A DNA stretch of 64,000 nucleotides from Halobacteriales archaeon YIM A00010 (GTDB lineage: Archaea; Halobacteriota; Halobacteria; Halobacteriales; Haloarculaceae): positions 62,001 to 126,000 of the forward strand of contig JAKCFJ010000003.1 in the NCBI GenBank assembly GCA_025041175.1, given 5' to 3'. Every line of letters begins with the position of its first letter. The first letter of the stretch is position 1. Of the stretch, positions 1 through 64,000 are shown piece after piece. A model generated the notes under the pieces. That model was not told the origin of the DNA and made no database searches. It saw only the letters and a list, made by a program, of their open reading frames with translations. The position numbers and the translations under genes are program-made.

Positions 1-180
1 CACGTACGATGAGACAGCCTAGCCATCTCAGCAGCCCACTCCTAAGGGTCACCAGAGAAACGATCTCTCGCCATACGAGCACCGAGCCCACCATGGAAAC
101 TGTAATAAAGACCAGGGCCCGTCCGAGGGCGGTGTTCAGATACGGATGAAGGGTGGGACGGTACAATTTTTCAGTGCTCT

Positions 181-919
181 ATGCCGAAAAACTCCCGCCA
201 CAACGGATGTTTGGACGACATCGACGTGGATGTTGTGGAGCGCGAAGCAACACCGCAACTGTTGCTGAGGCTCAGTATTCAGCTCCATCCTTCTTGATTA
301 TCGCTTTCGGATGCAGTTATTATTCTTGAGACATTCAGTGTTGAACGGGCGCGTTCGACCGTTCACAACTGGGTGCACACGGCTGAGCTACAGCCCGAAA
401 ATGGCCAAAGCCCGGATCACGTTACGGTTGACGATACCGTGATCCGACGCAATGACGAGCAGTAGTGGCTGTATGGTGTCGCCAGGCGAAGCCTGGCTGC
501 TAGCCAAAACCTTCGGTTTTGGCGATGTCGCCAGAAATCGGAAATTTCTGGTTGACTCACGAGAGCACAGCTCTCGTGACCGCGGTCGATCCGAAATGAA
601 CGAATTGCTCTATACAACGCTTGAGCCGACCACAACCACGGTTCTCGCTCATTCATTTCTTACTGAATTCGCCGAGAAACATGATGGTACCGATGCTGTG
701 GTTCTCGTTGATGATTCACACTCAGTACAAGATGCGTGTCATCGACATGGCTTTGATTTCAGAGACGAACAGCATGAAAATCGAAACAGCGTCGAACGTG
801 TATTCAGTGAGGTAAAACCGAAGACTTCTTCGTTCTCAAACTGTTTCAGCAATGCCCACACAGAAACTGAAAACGAGCGGCTCAGATCGTTCGCCTTTAC
901 ATGGAATCAGCTAATCTGA
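181..919 (+). pseudogene. IS6-type transposase relic
   Basis: A decayed haloarchaeal IS6-family transposase. The reading starts at an ATG with MPKNSRHNGC, shifts frame near 290, and continues as LSLSDAVIILETFSVERARS, then VHNWVHTAELQPENG and DDTVIRRNDEQ, which holds the first catalytic Asp. A stop codon follows, then a block of hairpins (481-579). After another shift the tail reads VLVDDSHSVQDACHRHGFDF, NRNSVERVFSEVK and SFAFTWNQLI, the usual C-terminus. Two frameshifts, two internal stops and the hairpin block mean no functional enzyme. Family assignment rests on the recognisable motif order. Confidence 0.8.
481..579. repeat. Four tandem short hairpins
   Basis: Four inverted repeats lie nearly end to end: GCCAGGC/GCCTGGC with loop GAA (481-497); GCCAAAACC/GGTTTTGGC with loop TTC (503-523); CCAGAAAT/ATTTCTGG with a 5-nt loop (531-551); TCACGAGAG/CTCTCGTGA with a 5-nt loop (557-579). 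All stems are perfect. The block interrupts the transposase relic between the codons for WLYGVA and AVDP, residues that are adjacent in intact relatives, so it looks like an insertion. Similar blocks occur near 25675-25721 and 45005-45054. Confidence 0.8.
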
Positions 920-998
920 ACACTACCGAGTTGCTGGTACTAACACTTCCGGTTGTAGCGCGAGTAACGAAGCGCGTTTGATACCCCACGAGGGACGA

Positions 999-2222
999 TC
1001 AGTCGTCGGGATCACCGAATGCCCCCTCGCGTCGCAACCGTTCGAGTTGCTCCTCGTCGTAACCGATCTCGCTGAAGACCTCGTCGTTGTGCTCGCCGAG
1101 GTCCGGCGGTGCGGATTCGAACCCCGAGGAGACGTTCTCGAAGTTCAGGGGGTGTTCGATAACGGGGATCTCCGTGCCGTCATCATCGATAGTCCGAACC
1201 ATCTCGCGCGCGCCGGTCTGTTCGTTGTAGAGCGCGTCATCCACGTCTTGAACGGGGCCTGCGGGAACGCCAGCATCGACGAGAACGTCCATCCACTCGT
1301 CGGTCGTCCGCTCTTCGAGCGTGTTCTCGATTTCGGCTTCGAGCGCGTCCATGTGTTCGACCCGGTCGGCGTTTTCCTCGAAGCGGTCGTCTGCCGGGAG
1401 GTCGGGACGATCGATCGCTTCGCACAAACGCCACCAGAGGTTCTGGTTCAGACAGGCGATGTTGAGGTGGCCGTCGGCCGTCCCGAAGGTCTGGTACGGG
1501 GCGAGGACCGGGTCTTTCGTTCCCATCCGTCCCGGTTCCTCGCCGGCGAACACCGTGCCGGCCTGCTTCGTCAGCCACGGTAGCGTCGCGTCGAGCATAC
1601 CCAGCTCGACGTACTCCCCGTCGCCGGACAGTAGTCGGCGGTACAGCGCACCCACGATACCGAACGCTGCCCACATCCCAGTTATGAGGTCGGTCTGTGG
1701 GAGACCGACTTTCACCGGGTCCCCCCCCGCCTCGCCGGTGACGGTCATGATGCCGCTCATTCCCTGAACGAGTAGATCGTAGCCCGGCCGCTTGCTCCAC
1801 GGCCCGGTCGAGCCGAACGCCGAGATGTCGCAGTAGATGAGTTCCTCGTTGCGCGCGACGAGGTCGTCGTACCCGACATCCAGCCGGTCGGCGGTCCCGG
1901 GGCGGAAGTTCTGGATGACGATGTCAGCCGTTTCTACGAGGTCATAAAGGGCGTCTAGCCCCGCATCGGATTTGAGATCGAGTTCGACGCTGCGCTTGTC
2001 GTAGTTGACCGTCCAGTAGTACGGCGAGTCACCGTCGACAAACGGCGGTCCGGAGTGGCGGATATCGTCGCCGACGCCGGGCCGTTCTACCTTGATGACG
2101 TTTGCACCCTGGTTTGCGAGCATGAGAGAACAGAACCCGCCAGTGACGAACGTCGACAGGTCGATGACGGTTATCCCGTCTAGCAGGCGTTCATCTGGAG
2201 TCACACATCGATTCACGACCAC
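999..2222 (-). CDS. CaiB/BaiF family (class III) CoA-transferase
   Basis: A 407-aa class III CoA-transferase, close to the usual family length. The N-terminus has LLDGITVIDLSTFVTGG and an ANVIKVERPG segment typical of the nucleotide-binding part. The catalytic Asp that forms the acyl-aspartyl anhydride is probably D178, in PQTDLITGMWAA. Members move CoA between carboxylates in the cytoplasm; the substrate cannot be read from sequence. It is transcribed away from the cyclase gene at 2634, and a palindrome-ended repeat lies about 30 bp upstream of its start. The catabolic neighbours suggest it activates or recycles an organic acid from that pathway (inference). Confidence 0.88.
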   Translation of the reverse strand: MVVNRCVTPDERLLDGITVIDLSTFVTGGFCSLMLANQGANVIKVERPGVGDDIRHSGPPFVDGDSPYYWTVNYDKRSVELDLKSDAGLDALYDLVETADIVIQNFRPGTADRLDVGYDDLVARNEELIYCDISAFGSTGPWSKRPGYDLLVQGMSGIMTVTGEAGGDPVKVGLPQTDLITGMWAAFGIVGALYRRLLSGDGEYVELGMLDATLPWLTKQAGTVFAGEEPGRMGTKDPVLAPYQTFGTADGHLNIACLNQNLWWRLCEAIDRPDLPADDRFEENADRVEHMDALEAEIENTLEERTTDEWMDVLVDAGVPAGPVQDVDDALYNEQTGAREMVRTIDDDGTEIPVIEHPLNFENVSSGFESAPPDLGEHNDEVFSEIGYDEEQLERLRREGAFGDPDD

Positions 2223-2250
2223 CGCTGTAAAATATGTACCGGTGAACCGC

Positions 2251-2351
2251 CTATACTGTCGGACAGAGGTGATTGAATATTAGATGCTGGTAAACTGCCA
2301 GACAGCAAATAGATAGTCCGTCGCAATCCGTCCGCAGGTCCGACAGTATAG
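2251..2351. repeat. MITE-like repeat, copy 1
   Basis: A ~101-bp element bounded by perfect 14-bp inverted repeats CTATACTGTCGGAC and GTCCGACAGTATAG. Its reverse complement aligns along its length with 6508-6603, including GTCCG/CGGAC-rich internal stretches and an ACCAGCATCT core. It contains no ORF. It lies between the divergent CoA-transferase and cyclase genes, directly upstream of the former, so it could also contain or act as a regulatory site. Confidence 0.75.
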
Positions 2352-2633
2352 TACACGCTCATCGCAACAGCCAACGACCCCACGGCGGAGACGGACATCA
2401 TCCCCGACACCAGCGACCTGACGTTAATGAGAATTCGACAACGTTCCGGTCGGCAGCGTACTGCGTTGGTCCACTGGGGATCCCACCGGCACCGATACGC
2501 CGTTCCGAACGTTTGCTCGGCAGTGCTGCTGATCCCAGCGTAGTTCCCACTTTGGGACGCTCTCTTCACGTATTATCAGCAATATGGTTGACTTCCCAAA
2601 CTTTACCTTAGTCACCAGAATAGTAGGTAATGC

Positions 2634-3398
2634 ATGCTGGAAGGCTATGAGATGTACGACCTGACACAGCCGTGGTCGCAAGATACCCCGGCTTGGCCAA
2701 CGTACGATAATCCGAAAGTGTGGTACGAGAAGAGTCTGGACACCGAGAAGGTGAACGGACAGAAAATCGAGTTCATGAATCACACGGGAACCCATCTCGA
2801 CGGTGAGAAACACTTCGTGGCGAACGGGCGAGACATCGAAGAGATGCCACTCGACGAACTCGTCGGCGACGCCGTCATCGCGGATATTTCCGACAAAGTC
2901 GGCGACTACGATGTCTACACCAGCGACATGATCGCGGACGTTGTCGACGTCCGCGAGGGGGATATCCTGTTCATCCACACCGGGTATCAGAAGCACGCGT
3001 GGCACCGCGAAGAGGCGGATCCACACAAGTTTTTCTGCAAGCACCCTGGGCCGAATCAGGAGTTCGCAGATTGGTGTAAGGAGAAGAACCTCAACTACCT
3101 CCTGTTGGACTGCGGGAGCGCCGACCACCCGATGAACACCGTCATCCAGGACGTACGGCCGGAACTGGCCGACGAGGCAGCCGACCACCTCGGCGTCAAC
3201 GATCTCGACGAGATATTCCCGCCGGAAGGGTACCAACTGATGCACAACGAACTGTTCCCCGAAGGGATCGTCCACGTCGAGAACGCTCAGGTCCCCGAGG
3301 AACTGCTCAACGAACGAGTCCAGATCGGGACGTTCCCATGGCGATTCCGCGGCGGCGAATCCAGCGTTTCGCGGTGTGTAGCGTTCAAAGAAGCGTAA
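2634..3398 (+). CDS. Cyclase family metal-dependent hydrolase
   Basis: A 254-aa member of the cyclase family (PF04199), which includes kynurenine formamidase and isatin hydrolase. The diagnostic metal-binding motif HTGTHLDGEKH is at residues 50-60. Family members hydrolyse cyclic or N-formyl amides using bound divalent metal. The first ATG (2634) is used here; an ATG six codons on (M7) is an alternative. It is transcribed divergently from the CoA-transferase, and the IclR regulator and hydantoinase follow on the opposite strand. A role in ring-opening or deformylation of a hydantoinase-pathway intermediate is inferred from context; the exact substrate is unknown. Confidence 0.85.
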   Translation: MLEGYEMYDLTQPWSQDTPAWPTYDNPKVWYEKSLDTEKVNGQKIEFMNHTGTHLDGEKHFVANGRDIEEMPLDELVGDAVIADISDKVGDYDVYTSDMIADVVDVREGDILFIHTGYQKHAWHREEADPHKFFCKHPGPNQEFADWCKEKNLNYLLLDCGSADHPMNTVIQDVRPELADEAADHLGVNDLDEIFPPEGYQLMHNELFPEGIVHVENAQVPEELLNERVQIGTFPWRFRGGESSVSRCVAFKEA

Positions 3399-3943
3399 CG
3401 TCGTTCTGCAGTGTCGGAGTCCGCCTTTCTCCTACTCCGGCACCAACTGACAAGCTACTAGTCCTCTCTCAAACAGTACAACACCGAGTTGACCGACTCT
3501 CTGGAATCGGTACTGTACGACGGTGATCGCAGACCGCGCCGGTTGCGGACACACGTTTCATATCGTGGGATGGCGACTGATATCCGAGAACCACGTTCCC
3601 CGTGTCCCGTCTCGTTCTGCTCATCTGAACGAAGATTCATGACATACAAGAATAAGTTCGAAAACGGGATGTGCATTACACACGTACACTTGTAATACCC
3701 TCGAGCGTTCGAACCACTACCACAAATTACGACCGCGGTGTCTGTGATCATTGGTAGGCAGACTGGGGTCCGGTGCCAAATGGCCGTACCGTCTTGAGAA
3801 GGATCCATCCCCCGAGAAGCAGCCAAACCGGCGCCAATTTTACATTCCGGAACGAACGTCGCGTAGTACGGATCCGACTATCAGCATTCAATATGTCCTC
3901 CACGATGAACGGGAGATACCAAACAGCGGACTGCTGCCGGAAA
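3399..3943. other. Intergenic, no gene seen
   Basis: Convergent spacer between the cyclase gene and the IclR gene. Short reading frames here have no recognisable protein features, and no repeat or relic was identified. Confidence 0.6.
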
Positions 3944-4702
3944 TTACGAGTACGTCATGTTGAGTTCGATGAGGCTGACGATGTCTTTGAGTTTCGATGG
4001 GAACGTTTCGCGGAACCGTTCGTCCTGAACCCGGCTCGATGGGCCAGCGATGCTCACCGAACCGAGAACATTGTCCTCCCCGTCCGTGATAGGGACAGCG
4101 ACGCTACGAAGGCCATCGAGTCGTTCCTGGTCATCGAAGGCGACTCCTTTATCGGAGATGCGTTCCAGTTCCCTGAACAGCTCTCCGCGATCGGTAATCG
4201 TGTTCGTCGTTAGTTCTGGAAGCCCGTGCTTTGCTATGATATCCTCGACCTGCTCCCGAGGAAGAGTGGCCAGAATGGCCTTCCCGAGTGCGGCGCCATG
4301 GAGGTAGATACGCTGTCCAATGTAGCTGTCGATGTGAACCGCCTGTTTTCCCTCGGCTCGGTGGAGAAAGACGCCAAGACCGTGCTCTTCGATGAGGAGG
4401 GCGGAAATTTCCCCGGTTTCGTTTGCCAAGTGATTCACCTCTTGGCGGGCTATCTCGTGAACGTCGTGGTGTTTCCGGGCTTTCGCACCCAGTTTCAAGA
4501 ACCGGCAGCCTAGACGATACGAACCACCCTCATTGACTACGTACTCGTTTTTCTCGAGGGTTTTGAGATGGTTAAACACCGTGCTCCTGGGAAGATCTAC
4601 CTCGTCTGCGAGCTCCGTGATACCGACACTCTCGTACTCCTGTAGCGCCTGCGCGATCGTAAGCGTCGTTTCGATCGCGTTGACCGGGACGTTTTCGCTC
4701 AT
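3944..4702 (-). CDS. IclR family transcriptional regulator
   Basis: A ~252-aa IclR-type regulator. The N-terminal winged helix-turn-helix reads TIAQALQEYESVGITELADE followed by VDLPRSTVFNHLKTLEKN; the C-terminal effector-binding domain includes HGAALGKAILATLP and GSVSIAGPSSRV. The start is placed at MSENVPVNAIETT (4702), because the 42 upstream in-frame residues are not family-like and the IclR domain begins immediately after. IclR proteins usually control adjacent catabolic genes in response to a small-molecule acid. Likely targets are the cyclase, the hydantoinase and possibly the CoA-transferase (inference). Confidence 0.9.
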   Translation of the reverse strand: MSENVPVNAIETTLTIAQALQEYESVGITELADEVDLPRSTVFNHLKTLEKNEYVVNEGGSYRLGCRFLKLGAKARKHHDVHEIARQEVNHLANETGEISALLIEEHGLGVFLHRAEGKQAVHIDSYIGQRIYLHGAALGKAILATLPREQVEDIIAKHGLPELTTNTITDRGELFRELERISDKGVAFDDQERLDGLRSVAVPITDGEDNVLGSVSIAGPSSRVQDERFRETFPSKLKDIVSLIELNMTYS

Positions 4703-5007
4703 TACATCTACTACTGGAGTGATCCGATAAAGGAGTTTTCCCCTATCACAAAACGATTGTCCGTCAAGACGGTATGTGCACGTGTAGCAAGCAAAAATCC
4801 CGTGATGTGGGACGTGATATCGTATCAATCCTTGTTATCCATTCATATGACACTCTATTTCATGATGTGGAACGGCAGGTATTTTACACACTCGTTTCGA
4901 TACGCCCCACCTCGCTTTAGTGAGCTCACGATCATTTTGGCAACGTATGAAAACGACGCGGACCGAACACCCTGTGCATCACCGTCCAAATCCGTCCGAT
5001 AGGTGGT
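4703..5007. other. Intergenic, likely promoter of IclR gene
   Basis: About 300 bp between the start of the IclR gene and the end of the hydantoinase gene. It is relatively AT-rich in the middle (4835-4880). No ORF with protein-like features and no clear operator palindrome were found. Confidence 0.5.
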
Positions 5008-6429
5008 TTACTCCAGCGCGACACCGTCGGCGGATCGAGAGAGATACTCACGACCACCTTTATCGACCTGGAGTTTCCCGCGTTCGACGACGACCTCTCC
5101 GCCTACGATCGTGTGTGTTGGCAATCCATTAAGTTTATCGTTGTGAAACGTAGAGTAGCGCGGTTCCATCGTGTGATAGAAGTCGTCGTCGACGACGGCG
5201 GACTTTTCGAGATCGACGATGACCATATCCGCGTCAGCGCCTTCGACGAGCGCGCCTTTGCGGGGGTAGAGTCCCCAGCGTTTCGCATTGTTCTCTGCAC
5301 ACACTTCGACGAGCCGTTCCATACTGATGCGGTTCTGGTTGACGCCTTCGCTCATCATCACTGGCAAGAAGTACTCGATACCGTTGTTGTCTCCGGGGAT
5401 CGCCTTCCATACGTCACCGTACATTCCTCCGTCTTTCTCCTTGAACGGTTTCTTGTGCGGGCAGTGGTCCGTTCCGGCGTAGTCGACCACACCCTCTCTG
5501 AGTCCGTGCCAGAGCCGGTTTTTGCTCCACTCGCCCCGGAGCGGCGGTGAAATCTTCCCCCAGGTTCCGAGATCCTCGTCGTTCGTGTGCGCGAGAAACG
5601 CCGGAAGCGTCTCCGCATTGATGTCGACTCCGCGGTCCTGGTACCGCTCGCAGATCTCGACTCCTTCCCCCGTGCTCATGTGGACGATGTAGGCCGTCGA
5701 GTCGGTGTACTCCGTGAGTTTGGCGATGTTTTCGATCTGCATCGCCTCGGCGACGTTCGGCGACGACTCGGACCACGCTTCGAGGTCGTTCCGACCTTCG
5801 TTTTTGAGCTCCTTTCGTCGCTCGTATGCGAGGTCCTCGTTTTCGGCGTGGAACATGACGACGCCGTTTTCGATGTCTGCGACCCTATCGAGGACCGTGT
5901 ACACCCGACCGGAGTCGGAGTGGTTGATCCCGAGTTCCGGTGATGCGTGCTTGTACCAGTTGTAGAAGATCTTGAACGAGCGGACGCCCTCCTCGGCCAG
6001 CCCCTCGATTTCGTCGACGTGGTGGTCTTTGTGTACGATAGCGTGGTAGGCGAAATCGATATAGGAGTTCTCCTCACCTGCCTCGACAAAGTAGTCCATG
6101 TCGGGGAGGTACGGATCGGGTTGGAGGAGGAAGTTCACGACTGTGGTCACGCCGCCGTGAACGGCCCCGCGCGTTTCGGTTTCGAAGTCGTGAGCCAGCC
6201 CCTCATGATACTCGTACTCGTATCGCGAGAGCCCCCAGTGAACGTGGGGATCGATGAATCCGGGAACGAGATAGTTTCCCTCGGCGTCGATCGTTCGCTC
6301 GGCGTCGGGAAGGTTTTGCTCCGTGCCGACCGCGACGACGGTCCCATCGGTGACCGCAACACCACCGATGAGGGTTTCGTTCGGCGTTACGACTCGGGCA
6401 TTAACCACTCGTAGGTCTGCGCGTGCCAT
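5008..6429 (-). CDS. D-hydantoinase / dihydropyrimidinase-type amidohydrolase
   Basis: A 473-aa amidohydrolase of the dihydropyrimidinase/allantoinase group, normal length. Binuclear metal ligands are visible: H62 and H64 in PGFIDPHVHWG, the carbamylated lysine K153 in SFKIFYNW, H194 in VMFHAENED, H250 in YIVHMST and D321 in GTDHCPH. It hydrolyses a cyclic amide (dihydropyrimidine, hydantoin, allantoin or similar) in the cytoplasm. The clustering with a cyclase-family hydrolase, an NCS2 nucleobase permease and a molybdenum hydroxylase supports a role in N-heterocycle breakdown. Substrate specificity cannot be fixed. A repeat with long inverted ends lies about 80 bp upstream of the start. Confidence 0.9.
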   Translation of the reverse strand: MARADLRVVNARVVTPNETLIGGVAVTDGTVVAVGTEQNLPDAERTIDAEGNYLVPGFIDPHVHWGLSRYEYEYHEGLAHDFETETRGAVHGGVTTVVNFLLQPDPYLPDMDYFVEAGEENSYIDFAYHAIVHKDHHVDEIEGLAEEGVRSFKIFYNWYKHASPELGINHSDSGRVYTVLDRVADIENGVVMFHAENEDLAYERRKELKNEGRNDLEAWSESSPNVAEAMQIENIAKLTEYTDSTAYIVHMSTGEGVEICERYQDRGVDINAETLPAFLAHTNDEDLGTWGKISPPLRGEWSKNRLWHGLREGVVDYAGTDHCPHKKPFKEKDGGMYGDVWKAIPGDNNGIEYFLPVMMSEGVNQNRISMERLVEVCAENNAKRWGLYPRKGALVEGADADMVIVDLEKSAVVDDDFYHTMEPRYSTFHNDKLNGLPTHTIVGGEVVVERGKLQVDKGGREYLSRSADGVALE

Positions 6430-6507
6430 GTGTACATCAGTTGGGGTATGAGAACTTAACTGTCTGGGAAGGAGACGGCCCCAGTCATCTTCGACCCACC
6501 CGAAGTC

Positions 6508-6603
6508 ATACTGTCGGACCGACGGACGGATTGAGCCGGAATATCAATCTGCTGTCTGCGGTTCACCAGCATCTGATATCCAATCATCTCTGTCCGACAG
6601 TAT
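6508..6603. repeat. MITE-like repeat, copy 2
   Basis: A ~96-bp element with 12-bp perfect inverted ends ATACTGTCGGAC and GTCCGACAGTAT. It aligns along its length with the reverse complement of 2251-2351, roughly three-quarters identical by eye. It lies upstream of the hydantoinase gene. The two copies are in opposite orientation and bracket the cyclase-IclR-hydantoinase segment. Confidence 0.75.
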
Positions 6604-6637
6604 CAGTAGGCTATCGACCACGATCCGGCGGCGACGT

Positions 6638-7072
6638 TCACTGTGGCGTTTCGCTCGAGTTCGCCCCAACGGACCGAACGAGATCCCCGAGCGTCTCGTA
6701 GCACTCCTTTGGCGCTACCGGATGAACGGCGACGGGAGCTGGCTCGTCCTGCACGCGGATGACCAGCCCGTATCGTTTGCTGTACGTCCGGTAGAAGCTC
6801 CAACAGCCGACCGCGACGAATCCGAGCCCGACGAGGACGTTTCGTGTCGCTCCGACGAACAATCCGACGCCGATCAGGAGGAGACTCGTGATAGCGAGGT
6901 CCCACTCGATGGTGTTGAGCGAAACGCGCGCGATGTCGCCACGGCGTATCTTGATGTTCTGCTTTCCGTCCCGTTGCACGAAGACGGCGTCGTCGTTGTA
7001 GCCGATCCAGCCGCCCGGCCGAAGCGACATCTTTGTGACCGTCGTTTCGGTTCCGTCCTCGCGGTCGTTCAT
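6638..7072 (-). CDS. Small membrane protein, unknown function
   Basis: A 144-aa protein I do not recognise. The first half resembles a PH-like or SRPBCC-like fold only weakly (GGWIGYNDDAVFVQRDGKQN and IKIRRGDIARVSLNTI). Two adjacent hydrophobic segments follow (ITSLLLIGVGLFVGA and VLVGLGFVAVGCWSF, about residues 61-95), then a soluble C-terminus. It lies 66 bp downstream of the NCS2 permease gene on the same strand, so the two are probably co-transcribed. An accessory role with the permease is possible but unproven. Confidence 0.7.
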   Translation of the reverse strand: MNDREDGTETTVTKMSLRPGGWIGYNDDAVFVQRDGKQNIKIRRGDIARVSLNTIEWDLAITSLLLIGVGLFVGATRNVLVGLGFVAVGCWSFYRTYSKRYGLVIRVQDEPAPVAVHPVAPKECYETLGDLVRSVGANSSETPQ

Positions 7073-7138
7073 ACGGTATCATTGCTGTATGTTCACTTGT
7101 CACTTGCGGGAGCCGTCGAAAGAAGCGTTCGGCTCCGG

Positions 7139-8671
7139 TCAGTCATCGGCCGTATCCGGTTCGACCCCGCTGTCCCCGGCGAGCCACTGCTCGTGGAACG
7201 GTTCGAACGCGTCCTCGTCCTCGGTGATCTCCTCCCACGCGGTCAACCCACGCTCCTCCTCGATCCCGGGAATCGTGTTGTCCAGAATGAAGGCGGCGAT
7301 GCCGCCGACGGCGATCTCGGTCCCCAGGATGATGCTGATCGTCTGTGCGACTTCCGGAATACCCAGAACCGCGCCCAGAAGGGGAACATTCGAAAGACCT
7401 GCCTCGAGGGACATCCCCGCGTTCTGGACGTTCGTGATGTACTGTGGGATCGAAAGCCCGGCGAACAGCCCGAACCCGAGCACGAACACGTTGCGATTCC
7501 GATTGAGGTCGACGTGCTGGAGCTGTGAGAGACCGACGCCGACGATCTGCGCGAACATCACGAGGAAGAGCCCTCCGACAATGGCGTTGGGAATCGTCGC
7601 CACGAACGCCCCGAAGTAGCCAACAAAACCGACCAGAATCATCACGACGGCACCGATCTGCACGACGTACCGGGAAGCGACGCCGGTGATACCGATCGCG
7701 CCAACGTTCTCGGTGTAGGAAGTCGAGCCGTTGCCAGTTCCCATGATGCCGGCGAAGACGTTTCCGATCCCCTCCATACCGAGACCGTGATTGATTCGCT
7801 TTCTGTTCGGCGCACCCTCACCGGCCATGCGAGCGACCGAGTGGTAGTCGCCGAAGCTTTCGATGGTCGAGGCGAGCATCCCGGCGAGCATCCCGACGAT
7901 GAACGAGCCAGTGAACAGCGGCATGCCCCACTGGAACGGCACGATCGGGCGGAACGGGGGTGCTTCGATTATCTGTGTCGTATTTACGATATCCACGACG
8001 CCAGCGACCGATAACCCGAGCGCCAACAGATACGACCCACCGAGCCCCAGCAACACCGGGTACAGCTTGAATGCCCGGGAGTAGGTGTCGAGGTACTGGG
8101 AGAACAGCACGATGAGCACGAGCGTCACCCCGGCGAGATACCAGTTCTGTTCGGCGCTGACGATCTGGGGTACGCTGATCAGCGCAAGCCCAATCAGCGT
8201 GATGACCACTGCGATGACAAGCGGGCTGATATACCGTTTTAGCCTGCCGTACACGCCGAAATATCCGATCCCAACCTCGACCACCCCGGCGACGATAATA
8301 GCGCCTTGAAGCTCGCGCATCATCGTCGTCGGCGACGCGTTGCTGGCCGCAAGCACACCGATGATCGCCAAAGCCGGTCCGAGCATCGAGAACGTTCCCC
8401 CCTGGACGATCGGGTAGCGGTTCCCCACCGTCGTCTGTGCGAGTGTCGCAACACCCGAGACGACAAAGAACGTCCCGATAAGCGTGGCCGTCTGACCGGC
8501 GTCGAACCCCAGTGCGCCCGCGAGAACGAGCGGAATGGCGATCGTCGAACCGATCATCGTCAGCCAGTGTTGGACGCCAAGCAGTATCGACTGTCCGAGA
8601 GGCGGCTCGGCATCGATGCCGTACGTGACCATGCTCTCTTGCTCCGCGTCTCCGTCTGTATCTTCACTCAT
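7139..8671 (-). CDS. NCS2 family nucleobase permease (uracil/xanthine type)
   Basis: A 510-aa polytopic membrane protein of the nucleobase-ascorbate transporter (NCS2) family, with around 12-14 hydrophobic segments. The family signature QNxGxxxxT is seen as ENVGAIGITGVASR. It imports purines, pyrimidines or related heterocycles with protons or sodium. Residue choice in the signature does not separate uracil from xanthine or urate specificity here. Its placement next to a hydantoinase and a xanthine-dehydrogenase-type hydroxylase suggests it feeds that pathway. An AT-rich divergent promoter region separates it from the CocE-type hydrolase. Confidence 0.92.
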   Translation of the reverse strand: MSEDTDGDAEQESMVTYGIDAEPPLGQSILLGVQHWLTMIGSTIAIPLVLAGALGFDAGQTATLIGTFFVVSGVATLAQTTVGNRYPIVQGGTFSMLGPALAIIGVLAASNASPTTMMRELQGAIIVAGVVEVGIGYFGVYGRLKRYISPLVIAVVITLIGLALISVPQIVSAEQNWYLAGVTLVLIVLFSQYLDTYSRAFKLYPVLLGLGGSYLLALGLSVAGVVDIVNTTQIIEAPPFRPIVPFQWGMPLFTGSFIVGMLAGMLASTIESFGDYHSVARMAGEGAPNRKRINHGLGMEGIGNVFAGIMGTGNGSTSYTENVGAIGITGVASRYVVQIGAVVMILVGFVGYFGAFVATIPNAIVGGLFLVMFAQIVGVGLSQLQHVDLNRNRNVFVLGFGLFAGLSIPQYITNVQNAGMSLEAGLSNVPLLGAVLGIPEVAQTISIILGTEIAVGGIAAFILDNTIPGIEEERGLTAWEEITEDEDAFEPFHEQWLAGDSGVEPDTADD

Positions 8672-8905
8672 GTTTCTTCCCCGGATAATATGTGGTATGG
8701 ATATTCATAGCTCGAACGCCGGCTACCGTAAGGAATGAAAAACATATCCATAAAACTATTGGTCAATAACGCGCACGACAGAAACGGCGTTTCTATCGTA
8801 TTGCCTATGTATGATACACATAAATACATAAAAATATACAAAATTGGGTATTGAATGATTGAATTGGCGCTGATGACGGCTCCACAGAGCGCCATCGTGC
8901 ACAAC

Positions 8906-8914
8906 TTATTTTAT
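8906..8914 (+). promoter_or_regulatory. TATA box for the S15 hydrolase gene
   Basis: TTATTTTAT is centred about 26 bp before the ATG at 8936. That spacing fits an archaeal promoter with a leaderless transcript and supports 8936 over the upstream in-frame ATG at 8855. Confidence 0.55.
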
Positions 8915-8935
8915 CCTATAGGATACAGTAACGAT

Positions 8936-10825
8936 ATGGGTTCGACAGCGGAGTACGCGGTACACGCAGATCTGAACGTCTCCGTCGAGATGCGCGATGG
9001 ATCACAGTTGGCGACGGACATCTATCGACCCGCAGATCCGGAGACGCAGCAACCGATAGACGATCCGAAGCCGGCACTCCTCGACCGTACGCCCTACAAC
9101 AAACGAGGACGGATGGAGCGACACGGCGAGTGGTACGCCAAGCGGGGATACGTCGTCGCGATACAGGACTGTCGCGGTCGGTTCGAGAGCGACGGCGAAT
9201 TTTACATCTTCACCAATGAAGCCGAGGACGGATACGATACGGTCGAGTGGCTCGCCGATCAGCCGTGCTGCGACGGGCAGGTCGGGACCATCGGAACCTC
9301 CTACGGTGCCTGGGTGCAGTCAGCGCTCGCGACGCAGGATCCGCCGCACCTCGAGGCGATGTTCGTCAACCAGGGTGCCGCCAACGGTCGCGAGGCGACG
9401 TTCAGACACAACGGAGCGTTCGAACTCCGGTGGCTTTGCTGGGCACTGACGCTCGGCGGCGGGTTCGCAACGCGTGCGCTCGAAGATGAGGCGATCCAGC
9501 AACGACTCGCCAACGTCGATGTCCGGGAGGTTCTCGAGGACGGTCCAATCCAGCCGGGGCAGTCACCGCTCAGACACATTCCGAACTACGAAGAGTGGGT
9601 GTTCGACATTATGACCACGGGGAGTGCCGAGGACGAACTGTGGCAGTCCCCTGGGCTCAACTTCGAGGTGTACTACGACCGGAGCGCGGACGTTCCGACC
9701 GTGTATTCGGGCGCGTGGTACGATTCGTACACGAAGGCGACCTGCGACAACTTCGAAGCCCTTGCCGAGCGAAAGGACAGCGATCACTACCTCCTCATGG
9801 GGCCGTGGACCCACGGCTGGAACACGTATCCGCTTCCCTCGTGGAACAAGTCCTACTCCGGGGAGATCGAATTCGGCAAGCAGGCGCTTAGGGACTACCA
9901 ACAGACGCGGCTCGACTTCTTCGATCACTACCTCAAAGACGAGACGACGTGGTCCGATCAGCCGACTGTCGAGTACTTTCGGATGGGAACGGGAGACAGC
10001 ATGAGCGTCACGGACGGCCGCCTTTTCCACGGCGGGTCGTGGGAAAGCGCATCCGAGTGGCCCCTTCCGGACACTGACTTCACCACCTACTACGCCCACG
10101 AGAACGGAACCCTGCGCCAGGATCCCCCACCGAACGAGAACTCACACACGACGTACGAGTTCGATCCCCAGGATCCAGTCCCGACCCTCGGCGGAAACGC
10201 CTCGTCGTACATCACCTACGAACCTCGCGAGGAGAATCTGCTGGAGTATCCGCTTTCGGAGCGGAAGCTGATCGATATAACCGGCCGCGGCGGCTACGAC
10301 CAACGGACGAAAGAGGATACGCTCGCGGCCGACCGCGCGGATATCCCGCTCGAAGAACGAGACGACGTCCTCGTGTTCAGAACGCCGCCGCTGGAGGACC
10401 CGGTCTCTATCGCCGGTCCCATCTCGGTCACCGTCTACGGCGAAACCGACGCGCCGGACACGGATTTCACCGCAAAGCTCATCGACGAGCACCCACCGAG
10501 CCGGGATTTCGAGGACGGATTCGCGCTCAACCTCTCCGATTCGATCTGTCGCGGCCGGTACCGCGGCTACCGGGAAACGCCTGACTTCGTCGAACCTGGT
10601 GCTGTCTGCGAGTACGAGATGGAACCGTATCCCACCGCAAACGTGTTCGGCGCGGGGCATCGCATCCGTCTCGACATCTCTTCATCGAACTTCCCACGGT
10701 ACGACGTGAATCACAACACCGGCGGGCCGCTGTACGGGGATCGCGAGTACAACGTCGCTACGAACACCATCCACCACAGCGAGCAGTTCCCAACGCGGAT
10801 CGAACTGCCCATCCAGTCCCTGTAG
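8936..10825 (+). CDS. CocE/NonD family S15 hydrolase (X-Pro dipeptidyl-peptidase-like)
   Basis: A 629-aa serine hydrolase. The nucleophile motif GTSYGAW near the first quarter is the G-x-S-Y-G of CocE-type esterases and X-prolyl dipeptidyl-peptidases. GPWTHGW further on carries the catalytic His region. The C-terminal jelly-roll domain includes EDPVSIAGPISVTVYGE and RIRLDISSSNFPRYD. The start MGSTAEYAVHADLN is preferred because the upstream 27 codons are AT-rich and contain a promoter. Such enzymes cleave amide or ester bonds of peptides, cocaine-like esters or cyclic-imide products. No signal peptide is seen, so it is probably cytoplasmic. The substrate may belong to the neighbouring catabolic pathway. 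Confidence 0.88.
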   Translation: MGSTAEYAVHADLNVSVEMRDGSQLATDIYRPADPETQQPIDDPKPALLDRTPYNKRGRMERHGEWYAKRGYVVAIQDCRGRFESDGEFYIFTNEAEDGYDTVEWLADQPCCDGQVGTIGTSYGAWVQSALATQDPPHLEAMFVNQGAANGREATFRHNGAFELRWLCWALTLGGGFATRALEDEAIQQRLANVDVREVLEDGPIQPGQSPLRHIPNYEEWVFDIMTTGSAEDELWQSPGLNFEVYYDRSADVPTVYSGAWYDSYTKATCDNFEALAERKDSDHYLLMGPWTHGWNTYPLPSWNKSYSGEIEFGKQALRDYQQTRLDFFDHYLKDETTWSDQPTVEYFRMGTGDSMSVTDGRLFHGGSWESASEWPLPDTDFTTYYAHENGTLRQDPPPNENSHTTYEFDPQDPVPTLGGNASSYITYEPREENLLEYPLSERKLIDITGRGGYDQRTKEDTLAADRADIPLEERDDVLVFRTPPLEDPVSIAGPISVTVYGETDAPDTDFTAKLIDEHPPSRDFEDGFALNLSDSICRGRYRGYRETPDFVEPGAVCEYEMEPYPTANVFGAGHRIRLDISSSNFPRYDVNHNTGGPLYGDREYNVATNTIHHSEQFPTRIELPIQSL

Positions 10826-11023
10826 AGCGCGTCGTCCTCGGCCCCGATAGATATTTGTGATGGACAAAGCAATGGTGTAACGTACCACACAATCTGCGGC
10901 TTACTCACAACACGAGATAATGATCCAAACTGTACGGCAAACGAACCGGACGAACAGGCCATCCAAGAAACGGCGACGAAACACACCGATTGCTGGGCAT
11001 CGACCGCAGATCCGGACCGAGCC

Positions 11024-12130
11024 ATGATGGAGTTCGAAGGCGAATTCACGGTCGATGGCTCCCCGGAGGAGCTCTGGAGCTATTTCACGGATCCGAACAT
11101 TCTCCAAGACTGTGCTCCGGGGTGTGAGGAGGTGACCCTAGTGTCGCCATCGCACGTAACGTCGACGCTCTCAGTCGGTGTGGGGAGCATCAAACCGTCG
11201 TTCGACGTGAAGGGCATCGTGGCGGAGTACGACCGGCCCAACAGGTTAGAGCTGAGAGCGACCGGCGAGGCCAGCCGGAACTCCTTCGAAGCGACTGCCT
11301 CTCAGGAGCTGAAAGACAACGGTGACGGGACGACGTCGGTCAGATGGGCAGCCGACGCACGAGTGTCGGGCATCATCGCGAGCATGGGCGAGCGCGCGCT
11401 CGGCAGCGTGGCCGATCAGCTCGTAAACAACTTCTTCAACGATCTCGAGGAGCACGTGAACGCCGGGACGCCGGCCGAATCGCGGTTCGAAGCCGCCAGC
11501 CCCGAAGAGCTAGCAGAATGGGGGTACGAACCGGACGTGGAAGCGGACGCTGTCGCGGCCGACTCGGACAGCAGTCGAGGCAGTCCGGTAGGCGAACTGA
11601 TGGAAAGCAGTACCGGGACAAGTGACGGCGAAGTCGATAGCGAATCAGTGAACTCCGGAGGAACAACGCTCTATACCGCACTGGGCGGCATTCTTGGCGT
11701 CACTTGCAAACTACTGTGGGATCGGTATCACGACACCACCGGCGGTGAAAGAAGGGACGGGACGAGAGAAGAGACCGGCGCGTCGTCGTTCTCCATCACC
11801 GTCTCTATCGACCGGGACGCCGTTGGGAGCGAACAATCGACTACGCCGCAAGCGGTTCCCGAGGAACGTGGCGGGGCGGCGTTTCTCCTTTGGGGCGTCG
11901 TCATCGGCGTCGTCGGGAAACTACTGTGGGATGGGTGGCTGACTGCCAGCGACAAGAAGGGTGGGGTTCAGGAAGTCCCCAACGGGCAGAAAACGGTCGA
12001 CGGGCAGGATGACAGTGACGAGCAAGGAAGGACCGAGGAATCCGACGAGGGGGCGACCGACGAAGAGGAAAAAGGGGTCGTCGGGGACGACTCCGCAGAC
12101 GACCCCCTGGACAGACTGTCGAGTAGATAG
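11024..12130 (+). CDS. CoxG-like SRPBCC protein with duplicated C-terminal anchor
   Basis: A 368-aa protein. Residues 1-150 are a CoxG/SRPBCC domain (FTVDGSPEELWSYFTDPNIL and SVGVGSIKPSFDVKG). In CO dehydrogenase systems CoxG binds the enzyme and tethers it to the membrane. A long acidic region follows, with two hydrophobic helices at about 215-235 and 284-305, each ending KLLWD before R/G and Y/W. The codons for these ends share an identical 15-base run (11708-11722 and 11918-11932), pointing to an internal duplication. It is convergent with the L-S-M operon, consistent with serving that enzyme. Confidence 0.85.
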   Translation: MMEFEGEFTVDGSPEELWSYFTDPNILQDCAPGCEEVTLVSPSHVTSTLSVGVGSIKPSFDVKGIVAEYDRPNRLELRATGEASRNSFEATASQELKDNGDGTTSVRWAADARVSGIIASMGERALGSVADQLVNNFFNDLEEHVNAGTPAESRFEAASPEELAEWGYEPDVEADAVAADSDSSRGSPVGELMESSTGTSDGEVDSESVNSGGTTLYTALGGILGVTCKLLWDRYHDTTGGERRDGTREETGASSFSITVSIDRDAVGSEQSTTPQAVPEERGGAAFLLWGVVIGVVGKLLWDGWLTASDKKGGVQEVPNGQKTVDGQDDSDEQGRTEESDEGATDEEEKGVVGDDSADDPLDRLSSR

Positions 12131-12202
12131 CCTGCTACCCACAGGATACTCACAGTCACACGGCATTTTCGGCGGGCGACTCGATGGAACGGGTGCTGGA
12201 AG

Positions 12203-14656
12203 TTACTCGTCTCGGACGTAGTCCCTGATCCGGTTCGGGGTCGCGGGTATCCGGTCGACCACGACGTCCATCGGTTCGAGAGCGCGATTGATCGCCGTGG
12301 CGATGCTGGCAGGGCCGTCTATCATCCCTCCTTCGCCGGTTCCCTTGGCTCCGGTCTCGGTGAACGGAGAGGGCGTCTCGGAGTGTTCGATCTGCATCTC
12401 CGGGATGTTCTTCGTCGACGGGAGTAGATAATCGAAGAGTGTGACGGCCTGTGGCTGGCCCGACTCGTCGTACGGGAACTCCTCGAGGAGGGCGGCACCG
12501 ATACCCTGCGCGAGCCCGCCCTGGGCTTGTCCCTCGACGATAGTGGGGTTGAGCTGCGTCCCGCAATCGCGCAGCGAATAGAGCTTCAGGATCTCGACTT
12601 CCCCCGTCTCGATGTCGACTTCCACGATGGGAGCGTTGGCTGCGAACGCTGCGGTGGGATAGACCGGATACTTCCGGACGAACGCCTCGTCGAACGCCGC
12701 TACGTCCGTCGCCGGATGCTGGTAGTTGTAAGAAGCCTGCGCCAGGCGATCGCCGAAATTGGCGTCGATTTCCGCCAGTTCGGAGCGCGTGAGCCGATCG
12801 TTCCCGTCGATCATCTCGACAGCGCCATCCTGGTAGGCGACTGCGCTCGTTTCGACATTCCAGTGGTCGGCTGCGAGCAGTTCGAGGTTGTCGGCGAGCG
12901 TTTCGCCCAGTCCCTGCGCCGCACCAGACAGCATGACGGCCATTCGGGACGCTGCGCTGCCGTATTCGGTGGGGGCTTCGACGCTGTCGAGATACTCGAC
13001 CTCGATTTCGCTCGGGAGAATACCGAGTTCGTCGGCGAGCAGCTGTTTGGCGATCGTCTGGTGGCCCTGTCCGGACGAGTCAGTTGCGAGGTAGACGGTA
13101 ACAGTTCCGTCATCACCGACCTCGCAACGGAGGTGTTCGGGCAGTTCGTCGACGTCGGCCCGGTCGCGGTCGTCGAGTGCGTCACGGTCCGATCGCTGGC
13201 GGTCGGTCCAGTCGGCACCGCTAACACCGGGTTCGATGTGGACGGTGTAGCTCACGCCGCGGTACTTGCCGTTCTCACGCCGTTGCTCGACTATCTCCGG
13301 ATCGAGAAGCCCGCCCTCCGTGCGCTCCTCTTCGACCAGCTCCTTGATTCGCGCTTGAGCCTCGGGGAAATCCCCCGAATCGTAGATGTTCTTCGAGGGG
13401 AGCTTGTACGGCATCTGCTCGGGCTGGATGAGGTTCCCCCATCGGAAGTCGTACGGGTCCATAGACAGGTCGTACGCAGCCTCGTCGACGACTGATTCGA
13501 GCGCGTACAGATGGGGATCGACGCCAAACCCGCGGTACGCCGTCTGTGACGTTTTGTTCGTGAGAACGAGCTCGTAACTGTACCGAACCGCATCAACATC
13601 GTACGCGTTGGTGAGGACGGACAGCGGTTTGAGTACCTGATTGACGGGGTAGCGGGGGTACGCTCCGTAGTCGTCGACGAAATTGATGTCGAGCCCGCGG
13701 ATCGTTCCGTCGTCGTCGTAGGCGATTCGCACGAGATACTCGCGGTCCGAGGAGTGCATATCCCCACCCTGAAGGTTCTCGATGCGGTCTTCGACGTACT
13801 TCACCGGCTGCCCATCGAGCTGGTGACTCGCCATCGCCGCGAGGGCACAGTAGCGGTGGAGAGCGATTTTCGTTCCGAAGCTTCCGCCAACGTCGGGTGG
13901 CACGTTCAGCGCGACATCGTCGGCATCGTATCCGAGTGTCTCGTAGACCGTATCGTCGACGAGCGTGTGGAGCTGGATGTTACAGTCGATGTCGAACGTG
14001 TCCGTCTCGGCGTCGTAGCTGGCGACAACGCCGGCAGTTTCGAGCGGAACGCCGGAAATCCGTCCCCACGAGTACTGGTTCTCGATCACGTTGTCCGCCT
14101 CGTCGAAGGCGTCGCTGACGTCACCGAAGACGAACTCATCGTCGTCTGGAACGTTCGTTCCGAGCTCTTCGTGTAACACGGTATCGTCCGTACGGGCGAC
14201 GAGCGGATCGGAAACCGCCTCTAATGTGTCGTATTCGACGTCGATCAGATCGATGAGATCTTCGACGACGTAGCGGTCCGAGGCGACGACGAGCGCGACC
14301 GGCTCGCCGACGAAATGGACCCGATCCTTCGCCAGCGACCATTCCGAAATTCCGGGGAGACCGCAGGGCATCGGGTTGTAGTGCTCAGCGATGTCTTCGC
14401 CGGTCAACACCAGGTCGCAGTCGGGGTGTTCCTCCGCAGCGACGGCGTCTACCTCCACGATTTCGGCGTGGGCGTGCGTCGTCCGGAGAAGGCCCATCTC
14501 GAGACAGTCCTCCGGAGTGATGTCGTGGATGTACTCGGCACGTCCGGTGAGGATGCGGTGGTCCTCCACGCGGTCGAGTCCTTTGCCAGTGAACGTCTCC
14601 TCGTTCGTCTCTTCGTCGATCTCTGTATCGACGGGAGAGGCTTTGGATCCGGACAT
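12203..14656 (-). CDS. Molybdenum hydroxylase large subunit (xanthine dehydrogenase/CoxL family)
   Basis: An 817-aa molybdopterin-cytosine-dinucleotide-type hydroxylase subunit. The first part is the a/b hammerhead domain (GRAEYIHDI to about 160). The Mo-binding domains contain PPDVGGSFGTK, and the C-terminus has the catalytic Glu E775 in GTGEGG. The active-site loop is AYRGFG (373-378), not the AYxCSFR loop of form I CO dehydrogenase, so CO oxidation is unlikely. The substrate is more likely an N-heterocycle or aldehyde. Its start overlaps the small-subunit stop by one base (TGATG), so translation is probably coupled in the order M-S-L. Confidence 0.9.
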   Translation of the reverse strand: MSGSKASPVDTEIDEETNEETFTGKGLDRVEDHRILTGRAEYIHDITPEDCLEMGLLRTTHAHAEIVEVDAVAAEEHPDCDLVLTGEDIAEHYNPMPCGLPGISEWSLAKDRVHFVGEPVALVVASDRYVVEDLIDLIDVEYDTLEAVSDPLVARTDDTVLHEELGTNVPDDDEFVFGDVSDAFDEADNVIENQYSWGRISGVPLETAGVVASYDAETDTFDIDCNIQLHTLVDDTVYETLGYDADDVALNVPPDVGGSFGTKIALHRYCALAAMASHQLDGQPVKYVEDRIENLQGGDMHSSDREYLVRIAYDDDGTIRGLDINFVDDYGAYPRYPVNQVLKPLSVLTNAYDVDAVRYSYELVLTNKTSQTAYRGFGVDPHLYALESVVDEAAYDLSMDPYDFRWGNLIQPEQMPYKLPSKNIYDSGDFPEAQARIKELVEEERTEGGLLDPEIVEQRRENGKYRGVSYTVHIEPGVSGADWTDRQRSDRDALDDRDRADVDELPEHLRCEVGDDGTVTVYLATDSSGQGHQTIAKQLLADELGILPSEIEVEYLDSVEAPTEYGSAASRMAVMLSGAAQGLGETLADNLELLAADHWNVETSAVAYQDGAVEMIDGNDRLTRSELAEIDANFGDRLAQASYNYQHPATDVAAFDEAFVRKYPVYPTAAFAANAPIVEVDIETGEVEILKLYSLRDCGTQLNPTIVEGQAQGGLAQGIGAALLEEFPYDESGQPQAVTLFDYLLPSTKNIPEMQIEHSETPSPFTETGAKGTGEGGMIDGPASIATAINRALEPMDVVVDRIPATPNRIRDYVRDE

Positions 14657-15177
14657 CAGTCGTTCTCCATCTTCTCCGCCGCCGTCTCGACGGCTTCATA
14701 GATGTTCTGGTAGCCCGTACACCGACAGATGTTGGACGAAAGTTGTTCCGTTATCTCCTCGCGCGAAGGATCCGGGTTGTCCTGGAGGAGCGCGCGTGTC
14801 GACATGATGAATCCGCTCGTACAAAATCCACACTGGAGCGCGTGCTCCTCGTGGAACGCTTCCTGCACCGGATCGAGGCTGCCGTCATCGCTTAATCCCT
14901 CGACAGTCTCGATTTCGCTCCCGTCGGTCTGGACGGCGTACATCATGCAGCTTTTGACGAGGTCGCCATCAACGCTGATCGTACAGGCCCCGCAGACGCC
15001 GTGCTCGCAACCGATCCGGACACTGTTGAGGTCGACGTCGTTTCGAAGGAAATCCGAGAGCTTCAGTCTCGGCTCAATGTCGGCAGTCACCTCCTCGTCG
15101 TTCACCGCGAGTGAAACTTCCTGTGTCGGACGGTCTCTATTCGCGTCCGAGTTGTTAATACTCATACTGATATACAT
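14656..15177 (-). CDS. Molybdenum hydroxylase small subunit, two [2Fe-2S] clusters
   Basis: A 173-aa iron-sulfur subunit of the xanthine dehydrogenase/CoxS type. The plant-ferredoxin-like cluster is bound by C57, C62, C65 and C77 (GCEHGVCGAC and later C77). The helical-domain cluster uses C116, C119, C151 and C153 (QCGFC and CRCTGYQNI). It passes electrons from the Mo site to FAD. The fourth Met (MSINNSD) is a possible alternative start. It lies between the FAD subunit, 105 bp upstream, and the Mo subunit, with which it overlaps by one base. Confidence 0.92.
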   Translation of the reverse strand: MYISMSINNSDANRDRPTQEVSLAVNDEEVTADIEPRLKLSDFLRNDVDLNSVRIGCEHGVCGACTISVDGDLVKSCMMYAVQTDGSEIETVEGLSDDGSLDPVQEAFHEEHALQCGFCTSGFIMSTRALLQDNPDPSREEITEQLSSNICRCTGYQNIYEAVETAAEKMEND

Positions 15178-15282
15178 GGGATGGTTGGAGACCTTATTAA
15201 ATGTGTTCCCGGGCGTGGCGACGGGAGACCGACTTCGGGACGTGAGGAAGGAGGCGATCGTGGAGACGGCTCGTCGTGGAGC

Positions 15283-16170
15283 TTATGTGTTCGCACGAGA
15301 GTTGGCCGTATTGAGGGCGCGTTTCGTGTACTCTCGGGCCAGTTCGCGTTTGTACCGCTCGTCGGCGTGCATCTCGTCTTGTGGCTCGACGTTTTCGTAG
15401 GCCATTTCACCGACTGTATCGAGCGCTGCCTCGGTAAATGGTTCTCCCTCGAGTTCGTCTTCGATGGCTTCGATGCGGATCGGGACGTCAGCGGCGTTTG
15501 CCAGACCGATCCGGACATCCTCGACTGTTGGGGCGTCCGCCGTGGGATCGTCGACGCGAATGGAACTTGCCACACTCAGGGTCGGCCAGGTCTGTGCTGC
15601 TCGCTTCTGTCCCAGAAACGCCATGCCTGTTCGGGAGATTGGGAATGCGTCGCGGGAGAAGCGGATGTCCGTTATCAGTTCGTCCTCCTCGAGATCGGTG
15701 AGCATGTACGCGATGAAATACTCCTCGGCGCCGATGGTGCGACGCCCGTCGCTCGACGCGATTTCTACTTCGCCATCGAGCGCGACCGCCACACAGGGAT
15801 AGTTACCGGCTGGATCCGCCTCACCGATGCTCCCGCCGATCGTACCGCGGTTCCGGACGACCGGTCCCGCTATCTGTTCGGCTGCCTCCGGCAGAATCGG
15901 GAACGCTTCGCGGAGAATCTCGGACGTTTCGAGGTCACAGTGCCGAGAAAGTGCCCCGATCTCGACTGCATCCCCGTCCGAATCGATGTACTGCAGCTCG
16001 TCGAGTCCGTTGATGTCGATGATATGGTCGGGAGTCGCCAGTCGGTTCGACATGATGATGCTAAGAGATTGGTTCCCTGCCATGAGCTCTGCATCCGATA
16101 GGTCTGCGAGCAGGTCGACCGCCTCTTCGACCGTCGACGGACGGTGATACTCGAACGGTGACGGTTTCAT
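15283..16170 (-). CDS. Molybdenum hydroxylase FAD subunit (CoxM type)
   Basis: A ~295-aa FAD-binding subunit of the molybdenum hydroxylase family (PF00941 plus CO-dehydrogenase flavoprotein C-terminal domain). The N-terminal FAD domain begins MKPSPFEYHRPSTVEEAVDL, and AGNQSL and GTIGGSIGEADPAGNYP are the expected flavin-binding loops. The start is set at that Met (16170), because the 12 in-frame residues before it are basic and not family-like. It is the first gene of the M-S-L operon and accepts electrons from the iron-sulfur subunit. Confidence 0.9.
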   Translation of the reverse strand: MKPSPFEYHRPSTVEEAVDLLADLSDAELMAGNQSLSIIMSNRLATPDHIIDINGLDELQYIDSDGDAVEIGALSRHCDLETSEILREAFPILPEAAEQIAGPVVRNRGTIGGSIGEADPAGNYPCVAVALDGEVEIASSDGRRTIGAEEYFIAYMLTDLEEDELITDIRFSRDAFPISRTGMAFLGQKRAAQTWPTLSVASSIRVDDPTADAPTVEDVRIGLANAADVPIRIEAIEDELEGEPFTEAALDTVGEMAYENVEPQDEMHADERYKRELAREYTKRALNTANSRANT

Positions 16171-16389
16171 TACTGTCCGGGACCTCCTGTTGGCTGGTCG
16201 GAGCACGCGTCCGTTGAATACCTTACTGTCATCGAATGTTACCTCGCTTCATTTGCGACTTCGAATACTGGGAGAGGATCGTGTTAAACCTTACCGTTTA
16301 TACAGCGAGGGGTGTCAAGGTTAGGGTACAGCACAGCGATCCTCGACTGTACTAGTCGAATCTTTGTCGTTTTCAGTCATCATCACACG

Positions 16390-16602
16390 ATGGTGGTAAC
16401 CGAGCTGATAATTCGTCCGCCGTGAGCCCCGCAGGGGATCGCAGCGGCGCGCGAGCAGGGGAAATGGCACGGGCGTCCACCGCTCGGATTCGACGTTGGT
16501 TCGGAGGGCTATCTCACACCAAACGAGGACTACGAGACAGCGCTCATCATCCTTGATGAACTCGACAAAGGCGCAAGTAAACGAGGACTTGCAACGGTGT
16601 GA
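16390..16602 (+). pseudogene. Serine recombinase C-terminal fragment
   Basis: Reading from 16390 gives MVVTELIIRPP, an in-frame stop, then GIAAAREQGKWHGRPPLGFD, VGSEGYLTPN and ELDKGASKRGLATV ending at a stop. The segment GKWxGRPPxGF is typical of the linker after the catalytic domain of haloarchaeal serine resolvases. The catalytic domain is absent, so this is a relic. The remaining spacer from 16171 to 16389 shows nothing else. Confidence 0.6.
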
Positions 16603-16640
16603 ATGTAGACACTCGTCGGAACGATTAGCCCGTAGCTTAG

Positions 16641-17009
16641 CTACTGTGATCGTTCGGCGATCGTCGTCTCATCGCGGTGATTTGCAGCCTGTTCGATGGT
16701 TTCTGTTTCGAGGAGATCGTCCAGACAACGTTCGAATTCGGCTTGATCAATCTCACCTCGGGCGTACCGCTGCCGAAGAAGGGTCAATGCTTCTTCGTCT
16801 GTGTCTGTCGAACTACGATCTTGGGAAAGAAAGGAATCAATCGATTGGTTGATATCATCAGCACCTATTGTGAGATATACGAATCCGAGGAGACAGATGA
16901 TGAGTGGACCGATAGCAAGTAGATTCCCGGTAGCAAACAGTCCGATGGCAAAGAAAGCAGCAACCATCGAAATCGCTAAAATCGCGTTGTCGACATTCTC
17001 GGCGGCCAT
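16641..17009 (-). CDS. SHOCT domain membrane protein
   Basis: A 122-aa protein with two hydrophobic helices (AILAISMVAAFFAIGLFATG and LLAIGPLIICLLGFVYLTIG, about residues 9-50) and a C-terminal SHOCT motif, ALTLLRQRYARGEIDQAEFE then RCLDDLL. SHOCT modules are short helical elements thought to promote oligomerisation; the cellular role is unknown. Such two-helix SHOCT proteins are common in haloarchaea. It stands alone between relics. Confidence 0.8.
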   Translation of the reverse strand: MAAENVDNAILAISMVAAFFAIGLFATGNLLAIGPLIICLLGFVYLTIGADDINQSIDSFLSQDRSSTDTDEEALTLLRQRYARGEIDQAEFERCLDDLLETETIEQAANHRDETTIAERSQ

Positions 17010-17287
17010 TTTCGAATAATTGTTGTAGAGTCACTTGAATTGATCGATGGGACCACTGCTAGCATTCTGGGAAAATTCAATGACGCCTCGGTGGCATCAA
17101 TCTGGGCGAAGGCTGTCAGCAGTCCCTCCTCTGCCGACAGAAGAGAACGGGCAACGGTGATTCGTGGTGCATGTGTATTAGAAGTCGGCCAGGTAGATTC
17201 GTTATGCACAGCTACTCGTGAAACATAGACTGTCGAGAGAGATTTCAAGAACAACTGTGCGTTAGAAGTCTATCTAGCCGGCTTCTG

Positions 17288-18043
17288 TTACGTGGGGGAA
17301 CCGTGCCACTGACAGATGTACTCCGCGTAGAAGTCCTGTTCGTATGTTGATTCAAGAATCTCGAAGCCGACCTGTTCGAGCATTGGTTCGAGAAGAAACC
17401 CGTATGTACTGTATTCCTCTCGAAAATGTACGTACAATTCTTCATCGGCGAATATCGTAGATTGCTTCTTCTCGTCAAGCCATGATTCGATATTTTTATG
17501 ACTGTTCTGGAGATCGAACGAGAAGACGAAATCGCGTAATCGAAATATTCCACCCTCCTCGAGCGTTTCTCCGATATTTTTGAGTGCTTCGATTTTCCAG
17601 AAGTCAGGGAGATGATGGAGTGCGTCCTTCGAGAAGACGAATGAGACAGGATCACCCTGATGGTCATAGCTCAAAAACCCATCGTGGATGGTCTCTATGT
17701 TTTGAATGCCACGCTTTTCGATTTTCTCGTCAACCACATCAATCATGGTTTCTGAGACGTCAACCGCCACCACGCGATCACAGTGTTCCGCGACAGCGAG
17801 CGGAAACACACCTGTTCCAGTACCGAAATCGACGACCGTATTTCCCTCTGAGAGACCGAACTCCAGCAGGATATCGATCTCTGAGGATGGATCGAATGGC
17901 ATCTTCTCGTCAAATCGAGCAACCTCTTCAGCGTCGAAGTGTTCCTCACCCGCATGTCGTTTTTCGTTTATCATCCACTCAGAAACCATATCTATCCCAC
18001 TATTTCCAACCGATAATAATCTATCGACGGGTTCGTAGGGCAT
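17288..18043 (-). CDS. Class I SAM-dependent methyltransferase
   Basis: A 251-aa methyltransferase with the Rossmann glycine motif VVDFGTGTGVFPLA (motif I), the acidic residue of motif II in VVAVDVS, and SKDALHHLPD as the post-motif. It transfers a methyl group from S-adenosylmethionine; the acceptor cannot be predicted. The N-terminal MINEKRHAGEEHFDAEEVAR with FDEKMPFDP resembles UbiE-like enzymes acting on small molecules. Its start codon abuts the end of an IS6 relic (3 bp), so the native promoter region may have been replaced or disrupted. Codon use is more AT-rich than in neighbouring catabolic genes. Confidence 0.85.
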   Translation of the reverse strand: MPYEPVDRLLSVGNSGIDMVSEWMINEKRHAGEEHFDAEEVARFDEKMPFDPSSEIDILLEFGLSEGNTVVDFGTGTGVFPLAVAEHCDRVVAVDVSETMIDVVDEKIEKRGIQNIETIHDGFLSYDHQGDPVSFVFSKDALHHLPDFWKIEALKNIGETLEEGGIFRLRDFVFSFDLQNSHKNIESWLDEKKQSTIFADEELYVHFREEYSTYGFLLEPMLEQVGFEILESTYEQDFYAEYICQWHGSPT

Positions 18044-18046
18044 TGT

Positions 18047-18678
18047 TCAGATTAGCTGATTTTGGCAGAAGGCTCGAGCACGAAGGTGTTTCAGCAGTCA
18101 TCGGATTGACGTGGAAGAAGTAATTGTAAATTGGTTAGTTCGTCGTTTGATATCTTTATAGAGGCGTTCGATCGTATTTCGTTATCCGTGTGTTTCATGA
18201 CGAACGATACGTCCATGACGACGAAGTGCTTGCTGAAGCCATGGCACTCCATCGACGAGAAACCCGGTGTCGAAGATGTCGTGTTTCTCTTTCAATTCGC
18301 TGAAAAAGATATCTGAAAGACCGGTGTTTTGCGCGGTTCACATCTTTACATGAGGGAATTCGTTTGTTTTGGGGTCGACAGCTGCATACAGCCAGTACCG
18401 CTGGTTATCGATCTGGATCACTGTCTCGTCAACCGCAATGTGATCCGTATCCTGCCCTTCCTCGGGCTGTAGCTCGGCTTTCTGTACCCAATTATGGACA
18501 GTTGATCTGGCTCGACTGACACAGAATCATCGAATTCAGAGATGGTATTCGAAAGTGATAGCCCTGCCAAATGAAGGCGAATACCCGCCTTCATCAGCGG
18601 CTCCGGTGTCGCTTCGTGCTCCACAAAATCCACTTCCATACAGTCGCTACAACCATCGAGGCGGGCGATTTCTGCCAT
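18047..18678 (-). pseudogene. IS6-type transposase relic
   Basis: The relic opens with MAEIARLDGCSDCMEVDFVE and LHLAGLSLSNTISEFD, the standard start of haloarchaeal IS6 transposases. It then loses frame, continuing as YWLYAAVDPKTNEF, FFSELKEKHD, GFLVDGVPWLQQALRRHGR, an in-frame stop, RNTIERLYKDIKRRT and finally CQNQLI before the stop. At least two frameshifts and two internal stops are present. It ends a few bases before the methyltransferase start codon. Confidence 0.8.
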
Positions 18679-18930
18679 TGATCATCAAAATATCGTCCCG
18701 CCTCAACCTTCATCCGTATCTGAACAGTGCGGTCGAGTATGCCTCCAGATGGATACACAACCGTCACAATCAGCGATAGCTTGGCCACGAAGCCCACGCG
18801 GTGGGAGGAAGACCTGCGCTGACTGCTCATCCATCGTTGACCGATGCTTGCTTCGCCAGTAGAATCGATGGTACGGGCTATCGAGCTGAGCGTCGCAAGT
18901 ATCCCGGACAGATGGATCAGCGGCTGAACG

Positions 18931-18938
18931 CTTATATT
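18931..18938 (+). promoter_or_regulatory. TATA box for small haloarchaeal protein
   Basis: CTTATATT lies about 26 bp before the ATG at 18961, the spacing expected for a leaderless archaeal transcript. Confidence 0.5.
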
Positions 18939-18960
18939 CGCAGAACGTATAGATCAAGAT

Positions 18961-19173
18961 ATGTTCCGTGGTCTCCTGACTCGGCTCACCGCCCGCTTCA
19001 AGAGCGATAGGGCTGCCGATGACGAAGAGACGGAAGATAGTCGATTCATCCCCTCTGTCCTTGATTCTTCCGTGCGGTACTCACACGGAGGAAGCAATCC
19101 CGAGGGGGATCGTGAGATAGCCCAAATCGAAGAAGAAGCTCAGAGGCTTTCAGAACACCAACGCAAGAAGTGA
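18961..19173 (+). CDS. Small conserved haloarchaeal protein
   Basis: A 70-aa acidic protein with a recognisable haloarchaeal pattern: basic N-terminus (MFRGLLTRLTARFK), acidic stretch, then FIPSVLDSSVRYSHGGSN and a charged helix IAQIEEEAQRLSEHQRKK. Its function is unknown. A TATA-like element at 18931-18938 supports transcription. It appears to be a genuine small gene because the coding-biased sequence and conserved core are intact. Confidence 0.7.
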   Translation: MFRGLLTRLTARFKSDRAADDEETEDSRFIPSVLDSSVRYSHGGSNPEGDREIAQIEEEAQRLSEHQRKK

Positions 19174-19310
19174 CGACGAATTCCTATTGCTACCGGTAGC
19201 GTCTCCTTGTCTCGCAGGGTGCGCCCGTCAGTAGCCACTTCTTTGTTTACAGGGTGGGCAACTACACGCGCTCCAGAAGACACAAGCCAACAATCACCAT
19301 TAACGTACTC

Positions 19311-19871
19311 ATGCCAGGAGCACGCATCGAGAGCGGCGAACGGATCACACTTCGGACACTCGAACACGAGGACATTCCGTTCATTCAGCGCGCGTACGCC
19401 AATCCCGAGATTCGCTACCCCGGAGGCGTCCCTCTTCGGAACCAGAAGCAGCTTGAAGAATGGCATGAGGGAACGAGCGGGGATCAGTTTCTCGTCTGTC
19501 TTGATGAGGATGACGCTGGTCCCGGCCAACCGGATGAGGACGATGTACAGCCAATTGGTGCGATTTCTCTGAAGGACGCCGACTGGCGACGCCCCGAACT
19601 CTCCTACTGGCTGGTTCCGGAAGTCCACGACGAAGGGTACGGCAAAGAGGCCGTCTCCCTCGTTATCGAGTACGTTTTCCGGGTGTATGCCACCCCTGCC
19701 GTGGGCGCTGGAGTCTACGATTTCAATGACGCCTCCCGTGGCCTCTTAGAGTCGCTCGGGTTCATCGAAGAAGGACGCATTCGGAAGGAACGCTTCATCA
19801 ACGGCGAGTACCACGACTCAGTCCAGTACGGACTGCTCCGTCAAGAATGGAAGAATCACAAACAGATCTGA
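19311..19871 (+). CDS. GNAT family N-acetyltransferase (RimJ/RimL type)
   Basis: A ~186-aa acetyltransferase. It begins MPGARIESGERITLRTLEHED, the common RimJ/RimL-like opening; an upstream in-frame Met at 19254 adds 19 residues unlike the family. The acetyl-CoA-binding segment corresponds to VPEVHDEGYGKEAVSLVIEY, and the C-terminus has NDASRGLLESLGFIEEG, the alpha-4/beta-6 hallmark. It acetylates an amino group of a protein or small molecule; the target is unknown. No operon partner is seen. Confidence 0.88.
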   Translation: MPGARIESGERITLRTLEHEDIPFIQRAYANPEIRYPGGVPLRNQKQLEEWHEGTSGDQFLVCLDEDDAGPGQPDEDDVQPIGAISLKDADWRRPELSYWLVPEVHDEGYGKEAVSLVIEYVFRVYATPAVGAGVYDFNDASRGLLESLGFIEEGRIRKERFINGEYHDSVQYGLLRQEWKNHKQI

Positions 19872-19938
19872 GAGAGCAAATCCGCTGGGGTTGTTTCGGT
19901 GCCACTCTGCCAGAGTTGTTCCCTAACTCCAATAGATT

Positions 19939-20321
19939 TCACTCCGAATCGGGGCCGTTCCAGTGGGTCAGTTCGAGAAAGTTGCCATCGGGGTCGTGGA
20001 AGTAGATGCTCGTCCGAGATTCGCGCACCTCCATGTCTCTCTCGACCAATCGCTGTTTGACGGTACTGATTTCGTCTTCAGTCGCGCGGAATGCCAGATG
20101 TGGGTCGTTCTTTCCGGGATGGTCAGGCATCGCATCCGGTCGGACAGAGAAGTTCAACCATTCATCGCCGCCTATATCATCCAGAAGTAGTTGGCTGTCT
20201 CGATAGTGTTCTCCGAGCTGTCGGGGCCGATTGGAGAGAACCTCGATATCTCCTCGTAAAATGAAACAGCGCGAGGAATATCCGACACGGCTAACGCCGC
20301 ATGATGGGTTCCATCGACCAT
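19939..20321 (-). pseudogene. VOC family (glyoxalase/dioxygenase-like) gene with frameshift
   Basis: The N-terminus MVDGTHHAALAVSDIPRAVS with FYEE starts at 20321 in one frame. The rest (VLSNRPRQLGEHYRDSQLLL, FSVRPDAMPDHPG, SIYFHDPDGNFLELTHWNG) is in another frame. The shift lies near 20240-20280. The combined product would be a ~127-aa VOC domain with metal ligands in HHAAL and FLELTHW. No reading frame covers it all, so it is a recent pseudogene or contains a sequencing error. An ORF reaching back to 20445 is an artefact of the shift. Confidence 0.75.
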
Positions 20322-20644
20322 ACCACGCACTATCGGTGGCACTGACTTCAATCCCCGCCGCGGCGCGGGCAGGATACACATGTGCCGCGCCGCGACCACG
20401 CCGATCACGCCAGCGCGCGCACCCGCTGCGAACTGACGGGCTCACCGACTACCTGGATTGCATGTTAATGGAGAACGTGAAATTAGATGAGGACCAGACA
20501 TTGTACCTGTCTGCCATGATGGTGCCTCTCGATCGTCTCGTCAGGCGCACGTTCGTACGCTGCCCACTCTATGTCCCTCTCGTACGCTGCGTCCGGAAAA
20601 CGTTGTCAGGCATACTCCCACACTCCTGCTTCCTCTCCGAGATG
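20322..20644. other. Intergenic, no gene seen
   Basis: GC-rich spacer upstream of the VOC relic. It includes an imperfect GC palindrome region around 20350-20410. No supported gene. Confidence 0.5.
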
Positions 20645-21112
20645 CTACCGACCGATCCCAGAGATGCCCCCGGCTTCACCTGCGTCGTGAACGGCCGCTC
20701 CGATCCCTCCGGCAATGGTGCTTGGAATGGCGGTGACGAGGCAGTACATGGCGGTGAAAAGGAAGTACACTCCAATACCAATGAGACCGATCCGGCTCCA
20801 GAGGTCACCCCCGAACAGGCTGGCCACCACCACTGTGATCACGATGGTACTGATGCCGATACCGAGTCCGCCAATCGCGCCCGCAAGGAGGCCGTGCCAG
20901 CCGCCGCTCTTGACGCCGCTGGGGGAAAGATACCCAGCGGTGACTCCCCCGGCGAGCCCGGCGACGATAGGCCAGTGTATGGAAGCGTAATGGAAGAGGA
21001 AGTAGAACCCATCAATGTCGAGTGCTGTTCCACCGAAAAAGAGGAGCTTCACGACAGTGTCGATTCCCAGTCCAACGAGAGCGCCGATGCCGACGGTTCG
21101 CCAGCGTGTCAT
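20645..21112 (-). CDS. DUF5518-like haloarchaeal membrane protein
   Basis: A ~155-aa membrane protein with four or five hydrophobic segments. GLAGGVTAGYLSPSGVKSGG followed by WHGLLAGAIGGLG is characteristic of the DUF5518-type family common in haloarchaea. Function unknown. The start MTRWRTVGIGALVG (21112) is chosen because the first helix begins right after it; Met codons at 21124 and 21154 are alternatives. It appears monocistronic. Confidence 0.75.
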   Translation of the reverse strand: MTRWRTVGIGALVGLGIDTVVKLLFFGGTALDIDGFYFLFHYASIHWPIVAGLAGGVTAGYLSPSGVKSGGWHGLLAGAIGGLGIGISTIVITVVVASLFGGDLWSRIGLIGIGVYFLFTAMYCLVTAIPSTIAGGIGAAVHDAGEAGGISGIGR

Positions 21113-21444
21113 TCTTTCTATTACCATCTCTGGTACGAAATATGTACCGGCCACGTCAGTGAACAGGGGAGGGTTGCATCAGCCGATGTCTAGGTAGTGT
21201 CCGATGCTGCTATTCATCAGCATGGCCACGACTGAAGCCAACGATGTCCCGATCCTCGCGGTCTCGCTTGCGATCGAGGGGTCGGCACCGTCTCCGATTG
21301 CGTATTTATGGAGAAGCATACAACACAGCCCAATTACGACCGTTCTACCCAGTCAGCAGGGAACGTCCCTCATTACAGGGTGTGAGCAAGAGTCGTCTCA
21401 GAATAGGGCCGTATGCAACGAGAGCGTCTGCTGGGACCGCCACG
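21113..21444. other. Intergenic, no gene seen
   Basis: Spacer between the DUF5518-like gene and the cupin gene. A short open frame on the plus strand from 21204 has no recognisable features. Confidence 0.5.
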
Positions 21445-21921
21445 CTATAGACTGATTCGGTCGGTTTCGGTTCCGCAGTCTGAGCACTGGATTACGAGCA
21501 CCTTTGGGCTTTCCGTTATTTCGGGGGCCTGTATGGTGCGTTCGCTACACTGAGTGCAATTTCTGAGATACTCGATCTCCTTGGATCCACGGGGTGCTCC
21601 GAGGGCGAGTGCTTTCACTCGGTCGTCTGTCTGATTGGTTCCAAGCTGAAACTCGCCCGGTGCGAATCGGATGACTTCACCGGCTCCGACATCTACATCG
21701 CCCGCTTCGGTCTCGAAGGTTGGTCTGCCAGCTTGAATGTAGAATACTTCTTCTTGATCATGATGGCGGTGATAGTCGTACCCGAAGCTCTCGCCGGGGG
21801 CAAGCTCAAAGTAATTGATGGCGAGATCGGTCGTGTTGAGCGCCTGCGAGAGTGGCCGGAGAACATCCGCTGGACTGTTTGATGGTGGCGTGTCGATGTC
21901 TTCGATGCTCACTTTGTTCAT
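21445..21921 (-). CDS. Cupin domain protein with C-terminal zinc-ribbon-like tail
   Basis: A 158-aa protein. Residues ~30-110 form a cupin barrel: PGESFGYDYHRHHDQEEVFY supplies the metal-binding histidines and glutamate, and the second motif is weaker. The C-terminus has two Cys pairs (NCTQC and QCSDC) that could bind zinc. The function is not predictable. The IS200/IS605 element ends about 35 bp upstream of the start codon, so this gene may have lost or exchanged its promoter. The pairing of cupin and ribbon is uncommon but known among haloarchaeal proteins. Confidence 0.8.
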   Translation of the reverse strand: MNKVSIEDIDTPPSNSPADVLRPLSQALNTTDLAINYFELAPGESFGYDYHRHHDQEEVFYIQAGRPTFETEAGDVDVGAGEVIRFAPGEFQLGTNQTDDRVKALALGAPRGSKEIEYLRNCTQCSERTIQAPEITESPKVLVIQCSDCGTETDRISL

Positions 21922-21964
21922 TCTCGTGAAACCCTTTGATTGCCATTGTGAACTGCGCCCGAGG

Positions 21965-23209
21965 TCAAGCCTCGGGGCTTCCTGCTTCTACGACGTGCTT
22001 TGCATTCACCGTTACCGAGGCGAACGCAGTGAGTACAGTCTGCACAGGCGTTGATTCGGCCAGTCCCTGACCTACAGAAAAGAGTTGTTCGAGTCCTCTG
22101 TCGAGGACGTTTTTCGCGGCATTGAGGTCCCGATCCTCGGTGTGCCCGCAGGCCGGGCACGAGTGTTCGCGTATCCAGACCGGTTTGTGTGTCTCGACAC
22201 CACACTGGTTGCATTCCTTGGTCGTTCCGGCTGGATCGACCGGAACGACGTGAGTCCCATACAGATCGCCTTTGTACTGCAACAGGCGGATGAAGCGGCT
22301 CCACGCCACATCCTGTTTGTTCTTGGCACTCTGAGATGTTTCGAGCATGGGTTTTACATCCAAGTCCTCGACGGCCACCACATCGTACTTCTTCACCAAC
22401 CACGTTGACAGCTTGTGTTGGAAGTCGAGCACCTTCCGCTTGATGCGACGTTTCGCTCTGGCGACCTTCTGGCGTTGTTTCTCCCAGTTGGCCGAACCAT
22501 GTTCTTTCCGGTCGAGCGATCGTTGCGCTCTGGCATATCGGTCGTATTCGTCGGTGAGGTCGATCGATTCGATCGAGGTGTCGTCCGACGTGTGGAGATA
22601 CGAGAGTATGCCGAGGTCGATCCCCACACAGTTCGTCCGGTCGATCTCCGCCGGAGATGGTTTCTCTGGGAGATCGTCGTCGGAGCGTTCGATCACGAGA
22701 CAGGCGTACCACTCGCCTGCCCGTTCTTTTTTCAAGATGACACGCTTGATGGCGTCTGTGTCCAGTATCTCGCGGTGGGTGCGAATGGGGAAGGTTCCGA
22801 TCTTCGAGAGCGTGAGCATCGCCCGGTCGTCCCGGCCCGTGTTTTGGTCCACGTTGTAGCCTTCTGACTGGTATGCCACTGATCGGAACTCGCCGCTTCC
22901 TTTCCACTTCAACCGTCCCGTTTTGCGACCGTTCTCCCGGTGTTTTTTGAGTACCGTCAGATCCTTGTGGATCTGACTCACCGTCTGTTGGGCTGCGTGA
23001 GCCAATACGTCTTTGAAGACTGGCCACTGTCGTTTCCAGCCGGGGAGCTTGTTGATTTGGTCGAACTCGCTCGGACGGTCATTTCGAGGAGAACGGTAGT
23101 AATCGCGGACAGCGTGATTGCGAATCTGCCGGTGAATATCGATGTGCCGCCACGCTTCGCTCGCGGCCTCCTCGTCGGGATACGCACGGAAACGAAGCGT
23201 GTAATCCAT
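21965..23209 (-). CDS. tnpB: RNA-guided endonuclease TnpB
   Basis: A 414-aa TnpB. The RuvC-like catalytic residues are all present: D198 in CVGIDLGI, E281 in VAVEDLDV and D361 in EDRDLNAAKN. The zinc ribbon has C333, C336, C351 and C354. TnpB cuts DNA guided by an RNA made from the element's 3' end and helps keep the transposon in place. The start MDYTLRFRAYPDEE (23209) lies 2 bp after the stop of a 42-aa ORF. The C-terminal tail runs through VVEAGSPEA, as in intact relatives. Confidence 0.92.
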   Translation of the reverse strand: MDYTLRFRAYPDEEAASEAWRHIDIHRQIRNHAVRDYYRSPRNDRPSEFDQINKLPGWKRQWPVFKDVLAHAAQQTVSQIHKDLTVLKKHRENGRKTGRLKWKGSGEFRSVAYQSEGYNVDQNTGRDDRAMLTLSKIGTFPIRTHREILDTDAIKRVILKKERAGEWYACLVIERSDDDLPEKPSPAEIDRTNCVGIDLGILSYLHTSDDTSIESIDLTDEYDRYARAQRSLDRKEHGSANWEKQRQKVARAKRRIKRKVLDFQHKLSTWLVKKYDVVAVEDLDVKPMLETSQSAKNKQDVAWSRFIRLLQYKGDLYGTHVVPVDPAGTTKECNQCGVETHKPVWIREHSCPACGHTEDRDLNAAKNVLDRGLEQLFSVGQGLAESTPVQTVLTAFASVTVNAKHVVEAGSPEA

Positions 23210-23211
23210 CG

Positions 23212-23340
23212 CTATTCGGCCTCCTTGCGCCGTTGATCGCGGATGGCCTTTTGCAGTAAACCACTCGGCCCGAGATGTGGTTGATCGTCCAACCACTCGG
23301 CCTGTTCATCCGGAACGGTAACTGTGTATCGTCGTGACAT
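23212..23340 (-). CDS. 42-aa ORF coupled to tnpB
   Basis: The frame reads MSRRYTVTVPDEQAEWLDDQ, then PHLGPSGLLQKAIRDQRRKE and AE. Its stop codon is separated from the tnpB start by only two bases, so translation is probably coupled. The N-terminus (RRYTVTVPDEQAEWL) resembles a ribbon-helix-helix or antitoxin-like opening, suggesting a small DNA-binding regulator of the element. It is conserved-looking but short; function is inferred from position only. Confidence 0.6.
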   Translation of the reverse strand: MSRRYTVTVPDEQAEWLDDQPHLGPSGLLQKAIRDQRRKEAE

Positions 23341-23393
23341 ACGTTCGAATATGCATTAGAACACATTAAGGCTGTCGATGATGTACCGCTGGT

Positions 23394-23792
23394 ATGCGTG
23401 TTCGCAGGTCGAACCATACTGTATACACGATCAACTATCATTTCGTGTGGTGTCCGAGATATCGGACCGCCATACTGGACCGCATTGAATCGTCGTTGGA
23501 ACAGAGTATTCGAACGGTGGCTGACGAATATGGATACGACATCCTCTCGCTCCATATCTCGTCCGATCACGTCCATCTGTTTTTGTCGGCCCATCCGAAA
23601 CACGCACCCAGCGAGGTCGTGCGGACGGTCAAAAGCATCACCGCTCGGGAAATGTGGGAACAACACGAATCGTTGTTGGAACGAAAGTTTTGGAGTGGTG
23701 GGTTCTGGGAACAGTCGTACTACGTCGGAACGACTGGCGAGATGAGCAGTCGGACGGTTGAACGGTACATCAACCGCACTGAACATGTCTGA
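23394..23792 (+). CDS. tnpA: IS200-type Y1 transposase TnpA
   Basis: A 132-aa HUH-superfamily transposase, normal size. The HUH motif is H59-V-H61 in SDHVHLF, and the catalytic tyrosine is probably Y125 in VERYINRTE. It cuts and rejoins single-stranded DNA at the element ends. It is divergent from the 42-aa ORF and tnpB, with about 50 bp between starts, which probably holds both promoters. No disruption is seen. Confidence 0.92.
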   Translation: MRVRRSNHTVYTINYHFVWCPRYRTAILDRIESSLEQSIRTVADEYGYDILSLHISSDHVHLFLSAHPKHAPSEVVRTVKSITAREMWEQHESLLERKFWSGGFWEQSYYVGTTGEMSSRTVERYINRTEHV

Positions 23793-24015
23793 GTCAAGCG
23801 CACGGCCTTCACCCTCGGGGTCAAGCCCCGAGGTTCTCGGCCTGTATTTTCTATAGATCTGTCTTCCGATGGTTCGCACGACTGATGGCGGCGTTGCCTC
23901 CACCCACAATATTCACATCTCGATACCGGGGTGTTGCTGCGCCGAGTACGCCGGAGCACCCACTCGCTGTTACATCCTCAATTGACCCGGAAGGAGAGTG
24001 ATACCCTATGTACGC

Positions 24016-24192
24016 TCAACTGTCGAGGCAAATAGTAGAGTCTATAATTATTTCAGGTTCCCCCTCGTCACGGGCCTCCTTAATACACACTTTTTCAAGG
24101 ATATCACGTTGTTTTTGCACTAGTTCGAGGAGTTTGTCGGGAGGTTCCGACAAATCGAGATTTTCTGGAGGATAATCCTTCCCAGCTTCCAT
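24016..24192 (-). CDS. Hypothetical 58-aa protein
   Basis: A short acidic frame, MEAGKDYPPENLDLSEPPDK then LLELVQKQRDILEKV, ending STICLDS. It has a predicted helix with heptad-like leucines and a haloarchaeal amino-acid bias. No family is recognised. It sits upstream of the formaldehyde dehydrogenase gene's end on the same strand. It is reported with low confidence because it is short and has no supporting promoter. Confidence 0.35.
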   Translation of the reverse strand: MEAGKDYPPENLDLSEPPDKLLELVQKQRDILEKVCIKEARDEGEPEIIIDSTICLDS

Positions 24193-24246
24193 GTGGTAAT
24201 ACAGTACGGGGCCGTCTCATGGACAATAAGGCTTTGAGGAGCCGCG

Positions 24247-25410
24247 CTACGGCTCCAGGAGGACCTTCGTGACGCCCTCCTCACGGTTATCGAACGCTTC
24301 GTACATCTCGGGCGCCTCGTCGAGATCGACGCGATGGGAGACCACGAAGCTCGGATCAGCACGTCCCTCGATGATCATGTCACGTAGTCGTTGGTTGTAC
24401 TGCTTGACGTTGCACTGGCCGGTACCGAGACGCTGGCCTTTTTCGAACAGCAGCCCGAAGTCGATGCCAAGCCGGCCCTGAGCAGCCATCTCATCCGGCG
24501 CACCGGGATCCTCGGGGACGTACAGCCCGGGGATGCCGAGTTCACCGGTCGGACGCACTGTCCTGATAAGGTTGTTGAGAACGAGCGCGGGATTCTCTCG
24601 GGCCGGATCGTAGGCGTCGTCAGCTTCCTCTTCAGGGTCGACCGCCTGGTAGCCGACCGCATCGACGCCCTTGTCGACTCCACCTCCGTAGTCGTCTTTG
24701 ATCTGCTCGACGGGATCACTTTCCTCGAAATTAATCGTCGTGGCGTCGCAGTAGTCCTCAGCGAGGTCGAGCCGGCTCGGCACCCGATCGACGATGTAGA
24801 TTTTCGAAGCCCCCCTGAGCTTGGCGCTATAGGCGGCCATCAGTCCGACAGGACCCGCTCCATATACGGCGATCGACTCACCCGGTCGGAAGTTGGCAAG
24901 CTCGGTGCCATGCCAGCCAGTCGGGAAAATATCTGCCAACATCGCGAAGGAATCCTCGTGTTCGTTGCCTTTTGGGAGTTTCAGCGCGTTAAAGTCCGCG
25001 TAGGGAATGCGGAGCTTCTCGGCCTGTCCACCCTTGTACGGTCCCATCGCCACGTAACCGTACGCCCCTCCGGCGAACCCGGAATTGACGTTGGTACAGA
25101 AGCCGGTGTAGCCGTTTTCACAGTTGGTGCAGAATCCGCAGGCAACGTTGAACGGTGCGACGACGCGGTCGTTCACCTCGAGATCACTGACAGCCTCACC
25201 AACTTCGGTAACGACGCCCATATTCTCGTGGCCGAAGACGATTCCTGGCTCTGCGGCCGTCCGCCCCTCGTACATGTGCAGGTCCGACCCACAGATTGCG
25301 GTGGTCGTGATGTCGATTAGCACGTCGTTGGGATGCTTGATTTCCGGTTCGTCGACTTCCTCGATTGCTACCTCGTGTTCACCCTGATACACAACAGCAT
25401 TCATTGACAT
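24247..25410 (-). CDS. Zinc-dependent dehydrogenase, glutathione-independent formaldehyde dehydrogenase-like
   Basis: A 387-aa medium-chain alcohol dehydrogenase. Catalytic zinc ligands are in AICGSDLHMYEGR and FGHENMG; the structural zinc is held by CGFCTNCENGYTGFC. The NAD-binding glycine motif is YGAGPVGLMAA. The large insert after GVDAVGYQ (residues ~250-300) is typical of the Pseudomonas putida formaldehyde dismutase/dehydrogenase group. It would oxidise formaldehyde, or another aldehyde or alcohol, with tightly bound NAD. A formate dehydrogenase set begins 1.3 kb away on the same strand, which supports a formaldehyde-to-CO2 route. Confidence 0.87.
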   Translation of the reverse strand: MSMNAVVYQGEHEVAIEEVDEPEIKHPNDVLIDITTTAICGSDLHMYEGRTAAEPGIVFGHENMGVVTEVGEAVSDLEVNDRVVAPFNVACGFCTNCENGYTGFCTNVNSGFAGGAYGYVAMGPYKGGQAEKLRIPYADFNALKLPKGNEHEDSFAMLADIFPTGWHGTELANFRPGESIAVYGAGPVGLMAAYSAKLRGASKIYIVDRVPSRLDLAEDYCDATTINFEESDPVEQIKDDYGGGVDKGVDAVGYQAVDPEEEADDAYDPARENPALVLNNLIRTVRPTGELGIPGLYVPEDPGAPDEMAAQGRLGIDFGLLFEKGQRLGTGQCNVKQYNQRLRDMIIEGRADPSFVVSHRVDLDEAPEMYEAFDNREEGVTKVLLEP

Positions 25411-25948
25411 CTGTTATTACCTCACAATACACCAATGGATGATCTAAGGGTTATAGTTTTCTAAAAATAGCTAGTAAATTATTTAGAATGAGTCACTTGA
25501 TCAAGATATTAGTGCACATATTTGGAATGCAAATATTCAAAGCGGCTTACAGAGAGCGTTGAGCCACTCTCTATCGAATAGCAGCGGGGAATCACGCCGG
25601 CTTTCCATCACACCTAGCGTGTGCCCGTTCTGCTGCCGACACGGAGGATGAAACCATGTCGGTGTCTGGCGTTGACAAGAGCGAAGCTCTCGTTCGCACA
25701 CCAGAACTCGTAGAGTTCTGGGGACGTTCAGTCCGCGGCCAACACCCAACAACAGGATCGGGCGAGTGGTCGTCAGACCCACCTGTCCCACTGCCGTGCC
25801 GCGCCGCTCACTCTGATGCTCGGTGGGACAGACGCGGGGGGACTGTATCAAAATCATACTAGTGAGATGGGTCCGCGGAAGCCCAGCAAGAGCGTAACAC
25901 AGTATGTCCTCGCTAGTACTACTGATCGTGGCTGATCGCTCCTAAACA
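25411..25948. other. Intergenic with hairpins, possible IS relic
   Basis: The first ~120 bp are AT-rich and probably hold the dehydrogenase promoter. From 25540 to 25860 the sequence has transposon-like features (hairpins and fragmentary frames), but no named family could be assigned. The last 90 bp show nothing. Confidence 0.5.
25675..25721. repeat. Two tandem short hairpins
   Basis: An 8-bp stem with one mismatch around loop GAA (25675-25693) and a perfect 9-bp stem CCAGAACTC/GAGTTCTGG with loop GTA (25701-25721). Stem length, loop size and tandem spacing match the blocks at 481-579 and 45005-45054. Confidence 0.7.
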
Positions 25949-26221
25949 CTACTGAAAATCAGAACGGTACTCTCCCGTTACTATGTTGGAAATGATTGCG
26001 AACCCAGCCATGACGATCACGAACAGCAGATTGAACCGTGCGTTCGGCGTGGTCGTTTTGCGCCGGAAGAACTGACTCCCACACTGGGGACAGATCGTAT
26101 CCGAACTACCGAACTCTGTTCCACACACCGTGCATTCGTGGCTGTCTTGTTCGTCGCTCCCGATGCCTATCGGCGTCAGATCGAGCCCAAAGAGGCGTTT
26201 GAGGGTCATCGTTCGTTCCAT
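25949..26221 (-). CDS. Zinc-ribbon membrane protein
   Basis: A 90-aa protein with an N-terminal zinc ribbon (ECTVCGTEFGSSDTICPQCG, four cysteines in two CxxC pairs, residues ~29-48). One C-terminal transmembrane helix follows (FNLLFVIVMAGFAIISNIV). Such small ribbon-TM proteins are frequent in haloarchaea, with unknown roles. The ribbon probably faces the cytoplasm. It lies downstream of the PRC-barrel-like gene on the same strand. Confidence 0.75.
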   Translation of the reverse strand: MERTMTLKRLFGLDLTPIGIGSDEQDSHECTVCGTEFGSSDTICPQCGSQFFRRKTTTPNARFNLLFVIVMAGFAIISNIVTGEYRSDFQ

Positions 26222-26308
26222 ACTCGTTTTTCTCCAGAAGATTACTTAGTTGTTAGCCGCGCTGTTTCGAATCAAGATACACGCTAGTGTGATGTACGTT
26301 CCTGTGGA

Positions 26309-26644
26309 TCAGAATTCAGTGGGATCCCCATGACCCTCACGCCCCGGAATTTCGTCGTAGGAAACGGACTCGTGTTCGGCTTCGGTGGCGTAGGTCGGCC
26401 AGAAATGGATCTCGTCCTCCGTTACCTCCGCGACAGAGGCACGTGATGCTCCTGCGAGGTACTCCCCTCCGTCTTTGATTCCCGTTATCTCGGAGATTTT
26501 CATGTCGCTGCGAAGTTCGGGATTGATGTCATCCGCGATGCGGATGTACAGCGTGGGTCCGTTCATCCCCTGCAGCGTACCGATATGATGGTCTTCAGCG
26601 GTGTATATTGGCTTGCCGATGTCGTCTTCGGTTACATCTTTCAT
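26309..26644 (-). CDS. PRC-barrel-like small protein
   Basis: A 111-aa acidic protein. MKDVTEDDIGKPIYTAEDHH then IGTLQGMNGPTLYIRI resembles a PRC-barrel opening; ASVAEVTEDEIHFWPTY continues the beta-rich pattern. Haloarchaeal proteins with this layout are common but uncharacterised. It may bind RNA or protein partners as other PRC-barrels do. It is separated from the formate dehydrogenase gene end by about 95 bp and is on the same strand. Confidence 0.65.
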   Translation of the reverse strand: MKDVTEDDIGKPIYTAEDHHIGTLQGMNGPTLYIRIADDINPELRSDMKISEITGIKDGGEYLAGASRASVAEVTEDEIHFWPTYATEAEHESVSYDEIPGREGHGDPTEF

Positions 26645-26739
26645 GGCTAGGGACTAGTTCGAGATGGTATAATATAATCTCCACACTTGTATACGAAGAT
26701 TGGCACTCTATCAGCAATTCAGTCGTCTGCTGCCGTGGA

Positions 26740-29076
26740 CTAGTCTTCTGTCTCGGAGCGTGGAACGGTCGTCACAGGCATGTCGGCGTCCGATCCGGCC
26801 ACCGAGATCCGCACGTCTGTCACTTTGTACTCGGGGGATCGACTGGGTCCATCGAGCGGTTTCTCCTTTGTGAGGTTGTTCGCACCGCCGCGGAGATAAT
26901 GCATCGGGATGAAGATTTCACCTGTGCTCGGTCGGCGTGTGATTTCGGCCATCGCCTGTGTCTCCCCGTGGCGCGACGTGATGTCGAGGGTATCGCCGTT
27001 CGAAACACCGTATTCCTCCGCCGTGTCCGGATGGATTTCCACGAAACTCCTGTTGCTGTAGGACATATCCCCCGCTTCCCGGAACGTCATCGTGCCAGTG
27101 TGGTACTGATACAGCACGCGTCCGGAGGTCATCACCAGCGGATAGTCATTGTCCGGCGTTTCGGACGGTTCGACGGTATCCGCGGGATGCATGTGCGCTA
27201 GTCCGTCCGAGGTTTGGAACTGTTCTTCGTACACGTACGGCGTACCGGGGTGATCCTCGTCCCAAACGGGCCATTGGAGCCCGCCGTCCTCGCCGAGATT
27301 TTCGAGGCGCTCGTGGGTAATCCCGGCGTAAATCGGGGTGAGGTCGTTGATCTCCTCCATGATATCGCTCGCGTGGGAAAAGTCCCAGTCGTAACCGAAC
27401 CGCTTTGCGAGTTCTTGGGTTATTTTCCAGTCGGGTTTTACGCTTCCGATCGGATCGATAGCCCGTTTGACCAGTTGTACGTGACGCGTCGAGGCCGTGT
27501 ACGTGCCGTTCGACTCTAGGGATGATGTCGCTGGCAACACCACATCGGCATACTCGGCGGTGCCGGTCAGGAAAATGTCCTGTACCGCGAGGAAGTCGAG
27601 TTCCTCGAGTACCTCCTGTGCATGGCTAATGTTGGGTTCGGAAATCAGGCTGTTCTCGCCCTGAATGAACATTCCCTTGATATCACCCTGCTCGGCAGCA
27701 AGGAACATATCCGTTATCCGAAACCCCTCCATATCGGGAATCTCCGCGGCGTCCATGTCGTACGCGTCGGCGAACTTTTCCCGGTTCTCCTCATCGGTAA
27801 CGGGTTGATAACCGGGGAAGTTGTTCGGGATCGGTCCCATGTCCCCCCCGCCGCCTTGTACGTTGTTCTGCCCGCGGAACGGCGACAGGCCGGATTTGGG
27901 GGTGCCGATGTGACCTGTGATCAGCGCGAGGTTCGCCATCGCGTAGATGTTTTCGGTTCCGTGGGTGTGTTCGGCCAGCCCGAGCGTCCAGCAAAACACA
28001 CACGAGTCGGCGGTAGCGATGGTTTCGGCCGCATTCTTCAACTCTTCGGGTGGAACACCCGCTTTCTCCTCGACGAACTCCGGTGTGAATCTCTCGACGG
28101 TTTCTGCTACCGGATCGAAACCGGTGGTTCGCTGTTCGATGAACTCCTCATCATGTAGATCGTTAGAAATAATACACCGGATCAACCCGTTGATCCAGGT
28201 GCTGTCGTAGCCAGGTTCAATGTGGGAGTACTGATCCGCGTACTCAGCCATCTGGATCTTCCGGGGATCGAACACGAAGAGTTCAGCACCGTTATCCTTG
28301 ACGTTCTGTTTGATCTTCGTTGCGATGACCGGATGGGCCTCCGTCGTGTTCGAGCCGGTAATCAGGTAACAGTCGGTCTCCTCGAGTGCCTCGATTCCGA
28401 CCGACGCAGCGCCGAATCCAACGGTGCTAGAGAGCCCCGAGACCGTCGCTGCGTGACACAAGCGATTACAGTTGTCGATGTTGTTCGTCCCGATCACTTC
28501 GCGGGCGAACCGCTGCATCACGTAGTTGGCCTCGTTGGTCGCCTTCGATGACGCTACCAATCCGAGCGCGTCCGCTCCGTGCTCCTCTCTGATGCCATCG
28601 AGCCCCTCCACGACGCGGTCGAGCGCTTCGTCCCACGACGCTTCTCGGAATTCGCCGTCCTCTTTCACGAGCGGTTGGGTCAGTCGGTCGTCGCTGGTGA
28701 CATACGAGTGTGAAAACTTCCCTTTCACACAGGTCGAGATACCGTTAATGGGGGCTTTGTCAGGGTTCGGGCGCGTACCGAGGATCGTTCCGTCCTTCGA
28801 GAGGACATCGAACCGACAGCCGACCGCACAGTACTCACAGGTCGTGTCCGTAACGTCGATATCGTTGAGCTGGTAGTCGCTCACCGCGTCCGCGATGGAG
28901 AACAGCCGGCCCTCGGAGATGGCGTTCCCCATAAAGCCGGAGAACTTGTGTTCGAACGGACGCACTACCCGATCGTTTGCGGTCTGTTTCGCCTGTTCGC
29001 CGGCTCTTTCTTTCGCACGAGCCATGAAGCCCGCGACGCCGTTCTTTCGGGTGTTCGGTGTCTCGTTGTCGCTCAT
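26740..29076 (-). CDS. Formate dehydrogenase alpha subunit, molybdopterin oxidoreductase
   Basis: A 778-aa subunit of the DMSO-reductase superfamily. The N-terminal [4Fe-4S] site uses C80, C83, C87 and C116 (CEYCAVGC and STCVKGKF). The probable Mo ligand is C207 in NRLCHAATVSG, as in formate dehydrogenases with Cys instead of Sec. A MoCo-binding GRVLYQYHTGTMTFR is near the C-terminus. It oxidises formate to CO2. The gene starts 2 bp after the stop of the iron-sulfur subunit, so the three subunits form an operon. No Tat signal is seen, so it is cytoplasmic. Confidence 0.9.
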   Translation of the reverse strand: MSDNETPNTRKNGVAGFMARAKERAGEQAKQTANDRVVRPFEHKFSGFMGNAISEGRLFSIADAVSDYQLNDIDVTDTTCEYCAVGCRFDVLSKDGTILGTRPNPDKAPINGISTCVKGKFSHSYVTSDDRLTQPLVKEDGEFREASWDEALDRVVEGLDGIREEHGADALGLVASSKATNEANYVMQRFAREVIGTNNIDNCNRLCHAATVSGLSSTVGFGAASVGIEALEETDCYLITGSNTTEAHPVIATKIKQNVKDNGAELFVFDPRKIQMAEYADQYSHIEPGYDSTWINGLIRCIISNDLHDEEFIEQRTTGFDPVAETVERFTPEFVEEKAGVPPEELKNAAETIATADSCVFCWTLGLAEHTHGTENIYAMANLALITGHIGTPKSGLSPFRGQNNVQGGGGDMGPIPNNFPGYQPVTDEENREKFADAYDMDAAEIPDMEGFRITDMFLAAEQGDIKGMFIQGENSLISEPNISHAQEVLEELDFLAVQDIFLTGTAEYADVVLPATSSLESNGTYTASTRHVQLVKRAIDPIGSVKPDWKITQELAKRFGYDWDFSHASDIMEEINDLTPIYAGITHERLENLGEDGGLQWPVWDEDHPGTPYVYEEQFQTSDGLAHMHPADTVEPSETPDNDYPLVMTSGRVLYQYHTGTMTFREAGDMSYSNRSFVEIHPDTAEEYGVSNGDTLDITSRHGETQAMAEITRRPSTGEIFIPMHYLRGGANNLTKEKPLDGPSRSPEYKVTDVRISVAGSDADMPVTTVPRSETED

Positions 29077-29078
29077 GG

Positions 29079-30011
29079 TCAGTCCTCTCCTGTGGCAGAC
29101 GGTTCGCTCGCCTTCGGTTCGTTTTGGGTCTCGAGTTCGCTTTTCATCGGCGTCCTCTGTGTTGACTGGTGGTCGTACTCTTCGCCGATGATTCCCTCTG
29201 CGGAGGTCTTATGGGTAAAGCCGGGTACAGGAAGCGTGGTTGCGTCCACGAGCCCTTGCTCGAGGAGCGCGCCCGTCGGACAGACGGTCGCACAGTGACC
29301 ACACGAGACACAGGTCGACTCCATCATCGTCTCCATCCCGTTCTGGAAGCCGATGCGCGTGTTCTCTCCGGAGCCTTCCATCCGGAGCACCCCCTCGACC
29401 TGCACGTCGTTGCACGCTTCGACGCACCGATTACAGAGGATGCACTTGTTGCGGTCTATCTGGATGAACGGCGACGAATCGTCGATTGGTTCGAGTTCGC
29501 TGCGGTCGTGCATCACTCCATAACGCGGCTCGACCACGTCGTTCTCGATCGAAACGTCCTGCAGTTCACACCGCCCGTTCTTCCCGCACGTCGTACACAG
29601 CAGGTTGTGATTCGAGAGCAGCAGATCGAGATTCACATCTCGCGCCTCGGTTGCCATCTCGGTGTCGGTGTAGACGGTCATCCCATCGCGGGGCGGGAAG
29701 CTACACGACGGTATGACGCTGTGTTGTTCGGTCTCGACCATGCACGTTCGACACTCGCTGCGCGGGCCGATTTTCGAGTTTTCGTCGTACGAACAGAGCG
29801 CCAGCACATCGCCGCTGGTCTCGACCGCTTGGCACGCATCGAGCAGCGTTGCCCCAGCCTCGGTTTCGACTTGTTCGCCATCGACCGTTATCGTTACCCG
29901 CTCTCTCGAACTGGCATCGGGATCGTTCGCCGTTCCCGGCGCGATATCTTCGGCGAGCGGTACGTCCGGTTCGTCGTCGTGGGAGCGTTCCCAGATCGGA
30001 TCAGTACTCAT
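29079..30011 (-). CDS. Iron-sulfur subunit of formate dehydrogenase (NuoG-N/HoxU-like)
   Basis: A ~310-aa electron-transfer subunit. It starts at MSTDPIWERSHDDEPD (30011); the 27 upstream residues are basic and unlike the family. Cofactor sites are visible in order: [2Fe-2S] with C73, C87, C90 and C103; an N3-like cluster with H135, C139, C142 and C148; and two [4Fe-4S] clusters at C190-C200 (CILCNRCVEAC) and C234-C244 (CVSCGHCATVC). This layout equals the N-terminal part of NuoG and of NAD-linked formate dehydrogenase or hydrogenase diaphorase units. It links the Mo subunit to the flavoprotein encoded upstream. Confidence 0.9.
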   Translation of the reverse strand: MSTDPIWERSHDDEPDVPLAEDIAPGTANDPDASSRERVTITVDGEQVETEAGATLLDACQAVETSGDVLALCSYDENSKIGPRSECRTCMVETEQHSVIPSCSFPPRDGMTVYTDTEMATEARDVNLDLLLSNHNLLCTTCGKNGRCELQDVSIENDVVEPRYGVMHDRSELEPIDDSSPFIQIDRNKCILCNRCVEACNDVQVEGVLRMEGSGENTRIGFQNGMETMMESTCVSCGHCATVCPTGALLEQGLVDATTLPVPGFTHKTSAEGIIGEEYDHQSTQRTPMKSELETQNEPKASEPSATGED

Positions 30012-30076
30012 GTTTCGGCCTCTTGTCGTCGATAATGCGTCCCGAACCGGTCGGTTCGGGCGTGGCAGTGCGGCGT

Positions 30077-31633
30077 TCACGACTGGTTGCAAATGCCGGT
30101 CGGACAGTTCCCCTTAGCGTGGGCGGTGAATTCGGTCTCGAACTCGTCCATCGCCGTCGTGACAGGGCGTGATGCATCCCGGCCGAACCCACAGAGGCTG
30201 GTCGTGCGCATGACGCGTGCGAGTTCGCGGAGCATACCACGCTTGTACTCCCCGTCGTAGACGGTGCGCAGAAGATCCACCAACTGTTTCGATCCCTCAC
30301 GACAGGGTACACACCGTCCACAGTTCATCTCCTTTGCGAACTTCGCGCGCTCGCCAGCGAGTGCTACCATACAGGTCGAATCACCGAGCAGTTCCACAAC
30401 GCCGTTCGTTCCGAGACGCGCACCACTCAATCCGGGTGCGCTCGCAGGCACGTCAAGCGTGCGAGTCAACCCCCCAAAGACACCACCGACACACGCGCCG
30501 TTCCATCCGTTCTCGAGTTCGACGGCTGATACCGCTGAGTCGAGCGTCGCATCGGTCGGGAGCTCGACCGTCGCTAGGGTGGAATCATCGTCTGCGACAG
30601 TGATGAGACGGGTTCCGGGGTCGGATGTGGCCCCTCTGAGACTGGTCTCTTCGAGGATCATCCCGATCTGTGCGAACGTTCGGGGCGTATGAACCAGGGT
30701 CGGTCGGCCATCGACGCCGTGCTCGCTGGGTCCTGGGGGCTGTCGGCGGGCCTCGATCCGATGGTTTCCTTCGATCGCTTCGAGCGCCATCGTCGGCTCG
30801 CCAGCCTTGTATTCGTCCGGACCGGTGACGACCCGTACCGGTATGTCAGTATCGCTGACGTCATCGAGTGCAGCAGCCGCCTCCTGTGTGCGCTCACAGG
30901 CGAGCGTTTCGGTTTCGTTCGTGTAGATGACGACGTCGGTCGCATCGAGCGCGATCGCTGAGGCAAGCGCTACATCGACGACCGCGATCGGCGCGCTTTC
31001 GAGGAGCAGTCTGTCGCCGTCGGCGTGATCGTCGGACTCGTTTCCGTTCACGACCACGATCGGATCGCCTGGAGTCTCGTAGACGGTCGTCCACTCTTCA
31101 GCGACCGACACGTCACCGCTCGCGTCGCCGCGTCCGCGCCCCCGGAGATTGGTCCCCATCACGTCCCCACGCACGTTCTCGGGGTCGTCTTCAGCACGTT
31201 CTGTGAAGAGATCGTCTCGCAGTTCGGTGTACTCCTCGATGCTCGTCGGTGCCAACCATCCACAACTACCGAGCACATGCCGGAAACCCACTCCGAGCGG
31301 ACCGGTCTCGGGCGTCGGCAAGCTTGCCGTTGCCGGATCGTGCTCGACGACTGCCATCGCTTCGTCGGTCGGGACGGTCTCGTCATCGAGGGTGGTAGCT
31401 ATCGTTTCCACCTGTTCGATCGATGGTCGGGAGAAAAACGCCGTTTTTCCTTCTACCGACGCTATGACGAGCGGCTCCAAACCGACGTAGCCGACAGATC
31501 CAACCGCCGCCGTTGTAACCGTCGCCTCGGATTCGTCGACCTCGTGAAGTAGTTCTAGTCCCCGACGGTGATTCTCACTGCCGGCAGAAACACGAACGGC
31601 CGGAGTTTCGCAAATGATTTTTTCATCAGCCAT
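30077..31633 (-). CDS. NuoF-like flavoprotein subunit of formate dehydrogenase
   Basis: A 518-aa relative of NuoF/HoxF. The C-terminal [4Fe-4S] ligands are C438, C441, C444 and C481 (NCGRCVPC and SLCGFG). The FMN/NADH region is recognisable by VVNGNES, but the loop expected as LRGRGGAGFPTG reads LRGRGRGDASGD (163-174), so NADH binding may be altered. The first ~110 residues fit a thioredoxin-like NuoE-type domain only in outline, and no conserved Cys cluster is seen there. It is the first gene of the operon and probably passes electrons to NAD or another acceptor. Confidence 0.82.
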   Translation of the reverse strand: MADEKIICETPAVRVSAGSENHRRGLELLHEVDESEATVTTAAVGSVGYVGLEPLVIASVEGKTAFFSRPSIEQVETIATTLDDETVPTDEAMAVVEHDPATASLPTPETGPLGVGFRHVLGSCGWLAPTSIEEYTELRDDLFTERAEDDPENVRGDVMGTNLRGRGRGDASGDVSVAEEWTTVYETPGDPIVVVNGNESDDHADGDRLLLESAPIAVVDVALASAIALDATDVVIYTNETETLACERTQEAAAALDDVSDTDIPVRVVTGPDEYKAGEPTMALEAIEGNHRIEARRQPPGPSEHGVDGRPTLVHTPRTFAQIGMILEETSLRGATSDPGTRLITVADDDSTLATVELPTDATLDSAVSAVELENGWNGACVGGVFGGLTRTLDVPASAPGLSGARLGTNGVVELLGDSTCMVALAGERAKFAKEMNCGRCVPCREGSKQLVDLLRTVYDGEYKRGMLRELARVMRTTSLCGFGRDASRPVTTAMDEFETEFTAHAKGNCPTGICNQS

Positions 31634-31840
31634 TATTCAGGGATTTGAATCGAGATGAAAATCTTCACGGCCTGTATTTGCGTATGGAATAAGTATGTAT
31701 TTAATTATAGCAGTATAAATTATTTTATTTTCAAATGGCATTGGATGTAGGGTGATGACGAATCGACGAGAGCCCTGCTGACGGCTCTGCCGTATAAAGC
31801 CGACAGCGGGTCGAGTAGAGCGATGCGCCAGTGACTCGCG

Positions 31841-32515
31841 CTATCGAGTGTCGTCGCCTTCTTCGCGCGCCAGTCCCAGTATTTGTGCTTTGGGGAGTCC
31901 CCAGCCGTAGTTGATTGCAGCCAGTCGTATCCCAACGGTCACCACTGCACACATTACCGACGCAGTACTTTCAGTCCCGCCGACAGTGACCACGAGCCAG
32001 TATGCGCTCCCGCCCAGCACGGCACAACTCGCATAAAAGTCATCGAGGAGGATAAACGGGGATCGATCCAGAAGAATATCCGCGAACGCGCCGCCACCGA
32101 CCGCGTTGATCGTTGCGACGGCGACGACACCGAACGCGGACACGCCAGTGTGTGTTGCGACGATAGCTCCAGTCGTCGCGAACGCAGCGAGTCCAACGGC
32201 ATCGGAGAGCAGCACAATCGGATGGTCATCCGGAGAGTCAAGCACGATACTCAATCCGATCGCTAAGCCGACACCGAGCAGTCCGAGGCTGATCTCGATC
32301 GGTGACTGGAGTACCAACGGAACACGATTCACGAGGAGATCTCGCGTCGACCCGCCGGCAAACGCCACCGCAAGGCCGACGACAGTAATCCCGAACAAAT
32401 CGAACGCCTCACGGATCGCCTTCGCCGATCCGACGAGTGCGAACGCGACTAGCCCGATCGTGTTCATCACAGTAAATGGGTCAACGAACAGTACTCCACT
32501 GAAGCCTTGAATCAC
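31841..32515 (-). CDS. TRIC/YicG-type (UPF0126) channel protein
   Basis: A 224-aa membrane protein with seven hydrophobic segments arranged as two repeats. Each repeat has a glycine-rich kink (AFAGGSTRDLL and NAVGGGAFADILL). These match the glycine motif of prokaryotic TRIC potassium channels. It probably conducts K+ or small cations across the membrane. MNTIGLVAFALVG (residue 18) is an alternative start, since family members often begin a few residues before it. No operon partners. Confidence 0.87.
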   Translation of the reverse strand: MIQGFSGVLFVDPFTVMNTIGLVAFALVGSAKAIREAFDLFGITVVGLAVAFAGGSTRDLLVNRVPLVLQSPIEISLGLLGVGLAIGLSIVLDSPDDHPIVLLSDAVGLAAFATTGAIVATHTGVSAFGVVAVATINAVGGGAFADILLDRSPFILLDDFYASCAVLGGSAYWLVVTVGGTESTASVMCAVVTVGIRLAAINYGWGLPKAQILGLAREEGDDTR

Positions 32516-32926
32516 TACTTCCGCCTACGAAAGCGAATATATTGAGGCCTACGCATTGCCTCTCGACGAGAGCACTTCACCGACTACTGAGTGATCGAGA
32601 ACCAGAGAGCCAGAAAGCCGATCTTGACCGGCGATTCATCGAGGAGGAAAGAGTTACTGGGGATGGAGACGAATCCGCCGCCCCGAATGGTGGCGGCGGT
32701 CCGCCTCGCCCACCAACAGCGTTTTGAGCTACCGTCACCGCCTCGTCGTGATATGAAGGATAATCAATATGAGTTATCGACAGTCTCCCGCTTTACCTCC
32801 TTTGAACTATCGGCTTACTCCGACGCCGTCTAGCGATTCACCAAAGCCGAAACGATTGTTTGTTGTCCTCTTTTCTCGTGGCGCGCGGTACAAACAATTT
32901 TGAGGCCGTCCACGCTATTAGCTAGC
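32516..32926. other. Intergenic, divergent promoter region
   Basis: Spacer between the divergent TRIC-like gene and the HTH regulator gene. A short plus frame here has no protein-like features. AT-rich ACAATTTTGA at 32894-32903 could be the regulator's TATA element. Confidence 0.45.
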
Positions 32927-33739
32927 ATGGATAAACCTCTCGCCGACGCCGAGTTCTTGATTCGCTCGGAGAACAGGGTGAGAGTCCTCGGACTCCTCCT
33001 CGAGAGCCCGCGCGAGCGCCGAGACATTCAGGACTGCCTCGATATCACGTGCGTGACGACGGGGCGGCTGCTCGGCGATCTCGAAGACCGCAAATGGGTA
33101 GAACGCCGCGGACACGAGTACCACATCACGCCGCTCGGACGCATCGTCTTCGAGGACCTCGATATGTTCCTCGACACGGTCGGGACGGCCCGGCAACTCC
33201 GCGACTTCATCTCCCACCTCCCGACCGGAAACTTCCCCTTCGACCTCCGCTGCCTCGGCGAGGCGGAACTCGTCCGCGGAGACCGCAGCGATACCGACGC
33301 TCCGACACGCCGAATGAGCGACCTGATAGGCGATGCGGACTCCCTTCGCATCCTTGCCTCCATCGTCATGGAGGCAGGACCACGCACGACCGTCGAACGG
33401 GCAGAAGCGGGCGCAGCCCCGGCAGAAGCCGTGCTCTCGTCCGGCGTTGTGGAGGCAGCCCGCGACGATCATCGCTTAGCCGGCTATTTCCAGCGGTGGA
33501 TCGAAGCCGACGATCGCGTGTATCGCTACGATGGGGAGATACCCCACGCCATCATCCTCAATGACGAATCTGTTCTGTACTTCGTGGTTGATGACCGTGG
33601 AAACATCCTCGGCATGTTTGTCATTGAGGACAAGACGGTCTTTGCCTGGGCTGAGGAGATGTTTGAACAGTACAAAGGTGAAGCCGAACGCCTCGCTGCT
33701 GAGACGTTCACCCCCGACAACTCCGAACACCCCGTGTAA
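32927..33739 (+). CDS. HTH transcriptional regulator with DUF1724-type sensor domain
   Basis: A 270-aa regulator. The N-terminal winged helix (FLIRSENRVRVLGLLLESPR then RRDIQDCLDI) and the C-terminal DUF1724/methanogen-type domain (IPHAIILNDESVLYFVVDDR and EEMFEQYKGEAERL) form the standard haloarchaeal layout. The start MDKPLADAEF (32927) is chosen since nine upstream residues are not conserved-like. The ligand and targets are unknown; it could control itself or the divergent TRIC gene. Confidence 0.85.
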   Translation: MDKPLADAEFLIRSENRVRVLGLLLESPRERRDIQDCLDITCVTTGRLLGDLEDRKWVERRGHEYHITPLGRIVFEDLDMFLDTVGTARQLRDFISHLPTGNFPFDLRCLGEAELVRGDRSDTDAPTRRMSDLIGDADSLRILASIVMEAGPRTTVERAEAGAAPAEAVLSSGVVEAARDDHRLAGYFQRWIEADDRVYRYDGEIPHAIILNDESVLYFVVDDRGNILGMFVIEDKTVFAWAEEMFEQYKGEAERLAAETFTPDNSEHPV

Positions 33740-33983
33740 CATCCATCCTGTCGCGTTGTGTGTATCACCGCGAATAGCTAACAAAACTCCCGGCGAAGAA
33801 TGGGTGTGGTACAACACAACAACACGACCAGGAGTGAAACGGGAAATCGACGCACAGCCCGGCGCTCGCTGGACAGCCGGGACGACTGTCCGGCGTCGAG
33901 TGATTGGGAAAATCCTGCTCAGGGGTTACATATGAGCGTCCTCTCCGGCAACAATGGGAAATTGGGGGAAACGGTGAGTCATC

Positions 33984-34147
33984 GTGCCTGCCTGCGAGAA
34001 CTGCGGTACGTTCGTGACCCGTCAGCACGTCCGCGTGTTCGTGCCACCGAGCATGGACACGCGCGTCTGTCCCAACTGCAACGACATCTCCGGGATGGGG
34101 CTGGCGTCCGCGAGGCAAACGCTCCTCATCACAGCAACCATGAGTGA
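33984..34147 (+). pseudogene. DUF7563-type zinc-ribbon gene with frameshift
   Basis: The start MPACENCGTFVTRQHVRVFV and RVCPNC give the usual two CxxC zinc-ribbon halves. The expected tail RDGAGVREANAPHHSNHE continues only in another frame and stops at 34147. A shift near 34080 therefore breaks the gene. In the zero frame the ORF runs on into the next gene, giving an artificial 216-aa fusion. Confidence 0.6.
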
Positions 34148-34634
34148 GAGTGGGCAATCGGTCGGCGCAGAGCGCAGCAGTCCGGCGTCTCGCGGTGCAA
34201 ACACCGCTCGGTTCGAACTCCCACCCGAAGGGTTCGCCCTCGGGGAGTTGTTTGAGCGGGTCCTCAACGCCCACTCAAACGTCTCTGACAGAGAGGGGTT
34301 GTTAGATGATGTCTTCGACATCCTTGCTAGCCAGCGTCGTCGGTACATCCTCTACTGTCTACGAACGCACGACTCCCCGCTAGCATTAGCTGATGTGGCA
34401 GATGAAGTCACGGTATACGAGCACGACACCGATATTACGGACATTTCAGCAGAGGAGATCAAGCGTGTCTATATGTCGCTCTACCATACACACATTCCGA
34501 AACTGGCAGAGAGGGACCTTGTCACCTACAGCCAAGAACGAGATCTGGTGACGCTGTCGGAAACCGGCAAACAATTGAGTGTCATAGTGACGAAATTGAG
34601 TGCCATAGAGACGACTAATGGTGACACTCTGTAA
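34140..34634 (+). CDS. DUF7344 family winged-helix protein
   Basis: A 164-aa protein starting MSESGQSVGAERSS. The core VFDILASQRRRYILYCLRTH and VYMSLYHTHIPKLAERDLVT then YSQERDLVTLSETG is the DUF7344 winged-helix domain, widespread in haloarchaea and thought to be regulatory. A 75-residue N-terminal extension precedes the domain. It overlaps the broken zinc-ribbon gene by a few bases, a common pairing in these genomes. Targets are unknown. Confidence 0.8.
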   Translation: MSESGQSVGAERSSPASRGANTARFELPPEGFALGELFERVLNAHSNVSDREGLLDDVFDILASQRRRYILYCLRTHDSPLALADVADEVTVYEHDTDITDISAEEIKRVYMSLYHTHIPKLAERDLVTYSQERDLVTLSETGKQLSVIVTKLSAIETTNGDTL

Positions 34635-34685
34635 CCTCACCGTGCCCGCGGAGGAGTTTGGGCTCGCAGAGACGCCCCAGACAGT

Positions 34686-34844
34686 CCCAGTCACGATGAG
34701 TACTTGTCTCGATTCTATGAACGCCGAGAGCAACCAAAAAGCTCCAAGGAAGCTATCGTTGCAACAGTTCGGAAACTACTCGTTTCAATCCATCACATGC
34801 TTGACCGAGAGGAAGCGTATGATCCCCCAGGAGTGAATGACTAA
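34686..34844 (+). pseudogene. IS110-type transposase C-terminal fragment
   Basis: The frame through 34695 reads DEYLSRFYERREQPKSSKEA, then IVATVRKLLVSIHHMLDREE and AYDPPG before a stop at 34844. This matches the last helices of IS110-family transposases. The catalytic domains are missing and no IS ends are apparent. Confidence 0.55.
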
Positions 34845-35092
34845 TGGACGCCCGAGCGGCGTCCCTCATTGGCGGATTCGCCGGTCGACGAGTGACTGGT
34901 GTTTTCAATTCACGTTCTCCCGCACCGAAGACATATGAGGTGATTATCGGATCGCTAGCGTCTATTTTCGTCCATACAACGACTAGATATGTCGAAGCGG
35001 TCCAAACAGCTATAGCTCTAGCGGTGAGGGTGTCATACAACGGTTACCACACAAGGAAGAGTTATGAGCACCACGCTTCGATAGAGGGCAAG

Positions 35093-35791
35093 ATGATCAC
35101 ACAGTTGGCTCTTAGAACAGCGTCACTAACAGCACTCAGAACGTTCTACAACCAACGGCTAAATCTTCCGATCACAGACGTGCGATCCTCAAAATTCACC
35201 ATAGACATCGGGAAGACCCGCCTGACGTTCTCGGAGGCGACTGGCGGAACGGACCCGTTCTACCATTTTGCGGTGAATATCCCGCGAAACCAGTTCATGT
35301 CCGCAAAGGAGTGGCTAGCGAATCGCGTTGAACTGCTCCGAACTGAGGATGGTGAAGACGAATTCACGTTCGAGTTCATGAACGCAAAAGCGGTCTACTT
35401 CATTGACCCGGCAGGAAACATCGTCGAACTCATTGCTCGACAGAACCTCAGTAATGATTCTGCCCAGCTGTTCTGCGAAGATGAATTTCTCGAAATTAGT
35501 GAGATCGGTCTCCCTGTTCGAGAGGTCCTATCCACCGCTCGTGTGCTTGAAACCAATCTAGATATTCCATTATATGAAGGATACAGTGAAGATTTCGAAT
35601 CCAGTTCACAGTTTACGTGTATGGGCGACGACCATGCCCTGCTCATCCTCGTTCCGATCGAACGGCCGTGGTTTCCGACTGAGACTCAAGAGGCCGAAGC
35701 CCACCCAACCGAAGTGGTTCTCACAGGCGATAGAGCCACGCAGTACGAATTCTCCCAACTGCCGTATCAACTCTCGATAGTCACTTCATAG
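35093..35791 (+). CDS. VOC family protein (two glyoxalase-like modules)
   Basis: A 232-aa protein. It starts at MITQLALRTASLTALRTFYN (35093), preceded by a purine-rich stretch; the longer frame back to 34844 has no family-like content. The first VOC module runs to FMNAKAVYFIDPAGNIVELI (residues ~1-120). The second starts at EISEIGLPVREVLSTARVLE. The architecture resembles glyoxalase/extradiol dioxygenase-fold proteins of unknown substrate. It is monocistronic, and the upstream spacer contains the IS110 relic. Confidence 0.83.
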   Translation: MITQLALRTASLTALRTFYNQRLNLPITDVRSSKFTIDIGKTRLTFSEATGGTDPFYHFAVNIPRNQFMSAKEWLANRVELLRTEDGEDEFTFEFMNAKAVYFIDPAGNIVELIARQNLSNDSAQLFCEDEFLEISEIGLPVREVLSTARVLETNLDIPLYEGYSEDFESSSQFTCMGDDHALLILVPIERPWFPTETQEAEAHPTEVVLTGDRATQYEFSQLPYQLSIVTS

Positions 35792-35933
35792 ATTTAGGAG
35801 GGTATCATAGCACTCTTCTCACACCCTGATGATCGTGCTTCCCGGATTGTCTCCGCGTTCGTTGTTGGTGTCTATGACACCCTCGTAGCAGTGGTTTGTT
35901 CGGCCAGCAGGATTCCCAGAGGTGGCTAGGTAC

Positions 35934-36008
35934 GATCCCTAATGCACGGTCTATCTCGAACTCTAGCTCGTCAGCCCAAATTTCGCAGATAGCTATGCAT
36001 TAGGAATC
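35934..36008. repeat. 75-bp MITE-like repeat, copy A
   Basis: The element has imperfect 13-bp inverted ends (GATCCCTAATGCA and TGCATTAGGAATC) and no coding content. It is about 88% identical by eye to 52414-52488, and the similarity extends some 10 bp to the left (GGCTAGGTA). It lies downstream of the LarA-like gene end. Confidence 0.75.
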
Positions 36009-36052
36009 TCATCAGCTCATCATCAGGTACCAGGGTATTCCATCCATGAGTT

Positions 36053-37387
36053 CTACTCGTTGTGGAGCGACGGTGCCGCGAACTGGCCGTCCTCGAACTC
36101 GATCGGTTCTGGTTCGTCGATGACGCGGAGGTCGTCGCGTTCTCGGGACTCCTTGACGAGGGCCTGCGACGCGTAGAATCTGCCGAGGTGCATCGTATCC
36201 ACAGCCCTGATCACTCGCACATCCTCGGGGTCGATCACGCCGATCGTCGACAAGGCGGCTACCAGCCCTGACCGATCAGTCTCAACTGCCGGTGGGAGGC
36301 GGACACCCCGGATCGTGCTGGCAGTGATCGCGTTGATCAATGTGTCCGGTGCGTTGAGTCCGGTAACGATGTCCTCGTGGACTAAGTCCGCCGAGCCCAT
36401 GCCCATCGCATTTCCGTGCGTCGTCTCGGTGAGACCGCGAACGAAGATGCGCTTGATGTCGGGTAGGTCGGGTTCGGATTCGTTGATCGCGAACGGACGG
36501 CGGCCGATAATGTTCGTGTCCAGCCCCTGGCCACTGATGTCTTTCCCTTGCCTGTCGAGCACGAGCACATCGACCGTATCGAACGGGATCTTGGGCATGA
36601 TCTCGTACGCCGTCTCGAGCAGTTCTGCCTCGCGGTCGAGGAACCCGTCCGGACGAATCCCTTCGATGTGAGTCGTGTCGTCGTGTTGGTCCTCGACGAT
36701 GGCGACGCCACCAACAATCGGCAGGACATCGAGGAGCTGTGAGGTAATTTCGGGGATCATGTTCCGGAAGCTCCAGTCGACGGCCCACTCGTGGGCGATC
36801 TTCGCACCGTGCTGTTTTCCCATCCCGATCACCATCATCTTCGAAAGACCACTTTCGACGGTCCCGTCGAAGTCGGTGTGGGGCTTGACGCGGTTGACGG
36901 GCAGGATCGCGTCGGCCGCTGCAGCGTTGGCATCGGCGACGACCGGCACGCCCCTGTCGGGCGTCTCGCCAACCTGCACGACCTCCATGCTCGACTGGAT
37001 TTCACAGCCGACCCGCTCCTCAGTGATGCCCAAGGATTCGAGCATCTCCCGCTGTCCTTCTGCCGTCGCGCCGCCGTGGCTCCCCATCGCGGGGAATATA
37101 AAGGGCTCGTAGCCGAGGTCGTCGAGTCGCTCGATCACGCCGCGGACCAGCAGCGGAAGATTCGCGATCCCTCTGCTTCCGACGCCGACGGCGACCTCGC
37201 TTCCCTCGGGGACATTCTCGAGAGCGAGCTCCTCCACCGCTGCGCCGGCGCGGTCCGGAATCCGGTCGGCGGAAATCGGATTGGTGTCCCACACCTGTTC
37301 GACGACACCGAACTCCGGCAGCTCTGTCTCGCCGCACGCTTCGAGCACTGTCTCTTCCGGCACTGCCAATTCGGAACGCGAACCCAT
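36053..37387 (-). CDS. LarA-like (DUF2088, lactate racemase domain) protein
   Basis: A 444-aa member of the LarA/DUF2088 superfamily. The N-terminal Rossmann-like domain has AVGVGSRGIANLPLL and FIFPAMGSHGGATAEGQ, including the GSHGG motif. LarA enzymes use a nickel-pincer nucleotide to epimerise alpha-hydroxyacids, but this protein belongs to a divergent branch and cofactor use is unproven. The neighbouring four-carbon sugar-acid genes suggest epimerisation of a hydroxyacid such as threonate or erythronate (inference). It is on the same strand as the KdgT-like permease and probably belongs to the same regulon. Confidence 0.8.
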   Translation of the reverse strand: MGSRSELAVPEETVLEACGETELPEFGVVEQVWDTNPISADRIPDRAGAAVEELALENVPEGSEVAVGVGSRGIANLPLLVRGVIERLDDLGYEPFIFPAMGSHGGATAEGQREMLESLGITEERVGCEIQSSMEVVQVGETPDRGVPVVADANAAAADAILPVNRVKPHTDFDGTVESGLSKMMVIGMGKQHGAKIAHEWAVDWSFRNMIPEITSQLLDVLPIVGGVAIVEDQHDDTTHIEGIRPDGFLDREAELLETAYEIMPKIPFDTVDVLVLDRQGKDISGQGLDTNIIGRRPFAINESEPDLPDIKRIFVRGLTETTHGNAMGMGSADLVHEDIVTGLNAPDTLINAITASTIRGVRLPPAVETDRSGLVAALSTIGVIDPEDVRVIRAVDTMHLGRFYASQALVKESRERDDLRVIDEPEPIEFEDGQFAAPSLHNE

Positions 37388-37700
37388 ACCACGAAAGGGA
37401 TTCCTCGCTACTAAAAGAATACGGTTTTAGACGAGATTATTAATATTGGAAGGATATTTGTGCGCGTACGAAGTTTGTTCACAGGCCACGATAGAGAATC
37501 GACAGCAGATCGGAAGTAGCGAAGCGCGTGCTCTGCCGCTGGACTGTATCGAGGCGGACGAATACAAACGACCTGCGAGCGGTCGTGATAGTGTCCGAGG
37601 AGGGATGAAACGGATCGGCGAACAGCATCGGACCGGAAAAACGGGAACCCATCAGGTCGGCCCGGAGAAATCAGCACCCGCCAAGCAGTGGCGTACGCCG
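37388..37700. other. Intergenic, no gene seen
   Basis: Spacer upstream of the LarA-like gene, AT-rich next to its start (37400-37460), so it probably holds its promoter. No repeat or relic recognised. Confidence 0.5.
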
Positions 37701-38705
37701 CTAATCATCGTCGGCGACATCGGTCGCTTCGGTCCCCACCGTGGTGGTCTCGTCTCCCGGATTCGACTTGGACTCGTCTTCGTCGTTTACCCTCTCGTAC
37801 ACGAAGCTTGCCAGGATCGGCGCTAACAGGGCTGTGACGATCGTGGACGCGGCCACCTGCGGCGTCGCCACGGTCGCGGCGCTCCTCAGAGTCGGGTCGG
37901 CAACGGCGACGGCTTCGGGAGTCGCGACCGCGTTCCCGGCTGTACTCGACGCGGACGCGCCCGCCACGCCGCTTCCGCCCGAGAGTCTGTCGGCCAGGAT
38001 GTTGAACACGCCCCCGATGAGCACCGTCATGACGCCGAGCACGACACCCGCCGCTCCGGCAGTGAACAACATCTTGAAGTCGATTCCGGCGCCCAGCGGA
38101 AAGGCGAAGAAGGGAATCAGGACTGGTCCGGCGCTCGTGAGGTACTCTCGCATCTCGGGATCGAGGTTGCCTAGGATCATCCCGATCAGGATCGGGATGA
38201 CGACCGCCACCAGATCCAGGACCGGGATCGATGCGATCCCGGCCGTGCCGAGGGCAACCATCGTCAGGAACGGGCCGTCGTTCACCGAGATGATTGAGAT
38301 GGCTCCGACGTCCGTCTCGTCGCCCATATCCCCGACTAGGGCGGCGTACAGACCACCGTTCGTGTTAGTCATCGCTGCGATGATCGCGAGCGACGAGAGC
38401 CCGAAGAGGCTGTTACCGAGGAAGGTGGCCACGAGCAAACCGATACCCATCCCCACGAGGAGCTTCATCGCGGTGATGGCCACGCCCTGCTTCAGGGCCT
38501 GCGGGGCTTCGTCGAGAGTGATACCGGCGCCCATACACACAAGGAACGCGGCGATCAACGGCAACGCCCCGTCTTTCAGGAGCGCCGTCGTGAACCCGCC
38601 GATCTCTAGGGCCTGTGGGAAGAACGTGTTCGTGAGCGCGCCCAGGATCAACGGCACGACCATCATTCCGCCGGGAACCGACTCGAGTCTCTCTTTGATC
38701 TTCAT
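37701..38705 (-). CDS. 2-keto-3-deoxygluconate permease family transporter (KdgT-like)
   Basis: A 334-aa polytopic membrane protein. It opens [20 protein letters not shown], a hallmark of the KdgT family, followed by about ten hydrophobic helices (for example [20 protein letters not shown]). An acidic soluble tail ([20 protein letters not shown]) ends the protein. Family members import sugar acids with protons. Together with PdxA2-like and DUF1537 proteins it probably imports threonate or erythronate rather than ketodeoxygluconate. Confidence 0.88.
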
Positions 38706-39044
38706 GGTTGGAGTCAGACACCGATGTCAGTGTCGCCGGAGCGGCTCCCGGTCACGATCAGAGTCTGTTCTCTCTTCGCAACTGAATCGCTATGATCTAC
38801 GATGGCTCGGGCTGTGTTGGCAAACATTCCATTAATCGTTACAGAATGAGGGTTAAAAACGTTACGAGAATATCATCAAAGAGTGTGGTGAATGTTCTAT
38901 CATGGATAGATATCACCATGGACAATAATACATAAATCAGATGGGGTTATTTACGAGATTTCCGATCGCCCGACGAAGCGCGAACGTGTCGAGATGTGAT
39001 CGATCCTCGTCGGGCGCGTTCCAGCCGTGGCGTTGGAGCGACGG
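38706..39044. other. Intergenic, probable permease promoter
   Basis: The spacer between the PdxA-like gene end and the permease start is AT-rich at 38840-38940. No ORF with features and no clear operator palindrome. Confidence 0.5.
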
Positions 39045-40046
39045 TCAGTCGTGAGCCGCTATCTCGACGGCGACTTCGGCAGCGTCGACCAGGCTCCGTT
39101 CGGAAGCGATCCCGTCGCCAGCGATGTCGAAAGCAGTCCCGTGGTCGACGCTCGTCCGGACGATCGGTAGCCCGATTGTCACGTTCACCCCGGAGACCGC
39201 GTCATCGCCGGCGAATCCGAGCATCTTGATGGGAATGTGTCCCTCATCGTGGTACATCGAGACTACGCAGTCAAACTCCCCGCGCGCCGCCCGGACGTAC
39301 ACTGTGTCCGGCGATTCGGGACCCGTCGCGTCGATTCCTCGCTCCCGGGCCCGCTCGATCGCCGGTTCGATCTCGGCTTCGTCCTCCTCGCCCAACAGCC
39401 CTCCGTCGCTGGCGTGGGGGTTGAGTCCCGCGACGCCGACAGACGGCGATTCGATGCCGAGGTCACGTAACGTTTCGTCTGTCAGACAGATCGTGTCGAG
39501 TACGTTCTCCGTCGTCACCAGATCACAGGCCTCCCGCAGCGAGACGTGCGTGCTCACGTGGGTCACCCGGAGTTCGTCCTCAACGAGCATCATCGAGTAG
39601 TTCTTCGTATCGGTGTAGTCGGCGAGCATTCCGGTGTGTCCGGCGTAGTCACTGCCAGCGAGTTTCGTCGCCTGCTTGTTGATCGGCGCCGTCGTGATGG
39701 CGTCGATCGTGCTCGCCTTGGCGAGTTCGATCGCGCGTTCGATGTACGCGAGGCTTGCAGCCCCGTACTCTTCGCGAACCTCCCCGCGGACGAGCCGGTC
39801 GACGTTATCCAGGTCCAGCACTGGAATGCGATCGGCGTCGAAGCGCGCGTCGGCCACGGTATCGACGGGCTCGACAGAGAGCGACGCGTCGCAGATATCG
39901 ATAGCGTCGGAGAGAACGTTCGCGTCACCGATCACGATCGGTCGACTGCTGTCGCACAACTCCGGATACGCCTTCACGATCACCTCTGGCCCGATACCGG
40001 CGGGATCTCCCATCGTGATACCGACGAGTGGAGTATCGTTACGCAT
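39045..40046 (-). CDS. PdxA2-type 4-phospho-D-threonate/erythronate dehydrogenase
   Basis: A 333-aa PdxA-family dehydrogenase. Family motifs visible are GITMGDPAGIGPEVIVKA, YAGHTGMLADYT with a metal-binding His, MYHDEGHIPIKMLGF and GLPIVRTSVDHGTAFDIAG. The PdxA2 branch oxidises 4-phospho-D-threonate or -erythronate, yielding DHAP and CO2. Haloarchaea lack the PdxA/PdxJ B6 route, which favours this role. Its start overlaps the kinase gene's end by 8 bp, so the two are translationally coupled. Confidence 0.88.
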   Translation of the reverse strand: MRNDTPLVGITMGDPAGIGPEVIVKAYPELCDSSRPIVIGDANVLSDAIDICDASLSVEPVDTVADARFDADRIPVLDLDNVDRLVRGEVREEYGAASLAYIERAIELAKASTIDAITTAPINKQATKLAGSDYAGHTGMLADYTDTKNYSMMLVEDELRVTHVSTHVSLREACDLVTTENVLDTICLTDETLRDLGIESPSVGVAGLNPHASDGGLLGEEDEAEIEPAIERARERGIDATGPESPDTVYVRAARGEFDCVVSMYHDEGHIPIKMLGFAGDDAVSGVNVTIGLPIVRTSVDHGTAFDIAGDGIASERSLVDAAEVAVEIAAHD

Positions 40047-41310
40047 CGGTTCGAGTCAACGTGCTCAGACAATTAACAATTGTCTCTTCCGATCCGAAGC
40101 CGCCGGCTTTTGTGATCAGCGGCATCCCGGCGGTAGAGCCGTCAGCGAAGGTGCCGATAGGAATCCCAGCTTCGACCTCTTCGCCGGTCAGCGTGACTGC
40201 CGTCGCGTCGAGAGCCCGGATGACGGCGACTGCGATGTCCCCCCCGGTCAGCAAGAGACCGGACGGGGTTTCGGTTCGAAGAACCTCCGTTGCCCTCTCG
40301 GCCAACCCCGTGGCCACGCGTTCACAGACCTCGGTTGGCGCAAGACCTAGTTCCCGACCGGCCGCGATCGTCCGCTCCACGGCTCCGTCGTCGGTCGCCG
40401 CGGTCAAAACGATCTGTCGATCGTTCCGGAGTCGCTGCACGGCCCGCGTGACTCCGTCAGTATCGTCCCCTCGTAGCAGCGAGTCGCCGTCGAATTCTAC
40501 GATCGCTTCGTCGGAAACGTGGTCGAGTTGCGTGAGCGTCGTCGCACTCACGCTGCCGACGACACCCAACGCCGCCCCGGGTGAAATCTGGGGTGGGGAG
40601 GGCTCGCCGGCGTCGGTGCCTGAAACCGGAAGCTGTTCGGCTAATCCGCCGCTACCGACGTAGAGCGTATCGAATGCAGCCCCCGATTCGCCGACGGCCG
40701 CCAGGTGGCTGTCTTCGCGAGCGTTGCAGACGAGAACCGGTGCCCGCTCGTGGCGCCCGACAGCGTCGGCGATAACGGACGCGACACGTTCACGCCCCGC
40801 GTCGACGGTCCGGAGGGATACGCTCTCGACAGGCCGCTCGAGGGAAGCGAACAGTTCGGTCAGCGACGAGGACATCGGCCCTTTGTCGTCGTCACCGTAT
40901 TCTGTCTCCGCGACAGGCGTCCCGTTCACGTAGTGGATGTCGTCCTCCGTCGTTCGGCCCGTCGGAGGGAACGCCGGGGCGACCAGCGCGAGGTCGGCTT
41001 CCGACGCCGTGAGGGCCGCATCGACCTCGGCAACGAAATTGCCACGGAGGGTCGAGTCGACCTTCTTGTAGATCGTATGAGCGGGGAGCCTCGCGATGGT
41101 CTCGGAGACGCTGTCGACGGCTTGGTGTTCCTCTTCGTATCGGCTATCAGTGTTGATGCTCAGTACCGCGGTGTCTTCGTCTGGCGCGACAGTGGTCGCA
41201 TCGGCCCCAGGGGCCACCAAGACGGTGGTCGCGTAGCCGCGCGCAGCGAACCCCTGTGCCGTATCCATCGCACCGGTCAGGTCGTCAGCGACGACTTCGA
41301 CGGAGTACAT
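40039..41310 (-). CDS. Four-carbon acid sugar kinase (DUF1537; DtnK/DenK-like)
   Basis: A 423-aa kinase. The N-terminal domain opens VVADDLTGAMDTAQGFAARG, the family signature. The C-terminal nucleotide-binding domain has SGLLLTGGDIAVAVIRAL and GIPIGTFADGSTAGMPLITK. Family members phosphorylate D-threonate or D-erythronate at C4. The gene overlaps pdxA by 8 bp, giving a kinase-dehydrogenase pair that converts the acid to DHAP and CO2. The sequence does not decide between the threonate and erythronate forms. Confidence 0.9.
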   Translation of the reverse strand: MYSVEVVADDLTGAMDTAQGFAARGYATTVLVAPGADATTVAPDEDTAVLSINTDSRYEEEHQAVDSVSETIARLPAHTIYKKVDSTLRGNFVAEVDAALTASEADLALVAPAFPPTGRTTEDDIHYVNGTPVAETEYGDDDKGPMSSSLTELFASLERPVESVSLRTVDAGRERVASVIADAVGRHERAPVLVCNAREDSHLAAVGESGAAFDTLYVGSGGLAEQLPVSGTDAGEPSPPQISPGAALGVVGSVSATTLTQLDHVSDEAIVEFDGDSLLRGDDTDGVTRAVQRLRNDRQIVLTAATDDGAVERTIAAGRELGLAPTEVCERVATGLAERATEVLRTETPSGLLLTGGDIAVAVIRALDATAVTLTGEEVEAGIPIGTFADGSTAGMPLITKAGGFGSEETIVNCLSTLTRTDA

Positions 41311-41838
41311 GGCACCACACTGTATGTAGTGATAGATAAAATCAGTGGTGAGCGCTCTTGCGGAGATAACTGTTGACTCCCCGATATTTAACGATACTAA
41401 ACGCCGAAGCTGCGATAAGGGATGGGACGAATCCTTTACAGGACTAACGATGTAATGGCAAGCTCAGTTCGAGGAAAACAGCGAGTTTCGGTGGCAGAGC
41501 CGAAAATCGGTTTTGTATCATCGATTATCTATTGGTCGAAGCTCCCGAATTCGTGCTGTTAAAACGCATCCAGATATTATTTGTCTTTTCAGATGAAAAA
41601 TTATGAGAGTATATTTATCATTGTCGAACTTGATGCGTCGGAACGGTCGGCGAGAGGGGGAATATGCGACGGATCAGTGGTGTTGGAGATGTGACTGTCG
41701 ACGAGTCACACTCGACATGACGGCAGAGCACCGATATTCGCCTGCTACGCGCAGCCCTGGGGGCGTCCGACCGCCGTCGACATCGTCCTCGGACGAGGTC
41801 TCGCCCACTCTTCGTTTAGCAATAGCAAATAGAAGCGT
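41311..41838. other. Intergenic, kinase promoter side
   Basis: About 530 bp between the kinase start and the end of the IclR gene. AT-rich sequence at 41320-41400 and 41560-41620 may include promoters. One inverted repeat TGTGACT/AGTCACA with a 7-bp spacer lies at 41690-41710. No gene recognised. Confidence 0.5.
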
Positions 41839-42648
41839 TCACTCCATTCGCAAGGTCGATATACTCTCGGTCATGTTGACGTTCGCCTCGATCACGTTAG
41901 TCGTGTTCTTCACCGTCTCCGGCAGCACCTCGCGGAAGCGCTTGCCTTGCATGCGAGAGATCGGTCCGGAGACGCTCACCGAACCGAGAACGCGACCCGT
42001 CTGGTCACGGACCGGCGCACCGACTGCTCTCACTCCTTCGACTTCCTCCTGGTCGTTGAGCGAGAACCCGCGTTTTCGAGTCTTTGCGAGTTCGTCGAAC
42101 AGTGTAGACCGGTCGGTGATCGTGTTTTCGGTCATCTTCTCGAGGCCGTATTCGTCGATTATTCGCTCAACGCGCGTTCGCGGAAGAAACGCGAGAGTCG
42201 CTTTTCCTGTCGCCGTGTAGTGTAGGTAGTCCGGGCGCTGGAGCTTGACGACGTGGAACTGTTCGCCGATGGCTTGCTCGCCATGGACCTTGCGGAGTTT
42301 CATGCTCAATCCGTGCTCTTCGGTCGATAGGTGAACGATCTCGCCAGTCTCGTTCGCCAACTTCTGAACTTCGGGCTTCCCGATATGGTGGAGTAGGTTG
42401 TTATTCCGGACATACTCGCCGAAGATCAGGAATCTGAGGCTGAGTTTATACTCGCTGTTCTCCTTCACCACGAACCGGTGTTGTTCTAGCGTGCTAATGT
42501 GGTTGTGAACTGTCCCTTTCGTCAGATCAAGATGGTCGGCGAGTTCGGTAATCGACGCGGTGTGTAGCTCTTTGAGCGCTTCGAGGACCTCTATGGTGGT
42601 TTCCACGGCTCGAACTGGGTTTGTTGCTTTTTCCATAGATATCGACAA
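41839..42648 (-). CDS. IclR family transcriptional regulator
   Basis: A 269-aa regulator. The N-terminal winged HTH reads ETTIEVLEALKELHTASITE, LADHLDLTKGTVHNHISTLE; the effector domain includes ATGKATLAFLPRTRV and GSVSVSGPISRMQG. Met 5 (MEKATNPVRAVETT) is an equally plausible start. It lies upstream of, and in the same orientation as, the kinase-dehydrogenase pair. It is the obvious candidate regulator of the sugar-acid locus, sensing the acid or a metabolite. It resembles the regulator at 3944-4702 in layout. Confidence 0.9.
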   Translation of the reverse strand: MSISMEKATNPVRAVETTIEVLEALKELHTASITELADHLDLTKGTVHNHISTLEQHRFVVKENSEYKLSLRFLIFGEYVRNNNLLHHIGKPEVQKLANETGEIVHLSTEEHGLSMKLRKVHGEQAIGEQFHVVKLQRPDYLHYTATGKATLAFLPRTRVERIIDEYGLEKMTENTITDRSTLFDELAKTRKRGFSLNDQEEVEGVRAVGAPVRDQTGRVLGSVSVSGPISRMQGKRFREVLPETVKNTTNVIEANVNMTESISTLRME

Positions 42649-42714
42649 CCATCTTCTCTAGGACAAAGGTGTTTACTATCTCTAAACGTCTTGGCGGTGA
42701 GTCGACGAATCTCT

Positions 42715-42951
42715 GCCCTCGCACGAACCGACCTCAATGGCCATCTTGACTACTCCGAGCGCAATATCATCGAAAAGCCGTTCCAGACGTATACGAGGCG
42801 AATCGAACGATTTTACGAAACATGGAACGGCAGCCAGACTAGCGCAGAGCGCTGGCTAACTGCCTACACGATCTATTACAACCATCATCGGAGCCACCAA
42901 GCACTGGAGAATCAACCACCGATCACAGCACAACAGAAGGGTTCAATCTAG
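42715..42951 (+). pseudogene. DDE transposase C-terminal fragment
   Basis: The frame reads SERNIIEKPFQTYTRRIERF, YETWNGSQTSAERWLTAYTI, YYNHHRSHQALENQPP, the end of an integrase-core (DDE) transposase with its catalytic Glu in IIEKPF. The first two acidic residues and the N-terminus are missing. No flanking ends were found. Confidence 0.65.
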
Positions 42952-42976
42952 CAGTGCCCAGCAAACACGTACCCCA

Positions 42977-43566
42977 CTATGCCACATCAGTGCCCGACGC
43001 CTGGGTGAGCATATGGACAGCTATCGCCCCGAACACAAGGTTAAGACCGATCAGAACCGCGAGGTTCGGGAGGATCACATCCCAAGACCAGCCGGTAATG
43101 ATGAGCGCTCGCGCCGCGTCTACACCATAGGTGACGGGGTGAGAAGAGCGACGATGATCGAGAACGCTACGTACCACCCAGCAGAGACGATACCGATGGC
43201 GATAATACCAAGTCCACCCAACACACCGGTTGCAACGGTTGCCCCGAGCAACCACCCGAGTGCCAGAATGATGACCATCTGAACGGTCACCATCGCCATC
43301 TCTGCGAGGGTTTTTCCCAAGAATATCCCACCACGGCTCATCGGTGAAACCATCACCTTTTCAGATATCCCATGATTCATATGATCGAGTAGTACTGTGC
43401 CGGATGTCGATGCCCCAGTGAGTGACACCATAATTATAATAGCAGGGAACAGAAAATTCTCGTATATGATTGTCCCTCCGCCTTGACTGATCGCATCCGT
43501 CATCACCTGACCGAACACTTCTAAGAATAGGATGAGAAAGATCACCGGCTGAGTTAGCTGTATTGT
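42977..43566 (-). pseudogene. ABC-2 type permease, C-terminal part
   Basis: Hydrophobic segments typical of ABC-2 permeases: LTQPVIFLILFLEVFGQVMT, then MNHGISEKVMVSPMSRGGIF and MVIILALGWLLGATVATG. The frame breaks near 43130. The final HPVTYGVDAARALIITGWSW and LIGLNLVFGAIAVHML are in another frame. The 5' end is cut by the TnpB element at about 43566; the missing start is found at 45172-45260. No cognate ATPase gene is nearby. Confidence 0.75.
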
Positions 43567-43718
43567 AGGCGGTAAGCCCCCTTCCTCACCGCCCGAACGG
43601 AGTGAGGGCGTAGGGAGGGGATACACCGCCGTCATCACCATTCATACACTCTTCAATTGCTGGCTCACAGGCCCACATATCGACACATTTATGTTGAAAC
43701 AATGTGTAAACACCAGTA

Positions 43719-43859
43719 ATGGATAGACACGAAATCGAAGGCAGCGAAGTCATCGAAGGCGAGGTGAAAGCAACTGGCAATGGGGCACATGTTCTCGTTC
43801 CAAAGCGGTGGCGTGGTGCAGAGGTGAAGGTCGTCCGAACGTCTGACCCCGACGAATAA
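43719..43859 (+). CDS. 46-aa DUF2080-like transposon-associated protein
   Basis: The frame reads MDRHEIEGSEVIEGEVKATG then NGAHVLVPKRWRGAEVKVVR and TSDPDE. This is the small AbrB/SpoVT-like beta-rich protein commonly found just before haloarchaeal tnpB genes. It ends 3 bp before the tnpB start, so the two are probably co-translated. It may act as a DNA-binding regulator of the element. Confidence 0.75.
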   Translation: MDRHEIEGSEVIEGEVKATGNGAHVLVPKRWRGAEVKVVRTSDPDE

Positions 43860-43862
43860 TTC

Positions 43863-45002
43863 ATGTACTACAACTACAGGTATCGATTGAACCCGACAGC
43901 AGACCAGCGTAAGACGCTGAACTACCACCGTGATACCTGTAGACAGCTCTACAACCACGCTCTCTATCGTTTCAATCAGATTCCTGAATCGGCGGGGACA
44001 CTCAATCAGCGCGTGCGAACAATCCGTGACGAACTCCCCGACCTCAAAGGCTGGTGGGACGCCTTGACTGACGTGTATGCGAAAGTGCTCCAACCCACCG
44101 TCATGCGGATCGAGCACAACGTCACGGCACTCGGCGAACTCAAGGATCGTGGCTACAACGTCGGTGAACTCAAGTGGAAACCACCACGGGAGTTCCGCAG
44201 TTTCACCTACAACCAGTCTGGCTTCGAACTCGACAAGAAGGGTGGTCAGACTGTGTTGTCCCTCTCGAAACTGGCGGATATTCCGATTCGAATGCACCGA
44301 TCAATCCCCGAAACAGCGACGATCAAAGAGGTGACACTCAAGAAAGAACCGACGGATGAGTGGTCTGCTATCTTCGGGATTGAATTCGACCGAGACCCAC
44401 CGGAGAAATCTGACGAAATTACTGACGCAGTAGGGATCGACGTGGGCATTCTCAACTATGTTCACGACACCGACGGAACGGCTGTCGGGTCGCTTGACCT
44501 CACTGACGAACGCGAACGACTGGAACGCGAGCAACGGACGTTGTCGCGCAAACAGCACGGGTCTAACAACTGGAAAAAGCAACGTCAGCGCGTTGCAGAG
44601 TGTCACGCCACGATCAAACGCAAGCGGCGGGACTTCCTCCACAAACTCTCGACGTACTACGCTACTGAGTACGATCTCGTCGCCGTTGAAGCGCTCAACG
44701 CCACGGGGCTGATGGAACTCCCATCGAACAGTCGTAATCGCGCGTCAGCTGCATGGGGTACCTTCCGGCGGATGCTCGAATACAAGTGTGAACATAACGG
44801 CACACATTTCGTCGCTGTTGAGCCAGCTGGAACGACCAAAGCGTGTGCAGCCTGCGGTGTCTCGACCGATAAACCATTGTGGGTCCGCGAACACTCCTGT
44901 CCAAGCTGTGGCTTCGAGGCCGATCGAGACTGGAACGCAGCCTACAACATTCTTTCTCGGGGAATCAAGCACGTAGGAGTGGGACACTCCGAATTGACGT
45001 GA
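43863..45002 (+). CDS. tnpB: RNA-guided endonuclease TnpB
   Basis: A 379-aa TnpB of a different subfamily from the copy at 21965. RuvC residues D193 (VGIDVGILN), E276 (VAVEALNATG) and D356 (ADRDWNAAYN) are present, as is the zinc ribbon (CAACG and CPSCG). The protein stops at GHSELT, because a hairpin block follows directly. The sequence coding the usual tail (VETALPTGTT and VVEAGSPTL) resumes downstream at about 45063. The nuclease core is intact, but the tail and any overlapping guide RNA are altered. Confidence 0.9.
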   Translation: MYYNYRYRLNPTADQRKTLNYHRDTCRQLYNHALYRFNQIPESAGTLNQRVRTIRDELPDLKGWWDALTDVYAKVLQPTVMRIEHNVTALGELKDRGYNVGELKWKPPREFRSFTYNQSGFELDKKGGQTVLSLSKLADIPIRMHRSIPETATIKEVTLKKEPTDEWSAIFGIEFDRDPPEKSDEITDAVGIDVGILNYVHDTDGTAVGSLDLTDERERLEREQRTLSRKQHGSNNWKKQRQRVAECHATIKRKRRDFLHKLSTYYATEYDLVAVEALNATGLMELPSNSRNRASAAWGTFRRMLEYKCEHNGTHFVAVEPAGTTKACAACGVSTDKPLWVREHSCPSCGFEADRDWNAAYNILSRGIKHVGVGHSELT

Positions 45003-45004
45003 TC

Positions 45005-45054
45005 CGAGAGACCTTCGGTCTCTCGTCATCACGAAAGGCGCAAAGCACCTTTCG
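45005..45054. repeat. Two tandem hairpins in tnpB tail
   Basis: CGAGAGACC/GGTCTCTCG with loop TTC (45005-45025) and CGAAAGG/CCTTTCG with a 9-nt loop (45032-45054). The block separates GHSEL from VETALP, which are contiguous in intact TnpB genes. Stem and loop style match the blocks at 481-579 and 25675-25721. Confidence 0.75.
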
Positions 45055-45171
45055 AACGACCTGTGGAGACCGCGCTCCCTACGGGAACTACGAACGTTCC
45101 TGCACAGCGCGTCGTGGAAGCAGGAAGCCCCACCCTTAACCGCGAGCCGTCAGGCGAGCGGTAGGGAGGGG

Positions 45172-45260
45172 TAGTTCACTGAGCCAACGAGCGCGAACGG
45201 ATTGCGAACCAACTTGCGCCCTCCGCCGACAAAGAAACACCAGGTTGCCCGCCGATTCAT
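45172..45260 (-). pseudogene. ABC-2 type permease, N-terminal part
   Basis: On the minus strand MNRRATWCFFVGGGRKLVRN then PFALVGSV ends abruptly at the TnpB element border and fits the beginning of the permease whose remainder lies at 42977-43566. The IS insertion therefore inactivated this gene. Confidence 0.65.
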
Positions 45261-45758
45261 ACTCAATATTTGATACAGGGATAGATGATATTTTCTACTA
45301 ATCATATTACATGCATGATAAGGTACGTATGTCCCACGTGAACGGCTTTGGAACCCGTAAATAATAGATGTGGAATTATGCAATAATATAATCATACATA
45401 TAATTGGGAAATAATACTTCCGTCATATCAATTTCGTACCGGAATGGCGATTGTATCATTAAGCCAAACTTCACAGCCAGCCGTGTATCACCAATCCATC
45501 CGCCTAATTTCAGTAGGTTATCATACAGATACTATCGATTGTCGCTCGTGTCAATCCAAGCAATTATATATGATCTAATTGGATTCAGTCTCCTTACCCC
45601 GGCGCTTCGACCGCTTTGGGGGATGATCGGCGAGCAGATACGGGGCGGTCGAACCGTGATCCGATGCAGAACATTCCGATAGAAGGTCTTCATCTCTACT
45701 TACGGCCGCACTCACCCATCGGTCCCTGGTGTGGACAATTCCTAAGCCACGATGGCTA
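45261..45758. other. AT-rich intergenic region
   Basis: Strongly AT-rich from 45270 to 45600, unlike the rest of the window. No ORF with protein features. It contains the former promoter of the split permease. Confidence 0.5.
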
Positions 45759-46496
45759 TCAGGCGTGTTTCTCGATAAGCGCCGCCACGTCCTCACGAAC
45801 TGTCTTGCTGTCTGTTGATCGAATCGTCATCCGGGCTTTGCGTTCGTCGGTTTCAGCCAGCTCGCTTAGCAGACCGCCGCGGCGATCAATTTCGACGAAC
45901 AGTTCGAGTTCGTCGGATCCGGGGTGGGCGATGAGTTCGACCTCATCAAGGGTGTCACGGAACTGGCCATCGTTGGCCCGGAACTCGAACTCTTGGATGA
46001 ATCGATGGCTGCCAGCATACCGTCCGTATGGATCGGCTTCACACTCCGCCGTTCGGAGTGAAAAGCCGAGGGCTTCCATCGCATCGAAGACAGCTTGGAG
46101 TCGGGGTGTCGGTTGCACGTCGAGGTAGTCTTTGTCTTCGGGATCGACGGCGAGATCGATGTCGAGTTCCGTTTCGATCCAGACATCAACCCCCCCGATT
46201 GTGACAGGCGTTGCGTATGGAATGGCAATCGAGACTGACCGGGTCTCCTCTTGGTCGGGTTCGATAGTGAGACCCTCTGTGAGTGTGAACCGGTCAATAT
46301 CCACCTCTTGATACCCCTCGTCGGTACGATAGCGGGTTTCGAGTTCGAAGCGGATCGTTCCGACGTCCTGTTGGACGTTCCCACCGGTGATGTGGACATC
46401 CGCGTCAACAGTTTCACCTGGCCGAACGGTGTCTGTCGGGAGAACAGTGTCTACAGTGGCGTTACCGATACCGATGCTAGCGAGAACCTTTTTCAT
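45759..46496 (-). CDS. Spo0M/SpoOM family protein
   Basis: A 245-aa member of the sporulation-control Spo0M family (PF07070), an arrestin-like fold. The start MKKVLASIGIGNATVDTVLP and VRPGETVDADVHITGGNVQQ are diagnostic, and the C-terminal half includes HRFIQEFEFRAND. In Bacillus it modulates sporulation and the cell envelope; haloarchaea do not sporulate and the function there is unknown. It appears to stand alone. Confidence 0.9.
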   Translation of the reverse strand: MKKVLASIGIGNATVDTVLPTDTVRPGETVDADVHITGGNVQQDVGTIRFELETRYRTDEGYQEVDIDRFTLTEGLTIEPDQEETRSVSIAIPYATPVTIGGVDVWIETELDIDLAVDPEDKDYLDVQPTPRLQAVFDAMEALGFSLRTAECEADPYGRYAGSHRFIQEFEFRANDGQFRDTLDEVELIAHPGSDELELFVEIDRRGGLLSELAETDERKARMTIRSTDSKTVREDVAALIEKHA

Positions 46497-46914
46497 GGAT
46501 TCTACTTGTACGTTTTAGATGCAGTATTATAAATTTGGGAGTTCAGTGGGAGACGGCGTCGACGTTACGGGCTTGTCCTACGAAGATAATTGGAGGGCTA
46601 CTTTATTCAATCAGTACGATCTGGTTCGGTTGGACTGTCACGGGTTCTGATAATCCCGTGCAAACTCTGTCGGAATTTATCTACTTGTTGTGTAGTCTTA
46701 CAACCCGCCCGAACGAGTGTGACATCGGCCAACCCGAGCACGAGGCCGTGGAACGGATTCTCACCATCTAGTATCACTTCCGGTCTATTTATTCAACTAT
46801 ACTTGCTATATACGAATAAATAATATACAATCTTTATTTCCCATACTATATTCCTACGCATTAGAAATATAATACTTGATTACCGTCTGGTTTGGATTGT
46901 TCACTGCAGGTAGC
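46497..46914. other. Divergent intergenic region
   Basis: Between the divergent Spo0M and PhoD genes. AT-rich stretches at 46500-46540 and 46790-46880 probably contain the two promoters. A short plus frame around 46600-46770 has no identifiable domain. Confidence 0.5.
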
Positions 46915-48951
46915 ATGACCGACACGACCCAAACCGACCCCGGCAGTGACGATCCGGACAGTGAACGACGCACCTTCCTTCAAACGATGGGCGGAATAGC
47001 GGTCGCAGCCACTGGTTTGTCGGGGACTGCGAGGGCTGAGAATAACCAAAGCGGAGCAAGCGACGCGGAGACTGTTTCGCTGACCCATGGTGTCGCAGCA
47101 GGCGACGTCACAGCGAAAACGGCTGTTGTCTGGGCACGAACAGCCGACGAGGCGACTCTCCATGTCGAGTATAGCTCTTCCGACTCCTTCTCCCCGTCTC
47201 GGCAGCGGCGCACGACCGTCGATTCAACGACTGACTTTACCGGCCACGTTCGGTTACAGGGGCTGAAGTCAGCGACACGCTACTACTACCGCGTCTGGGC
47301 AACGTCCAGCAAGAACAATCGTAACACGTCTGCTCCGGATACAGCAGCCACGGGAACGTTCCTCACGGCTCCATCCGCCACCGAGGAGGAAAGTGTCACG
47401 TTCGCCTGGAGCGGCGACACGTGGGGGTATGGGGATGATCCCATCGACCCCCCGTTCCCAGGGCTTCGGACGATCGCGGACCGGGAGCCGGACTTCTTCC
47501 TCTATCATGGCGACACTATCTACGCCGATGCGCAGACGCCAGCCGGGAAGATCACCGAGAACACTCCGATCGACGATTCCCTCGAGATCTACCGGGACAA
47601 GTACAAGGAAATGCGCGATCCGCCGGAAGAGATCGCAGAACAGACGTATCTTCGGGAACTGCTCGAAACGACATCGGTCTACACTGTCTGGGACGACCAC
47701 GAGGTCATCAACAACTTCGCGGGGCCGATCGAGCCGCTGATGCCTGAAGGGCGGCAAGCCTTCCGGGAATACTGGCCGCTCGACCGGGACAAGACAGCTA
47801 AACCCAGCGAATCCAACAAGTTCTACGATTCGTTCCGATGGGGAAAACACGTCGAACTGTTCATTATCGACACTCGTCAGTACCGCGACCCGAACATCGA
47901 TCTCGACTCGAAAACGCTGCTCGGTGAGGAGCAACTCGAGTGGTTGAAAGGAGCACTCGCCGACTCCGACGCGACGTGGAAGCTTCTCGCTTCGCCGGCC
48001 CCGCTGGGGTATCCATCGGACTCGTGGGCAACCCCGGTGGATCGAACCGGTTACGAGGCGGAACTCCTCGAACTCGTCAAACACATCCAGAGGGAACAGA
48101 TCTCGAACGTGGTCGTCGTGGCCGGAGACGTCCACAAGTCGGTCGTGGGCGCGTTCGATCCGAACGGAGACGGCGAATTTGAGTTCTTCGAGGCCATCGC
48201 TGGACCGCTGGGTGCGCCCGCAGGCGCGCCGGACGACCTCTATCCAGCACTCAACCCGACGGAGTTCTTTGCGAAGGGCGAGTACACCAACTTCGGGACT
48301 GTTGAAGTTGATGAATCGGGTGAGACGCTGACGATCGGCATCTACGACGAGGACGGAACGGAGCAGTTCACGAAGACGATCGGCACATCAGACATCAATC
48401 CGGGGACCGATCCGGCGGACCGCATCGAGAGCACGTTTGATGAGGACGCTGACGGTTGGCTCATCTCGCAAAACGGTGGGAGCAACCGTTCCGTCTATCG
48501 TGAAACTGACGGCAATCCTGGCGGCCACATTAGCGACGAAGAAAATCAGAATGGTGTCGCTTGGTACTACCAGGCTCCATTCAAGTTCCTCGGCGATCGA
48601 GAGGCGTTTTACGGCGGGACGCTCTCGTTCGACCTTCGCCAGGCTCAGACCGACCAGCAGTTCGACGCTGAACCGACAGAAGGCGGCGATGTCCTGCTCG
48701 CAAGCGGTACCGAGAAGCTCGTCTACGAATTCCGCGGCTCGGATGCCAACCCTGGCGAAAAGTGGACCACGTTCGAGGCACCGCTCACGGCCGATGCCAC
48801 CTGGATCGACCTCAGGAGCGAAGAGCCGCTTGCAACCGAGGAAAAATTCCGGGCTGTGCTGAACGATCTGGAAGTCCTCCGTATCCGTGGCGAGTACCGG
48901 TCCGGCGACGACACGAGCTATCTCGATAACGCCGTTCTGTCCAAGGACTAA
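46915..48951 (+). CDS. Tat-exported PhoD-type phosphatase with laminin-B-like domain
   Basis: A 678-aa secreted protein. The start MTDTTQTDPG precedes a Tat signal (ERRTFLQTMGGIAVAATGLS), so it is exported folded. The PhoD N-terminal domain starts at SLTHGVAAGD. Metallophosphatase ligands are in WSGDTWG, YHGDTIYAD, WDDHEVINN and VVAGDVHKS. After about residue 495 a second domain begins (STFDEDADGWLI, GGTLSFDLRQ, LRIRGEYRSGDD) that resembles the laminin B (domain IV) fold. The enzyme probably hydrolyses phosphodiesters or phosphomonoesters outside the cell under phosphate limitation, with the extra domain aiding substrate or surface binding. Confidence 0.88.
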   Translation: MTDTTQTDPGSDDPDSERRTFLQTMGGIAVAATGLSGTARAENNQSGASDAETVSLTHGVAAGDVTAKTAVVWARTADEATLHVEYSSSDSFSPSRQRRTTVDSTTDFTGHVRLQGLKSATRYYYRVWATSSKNNRNTSAPDTAATGTFLTAPSATEEESVTFAWSGDTWGYGDDPIDPPFPGLRTIADREPDFFLYHGDTIYADAQTPAGKITENTPIDDSLEIYRDKYKEMRDPPEEIAEQTYLRELLETTSVYTVWDDHEVINNFAGPIEPLMPEGRQAFREYWPLDRDKTAKPSESNKFYDSFRWGKHVELFIIDTRQYRDPNIDLDSKTLLGEEQLEWLKGALADSDATWKLLASPAPLGYPSDSWATPVDRTGYEAELLELVKHIQREQISNVVVVAGDVHKSVVGAFDPNGDGEFEFFEAIAGPLGAPAGAPDDLYPALNPTEFFAKGEYTNFGTVEVDESGETLTIGIYDEDGTEQFTKTIGTSDINPGTDPADRIESTFDEDADGWLISQNGGSNRSVYRETDGNPGGHISDEENQNGVAWYYQAPFKFLGDREAFYGGTLSFDLRQAQTDQQFDAEPTEGGDVLLASGTEKLVYEFRGSDANPGEKWTTFEAPLTADATWIDLRSEEPLATEEKFRAVLNDLEVLRIRGEYRSGDDTSYLDNAVLSKD

Positions 48952-49091
48952 TATAATCACCGGACTTGGAACCGTCTAGCAAGTATCCTGTGGCAGACTG
49001 CTGTTTTCGGCTCTTGCATTCTAATATCAAAAAATCGTCACGGTTGGTGCGACTACGCGGATCCATTCACTGGTTCGATCGACGCGGGTGT

Positions 49092-50198
49092 CTACTCATC
49101 GGCCAACAGCGCGTCGTCGCCGTACTGCTCACGGAGGCGACGCAGAGACTCCCACTGCTCTTCGAGACGATCGGTAGGGTCCACGAAGACATCCGCGAAG
49201 ATGTCGCCGGGGTCGGCTTCGTACTGTTCGGCCCTGTCCACGAGTGCAGTGAGCGTCTCCTCTATCTCGGTCTCCATTCCCTCGATCCGCTCGTCGTCGA
49301 CGATCCCCTGGTCGCGGAGGAAGGCCTCGAAGCGGTCGATCGGATCCTGCTCGCGCCAACGCTCGACGTCTTCCTCCTCGCGGTAGGCCGAGGGATCGTC
49401 GGCGGTGGTGTGAGCCCCGAAGCGGTACTGGACCGCCTCGATCATCGTTGGTCGGGAGCTATCGCCTGCGACAGCCTTCTCGCGGGCGGCCTTCGTCACC
49501 ACGTACGTCGCGAGTGGGTCCATCCCGTCGACCTGGATCCCGTCAATTCCGTACGCCTCCGCCTTTTGGGCCAGTGTTTCGGACGCCGTCTGGCGCTCAC
49601 GCGGTACCGAGATGGCCCACTGGTTGTTATTACAGAAGAAGACGGTGGGGGTATCGAACACGCCGGCGAAGTTCAGCCCCTCGTGGAAGTCCCCTTCCGA
49701 CGTGGCGCCGTCGCCGAAATGAACGATGGTCGCCCGTTCGTCGCCGTTTAGCTTTGATGCCCACGCCCATCCGACGGCGTGGGGGAGGTGGCCCCCGATC
49801 GTGATGTTGAGCGGGAAGACGTGCACGTCGGCTAGGGCCGCGTTGCCGTCTTCGTTGCCCATCCAGTACACGAGGTATTCCCAAGGGAGTTCCCGAGCGA
49901 CGAGCGCACCGTGCTCGCGATATTGGTAGAACAATGTGTCTTCGTCGTGTAGCGCATACGTTGACCCGATCTGAGATCCCTCCTGGCCGGCCAGCGAGGA
50001 GTAGGTGCCGATCCGCCCCTGGCGCTGCAGGCTGATCATACGCTCATCGAACCGCCGACAAAAGCGCATGTCGCGGTACATCGCCACCAGCGTCTCGCTG
50101 TCGAGGTCAGGGAGGAGCTCCGTGGAAACGACGACGCCTTCGGGATCGAGCACCCGCACTCGATCGTCGAATGCCCGATCGAATACATCATGTGACAT
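49092..50198 (-). CDS. 2-oxoacid dehydrogenase E1 component, alpha subunit
   Basis: A 368-aa thiamine-diphosphate enzyme subunit of the pyruvate/branched-chain 2-oxoacid dehydrogenase type. The TPP/Mg motif is GDGATSEGDFHEGLN followed by FFCNNNQWAIS. GSTYALHDEDTLFYQYREHG is also conserved. An E1-beta subunit is needed for activity, yet no E1-beta, E2 or E3 gene is in the window. It may pair with subunits encoded elsewhere or be a paralogue without a complete complex. The gene looks intact. Confidence 0.9.
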   Translation of the reverse strand: MSHDVFDRAFDDRVRVLDPEGVVVSTELLPDLDSETLVAMYRDMRFCRRFDERMISLQRQGRIGTYSSLAGQEGSQIGSTYALHDEDTLFYQYREHGALVARELPWEYLVYWMGNEDGNAALADVHVFPLNITIGGHLPHAVGWAWASKLNGDERATIVHFGDGATSEGDFHEGLNFAGVFDTPTVFFCNNNQWAISVPRERQTASETLAQKAEAYGIDGIQVDGMDPLATYVVTKAAREKAVAGDSSRPTMIEAVQYRFGAHTTADDPSAYREEEDVERWREQDPIDRFEAFLRDQGIVDDERIEGMETEIEETLTALVDRAEQYEADPGDIFADVFVDPTDRLEEQWESLRRLREQYGDDALLADE

Positions 50199-50289
50199 GT
50201 TCTACCAGTATAGTGGACGAGTGAGAGTAAAAACGCCACCATCGTCGGGCACACGCCTCCCGGATATCCGAAGCAGTCTTCGGAGACTT

Positions 50290-50435
50290 TACGGGAGACG
50301 ACGTGATGTTGGGGAGTACGACGATCTCGGGACGGACAGGCAGGATAAACTCGCTCGGGTGACGTTCGCGTTCGATCGGGCGAAACGACTCGAAGGAAGC
50401 GGTGTCACCGTCAATGGGATCCAACCGGACGGGCC
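50290..50435 (+). pseudogene. Short-chain dehydrogenase fragment
   Basis: The frame VGEYDDLGTDRQDKLARVTF, AFDRAKRLEGSGVTVNGIQP is a piece of an SDR/retinol-dehydrogenase-like protein, from the catalytic K region onward. The Rossmann start and catalytic Tyr are missing (a Gly-Thr-Asp-Arg-Gln stretch replaces YxxSK). It is a relic. Confidence 0.55.
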
Positions 50436-50589
50436 ACCGCCCGAACCTACGATCCGGAGGCGCGTCGTTACCTCCGTGGGCTGGGCGAGCGTCTCATTGG
50501 CTCTTCGGGGATCGACGCCACTCCTCGCTCGACGCGCCTCGTCTCGATCTCGTCGGACCAGTCGAAATCCGCCGATGAACCAACAGTAC

Positions 50590-50850
50590 GACTCCTCCTC
50601 GTGGTTAGTGAGGAAGAGTCGCAGTCTGTCCACACTGACGGATTTCCGACATACGACTCGCTCGAGGAGGACGACCAATTTCACCGCGAGTATGTCGTTC
50701 ACAGCGACGGCGAATACGCTGATGACGAGGTTCATATCAACACCTGGAGAGTCACAGATCGCAGCAGCGTCCGTGGCTCTCGTCCCATCGAGGCGTCTCA
50801 AAGGACAAGTTGACACAGTATCTCCGAGCGTTTCAGCTAAGTGAAGATCC
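50590..50850 (+). pseudogene. IS1595-type transposase C-terminal fragment
   Basis: The frame EEESQSVHTDGFPTYDSLEE, REYVVHSDGEYADDEVHINT continues after a shift as LTQYLRAFQLSEDP. This matches the end of haloarchaeal IS1595/ISXO2-like transposases. The N-terminal part is missing and one frameshift is present near 50745. Confidence 0.65.
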
Positions 50851-50893
50851 ATGTGACAGCGACGAACGAACGATCGGTCGAACGGCGAGTACC

Positions 50894-51676
50894 TCAGGGT
50901 TCCTGGAGATACTGGTCGACGAACTGTTCGGTACCACGGCGAAGGTGTTCAGAGAGTAATTCCTGGCTCATGTCGAGTTCTCCGGCGAGTTCGCTGGCGG
51001 TGATGTTGCGAGGGATTTCGTAGTACCCACGTTCATTCGCGGCGACGACCGTCTTCAGGGCAGCGAGGCGTGTCCGTGCCTCGTTCGCCGTCATCGGAGC
51101 GGTGTAAATCGGCGATCCGGGTTCGATGTGGCGACCGCCTTTGGCGAGGGTGCCGGTGTCGACCGCCGTGAATCCGATGTCGTCGATAAGATCCGTGACA
51201 ATCTCCTTAGCCTCCCGATCGTCGCCTGCGATGAACAGTGCGAGACGCTCTTCGGGGTCAGCGTCTGGCCGTCCTTCATCTCGGAGTACTTCCCAATACA
51301 TCGTGTTGAACGCCTTGATTACCGTCGCGTCCGAGAGGTAATCAGCGATGAGTTCGGTGTGGGTCTGTCCTTCGAGGGGAACGGCTCCGTCCCGCAGTGG
51401 GTAGTAGTTCGACGCACTGATGACGATTGTATCGGCGAGGACGTCCGTAGGCAAATCTTCGTAGGCCCCGAAGGGAATCGCTTCCATGACGACCTCACCG
51501 AAGGCGGCTGCCTCGGCGGGCGTCCCCGCCTGTGCGTTCGCTCCGAGGTCGTCGACCAAGTCCGCGAGCGTCTCCGGTTCCCGAGAGTTGCTGACCATGA
51601 CTTCATGTCCCACGTCAGTGAAGTGTTGAGCAGCAGTGCTGCCGATATTTCCCGATCCGATAATTCCAACATTCAT
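50894..51676 (-). CDS. F420/NADP-oxidoreductase-type Rossmann protein fused to HTH-10 domain
   Basis: A 260-aa two-domain protein in one uninterrupted frame. Residues 1-200 are a COG2085-type NAD(P)-binding domain related to F420H2:NADP oxidoreductase: MNVGIIGSGNIGSTAAQHFT (GxGxxG), SNSREPETL for the 2'-phosphate, KAFNTMYW, and the usual family ending GSPIYTAPMTANEARTRL. Instead of stopping, the protein continues as VVAANERGYYEIPRNITASE, LAGELDMSQELLSEHLRRGT (203-258), a bacterio-opsin-activator HTH-10 DNA-binding domain. A transcription factor sensing the NADP or F420 state is the simplest reading, though it could be an enzyme with a DNA-targeting tail. Confidence 0.85.
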   Translation of the reverse strand: MNVGIIGSGNIGSTAAQHFTDVGHEVMVSNSREPETLADLVDDLGANAQAGTPAEAAAFGEVVMEAIPFGAYEDLPTDVLADTIVISASNYYPLRDGAVPLEGQTHTELIADYLSDATVIKAFNTMYWEVLRDEGRPDADPEERLALFIAGDDREAKEIVTDLIDDIGFTAVDTGTLAKGGRHIEPGSPIYTAPMTANEARTRLAALKTVVAANERGYYEIPRNITASELAGELDMSQELLSEHLRRGTEQFVDQYLQEP

Positions 51677-52208
51677 TATGTTTCCTACGCTCCGGTACTA
51701 CGAAGTCCGGAAAAGTAAAAACTTGCTCCGTTGATCACCGATTTCTCTCCGAGTTCCGTCGCTGAGTTCAGGGGATTTTGATCCCCTCCCGCGATATGGG
51801 ACGTCTCCGAGAATGGACGAAGAAGTATCGGAGGGTTGGAAAGAATGTGTGGATCACCCGGATGCGTCTGCTGTCGCCGATCAAGACGGCGACGGTGAGC
51901 GCCTAACTTCGGAGTGTAAACGCGAATAGTGCCGCAGCAACTTTTGTTCTTGTTTCTACCGTAGAGATAAAAAAGAGAAGATGTACACTCCGGGAATGGA
52001 GTTGGTACACGAGCAGTCTCCGATGCCAGTCGTTGATAGTGGGGATAGTTAGAGAGAGCTGTTGTTCCATCTCTCTGATAGTATGTTTAGATAGGTGTCA
52101 CTATCGAGCTATACGAACTCAGAGTCCTGTAGCTAGTATCTATTTGAATCAATGATGTGTTGACTCCATGCTAGTCTCCTGTTTGTAAAGCGAGAAGCCA
52201 TCAGGGTG

Positions 52209-52399
52209 CTATCGTTCTCCTTCCTGAACCCATCGGAGGGCACTGGAGCGGTCGGATTGGTCGTAATAGCGCATCTGCTCGGGAGCGACGGGCCAGATTG
52301 GCCGGATCGCGCGCCACCAGTCGAAGAGAAGCTTCGCCCACCTCGTGTTGCCGACGGCAGCGTACCGGTTGATACTGAATTGCCCCCCATATCGTCTGA
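52209..52399 (-). pseudogene. Unidentified gene 3' fragment
   Basis: The minus-strand frame ends FSINRYAAVGNTRWAKLLFD, WWRAIRPIWPVAPEQMRYYD, QSDRSSALRWVQEGER then stop. Its composition is protein-like and rich in Trp. Its 5' side is cut near the 75-bp repeat. I do not recognise the family; a transposase tail is possible. Confidence 0.35.
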
Positions 52400-52413
52400 A
52401 GTCGGCTAGGTAA

Positions 52414-52488
52414 GATTTCTAATGCACGGTCTAGCCCGAAATCTATCCCGTCAGTCCAAATTTCGCAGGTAGCTATGCATTAGGAATC
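52414..52488. repeat. 75-bp MITE-like repeat, copy B
   Basis: It has inverted ends GATTTCTAATGCA and TGCATTAGGAATC, and matches 35934-36008 at about 88% with the same length and orientation. GGCTAGGTA is shared just left of both copies. Confidence 0.75.
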
Positions 52489-52621
52489 GGTCGAGGCCCC
52501 CGACACCCGCGACCGGTACGCGACGGAAGCGACACGCATGGCCGATGAACACGACCCAGACGCCACCATCTGAGACGGCCGAGCGACACACGTTTTCATT
52601 GCGGCCCGCGTAGGCTCATTC

Positions 52622-53368
52622 ATGCGAGAACTCGTCTTCGCCCTCGATTACGAACCGGGCTGTAATCCGGTTGCGGACACCCTCGCTACGCATTCCGATA
52701 CTGCGATCCGATCCCTTTCGTGTCATGTTACGCCCGAGAGCCTCTGGCGGGTCGATCACGCAACCGGCGAGCGTGAGGCAGTGGCTGCGCTCGAAGACGC
52801 GTACTTCGAGGCGGAGTACTGCTCTGACTGTCTCGTGACCGAGAATTGCGGTGCGGACTGTGAGGTGCAGGTCCTCGATCGCACGGAGGAGACGCTCGTT
52901 CTCTATACCTATTGGGAGCGGACCTCGGTCTGTACCTCCGTCCCACATCTGGCCCTTGAGTGGTTAGGCACTGGGCTGTTGTTCGAGACGCGGCGTGAGG
53001 GCCGCCGCTATACGTGGCGAATTATCCTGTCGAACGAGGCCGATATCCACGCGTTCTTCGATGCACTCCACGCGGAAGTTGGTGAGTGTGCCGGGATGGA
53101 GATGCTGCGACTGACCGAACTCGCACCGCGCCGCTCACCGACGAACACTGGTGAGATGCTAGCTGCTAAACAGCGCGAGGCAGTCCGCGCCGCGGTTGAG
53201 CATGGCTATTATGAGACGCCACGGAAGACCGACCTCTCTGAGTTGGCGGCGACGCTCGATATCCCTCGATCGACGCTCTCCTATCGCCTCCGACGCGCTG
53301 AAGCCGAACTCGCTAAACAGTTCGTCGCGACCGATCAACCGCTGGATGCGCTCTCGCCGACCGTCTGA
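52622..53368 (+). CDS. HTH-10 regulator with four-cysteine cluster, likely metal sensor
   Basis: A 248-aa haloarchaeal regulator. The C-terminus holds the HTH-10 domain (AVRAAVEHGYYETPRKTDLS, LAATLDIPRSTLSYRLRRAE). The N-terminal sensor domain carries C67, C70, C76 and C80 (CSDCLVTENCGADC), suitable for binding a soft metal. The Zn/Cd-type P1B ATPase begins 70 bp downstream on the same strand, and a set of CGCCAAC half-sites lies between them. Regulation of the ATPase by metal binding to the cysteines is inferred. Confidence 0.85.
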   Translation: MRELVFALDYEPGCNPVADTLATHSDTAIRSLSCHVTPESLWRVDHATGEREAVAALEDAYFEAEYCSDCLVTENCGADCEVQVLDRTEETLVLYTYWERTSVCTSVPHLALEWLGTGLLFETRREGRRYTWRIILSNEADIHAFFDALHAEVGECAGMEMLRLTELAPRRSPTNTGEMLAAKQREAVRAAVEHGYYETPRKTDLSELAATLDIPRSTLSYRLRRAEAELAKQFVATDQPLDALSPTV

Positions 53369-53377
53369 GTGAGCTAC

Positions 53378-53406
53378 CGCCAACGCTGAGTTGGCGTGCG
53401 CCAACT
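53378..53406. promoter_or_regulatory. Candidate operator: alternating CGCCAAC half-sites
   Basis: Three half-sites alternate in orientation: CGCCAAC (53378-53384), GTTGGCG (53390-53396) and CGCCAAC (53399-53405). The last two form a perfect 8-bp inverted repeat, AGTTGGCG/CGCCAACT, with a 2-bp spacer. They lie between the regulator stop and the ATPase start, so they may bind the HTH-10 regulator. Confidence 0.55.
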
Positions 53407-53438
53407 AAGCCGTATGGGGCATCCGTTCCTCCCTCCTA

Positions 53439-55994
53439 GTGATGAGTACACGATCGGATACAAATGATTCCCCGGACGCTGATCTCGAGGGGGAGCTCCG
53501 GACCCTCCGGCTCTCTGTCCCGGACATGGATTGTCCCTCCTGTGCGGGGAAGGTCACGAACAGCATCGAGAAGCTTGCAGGCATCGAGGAACTCGACCCG
53601 CAGCCTACGACCGGAACGCTCATAGTCACATTTGACCCGTCGAAAACGGACGACGAGGCGATTCTTGACCGGGTTGAGAAAGCAGGCTACGCCGTTGAAC
53701 AGCCAACCGAAGCGGTGACGGTGCGGTTTACCGTCCCCGAGATGGATTGTCCCTCCTGCGCACAGAAAGTCGAGAAGAGTTTGGCGGGGATCGATGGGAT
53801 CACCGAGCGTGATCTCCAGCCCACCACCGGAACGGTGACGGTCAGCTACAATCCGAACGCGACTGCAGAGCAGACTATCACTGAGGCGATCGAAGGAGCA
53901 GGGTACGAGGTTACCGAGCGTTCAGCCGACGATTCGGAGGCCATAGCCGGCGGTGTCCCAGCACCGTCGGCGATCTGGACGGGTCCACGGGCGATCAAGA
54001 CGTGGATCGGTGGAGGATTCCTGACGCTCGGTCTCCTGTTCGAGTTTCTATTCACCGCACAGAACGTCACCGTTGGGAATCTTCTCGGCGTCGGGGTGTT
54101 GCTCGCCGACGTCTTGCTCCTCGCTGCCATTGTGAGTAGTGGCCTTCCGGTTGTCCGCAGCGGGTATTACTCGGCCCGGAATCTGAGCCTCGATATCGAT
54201 CTGCTGATGGGCACTGCGATCATCGCCGCTACCGGGATCGGCTACTTTGTTGAAGCGGCGACACTCGCAGTCCTGTTCAGTATCGCAGAACTCCTCGAAG
54301 ACTACGCGATGGATCGGGCGCGCAACTCGTTGCGCGAGCTGATGGAACTCTCGCCCGACGAAGCGACCGTTCGTCGCGATGGCGAGGAGGAAACGGTCCC
54401 CGTCGAGGAGGTCCACGTCGGTGATACCGTCGTTGTGCGTCCGGGCGAGAAGATCCCGATGGACGGAACCGTCATCGAGGGAGCCAGTGCGGTCGACGAG
54501 TCACCGATTACTGGCGAGAGTGTCCCCGTCGACAAAACAGAGACGGATGAGGTGTACGCGGGGACAATCAACGAAGAGGGCTACCTCGAACTCGACGTGA
54601 CGGCAGAGGCATCGGATAACACGCTCTCACGGATCATCGAGATGGTCCAAGGCGCCCAGCAAAAGAAAACCGACAGCGAGCAGTTCGTGGACCTCTTCGC
54701 GGGCTATTACACGCCAGCGGTCGTCGTCGTCGCGATCCTGACTGCGGCAATTCCGCCGCTGGTGTTCGCTACACCATGGCAGACATGGTTCATACGCGGT
54801 CTTACACTACTTGTGATCGCCTGTCCGTGCGCGTTCGTCATCAGTACACCCGTCAGTGTTGTCTCCGGCATTACCAGCGCGGCCAAGAATGGCGTGCTCA
54901 TCAAGGGCGGGAAATATCTCGAAGCAATGGGTGACGTCGAGACCATCGCCTTCGATAAGACGGGGACGCTCACGAAAGGTGAACTCGCCGTTACTGACGT
55001 TGTCCCGTTGAACGGGTACAGCGAAGTGGACCTCCTCCGCTCCGCAAGCGGACTCGAACAGCGGAGCGAACACCCAATCGCGGACGCTATTCTCGATCAG
55101 GCTACCGAGGCGGATGTGACGCCTGCGGAGGTGGCTGCCTTCGAGAGTATCACCGGCAAGGGCATCCAGGCCGACATCGATGGGACAACGTACTACGCCG
55201 GGAAGCCGGACCTCTTCGGTGATCTCGGTGCAGATCTCTCGCACGCCCACGTCGCGACGGATGGGGGTGTCCTTACCGACGCCGGGGAGCAGTGTGACCA
55301 GGGAAGCTGCGTCGACCTCACGGACGAGACGATCCCTGCCCTCCAAGCGGACGGAAAGACGGTCGTGGTCGTTGGGACAGAGATGTCGGTGGTAGGGGTG
55401 ATTGCGATTGCTGACGAGGTGCGGCCGGATGCCAAAGCAGCTGTCGACCAGCTGCACGAGCTGGGCATCAAGCACCTCATCATGATCACTGGTGACAACG
55501 AGGGAACGGCCCGAGCGATCGCTGAGCAGGTCGGGATCGATGAGTACCGAGCTGAGCTTCTCCCTGAGCAGAAGGTCGACGCCATCGACGAGATGAGTGA
55601 GGAGTACGGCGGGGTCGCGATGGTTGGTGATGGCGTGAATGATGCACCCGCGCTCGCGACCGCAACGGTCGGGATTGCAATGGGTGCTGCCGGGACGGAT
55701 ACGGCCCTCGAAACGGCCGATATCGCGTTAATGGGCGACGATCTCTCGAAACTGCCGTATCTCTACGAACTCTCACATAAAGCAGGGAACGTGATCCAAC
55801 AGAACATCTGGGCGAGTCTCGGCGCAAAGGCACTGCTTGCGATCGGCGTCCCACTCGGGTACGTCAGCGTTGCGGTCGCCGTCGTCGTCGGCGACATGGG
55901 CATGAGCCTCGGGGTCACCGGGAACGCGATGCGGCTCTCACGGATCGTTCCTGAACGCATGCGCAGTGACGCTGACCAGGAGACTAGCGCGTGA
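53439..55994 (+). CDS. P1B-type ATPase, Zn/Cd/Pb class (ZntA/CadA-like)
   Basis: An 851-aa metal-exporting ATPase. Two N-terminal heavy-metal domains carry MDCPSC (C32/C35 and C104/C107). The transmembrane metal site is C462-P-C464 in CPCAFVISTPVSV. Phosphorylation is at D506 in DKTGTLTKG; TGES and GDGVNDAPAL are intact. The CPC context ending in STPVSVVSGITSAAKNGVLI and the late helix with GDMGMSLGVTGNAMRL resemble P1B-2 (Zn/Cd/Pb) pumps rather than copper pumps. Met 2 is an alternative start. It is probably controlled by the HTH-10 regulator just upstream. Confidence 0.9.
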   Translation: MMSTRSDTNDSPDADLEGELRTLRLSVPDMDCPSCAGKVTNSIEKLAGIEELDPQPTTGTLIVTFDPSKTDDEAILDRVEKAGYAVEQPTEAVTVRFTVPEMDCPSCAQKVEKSLAGIDGITERDLQPTTGTVTVSYNPNATAEQTITEAIEGAGYEVTERSADDSEAIAGGVPAPSAIWTGPRAIKTWIGGGFLTLGLLFEFLFTAQNVTVGNLLGVGVLLADVLLLAAIVSSGLPVVRSGYYSARNLSLDIDLLMGTAIIAATGIGYFVEAATLAVLFSIAELLEDYAMDRARNSLRELMELSPDEATVRRDGEEETVPVEEVHVGDTVVVRPGEKIPMDGTVIEGASAVDESPITGESVPVDKTETDEVYAGTINEEGYLELDVTAEASDNTLSRIIEMVQGAQQKKTDSEQFVDLFAGYYTPAVVVVAILTAAIPPLVFATPWQTWFIRGLTLLVIACPCAFVISTPVSVVSGITSAAKNGVLIKGGKYLEAMGDVETIAFDKTGTLTKGELAVTDVVPLNGYSEVDLLRSASGLEQRSEHPIADAILDQATEADVTPAEVAAFESITGKGIQADIDGTTYYAGKPDLFGDLGADLSHAHVATDGGVLTDAGEQCDQGSCVDLTDETIPALQADGKTVVVVGTEMSVVGVIAIADEVRPDAKAAVDQLHELGIKHLIMITGDNEGTARAIAEQVGIDEYRAELLPEQKVDAIDEMSEEYGGVAMVGDGVNDAPALATATVGIAMGAAGTDTALETADIALMGDDLSKLPYLYELSHKAGNVIQQNIWASLGAKALLAIGVPLGYVSVAVAVVVGDMGMSLGVTGNAMRLSRIVPERMRSDADQETSA

Positions 55995-56042
55995 GTCCGT
56001 GAACGGCTGACTATCAACATAGTACCTTCCTATTCTACTTCA

Positions 56043-56171
56043 ATGTCGCTACGTGTTGGCTTTTGGTTCGGCGTCTTGCTGATCTCTGTCTTTGCTGCCC
56101 ACTGGGGAGCGGAGCAATTGAGTACGCCCCTGAAAAAACTGCGGCGACACATTCGTTCGGTTCGAAGCTGA
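56043..56171 (+). pseudogene. Membrane protein N-terminal fragment
   Basis: The frame MSLRVGFWFGVLLISVFAAH, WGAEQLSTPLKKLRRHIRSV ends at a stop after 42 residues. It looks like the first helix of a larger membrane protein, possibly a sodium/calcium exchanger-like family, truncated by decay. The remaining spacer to 56505 has a few hydrophobic scraps but no gene. Confidence 0.35.
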
Positions 56172-56505
56172 TCGGCGATTTTGGCTACGTCGCCGAGCGC
56201 ACGACTGGCGGATGGGAGATCGGCTGGTAATCGGGGCCGAGCAGTGGTCACAAGCTCTCATCACCCTCAATTGGGATGCGTAATGTCGCTGTCGTGGCGG
56301 CGGTACTCGTAGCCGCCGGCTTTCCGGCGACTGCCCTCCTCCCAGCGATTCGTTCGCAATTATTGAGATGGCGTCGAGCGCGGGGGTAGCGCGAGGCTTC
56401 TCGGACGATGCGTAGCTACAGCCGAATAGATGGGTTCCTCATACGTGCACTCAACTGAACGCAGAACATCGGACGAACCGAACATCGGGATGAGCAGAGA
56501 AGCAT

Positions 56506-57051
56506 TTACTCTCGCGTCATCTCAAGCGTGCCATTTTCACTCATACTGGTTAACGTTCGGCTTACCAATTCTCGAAGAATGAATTCCTCGTAGTGTTGGG
56601 TTGTGCAGTAGTCGCAGGGTTTCATCTCGTTCGCAGCAGCTTCGATGGCGTCACCGTGCTCGGCGTATAACTGCTCTAGCAGCGATGTCATCGCTTCCTG
56701 GATTGTCATCTCTGCGTCGCTAAGAATCACGTCCGCGTCCTCCGACAGATCGTAAGAGAACACGCGGGTATTCGATTTGTAGAATTTGGTCGTTCCACCC
56801 CCAGCGTCCTCAAGGCGCGCTACTTCGACCATTCCCACGTCCTTGAGGACGTTTACATGGTGGCGAACAGTCGTCTCTGCCTTCGCTTCGTTACGACGAG
56901 CGAGTTCCTCGGTGATTTCCTCAATCGTCAGCTCTTCATCAGCGAGCATATCAAGGATCTTTGCTCGGACATCGTTTTCGAGCGCCTTCGCTTTCGCTGG
57001 ATCAGTCGTAATAACGTCTGTTATGGGGACCTCCGTTTCGAGGAGACTCAT
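56506..57051 (-). CDS. ArsR-type winged-helix regulator, probable metal sensor
   Basis: A ~181-aa regulator. The winged HTH reads VRAKILDMLADEELTIEEIT, ELARRNEAKAETTVRHHVNV, LKDVGMVEV. The C-terminus has a CxxC pair in KPCDYCTTQHYEEF, absent from generic ArsR proteins and suitable for copper or another thiophilic metal. Start MSLLETEVPI (57051) is preferred; an upstream Met at 57072 adds seven residues. It is divergent from the HMA-ATPase operon, with an inverted repeat in the shared promoter region. It probably represses that operon until metal binds. Confidence 0.85.
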   Translation of the reverse strand: MSLLETEVPITDVITTDPAKAKALENDVRAKILDMLADEELTIEEITEELARRNEAKAETTVRHHVNVLKDVGMVEVARLEDAGGGTTKFYKSNTRVFSYDLSEDADVILSDAEMTIQEAMTSLLEQLYAEHGDAIEAAANEMKPCDYCTTQHYEEFILRELVSRTLTSMSENGTLEMTRE

Positions 57052-57097
57052 AAGAGGATATTTGGTTGCCATCTGTATAACACTGTTGGGAATAGAT

Positions 57098-57120
57098 TCA
57101 CTTTCTGATCACAAAAGTGA
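57098..57120. promoter_or_regulatory. Candidate operator of the ArsR-type regulator
   Basis: Inverted repeat TCACTTT/AAAGTGA with a 9-bp spacer in the 130-bp divergent promoter region between the regulator and the metallochaperone gene. Symmetry and position suit a dimeric ArsR-type repressor. Confidence 0.5.
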
Positions 57121-57183
57121 TCTCACTACTATTTTCGTCGTAACGGCTAAATGGATCCCTACTTCATCATTAGACGAGAGAGA

Positions 57184-57420
57184 ATGACGACCACTACAGT
57201 GACTTTCAGCGTTACCGGCGACCAGCAGATTCACTGCGATGGCTGCGAGCAGCGCATCAGCCAGGCACTCGAACGCTTGAAAGGCGTGACGTCGGTCGAA
57301 GCTAGTGCCCACAGCCAGCGTATTGTCGTCGAGACCAATCCCGCTCAGTCCGGTCTCGACCAACTCCGAGAGCGACTCGATCTGCTCGGGTATGACGTCA
57401 CCAGTGAGGAGCCAGCATGA
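57184..57420 (+). CDS. HMA-domain metallochaperone
   Basis: A 78-aa single heavy-metal-associated domain. It starts [20 protein letters not shown] with C18 and C21 (HCDGC) as metal ligands, and continues through the ferredoxin-like fold ([20 protein letters not shown]). An in-frame Met at 57151 is less likely, because the metal motif would then be too far in. Such proteins hand copper, or a similar metal, to a P1B ATPase. Its stop overlaps the ATPase start by four bases (ATGA), so the two are coupled. Confidence 0.9.
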
Positions 57421-59672
57421 GCGCTCCTACCCAGAAGCACGCGATGCAGCCAGGCGACAGGACCGAGCAACTCCAGGTCACGGTCGGCGGGATGCATTGC
57501 TCGTTATGTACCGAGTCGATTACCGACGGACTGGAGGGCATGACTGGGGTCGAGGACGCCGATGTCAGTCTCGCCCACGAAGAGGCGCTGGTCCGGTATG
57601 ACCCGGCGCAAGTTGATGAGTCCGAGATTTGGCGCATCCTGAAAGATCTCGGTTATGAGCCACTGGAGCTTGATCCCGACGAGCGGTTTGAAAAAGAGGA
57701 GGAGGACCTCGCTGCTGCGCGCCGGAAGGGAGGCATCGCTGGTGGACTCTTGGTTGGCGTCTCAACACTGATGGCCGGCGAGGCGTTCCTCCCTGCATTT
57801 ACGACCATTCCCGTCTACACGTACGCCATCGGAATCCTCGCGCTTGTGACGTTTTTTGGCCCAGCGCGGGCAATCATCTTCCAGAATGGCTGGCAGTCGT
57901 TGCGTCGGGGCATCCTCAACCAGGACTTGCTCGTGTCCGTCGCGGCGACCGGTGGCCTCATTGGTGGGGGCGTTGGTCTCGTCACTCCAGCGTTCCCGGC
58001 GAACGGGTTTTTCGGCGCGACGGTGTTCGTCCTCGCGTTCCATCTGATCGGTGGGTACGCCGCGGTCAAGGTGCATGTTGAGGCCTCGCAGTCGGTCCGC
58101 CAACTGTTGGACCTCGAACCCACGACCGCTCACAAGATCGATGCGGAGGGGACTGAAACCGACGTCCCACGCGAAGACCTCGCCGTCGGTGACCGAGTGC
58201 GGGTGCGTCCCGGCGAGCGCATTCCCATCGACGGCACGGTCGTCAGCGGCACCTCGGCTGTCGATGAGAGTCTCGTCACTGGCGAATCTACGCCCCAGGA
58301 GAAACATGACGGTGACGAGGTGGTTGGCGGCTCAATCAACCACGACGGGAGTCTCTCTGTCGAGGTGACCCGTACCGGGGAGGACACGTTCCTGCGCAGT
58401 GTCGCCCAGCAGGTGGCCGAAGCGCGGGCATTGAAACCCGGCATCTTGCGGCTGGTCGACCGGGTGCTCGTGTACTTCGTCCCCATCGTGTTCTCGCTAG
58501 CGACCCTGGGATTTCTGCTCTGGAGCGCCGGCGCGTGGCTCTGGACCGGAGAGGCGAACTGGGCGCGGGCCGGCTTCGCTGCGCTGAGCGTCTTGATCAT
58601 GGGCTATCCGTGTGCGTTGGGCATGGCGACGCCGCTCGCTATCGTTCGGGGCAGCAGCGAGGCGGCCGAGAAGGGCATCCTCATGCGCTCGGGCGAGGCG
58701 TTCCACGTTTTCAAGGATATCGATACCATGGTGCTCGACAAGACGGGCACGCTCACGCAGGGTGAGCCTGACGTGGATGAGGTCGTCTCCGTCGATGGAA
58801 CGGCCACAGACGAGATTCTTCGACTCGCCGCTGCGGCGGAGACTCCCTCGGAACATCCACTCGCCAGAGCGATCGTCACCACAGCACAAAAGAAGGATGT
58901 GACCATTCCGGAGGCCTACGAGTTCGACGCGACGCCCGGGAAGGGAGTGACAGCAGAAGTCGAACACCGCACGGTCACCGTCGGCAGTCCGCGATTCGTT
59001 GAAGGAGACGGGGAGGGTGCAAATCTGTCGCCGGTGCGCGAGCAGATCGAGACGCTCCAACAGACAGGCAGCACTGTCGTGGTTGTGGCCGTGGACGGTT
59101 CCCCAGCTGGCCTCGTCGCACTCGCCGATCCCCTCAAAGACGACGCCGCAGCAATGGTTGATCGCCTCACAACAGCGGAGATCAAGCCGGTGATGCTCAC
59201 GGGCGATACCGAACAAACAGCCCGGACGATTGCCGAACAGGTTGGTATCGACGACTACCGTGCGGAGGTGTTACCCGATGGTAAGTCGGACGTCGTGCGG
59301 ACCCTCCAAGAAGACAATCGCCAGGTAGCGATGGTGGGTGACGGAATCAACGACGCGCCGGCGTTGATGCAGTCGGATGTGGGGATTGCCATCGACACTG
59401 GCACCGACATTGCCATCGAAGCCGCAGACATCGTGCTGACTGGCTCACAGATTACTACGCTCCTCGACGCGCGCGGGCTGGCCCGCCGCAGCTACCGGCT
59501 GACCCTCACCAACGTCGGGATCGCCCTACTCTTTAACGGGGCAGGCGTCATAGCGGCGGTCTCAGGCCTGCTCCAGCCGTTCTGGGCGATGGTTGCGATG
59601 GGCGCAAGCGTCAGCCTCGTGCTAGCGAACTCCTTTGCCGGCAGGCTCATACCAACAGTAGGCAGAGCATGA
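57417..59672 (+). CDS. P1B-type ATPase with YPC motif
   Basis: A 751-aa heavy-metal ATPase. The N-terminal HMA domain carries C28 and C31 (GMHCSLC). The transmembrane motif is Y397-P-C399 in [13 protein letters not shown], where copper pumps have CPC. D441 in [13 protein letters not shown] and [10 protein letters not shown] are intact. The surrounding sequence ([26 protein letters not shown]) is closest to copper-type pumps. Loss of the first Cys would change metal geometry or selectivity. It is co-translated with the metallochaperone and probably controlled by the divergent ArsR-type regulator. Confidence 0.88.
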
Positions 59673-60079
59673 TGGTCTCGAACCCTGGTCCTGCCGACGG
59701 GCGTCCACGTGCGATACCCATCTCAGCAGGGGATGTAGGCGCTCTTCGAAGGCGTCCTCGGCGGTGAAAGAATACTCACCGTGGAGACAGACCTGCCGTA
59801 GATCACAGTATCACTCTTGTCGAGCGTACGTGGTCTGGGCGGCTGATCACTGCTATCGATGCTTTCGTCTCGCATCGCTTCGGTTCCTTCGTCATGGACG
59901 CTATCATCTGGATCCCCCTCCGATGATGATCTCACCATCTCTCTCCTCTCTCGCTGACGCTCTGTGTGGATGATCGCCAGCTGACAGGGACCTATGTCGT
60001 CGATAGATGAATGCAGAGGGTGTCATCGTGACATCGCCACCGAGGTGACCGCCCACATCTATTCCGTCAAGAGGGCGCG
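59673..60079. other. Intergenic, convergent, no gene seen
   Basis: Spacer between the convergent ATPase and ACR3-like genes. Short frames are unlike proteins. No repeat was identified. Confidence 0.5.
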
Positions 60080-61072
60080 TTACGTACTCGCCGGAATTGG
60101 AGCGGGAGCGTCTGGAAGAAGCCATGCTGGGACTAGCCGTGTGAGTACGACCATCCCGGTCAATTCGACGAGCGTCTGTGTCACGACGACCGCTGGCGTG
60201 AGTGCGTAGCCCGAGGGTAACGCCAGCGCCAGTGGAAGGATCACCAGCGAATTTCGCGTCACAGACGTGAATACGAGTGCCCGACTCTCTCCGACGTCCA
60301 TCTCAAAGAGACCAGCCGCGAGTCGACCGAGCAGCGGCATGACGACGAGGAATGCCACGTACACCGGCACGACAGCGGCAATCTGTCCGATCGAGTCCTG
60401 CACTCGAGGGAGTTGGGACGCGATAACCACGAACAGCGTCATGCCCATCATCGGCACCGGCAGCCACCCCATTGTATCCTGCCACTCTTTGCCGCGTTCT
60501 GACCGATCCGCCCAGAGTTCAGTTACCCACGCCAGCGTCAACGGGAGCGCGATGATCACGACGAACGCCTCGATGAACGGCCCGGCCTCGATGAATGCAG
60601 CCACTTGCTGGCCCATGAACACCCAGAGGTACACCGGGAGCAACAGCAACTGAACGAGCATCAGCGCTGGCGTCGCAGCAGTGATTTGCTCGGCGTCTCC
60701 ATCCGCGAGGTCCGTGAACGTGATGACGTAGTCGATACACGGCGTCAACAACACCATGAATACTCCAACGAGAATCACCGGATTCTGCGGGAGGGGCCGT
60801 GTGAGCCCGAATACGACCACGGGAACGACCAGGAAGTTCATCCCGAGCGCGGCCAGCATAAATCGCTCGTTCCGGACGGCTCGCCTGATCTGGACGAACG
60901 GAATCTCCAGGAACGTCACGTACAGTAGCACCGCTAACACGGGGTTGATGAGCGGTTCCAAGAGTGAGCTTGCATTCGGTTGCCCGAGACCGACGCCGAT
61001 CGCGAGGAAAACGGCAACAGCGTACAAGCCAACCTGGTTGTGCTGAAGCCACTGTTTCGAGAGTCGTGTCAT
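60080..61072 (-). CDS. ACR3-like permease (bile acid:sodium symporter superfamily)
   Basis: A 330-aa membrane protein with about ten hydrophobic helices. VFMVLLTPCIDYVITFTDLA (about residue 100-125) holds the Cys characteristic of ACR3 arsenite exporters. VTRNSLVILPLALALPSG is the second discontinuous-helix region. It may export arsenite or another oxyanion; no arsenate reductase or arsenite methylase is adjacent. It belongs to the same metal-resistance region as the two P1B ATPases. Confidence 0.8.
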   Translation of the reverse strand: MTRLSKQWLQHNQVGLYAVAVFLAIGVGLGQPNASSLLEPLINPVLAVLLYVTFLEIPFVQIRRAVRNERFMLAALGMNFLVVPVVVFGLTRPLPQNPVILVGVFMVLLTPCIDYVITFTDLADGDAEQITAATPALMLVQLLLLPVYLWVFMGQQVAAFIEAGPFIEAFVVIIALPLTLAWVTELWADRSERGKEWQDTMGWLPVPMMGMTLFVVIASQLPRVQDSIGQIAAVVPVYVAFLVVMPLLGRLAAGLFEMDVGESRALVFTSVTRNSLVILPLALALPSGYALTPAVVVTQTLVELTGMVVLTRLVPAWLLPDAPAPIPAST

Positions 61073-61124
61073 AGAGTAGTTACGGTCGGTATTGAAGTGT
61101 GGTTTCGAGAAAAGTTAGTCTCCC

Positions 61125-61279
61125 AAGAACCATCAAGGCAGGTGCGACAACGTATCGAACGAGATCGGCTCGGTCGGTCGTTCGCTGATCTCGCGGGATT
61201 CGTCGAAGAGCTTCGTGAACACGATGTCGACATTGATCTCGTGAATCAGCCGATCGGCACGGTCGATGAAGACGACTAG
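61125..61279 (+). pseudogene. Serine recombinase fragment
   Basis: The frame RQRIERDRLGRSFADLAGFV, EELREHDVDIDLVNQPIGTV, DEDD then stop is the middle of the resolvase catalytic domain. The catalytic serine and C-terminus are missing. It is complementary in extent to the fragment at 16390-16602. Confidence 0.6.
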
Positions 61280-61469
61280 ATCTGATGTCAGCTAGGTGGA
61301 TTCATCATGTATAAGACATCTATTAATTCTAATATCTTCTGACGAGTATTAAACGAACAACGATTACCATCACTCCGCCAACTCGGTGACAGACCATCAT
61401 GACGTGAAAGAAAGCAATACGGAATAGTGCCGCCGCTCACGACCGGGCGGTCACAGGGGTATTCAAGCG

Positions 61470-63451
61470 TCAATCGGGCGGATCGAGACCGTAGCACTGC
61501 TTGGCGACGGTCAGGAACTGGTTCGCGTCCACCAGCGGCTTGTAGGTCCTCTGCTCGCCGTCGACGGCGAGCTTCACCAGCAGGTCAACTAGCCGCCAGA
61601 CGTTGTACAACACACACGCGAACGCGAAATTGAAAAAGCGGTAGTTACGCTCAGTCGAGGTGGTTCGCACCATGAAGTGTTGTTGCTTCTTGAAGCCGTT
61701 CTCGATGCCCCAGCGGTGGCGATAGCGATGGATCATCCGCTCGATCATGTGGATGAACGCTTTCGCATCCATTCGTCCGTCATCGGCGTCGAGGGCGGTA
61801 ACGTACGGATGGTTGGTTTCGAACACGACGGTTGTGGCGGTGTCTATCTCTCCGTTCTGTGCGTTCCGTTTGCGTTGTTCGACCGCTTCCTCCCGCTGAA
61901 TATCTGCGAGCAGCCGTGAGAACGACATCCCATCGCTTGGTTCACCGTCTATATCGTCACCCACCCACTCGCCGCATATCTCTTGCCACACATCTGAGAG
62001 GTTGTCATCCTCATCATCGTCCGACCGCGATCGATTCGGCAGATAGAGTTGCTTGCGCGTGGGGATGCTGGTGTCGGACTCTTCCTCGGTAACGTGGAAG
62101 CGCTTGCCGTTGTGGTACATCCATGCGATTATCTCGGCTTCGTCGCTGTCCATGAAGAGGCGTGTCGGATTCAAGTAGTAGACATCGTACTCTTCACAGA
62201 TCTCCTTGACACCCTCGCTGTCGAACTCGCGGTCCATCATTATCAGATCGAGATTAACCATCTCAGTCGTGTGTTCAAGCAGTTTCTCAACGATCTCGTC
62301 TTTGGACTGGCCGCGCTCGCGCGGGATGGCGTCGAGCACGAGCGGGACGTCCATCCCGACGATCTTGAGCACCGCCCATTGGTAGTAGTCGTTGCCGTCC
62401 TTGTACCCGAGGATGTCGTCCTCGTGGCCTTCACTGTCACCAGTGAACGGGACGCCCTTGGTCACGTCGATAGCCGCCCAGAGTTCTCCAGTGAGTTCGC
62501 CGTGTTGACGAGCCCGAGCGATGAGCAGCCGCGTCGTAGTGCGAAGCATCGAACGAATGTCGGCGACTGAGTGCTTGCCGATCTGGTAGCGGTGGGTCGA
62601 TCCAGTTGGAATACGCTCCCGTGTCGTATCGAGTAAAAACGAGGCTGGACCGCTTCGGGCGTACATATCCTCGCGCATCCCCATGTAGGCGTGCTGCTCC
62701 CAGAACGCGTTCGCGTGGATCTGCCAGTTCCGCCCGCGAGCGCAAACACATCACAGACGAACGGTTTCGCCTGTTGCCACACCTCGTTGGTCTTCTGTGC
62801 GAGTAGTTGGCGTTCCGAACAATCATCAGTCTCTGGTTCATCCGCTTCGCCAGCGTCAATTCGCTCGGGCAGGGAGACATCGCAGGCATGCGCGGCTGTG
62901 ACGATTCTATCAGCGCATTTCCGCACGGCGTCGCGCAGTGCCTCGCTGCATCGGTGGTTCCATCCCCGCCAAAACGTCGACTGTGCCGGAAGTGACTTGA
63001 AGCCAAGCCGACGGCGGAGCGTGGGATGCGCTCGCAGGTAGTCGTGGAGGGCGGTTTCATCCCAACCGTTGATCGTCTCGATGATGAACGTTCGGACCAG
63101 TAGCGCCATCGGATACAGTCACGAGTACGGAGCGGAGGCATCGTGTGCACCGAACGTGCAATGGTCAATCGGCAGCTGGTAGACCAGCGTCTCGATGTCG
63201 GTGTAGTCCGTTGCGCGCTTGCAGTGTGATTGCGCGATGGTAGCGACATCCGAGACGAATCTCTCAAGATCGTCTGTTCCGTCGGATCCGACGTCGAAAC
63301 AGCACGATTGCTCGGAGGAGCCGTTGGTAGCGGCGAGAATCGTGGTGACTGACGGTGTGGTGTCGGCCGATTGGTCTACGGCCGATGACGTGGCGTCGAT
63401 ACGTGTGTTCGTGTCGGGTGCATCCGCGTCCGACTGCGTGTTCGTACCCAT
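61470..63451 (-). pseudogene. DDE transposase, broken in two places
   Basis: Three pieces would form a ~660-aa transposase. The first (63451-63119) runs from MGTNTQSDADAPDTN to ASAPYS, then an in-frame TGA. The frame resumes LYPMALLVRTFIIETINGWD and runs to about 62700. After a frameshift MGMREDMYARSGPASFLLDT leads to the catalytic core. Acidic residues occur in AAIDVTKGVPFTGD, MMDREFDSEG and the YRxRWxIE motif (YRHRWGIENGFKK), an IS4-superfamily-like signature. The catalytic part is intact but no full frame exists. Confidence 0.75.
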
Positions 63452-63554
63452 GGCATGGATAGCACCGTCCGTATGGCTGCACAGTAGAGCGACCGTCCGG
63501 CGCGGGGTACCAATCTGAGAGAGTTGTTATATAGCTTCGATGTCTAGCCTATAC

Positions 63555-64000
63555 ATGGCTATTGTTGCAGAAATACTCCTCGCTGACCGCACACTCCCAC
63601 TGGTTGGCCTCGCAAACTCGATTCCGATCGGAGAGATATCGATCTCGAACTTGATACCTTTGACAGACGGATACCACCTCATCACGGTTAGCATCGACAA
63701 CGGTTCACGAGATTCGTTCGATCAGGAATTAGATGCCCACCCTGAAATCGTCGATACCGCAGAAATCGGACAGACAACAGATGGATGGTTCTATCAACTG
63801 ACCATTCGCGATGATTCCGGCCTCGTTGCATCCCACGACCACGAGACGTTCGAAGGCGTGTTACTGGAGGCGACGGTTACTGGCGAAGGATTACGAGGGC
63901 GGAAGGTGTTTTCCAACTACGACGCGTTCAATACGCTCCGGGATCGGTGCGATGTCCACGATATCCCGTTCGAGTTACTGACCATCGCCGCCGATCCCGA
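63555..64000 (+). CDS. HTH-10 family regulator, N-terminal part (cut by window end)
   Basis: An open frame from ATG at 63555 to the window edge: MAIVAEILLADRTLPLVGLA, IPIGEISISNLIPLTDGYHL, GQTTDGWFYQLTIRDDSGLV. This is the N-terminal sensor half of haloarchaeal bacterio-opsin-activator-type regulators. The HTH domain should lie beyond the window. TATA-like TTATATAG at 63526-63533 is about 25 bp upstream of the start. Confidence 0.8.
   Translation, partial: MAIVAEILLADRTLPLVGLANSIPIGEISISNLIPLTDGYHLITVSIDNGSRDSFDQELDAHPEIVDTAEIGQTTDGWFYQLTIRDDSGLVASHDHETFEGVLLEATVTGEGLRGRKVFSNYDAFNTLRDRCDVHDIPFELLTIAADP

Follow-up and report, generated by a model that had tools for sequence, protein, structure and literature searches.

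A haloarchaeal fusion of an NADP-type reductase-fold domain with a C-terminal HTH_10 domain, and its divergent HxlR partner gene

Results

A reductase-type domain and an HTH_10 domain in one frame

The window (the whole 64,000-nucleotide stretch of DNA analysed here) carries at 50894-51676, on the minus strand, a gene for a protein of 260 residues, with its ATG at 51676, its stop codon at 50896-50894 and no alternative in-frame start upstream of the ATG. An earlier note, made from the sequence alone, had described a single frame that continues from a Rossmann domain into an HTH, and this was borne out by Pfam: the window protein matches F420_oxidored (PF03807) over residues 3-91 with 66.8 bits (cut-off 21.6) and HTH_10 (PF04967) at its C terminus, residues 207-250 (50927-51058, minus strand), with 40.1 bits (gathering cut-off 23.1); both models were matched in all 16 distinct full-length homologues that we collected. 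The likely NADP(H)-binding Rossmann/reductase domain, as delimited by Pfam, AlphaFold2 and Foldseek, comprises residues 1-196 (51089-51676, minus strand). The dinucleotide motif and the NADP-type segment named in the same note are kept, with the dinucleotide-binding loop GSGNIG aligned at residues 7-12 (51641-51658) and SNSR at residues 29-32 (51581-51592), both on the minus strand. The glycines of the GxGxxG motif (G7, G9 and G12) are invariant in 16/16 fused homologues and in 19/19 near unfused relatives, and N30, S31 and R32 of SNSR in 16/16 fused homologues. We take SNSR to be the NADP 2'-phosphate side of the site, presumably with the phosphate contact of the family. Among the open-access papers searched, none pairs the two domains and none relevant has COG2085 as its topic, in agreement with the claim that this architecture is undescribed.

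AlphaFold2, run on an alignment from which rows of the plasmid collection were excluded, predicted the window protein as a monomer with a mean pLDDT of 91.7. In this model a connecting helix (residues 197-215; 51032-51088, minus strand) runs unbroken from the reductase domain into the HTH, being the last helix of the former and the first of the latter, so that the two domains are predicted to have one helix in common. It is followed by helices 227-233 and 238-257, the latter being the predicted recognition helix (50906-50965, minus strand). Unfused relatives stop inside or just before the connecting helix. A Natrinema homologue, also predicted as a monomer and without HTH-only rows in the alignment, shows the same arrangement, with a lower pLDDT of 73-81 in the HTH. 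Foldseek returned, in this order, SMa0349 (4huj), STEAP domains and FNO, with N-PAC/GLYR1 (2uyy) further down; TM-scores normalised by target were 0.82 for 4huj (E-value 1.5e-15), 0.83 for 2vns and 0.70 for 1jax. Taken together, Pfam, the PDB relatives (4huj, 5n2i, STEAP, 1jax) and the alignment indicate that the modelled reductase part has the fold of the PF03807 superfamily of FNO, STEAP and SMa0349.

Occurrence and origin of the fusion

A second full-length copy, 62% identical to the window copy, lies on contig C2 of the same genome (5.97 Mb in 7 contigs, the window being on contig C3), and the fusion recurs at 66-69% identity in 14 further carriers from five haloarchaeal families, on plasmids and chromosomes; full-length plasmid homologues with about 69% identity are found in Natrinema sp. 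DC36, Halostagnicola larsenii, Halalkalicoccus sp. FCH27 and Halobacterium hubeiense. Since the in-genome paralogue and the independent homologues are all full-length, the fusion is no sequencing error, and the concern of the earlier note, a fusion in one strain created by joining two adjacent genes, has proved unfounded. An assembly or sequencing artefact, in favour of which we found nothing, would have had to arise identically in a paralogue and in 14 independent records, and we reject it as practically impossible. The fusion is genuine and conserved across several haloarchaeal families. It was detected in 13 of the 391 genomes sampled from the class, plus the genome G146, and in 4 of 393 genomes drawn from the phylum, all four of the same order. 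Plasmid copies are annotated merely as NAD(P)-binding domain-containing protein in PLSDB/RefSeq. A viral or phage origin was rejected, as neither the viral contigs of IMG/VR nor phage records contained a match to the fusion.

The HTH is missing from the nearest unfused relatives (54-63% identity) and from those of Haloferax (45-49%), all of which terminate around residues 206-214. The fused proteins require a single change both on the whole-protein tree and on a tree built from the reductase part, and one fusion event would therefore be the simplest reading, at moderate tree support (91/74 and 91/50; 88-89% of bootstrap trees). Horizontal spread is suggested by the presence of almost identical copies on plasmids and chromosomes of different families. 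The idea that the HTH derives from a neighbouring HTH_10 gene that would still lie next to the unfused relatives was dropped after a simple motif scan of seven such loci, which revealed no leftover HTH_10 gene. The MAG QS_4_66_20 holds a damaged relative of the reductase part (L033 728-1075 / L048 725-1132; 60-65% identity) with in-frame stops and no HTH.

Among the derived carriers, at dS around 1, dN/dS (Nei-Gojobori) was 0.13-0.17 for the reductase part, 0.065-0.105 for the connecting helix and 0.08-0.13 for the HTH, so that constraint on the latter two is no weaker than on the reductase part. For the HTH of the window copy, dN/dS was 0.26 against G146; against the derived carriers, where synonymous sites are saturated, a pN of 0.28 lies far below a pS of 0.87. 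No open reading frame of at least 80 residues was found on the opposite strand over the HTH part. These ratios indicate that both parts of the fusion are under purifying selection.

The putative cofactor site

The N-terminal part had been described in the earlier note as an F420/NADP reductase-type domain, of which the NADP half holds: NADP-type residues are kept, the SR of SNSR aligns with the SR of 5n2i and STEAP3, and the nucleotide-side residues are invariant in the fused proteins. The F420 half does not. Against the NpdG equivalog model TIGR01915 the protein reaches 45.3 bits, far below the cut-off of 149.8, which places it outside FNO/NpdG, and the segment beyond residue ~185 is unlike that of true F420 reductases; we rejected the identity as an F420 reductase on this score, which also leaves F420 use unsupported. 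There are 52 positions at which at least 18 of the 19 unfused relatives have the same residue; the fused proteins retain 91% of the cells there, versus 50% at less conserved positions, and NADP(H) binding by the fusion protein appears likely. The Thr of KAFNT (T125) is present in 19/19 unfused relatives, yet 14/16 fused proteins have lost it: T125 and E108 survive solely in the window copy and in G146, and S36 in one fused protein only. Loss of this Thr is no proof of lost activity, because STEAP3 has Val in its place. The equivalent region of FNO adjoins the nicotinamide, and its I135 has been discussed (PMC5614548).

The HTH_10 domain

About 100 HTH_10 matches occur within this one 5.97 Mb genome, and the scores of its two fused copies (42 and 38 bits) lie near the bottom of them. 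The recognition-helix segment, residues 234-251, has a net charge of -2 to -5 in 15/16 fused proteins, the window copy with -2 being among the least acidic, and of +1 in G146. In 60 HTH_10 matches of the own genome, the same segment averages +0.67 (sd 1.5); this set includes L109, evidently a wrong-frame translation that is to be ignored and that leaves the picture unchanged. In the HTH_10 set of the genome, the PR that follows GYY is almost invariant; it is altered in 14/16 carriers, whereas the window copy and G146 retain both PR and RR. Given the unusual acidic residues of the recognition helix, DNA binding cannot be assumed. Among HTHs of the LuxR type that bind DNA, however, Glu is common at the second position of this helix, so that the acidic helix weakens the case for DNA binding rather than excluding it, and we hypothesize that the HTH may bind DNA.

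A divergent HxlR gene and the intergenic DNA

At 13 of the 16 fusion loci, a divergent HxlR gene lies 201-219 bases away, encoding 119-121 residues (PF01638, 52 bits) that are 75-78% identical to the HxlR protein of C2; no such gene lies beside the window copy, at G146 (a short contig) or in the carrier G390. The conserved unit thus consists of two genes, that of the fusion and that of the divergent HxlR regulator. Just ahead of the HxlR start lies the palindrome TACTACGAAATTCGTAGTA, with at most two mismatches in all 13 loci. We dropped the idea of an HxlR regulon beyond the gene pair, as the own genome has a single TACTACGAAATTCGTAGTA site within two mismatches. Between the two genes, most of the nine closest loci and H. 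hubeiense also have an inverted repeat, GTATCCTCA-GT-TGAGGATAC, which is degenerate elsewhere.

A 39-base block, GGTAGTAGCAACCNNNNTYCTAACTTGGTAGCTTTTCAC, is located ~73 bases upstream of the fusion start, and 13 of the 14 carrier genomes each have exactly one copy of it. The C2 copy has it without a mismatch to the pattern, even though its gene is separated from that of the other carriers by ~1.1-1.2 changes per synonymous site. The block is also intact in G390, a carrier without an HxlR orthologue, where the loss of HxlR may be recent; upstream of the unfused relatives, its match stays within the range of shuffles. Instead of the fusion protein, HxlR or another factor could bind this block.

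The window copy has neither the 39-base block upstream nor an HxlR gene. The stretch TTCGTAGTA, half of the palindrome, lies 28 bases upstream of its ATG (51696-51704, minus strand), and the best 19-base match of the upstream region to the palindrome has five mismatches, compared to six for the best of 40 shuffles, so that the half-palindrome is suggestive at most. A second TTCGTAGTA at 51017-51025 was discarded as a site, as it corresponds to Tyr-Tyr-Glu codons inside the fusion gene.

Discussion

Both domains are already known, as is the idea of a redox sensor made of a Rossmann domain and an HTH; this combination, with its domain order, NADP-type reductase fold and HxlR pairing, is not described in the open-access papers searched, nor did these contain a redox-cofactor sensor built from an FNO/STEAP reductase fold. 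The nearest solved structure, SMa0349 of Sinorhizobium meliloti (4huj), shares the fold and the NADP-type motifs over residues 4-191 (33% identity), but its chain of 220 residues has no HTH. FNO/NpdG, the F420H2:NADP+ oxidoreductase (1jax, 5n2i), belongs to the same Rossmann superfamily and has the SR of the NADP pocket in common with the fusion protein, from which it differs in its C-terminal segment and in lacking an HTH. The cytoplasmic domain of STEAP metalloreductases (2vns, 6hcy) has the same fold and the SR and KAFN motifs, and is joined to a membrane haem domain where the fusion protein has its HTH. From the other side, the haloarchaeal Bat/HTH_10 regulators (and HVO_2928_N-HTH_10 proteins) resemble the fusion in placing HTH_10 at the C terminus behind a presumably sensing N-terminal domain, arranged in the Bat type as REC-PAS-GAF-BAT-HTH_10 (PMC5847659), whereas the N-terminal part of the fusion is a dinucleotide-binding reductase domain and its HTH is divergent and acidic. 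The earlier note had drawn an analogy to Rex-type NADH sensors built from different parts. The parts are indeed different, and the likeness, a Rossmann NAD(P)-binding domain and an HTH in one chain with a proposed readout of the cofactor pool, is a functional one only: Rex carries its winged helix at the N terminus and its NAD(H) domain at the C terminus (PMC8836258), while the fusion has the opposite domain order, NADP-type residues and an unrelated HTH_10, and thus not the Rex architecture. NPAC/GLYR1 (2uyy) also joins a dehydrogenase-type domain to a chromatin-binding domain, but it is eukaryotic, of the beta-hydroxyacid dehydrogenase type with its catalytic Lys lost (PMC13144531), and its PWWP domain is N-terminal.

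We favour the reading, with a probability of about 45%, that the fusion protein binds DNA as an NADP(H)-linked regulator and controls the promoter region common to its own gene and HxlR, whether or not some catalysis remains. The rigid helix 197-215 would relay the state of the dinucleotide (or substrate) site to the HTH, and the HTH would act on the promoter DNA that separates the fusion gene from its divergent HxlR neighbour; both these DNA targets and the coupling of the HTH to the cofactor site are hypothetical. HxlR would provide a second input, of electrophile or redox type, via the palindrome. The window copy, with no HxlR neighbour, may answer to the HxlR protein of C2 or control other targets. 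A more specific version, which we put forward tentatively and with some doubt, would make the protein an archaeal one-component regulator of a new kind, a direct reader of the NADP(H) pool, in which the cofactor state of the FNO/STEAP-type domain positions the HTH_10 via the shared helix, and which forms a mobile two-input redox switch with the HxlR repressor. To our knowledge, direct redox-cofactor sensors are few, and signals are known for only a minority of HTH_10 regulators; the fusion might allow redox state to be read directly at a promoter. It would represent an HTH_10 regulator whose likely N-terminal ligand can be named and checked by a simple binding assay, and the two-gene unit with its conserved operator-like DNA makes a direct experiment possible in Haloferax volcanii.

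The protein could, however, be an ordinary NADPH-dependent reductase for detoxification or redox stress under the neighbouring HxlR repressor, with an HTH_10 domain that has no DNA binding left and serves protein contact or oligomerisation, a reading that we judge unlikely, yet deserving of serious attention. It would accommodate an HTH that remains under purifying selection despite an acidic recognition helix and the loss of PR in most members, as well as the retention of the reductase signature positions, an unfused Deinococcus homologue that is also close to an HxlR gene, and the MFS transporter and PaaI-type thioesterase genes found at some loci. Several observations argue against it: Glu as second residue of the recognition helix is common in LuxR-type HTHs that do bind DNA, the window copy and G146 retain RR and PR, and the 39-base block survives in G390 without HxlR.

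Alternatively, DNA-binding regulation might be combined with a Rossmann domain that is a mere dimerisation scaffold, comparable to the role that the catalytically inert dehydrogenase domain of NPAC/GLYR1 has for PWWP, with a dinucleotide perhaps bound but not sensed. The Foldseek match to 2uyy and the frequent loss of the KAFNT Thr, from which the window copy is exempt, would fit such a protein; the other nucleotide-site and pocket residues are kept, though, and STEAP3 dispenses with the same Thr, leaving this scaffold improbable in our estimate. Still further from likely is an HTH_10 appendage that decays without function as the by-product of a chance fusion. Its low scores relative to the genome and the existence of the reductase domain without an HTH in the unfused relatives would agree with decay, which is largely refuted by the low dN/dS of HTH and connecting helix and by the lack of stops in 16/16 carriers from five families.

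Other genes at the fusion loci

In the window, the fusion gene is accompanied at 52622-53368 (plus strand) by a gene for an HVO_2928_N-HTH_10 regulator that has a Cys-rich segment. The gene immediately following it (53439-55994, plus strand) encodes a heavy-metal P-type ATPase with two metal-binding MDCPSC repeats and is likely under the metal-responsive control of that regulator. In four carriers (L037, L038, L151 and L152), the HxlR-fusion pair occurs together with genes for an MFS transporter, a PaaI-type thioesterase and an HVO_2928_N-HTH_10 regulator. We considered whether the regulator beside the window copy is the counterpart of the one in Natrinema and Halostagnicola, and rejected this; as the two are only 32% identical and differ in orientation, the likeness of the neighbourhoods is taken as coincidence. 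On Haloferax plasmids (L041 and L042), the unfused relative belongs to a conserved gene series that also includes genes for an MFS transporter, a HalOD1-domain protein and a phosphoglucosamine mutase, as well as a NosL-like gene. On the other side of the fusion gene, the window contains a 2-oxoacid dehydrogenase E1 alpha-type gene (49092-50198, minus strand; E1_dh, 277 bits) with no adjoining E1 beta gene, and a gene for a PhoD-like phosphatase with a C-terminal Laminin_B match (46876-48951, plus strand).
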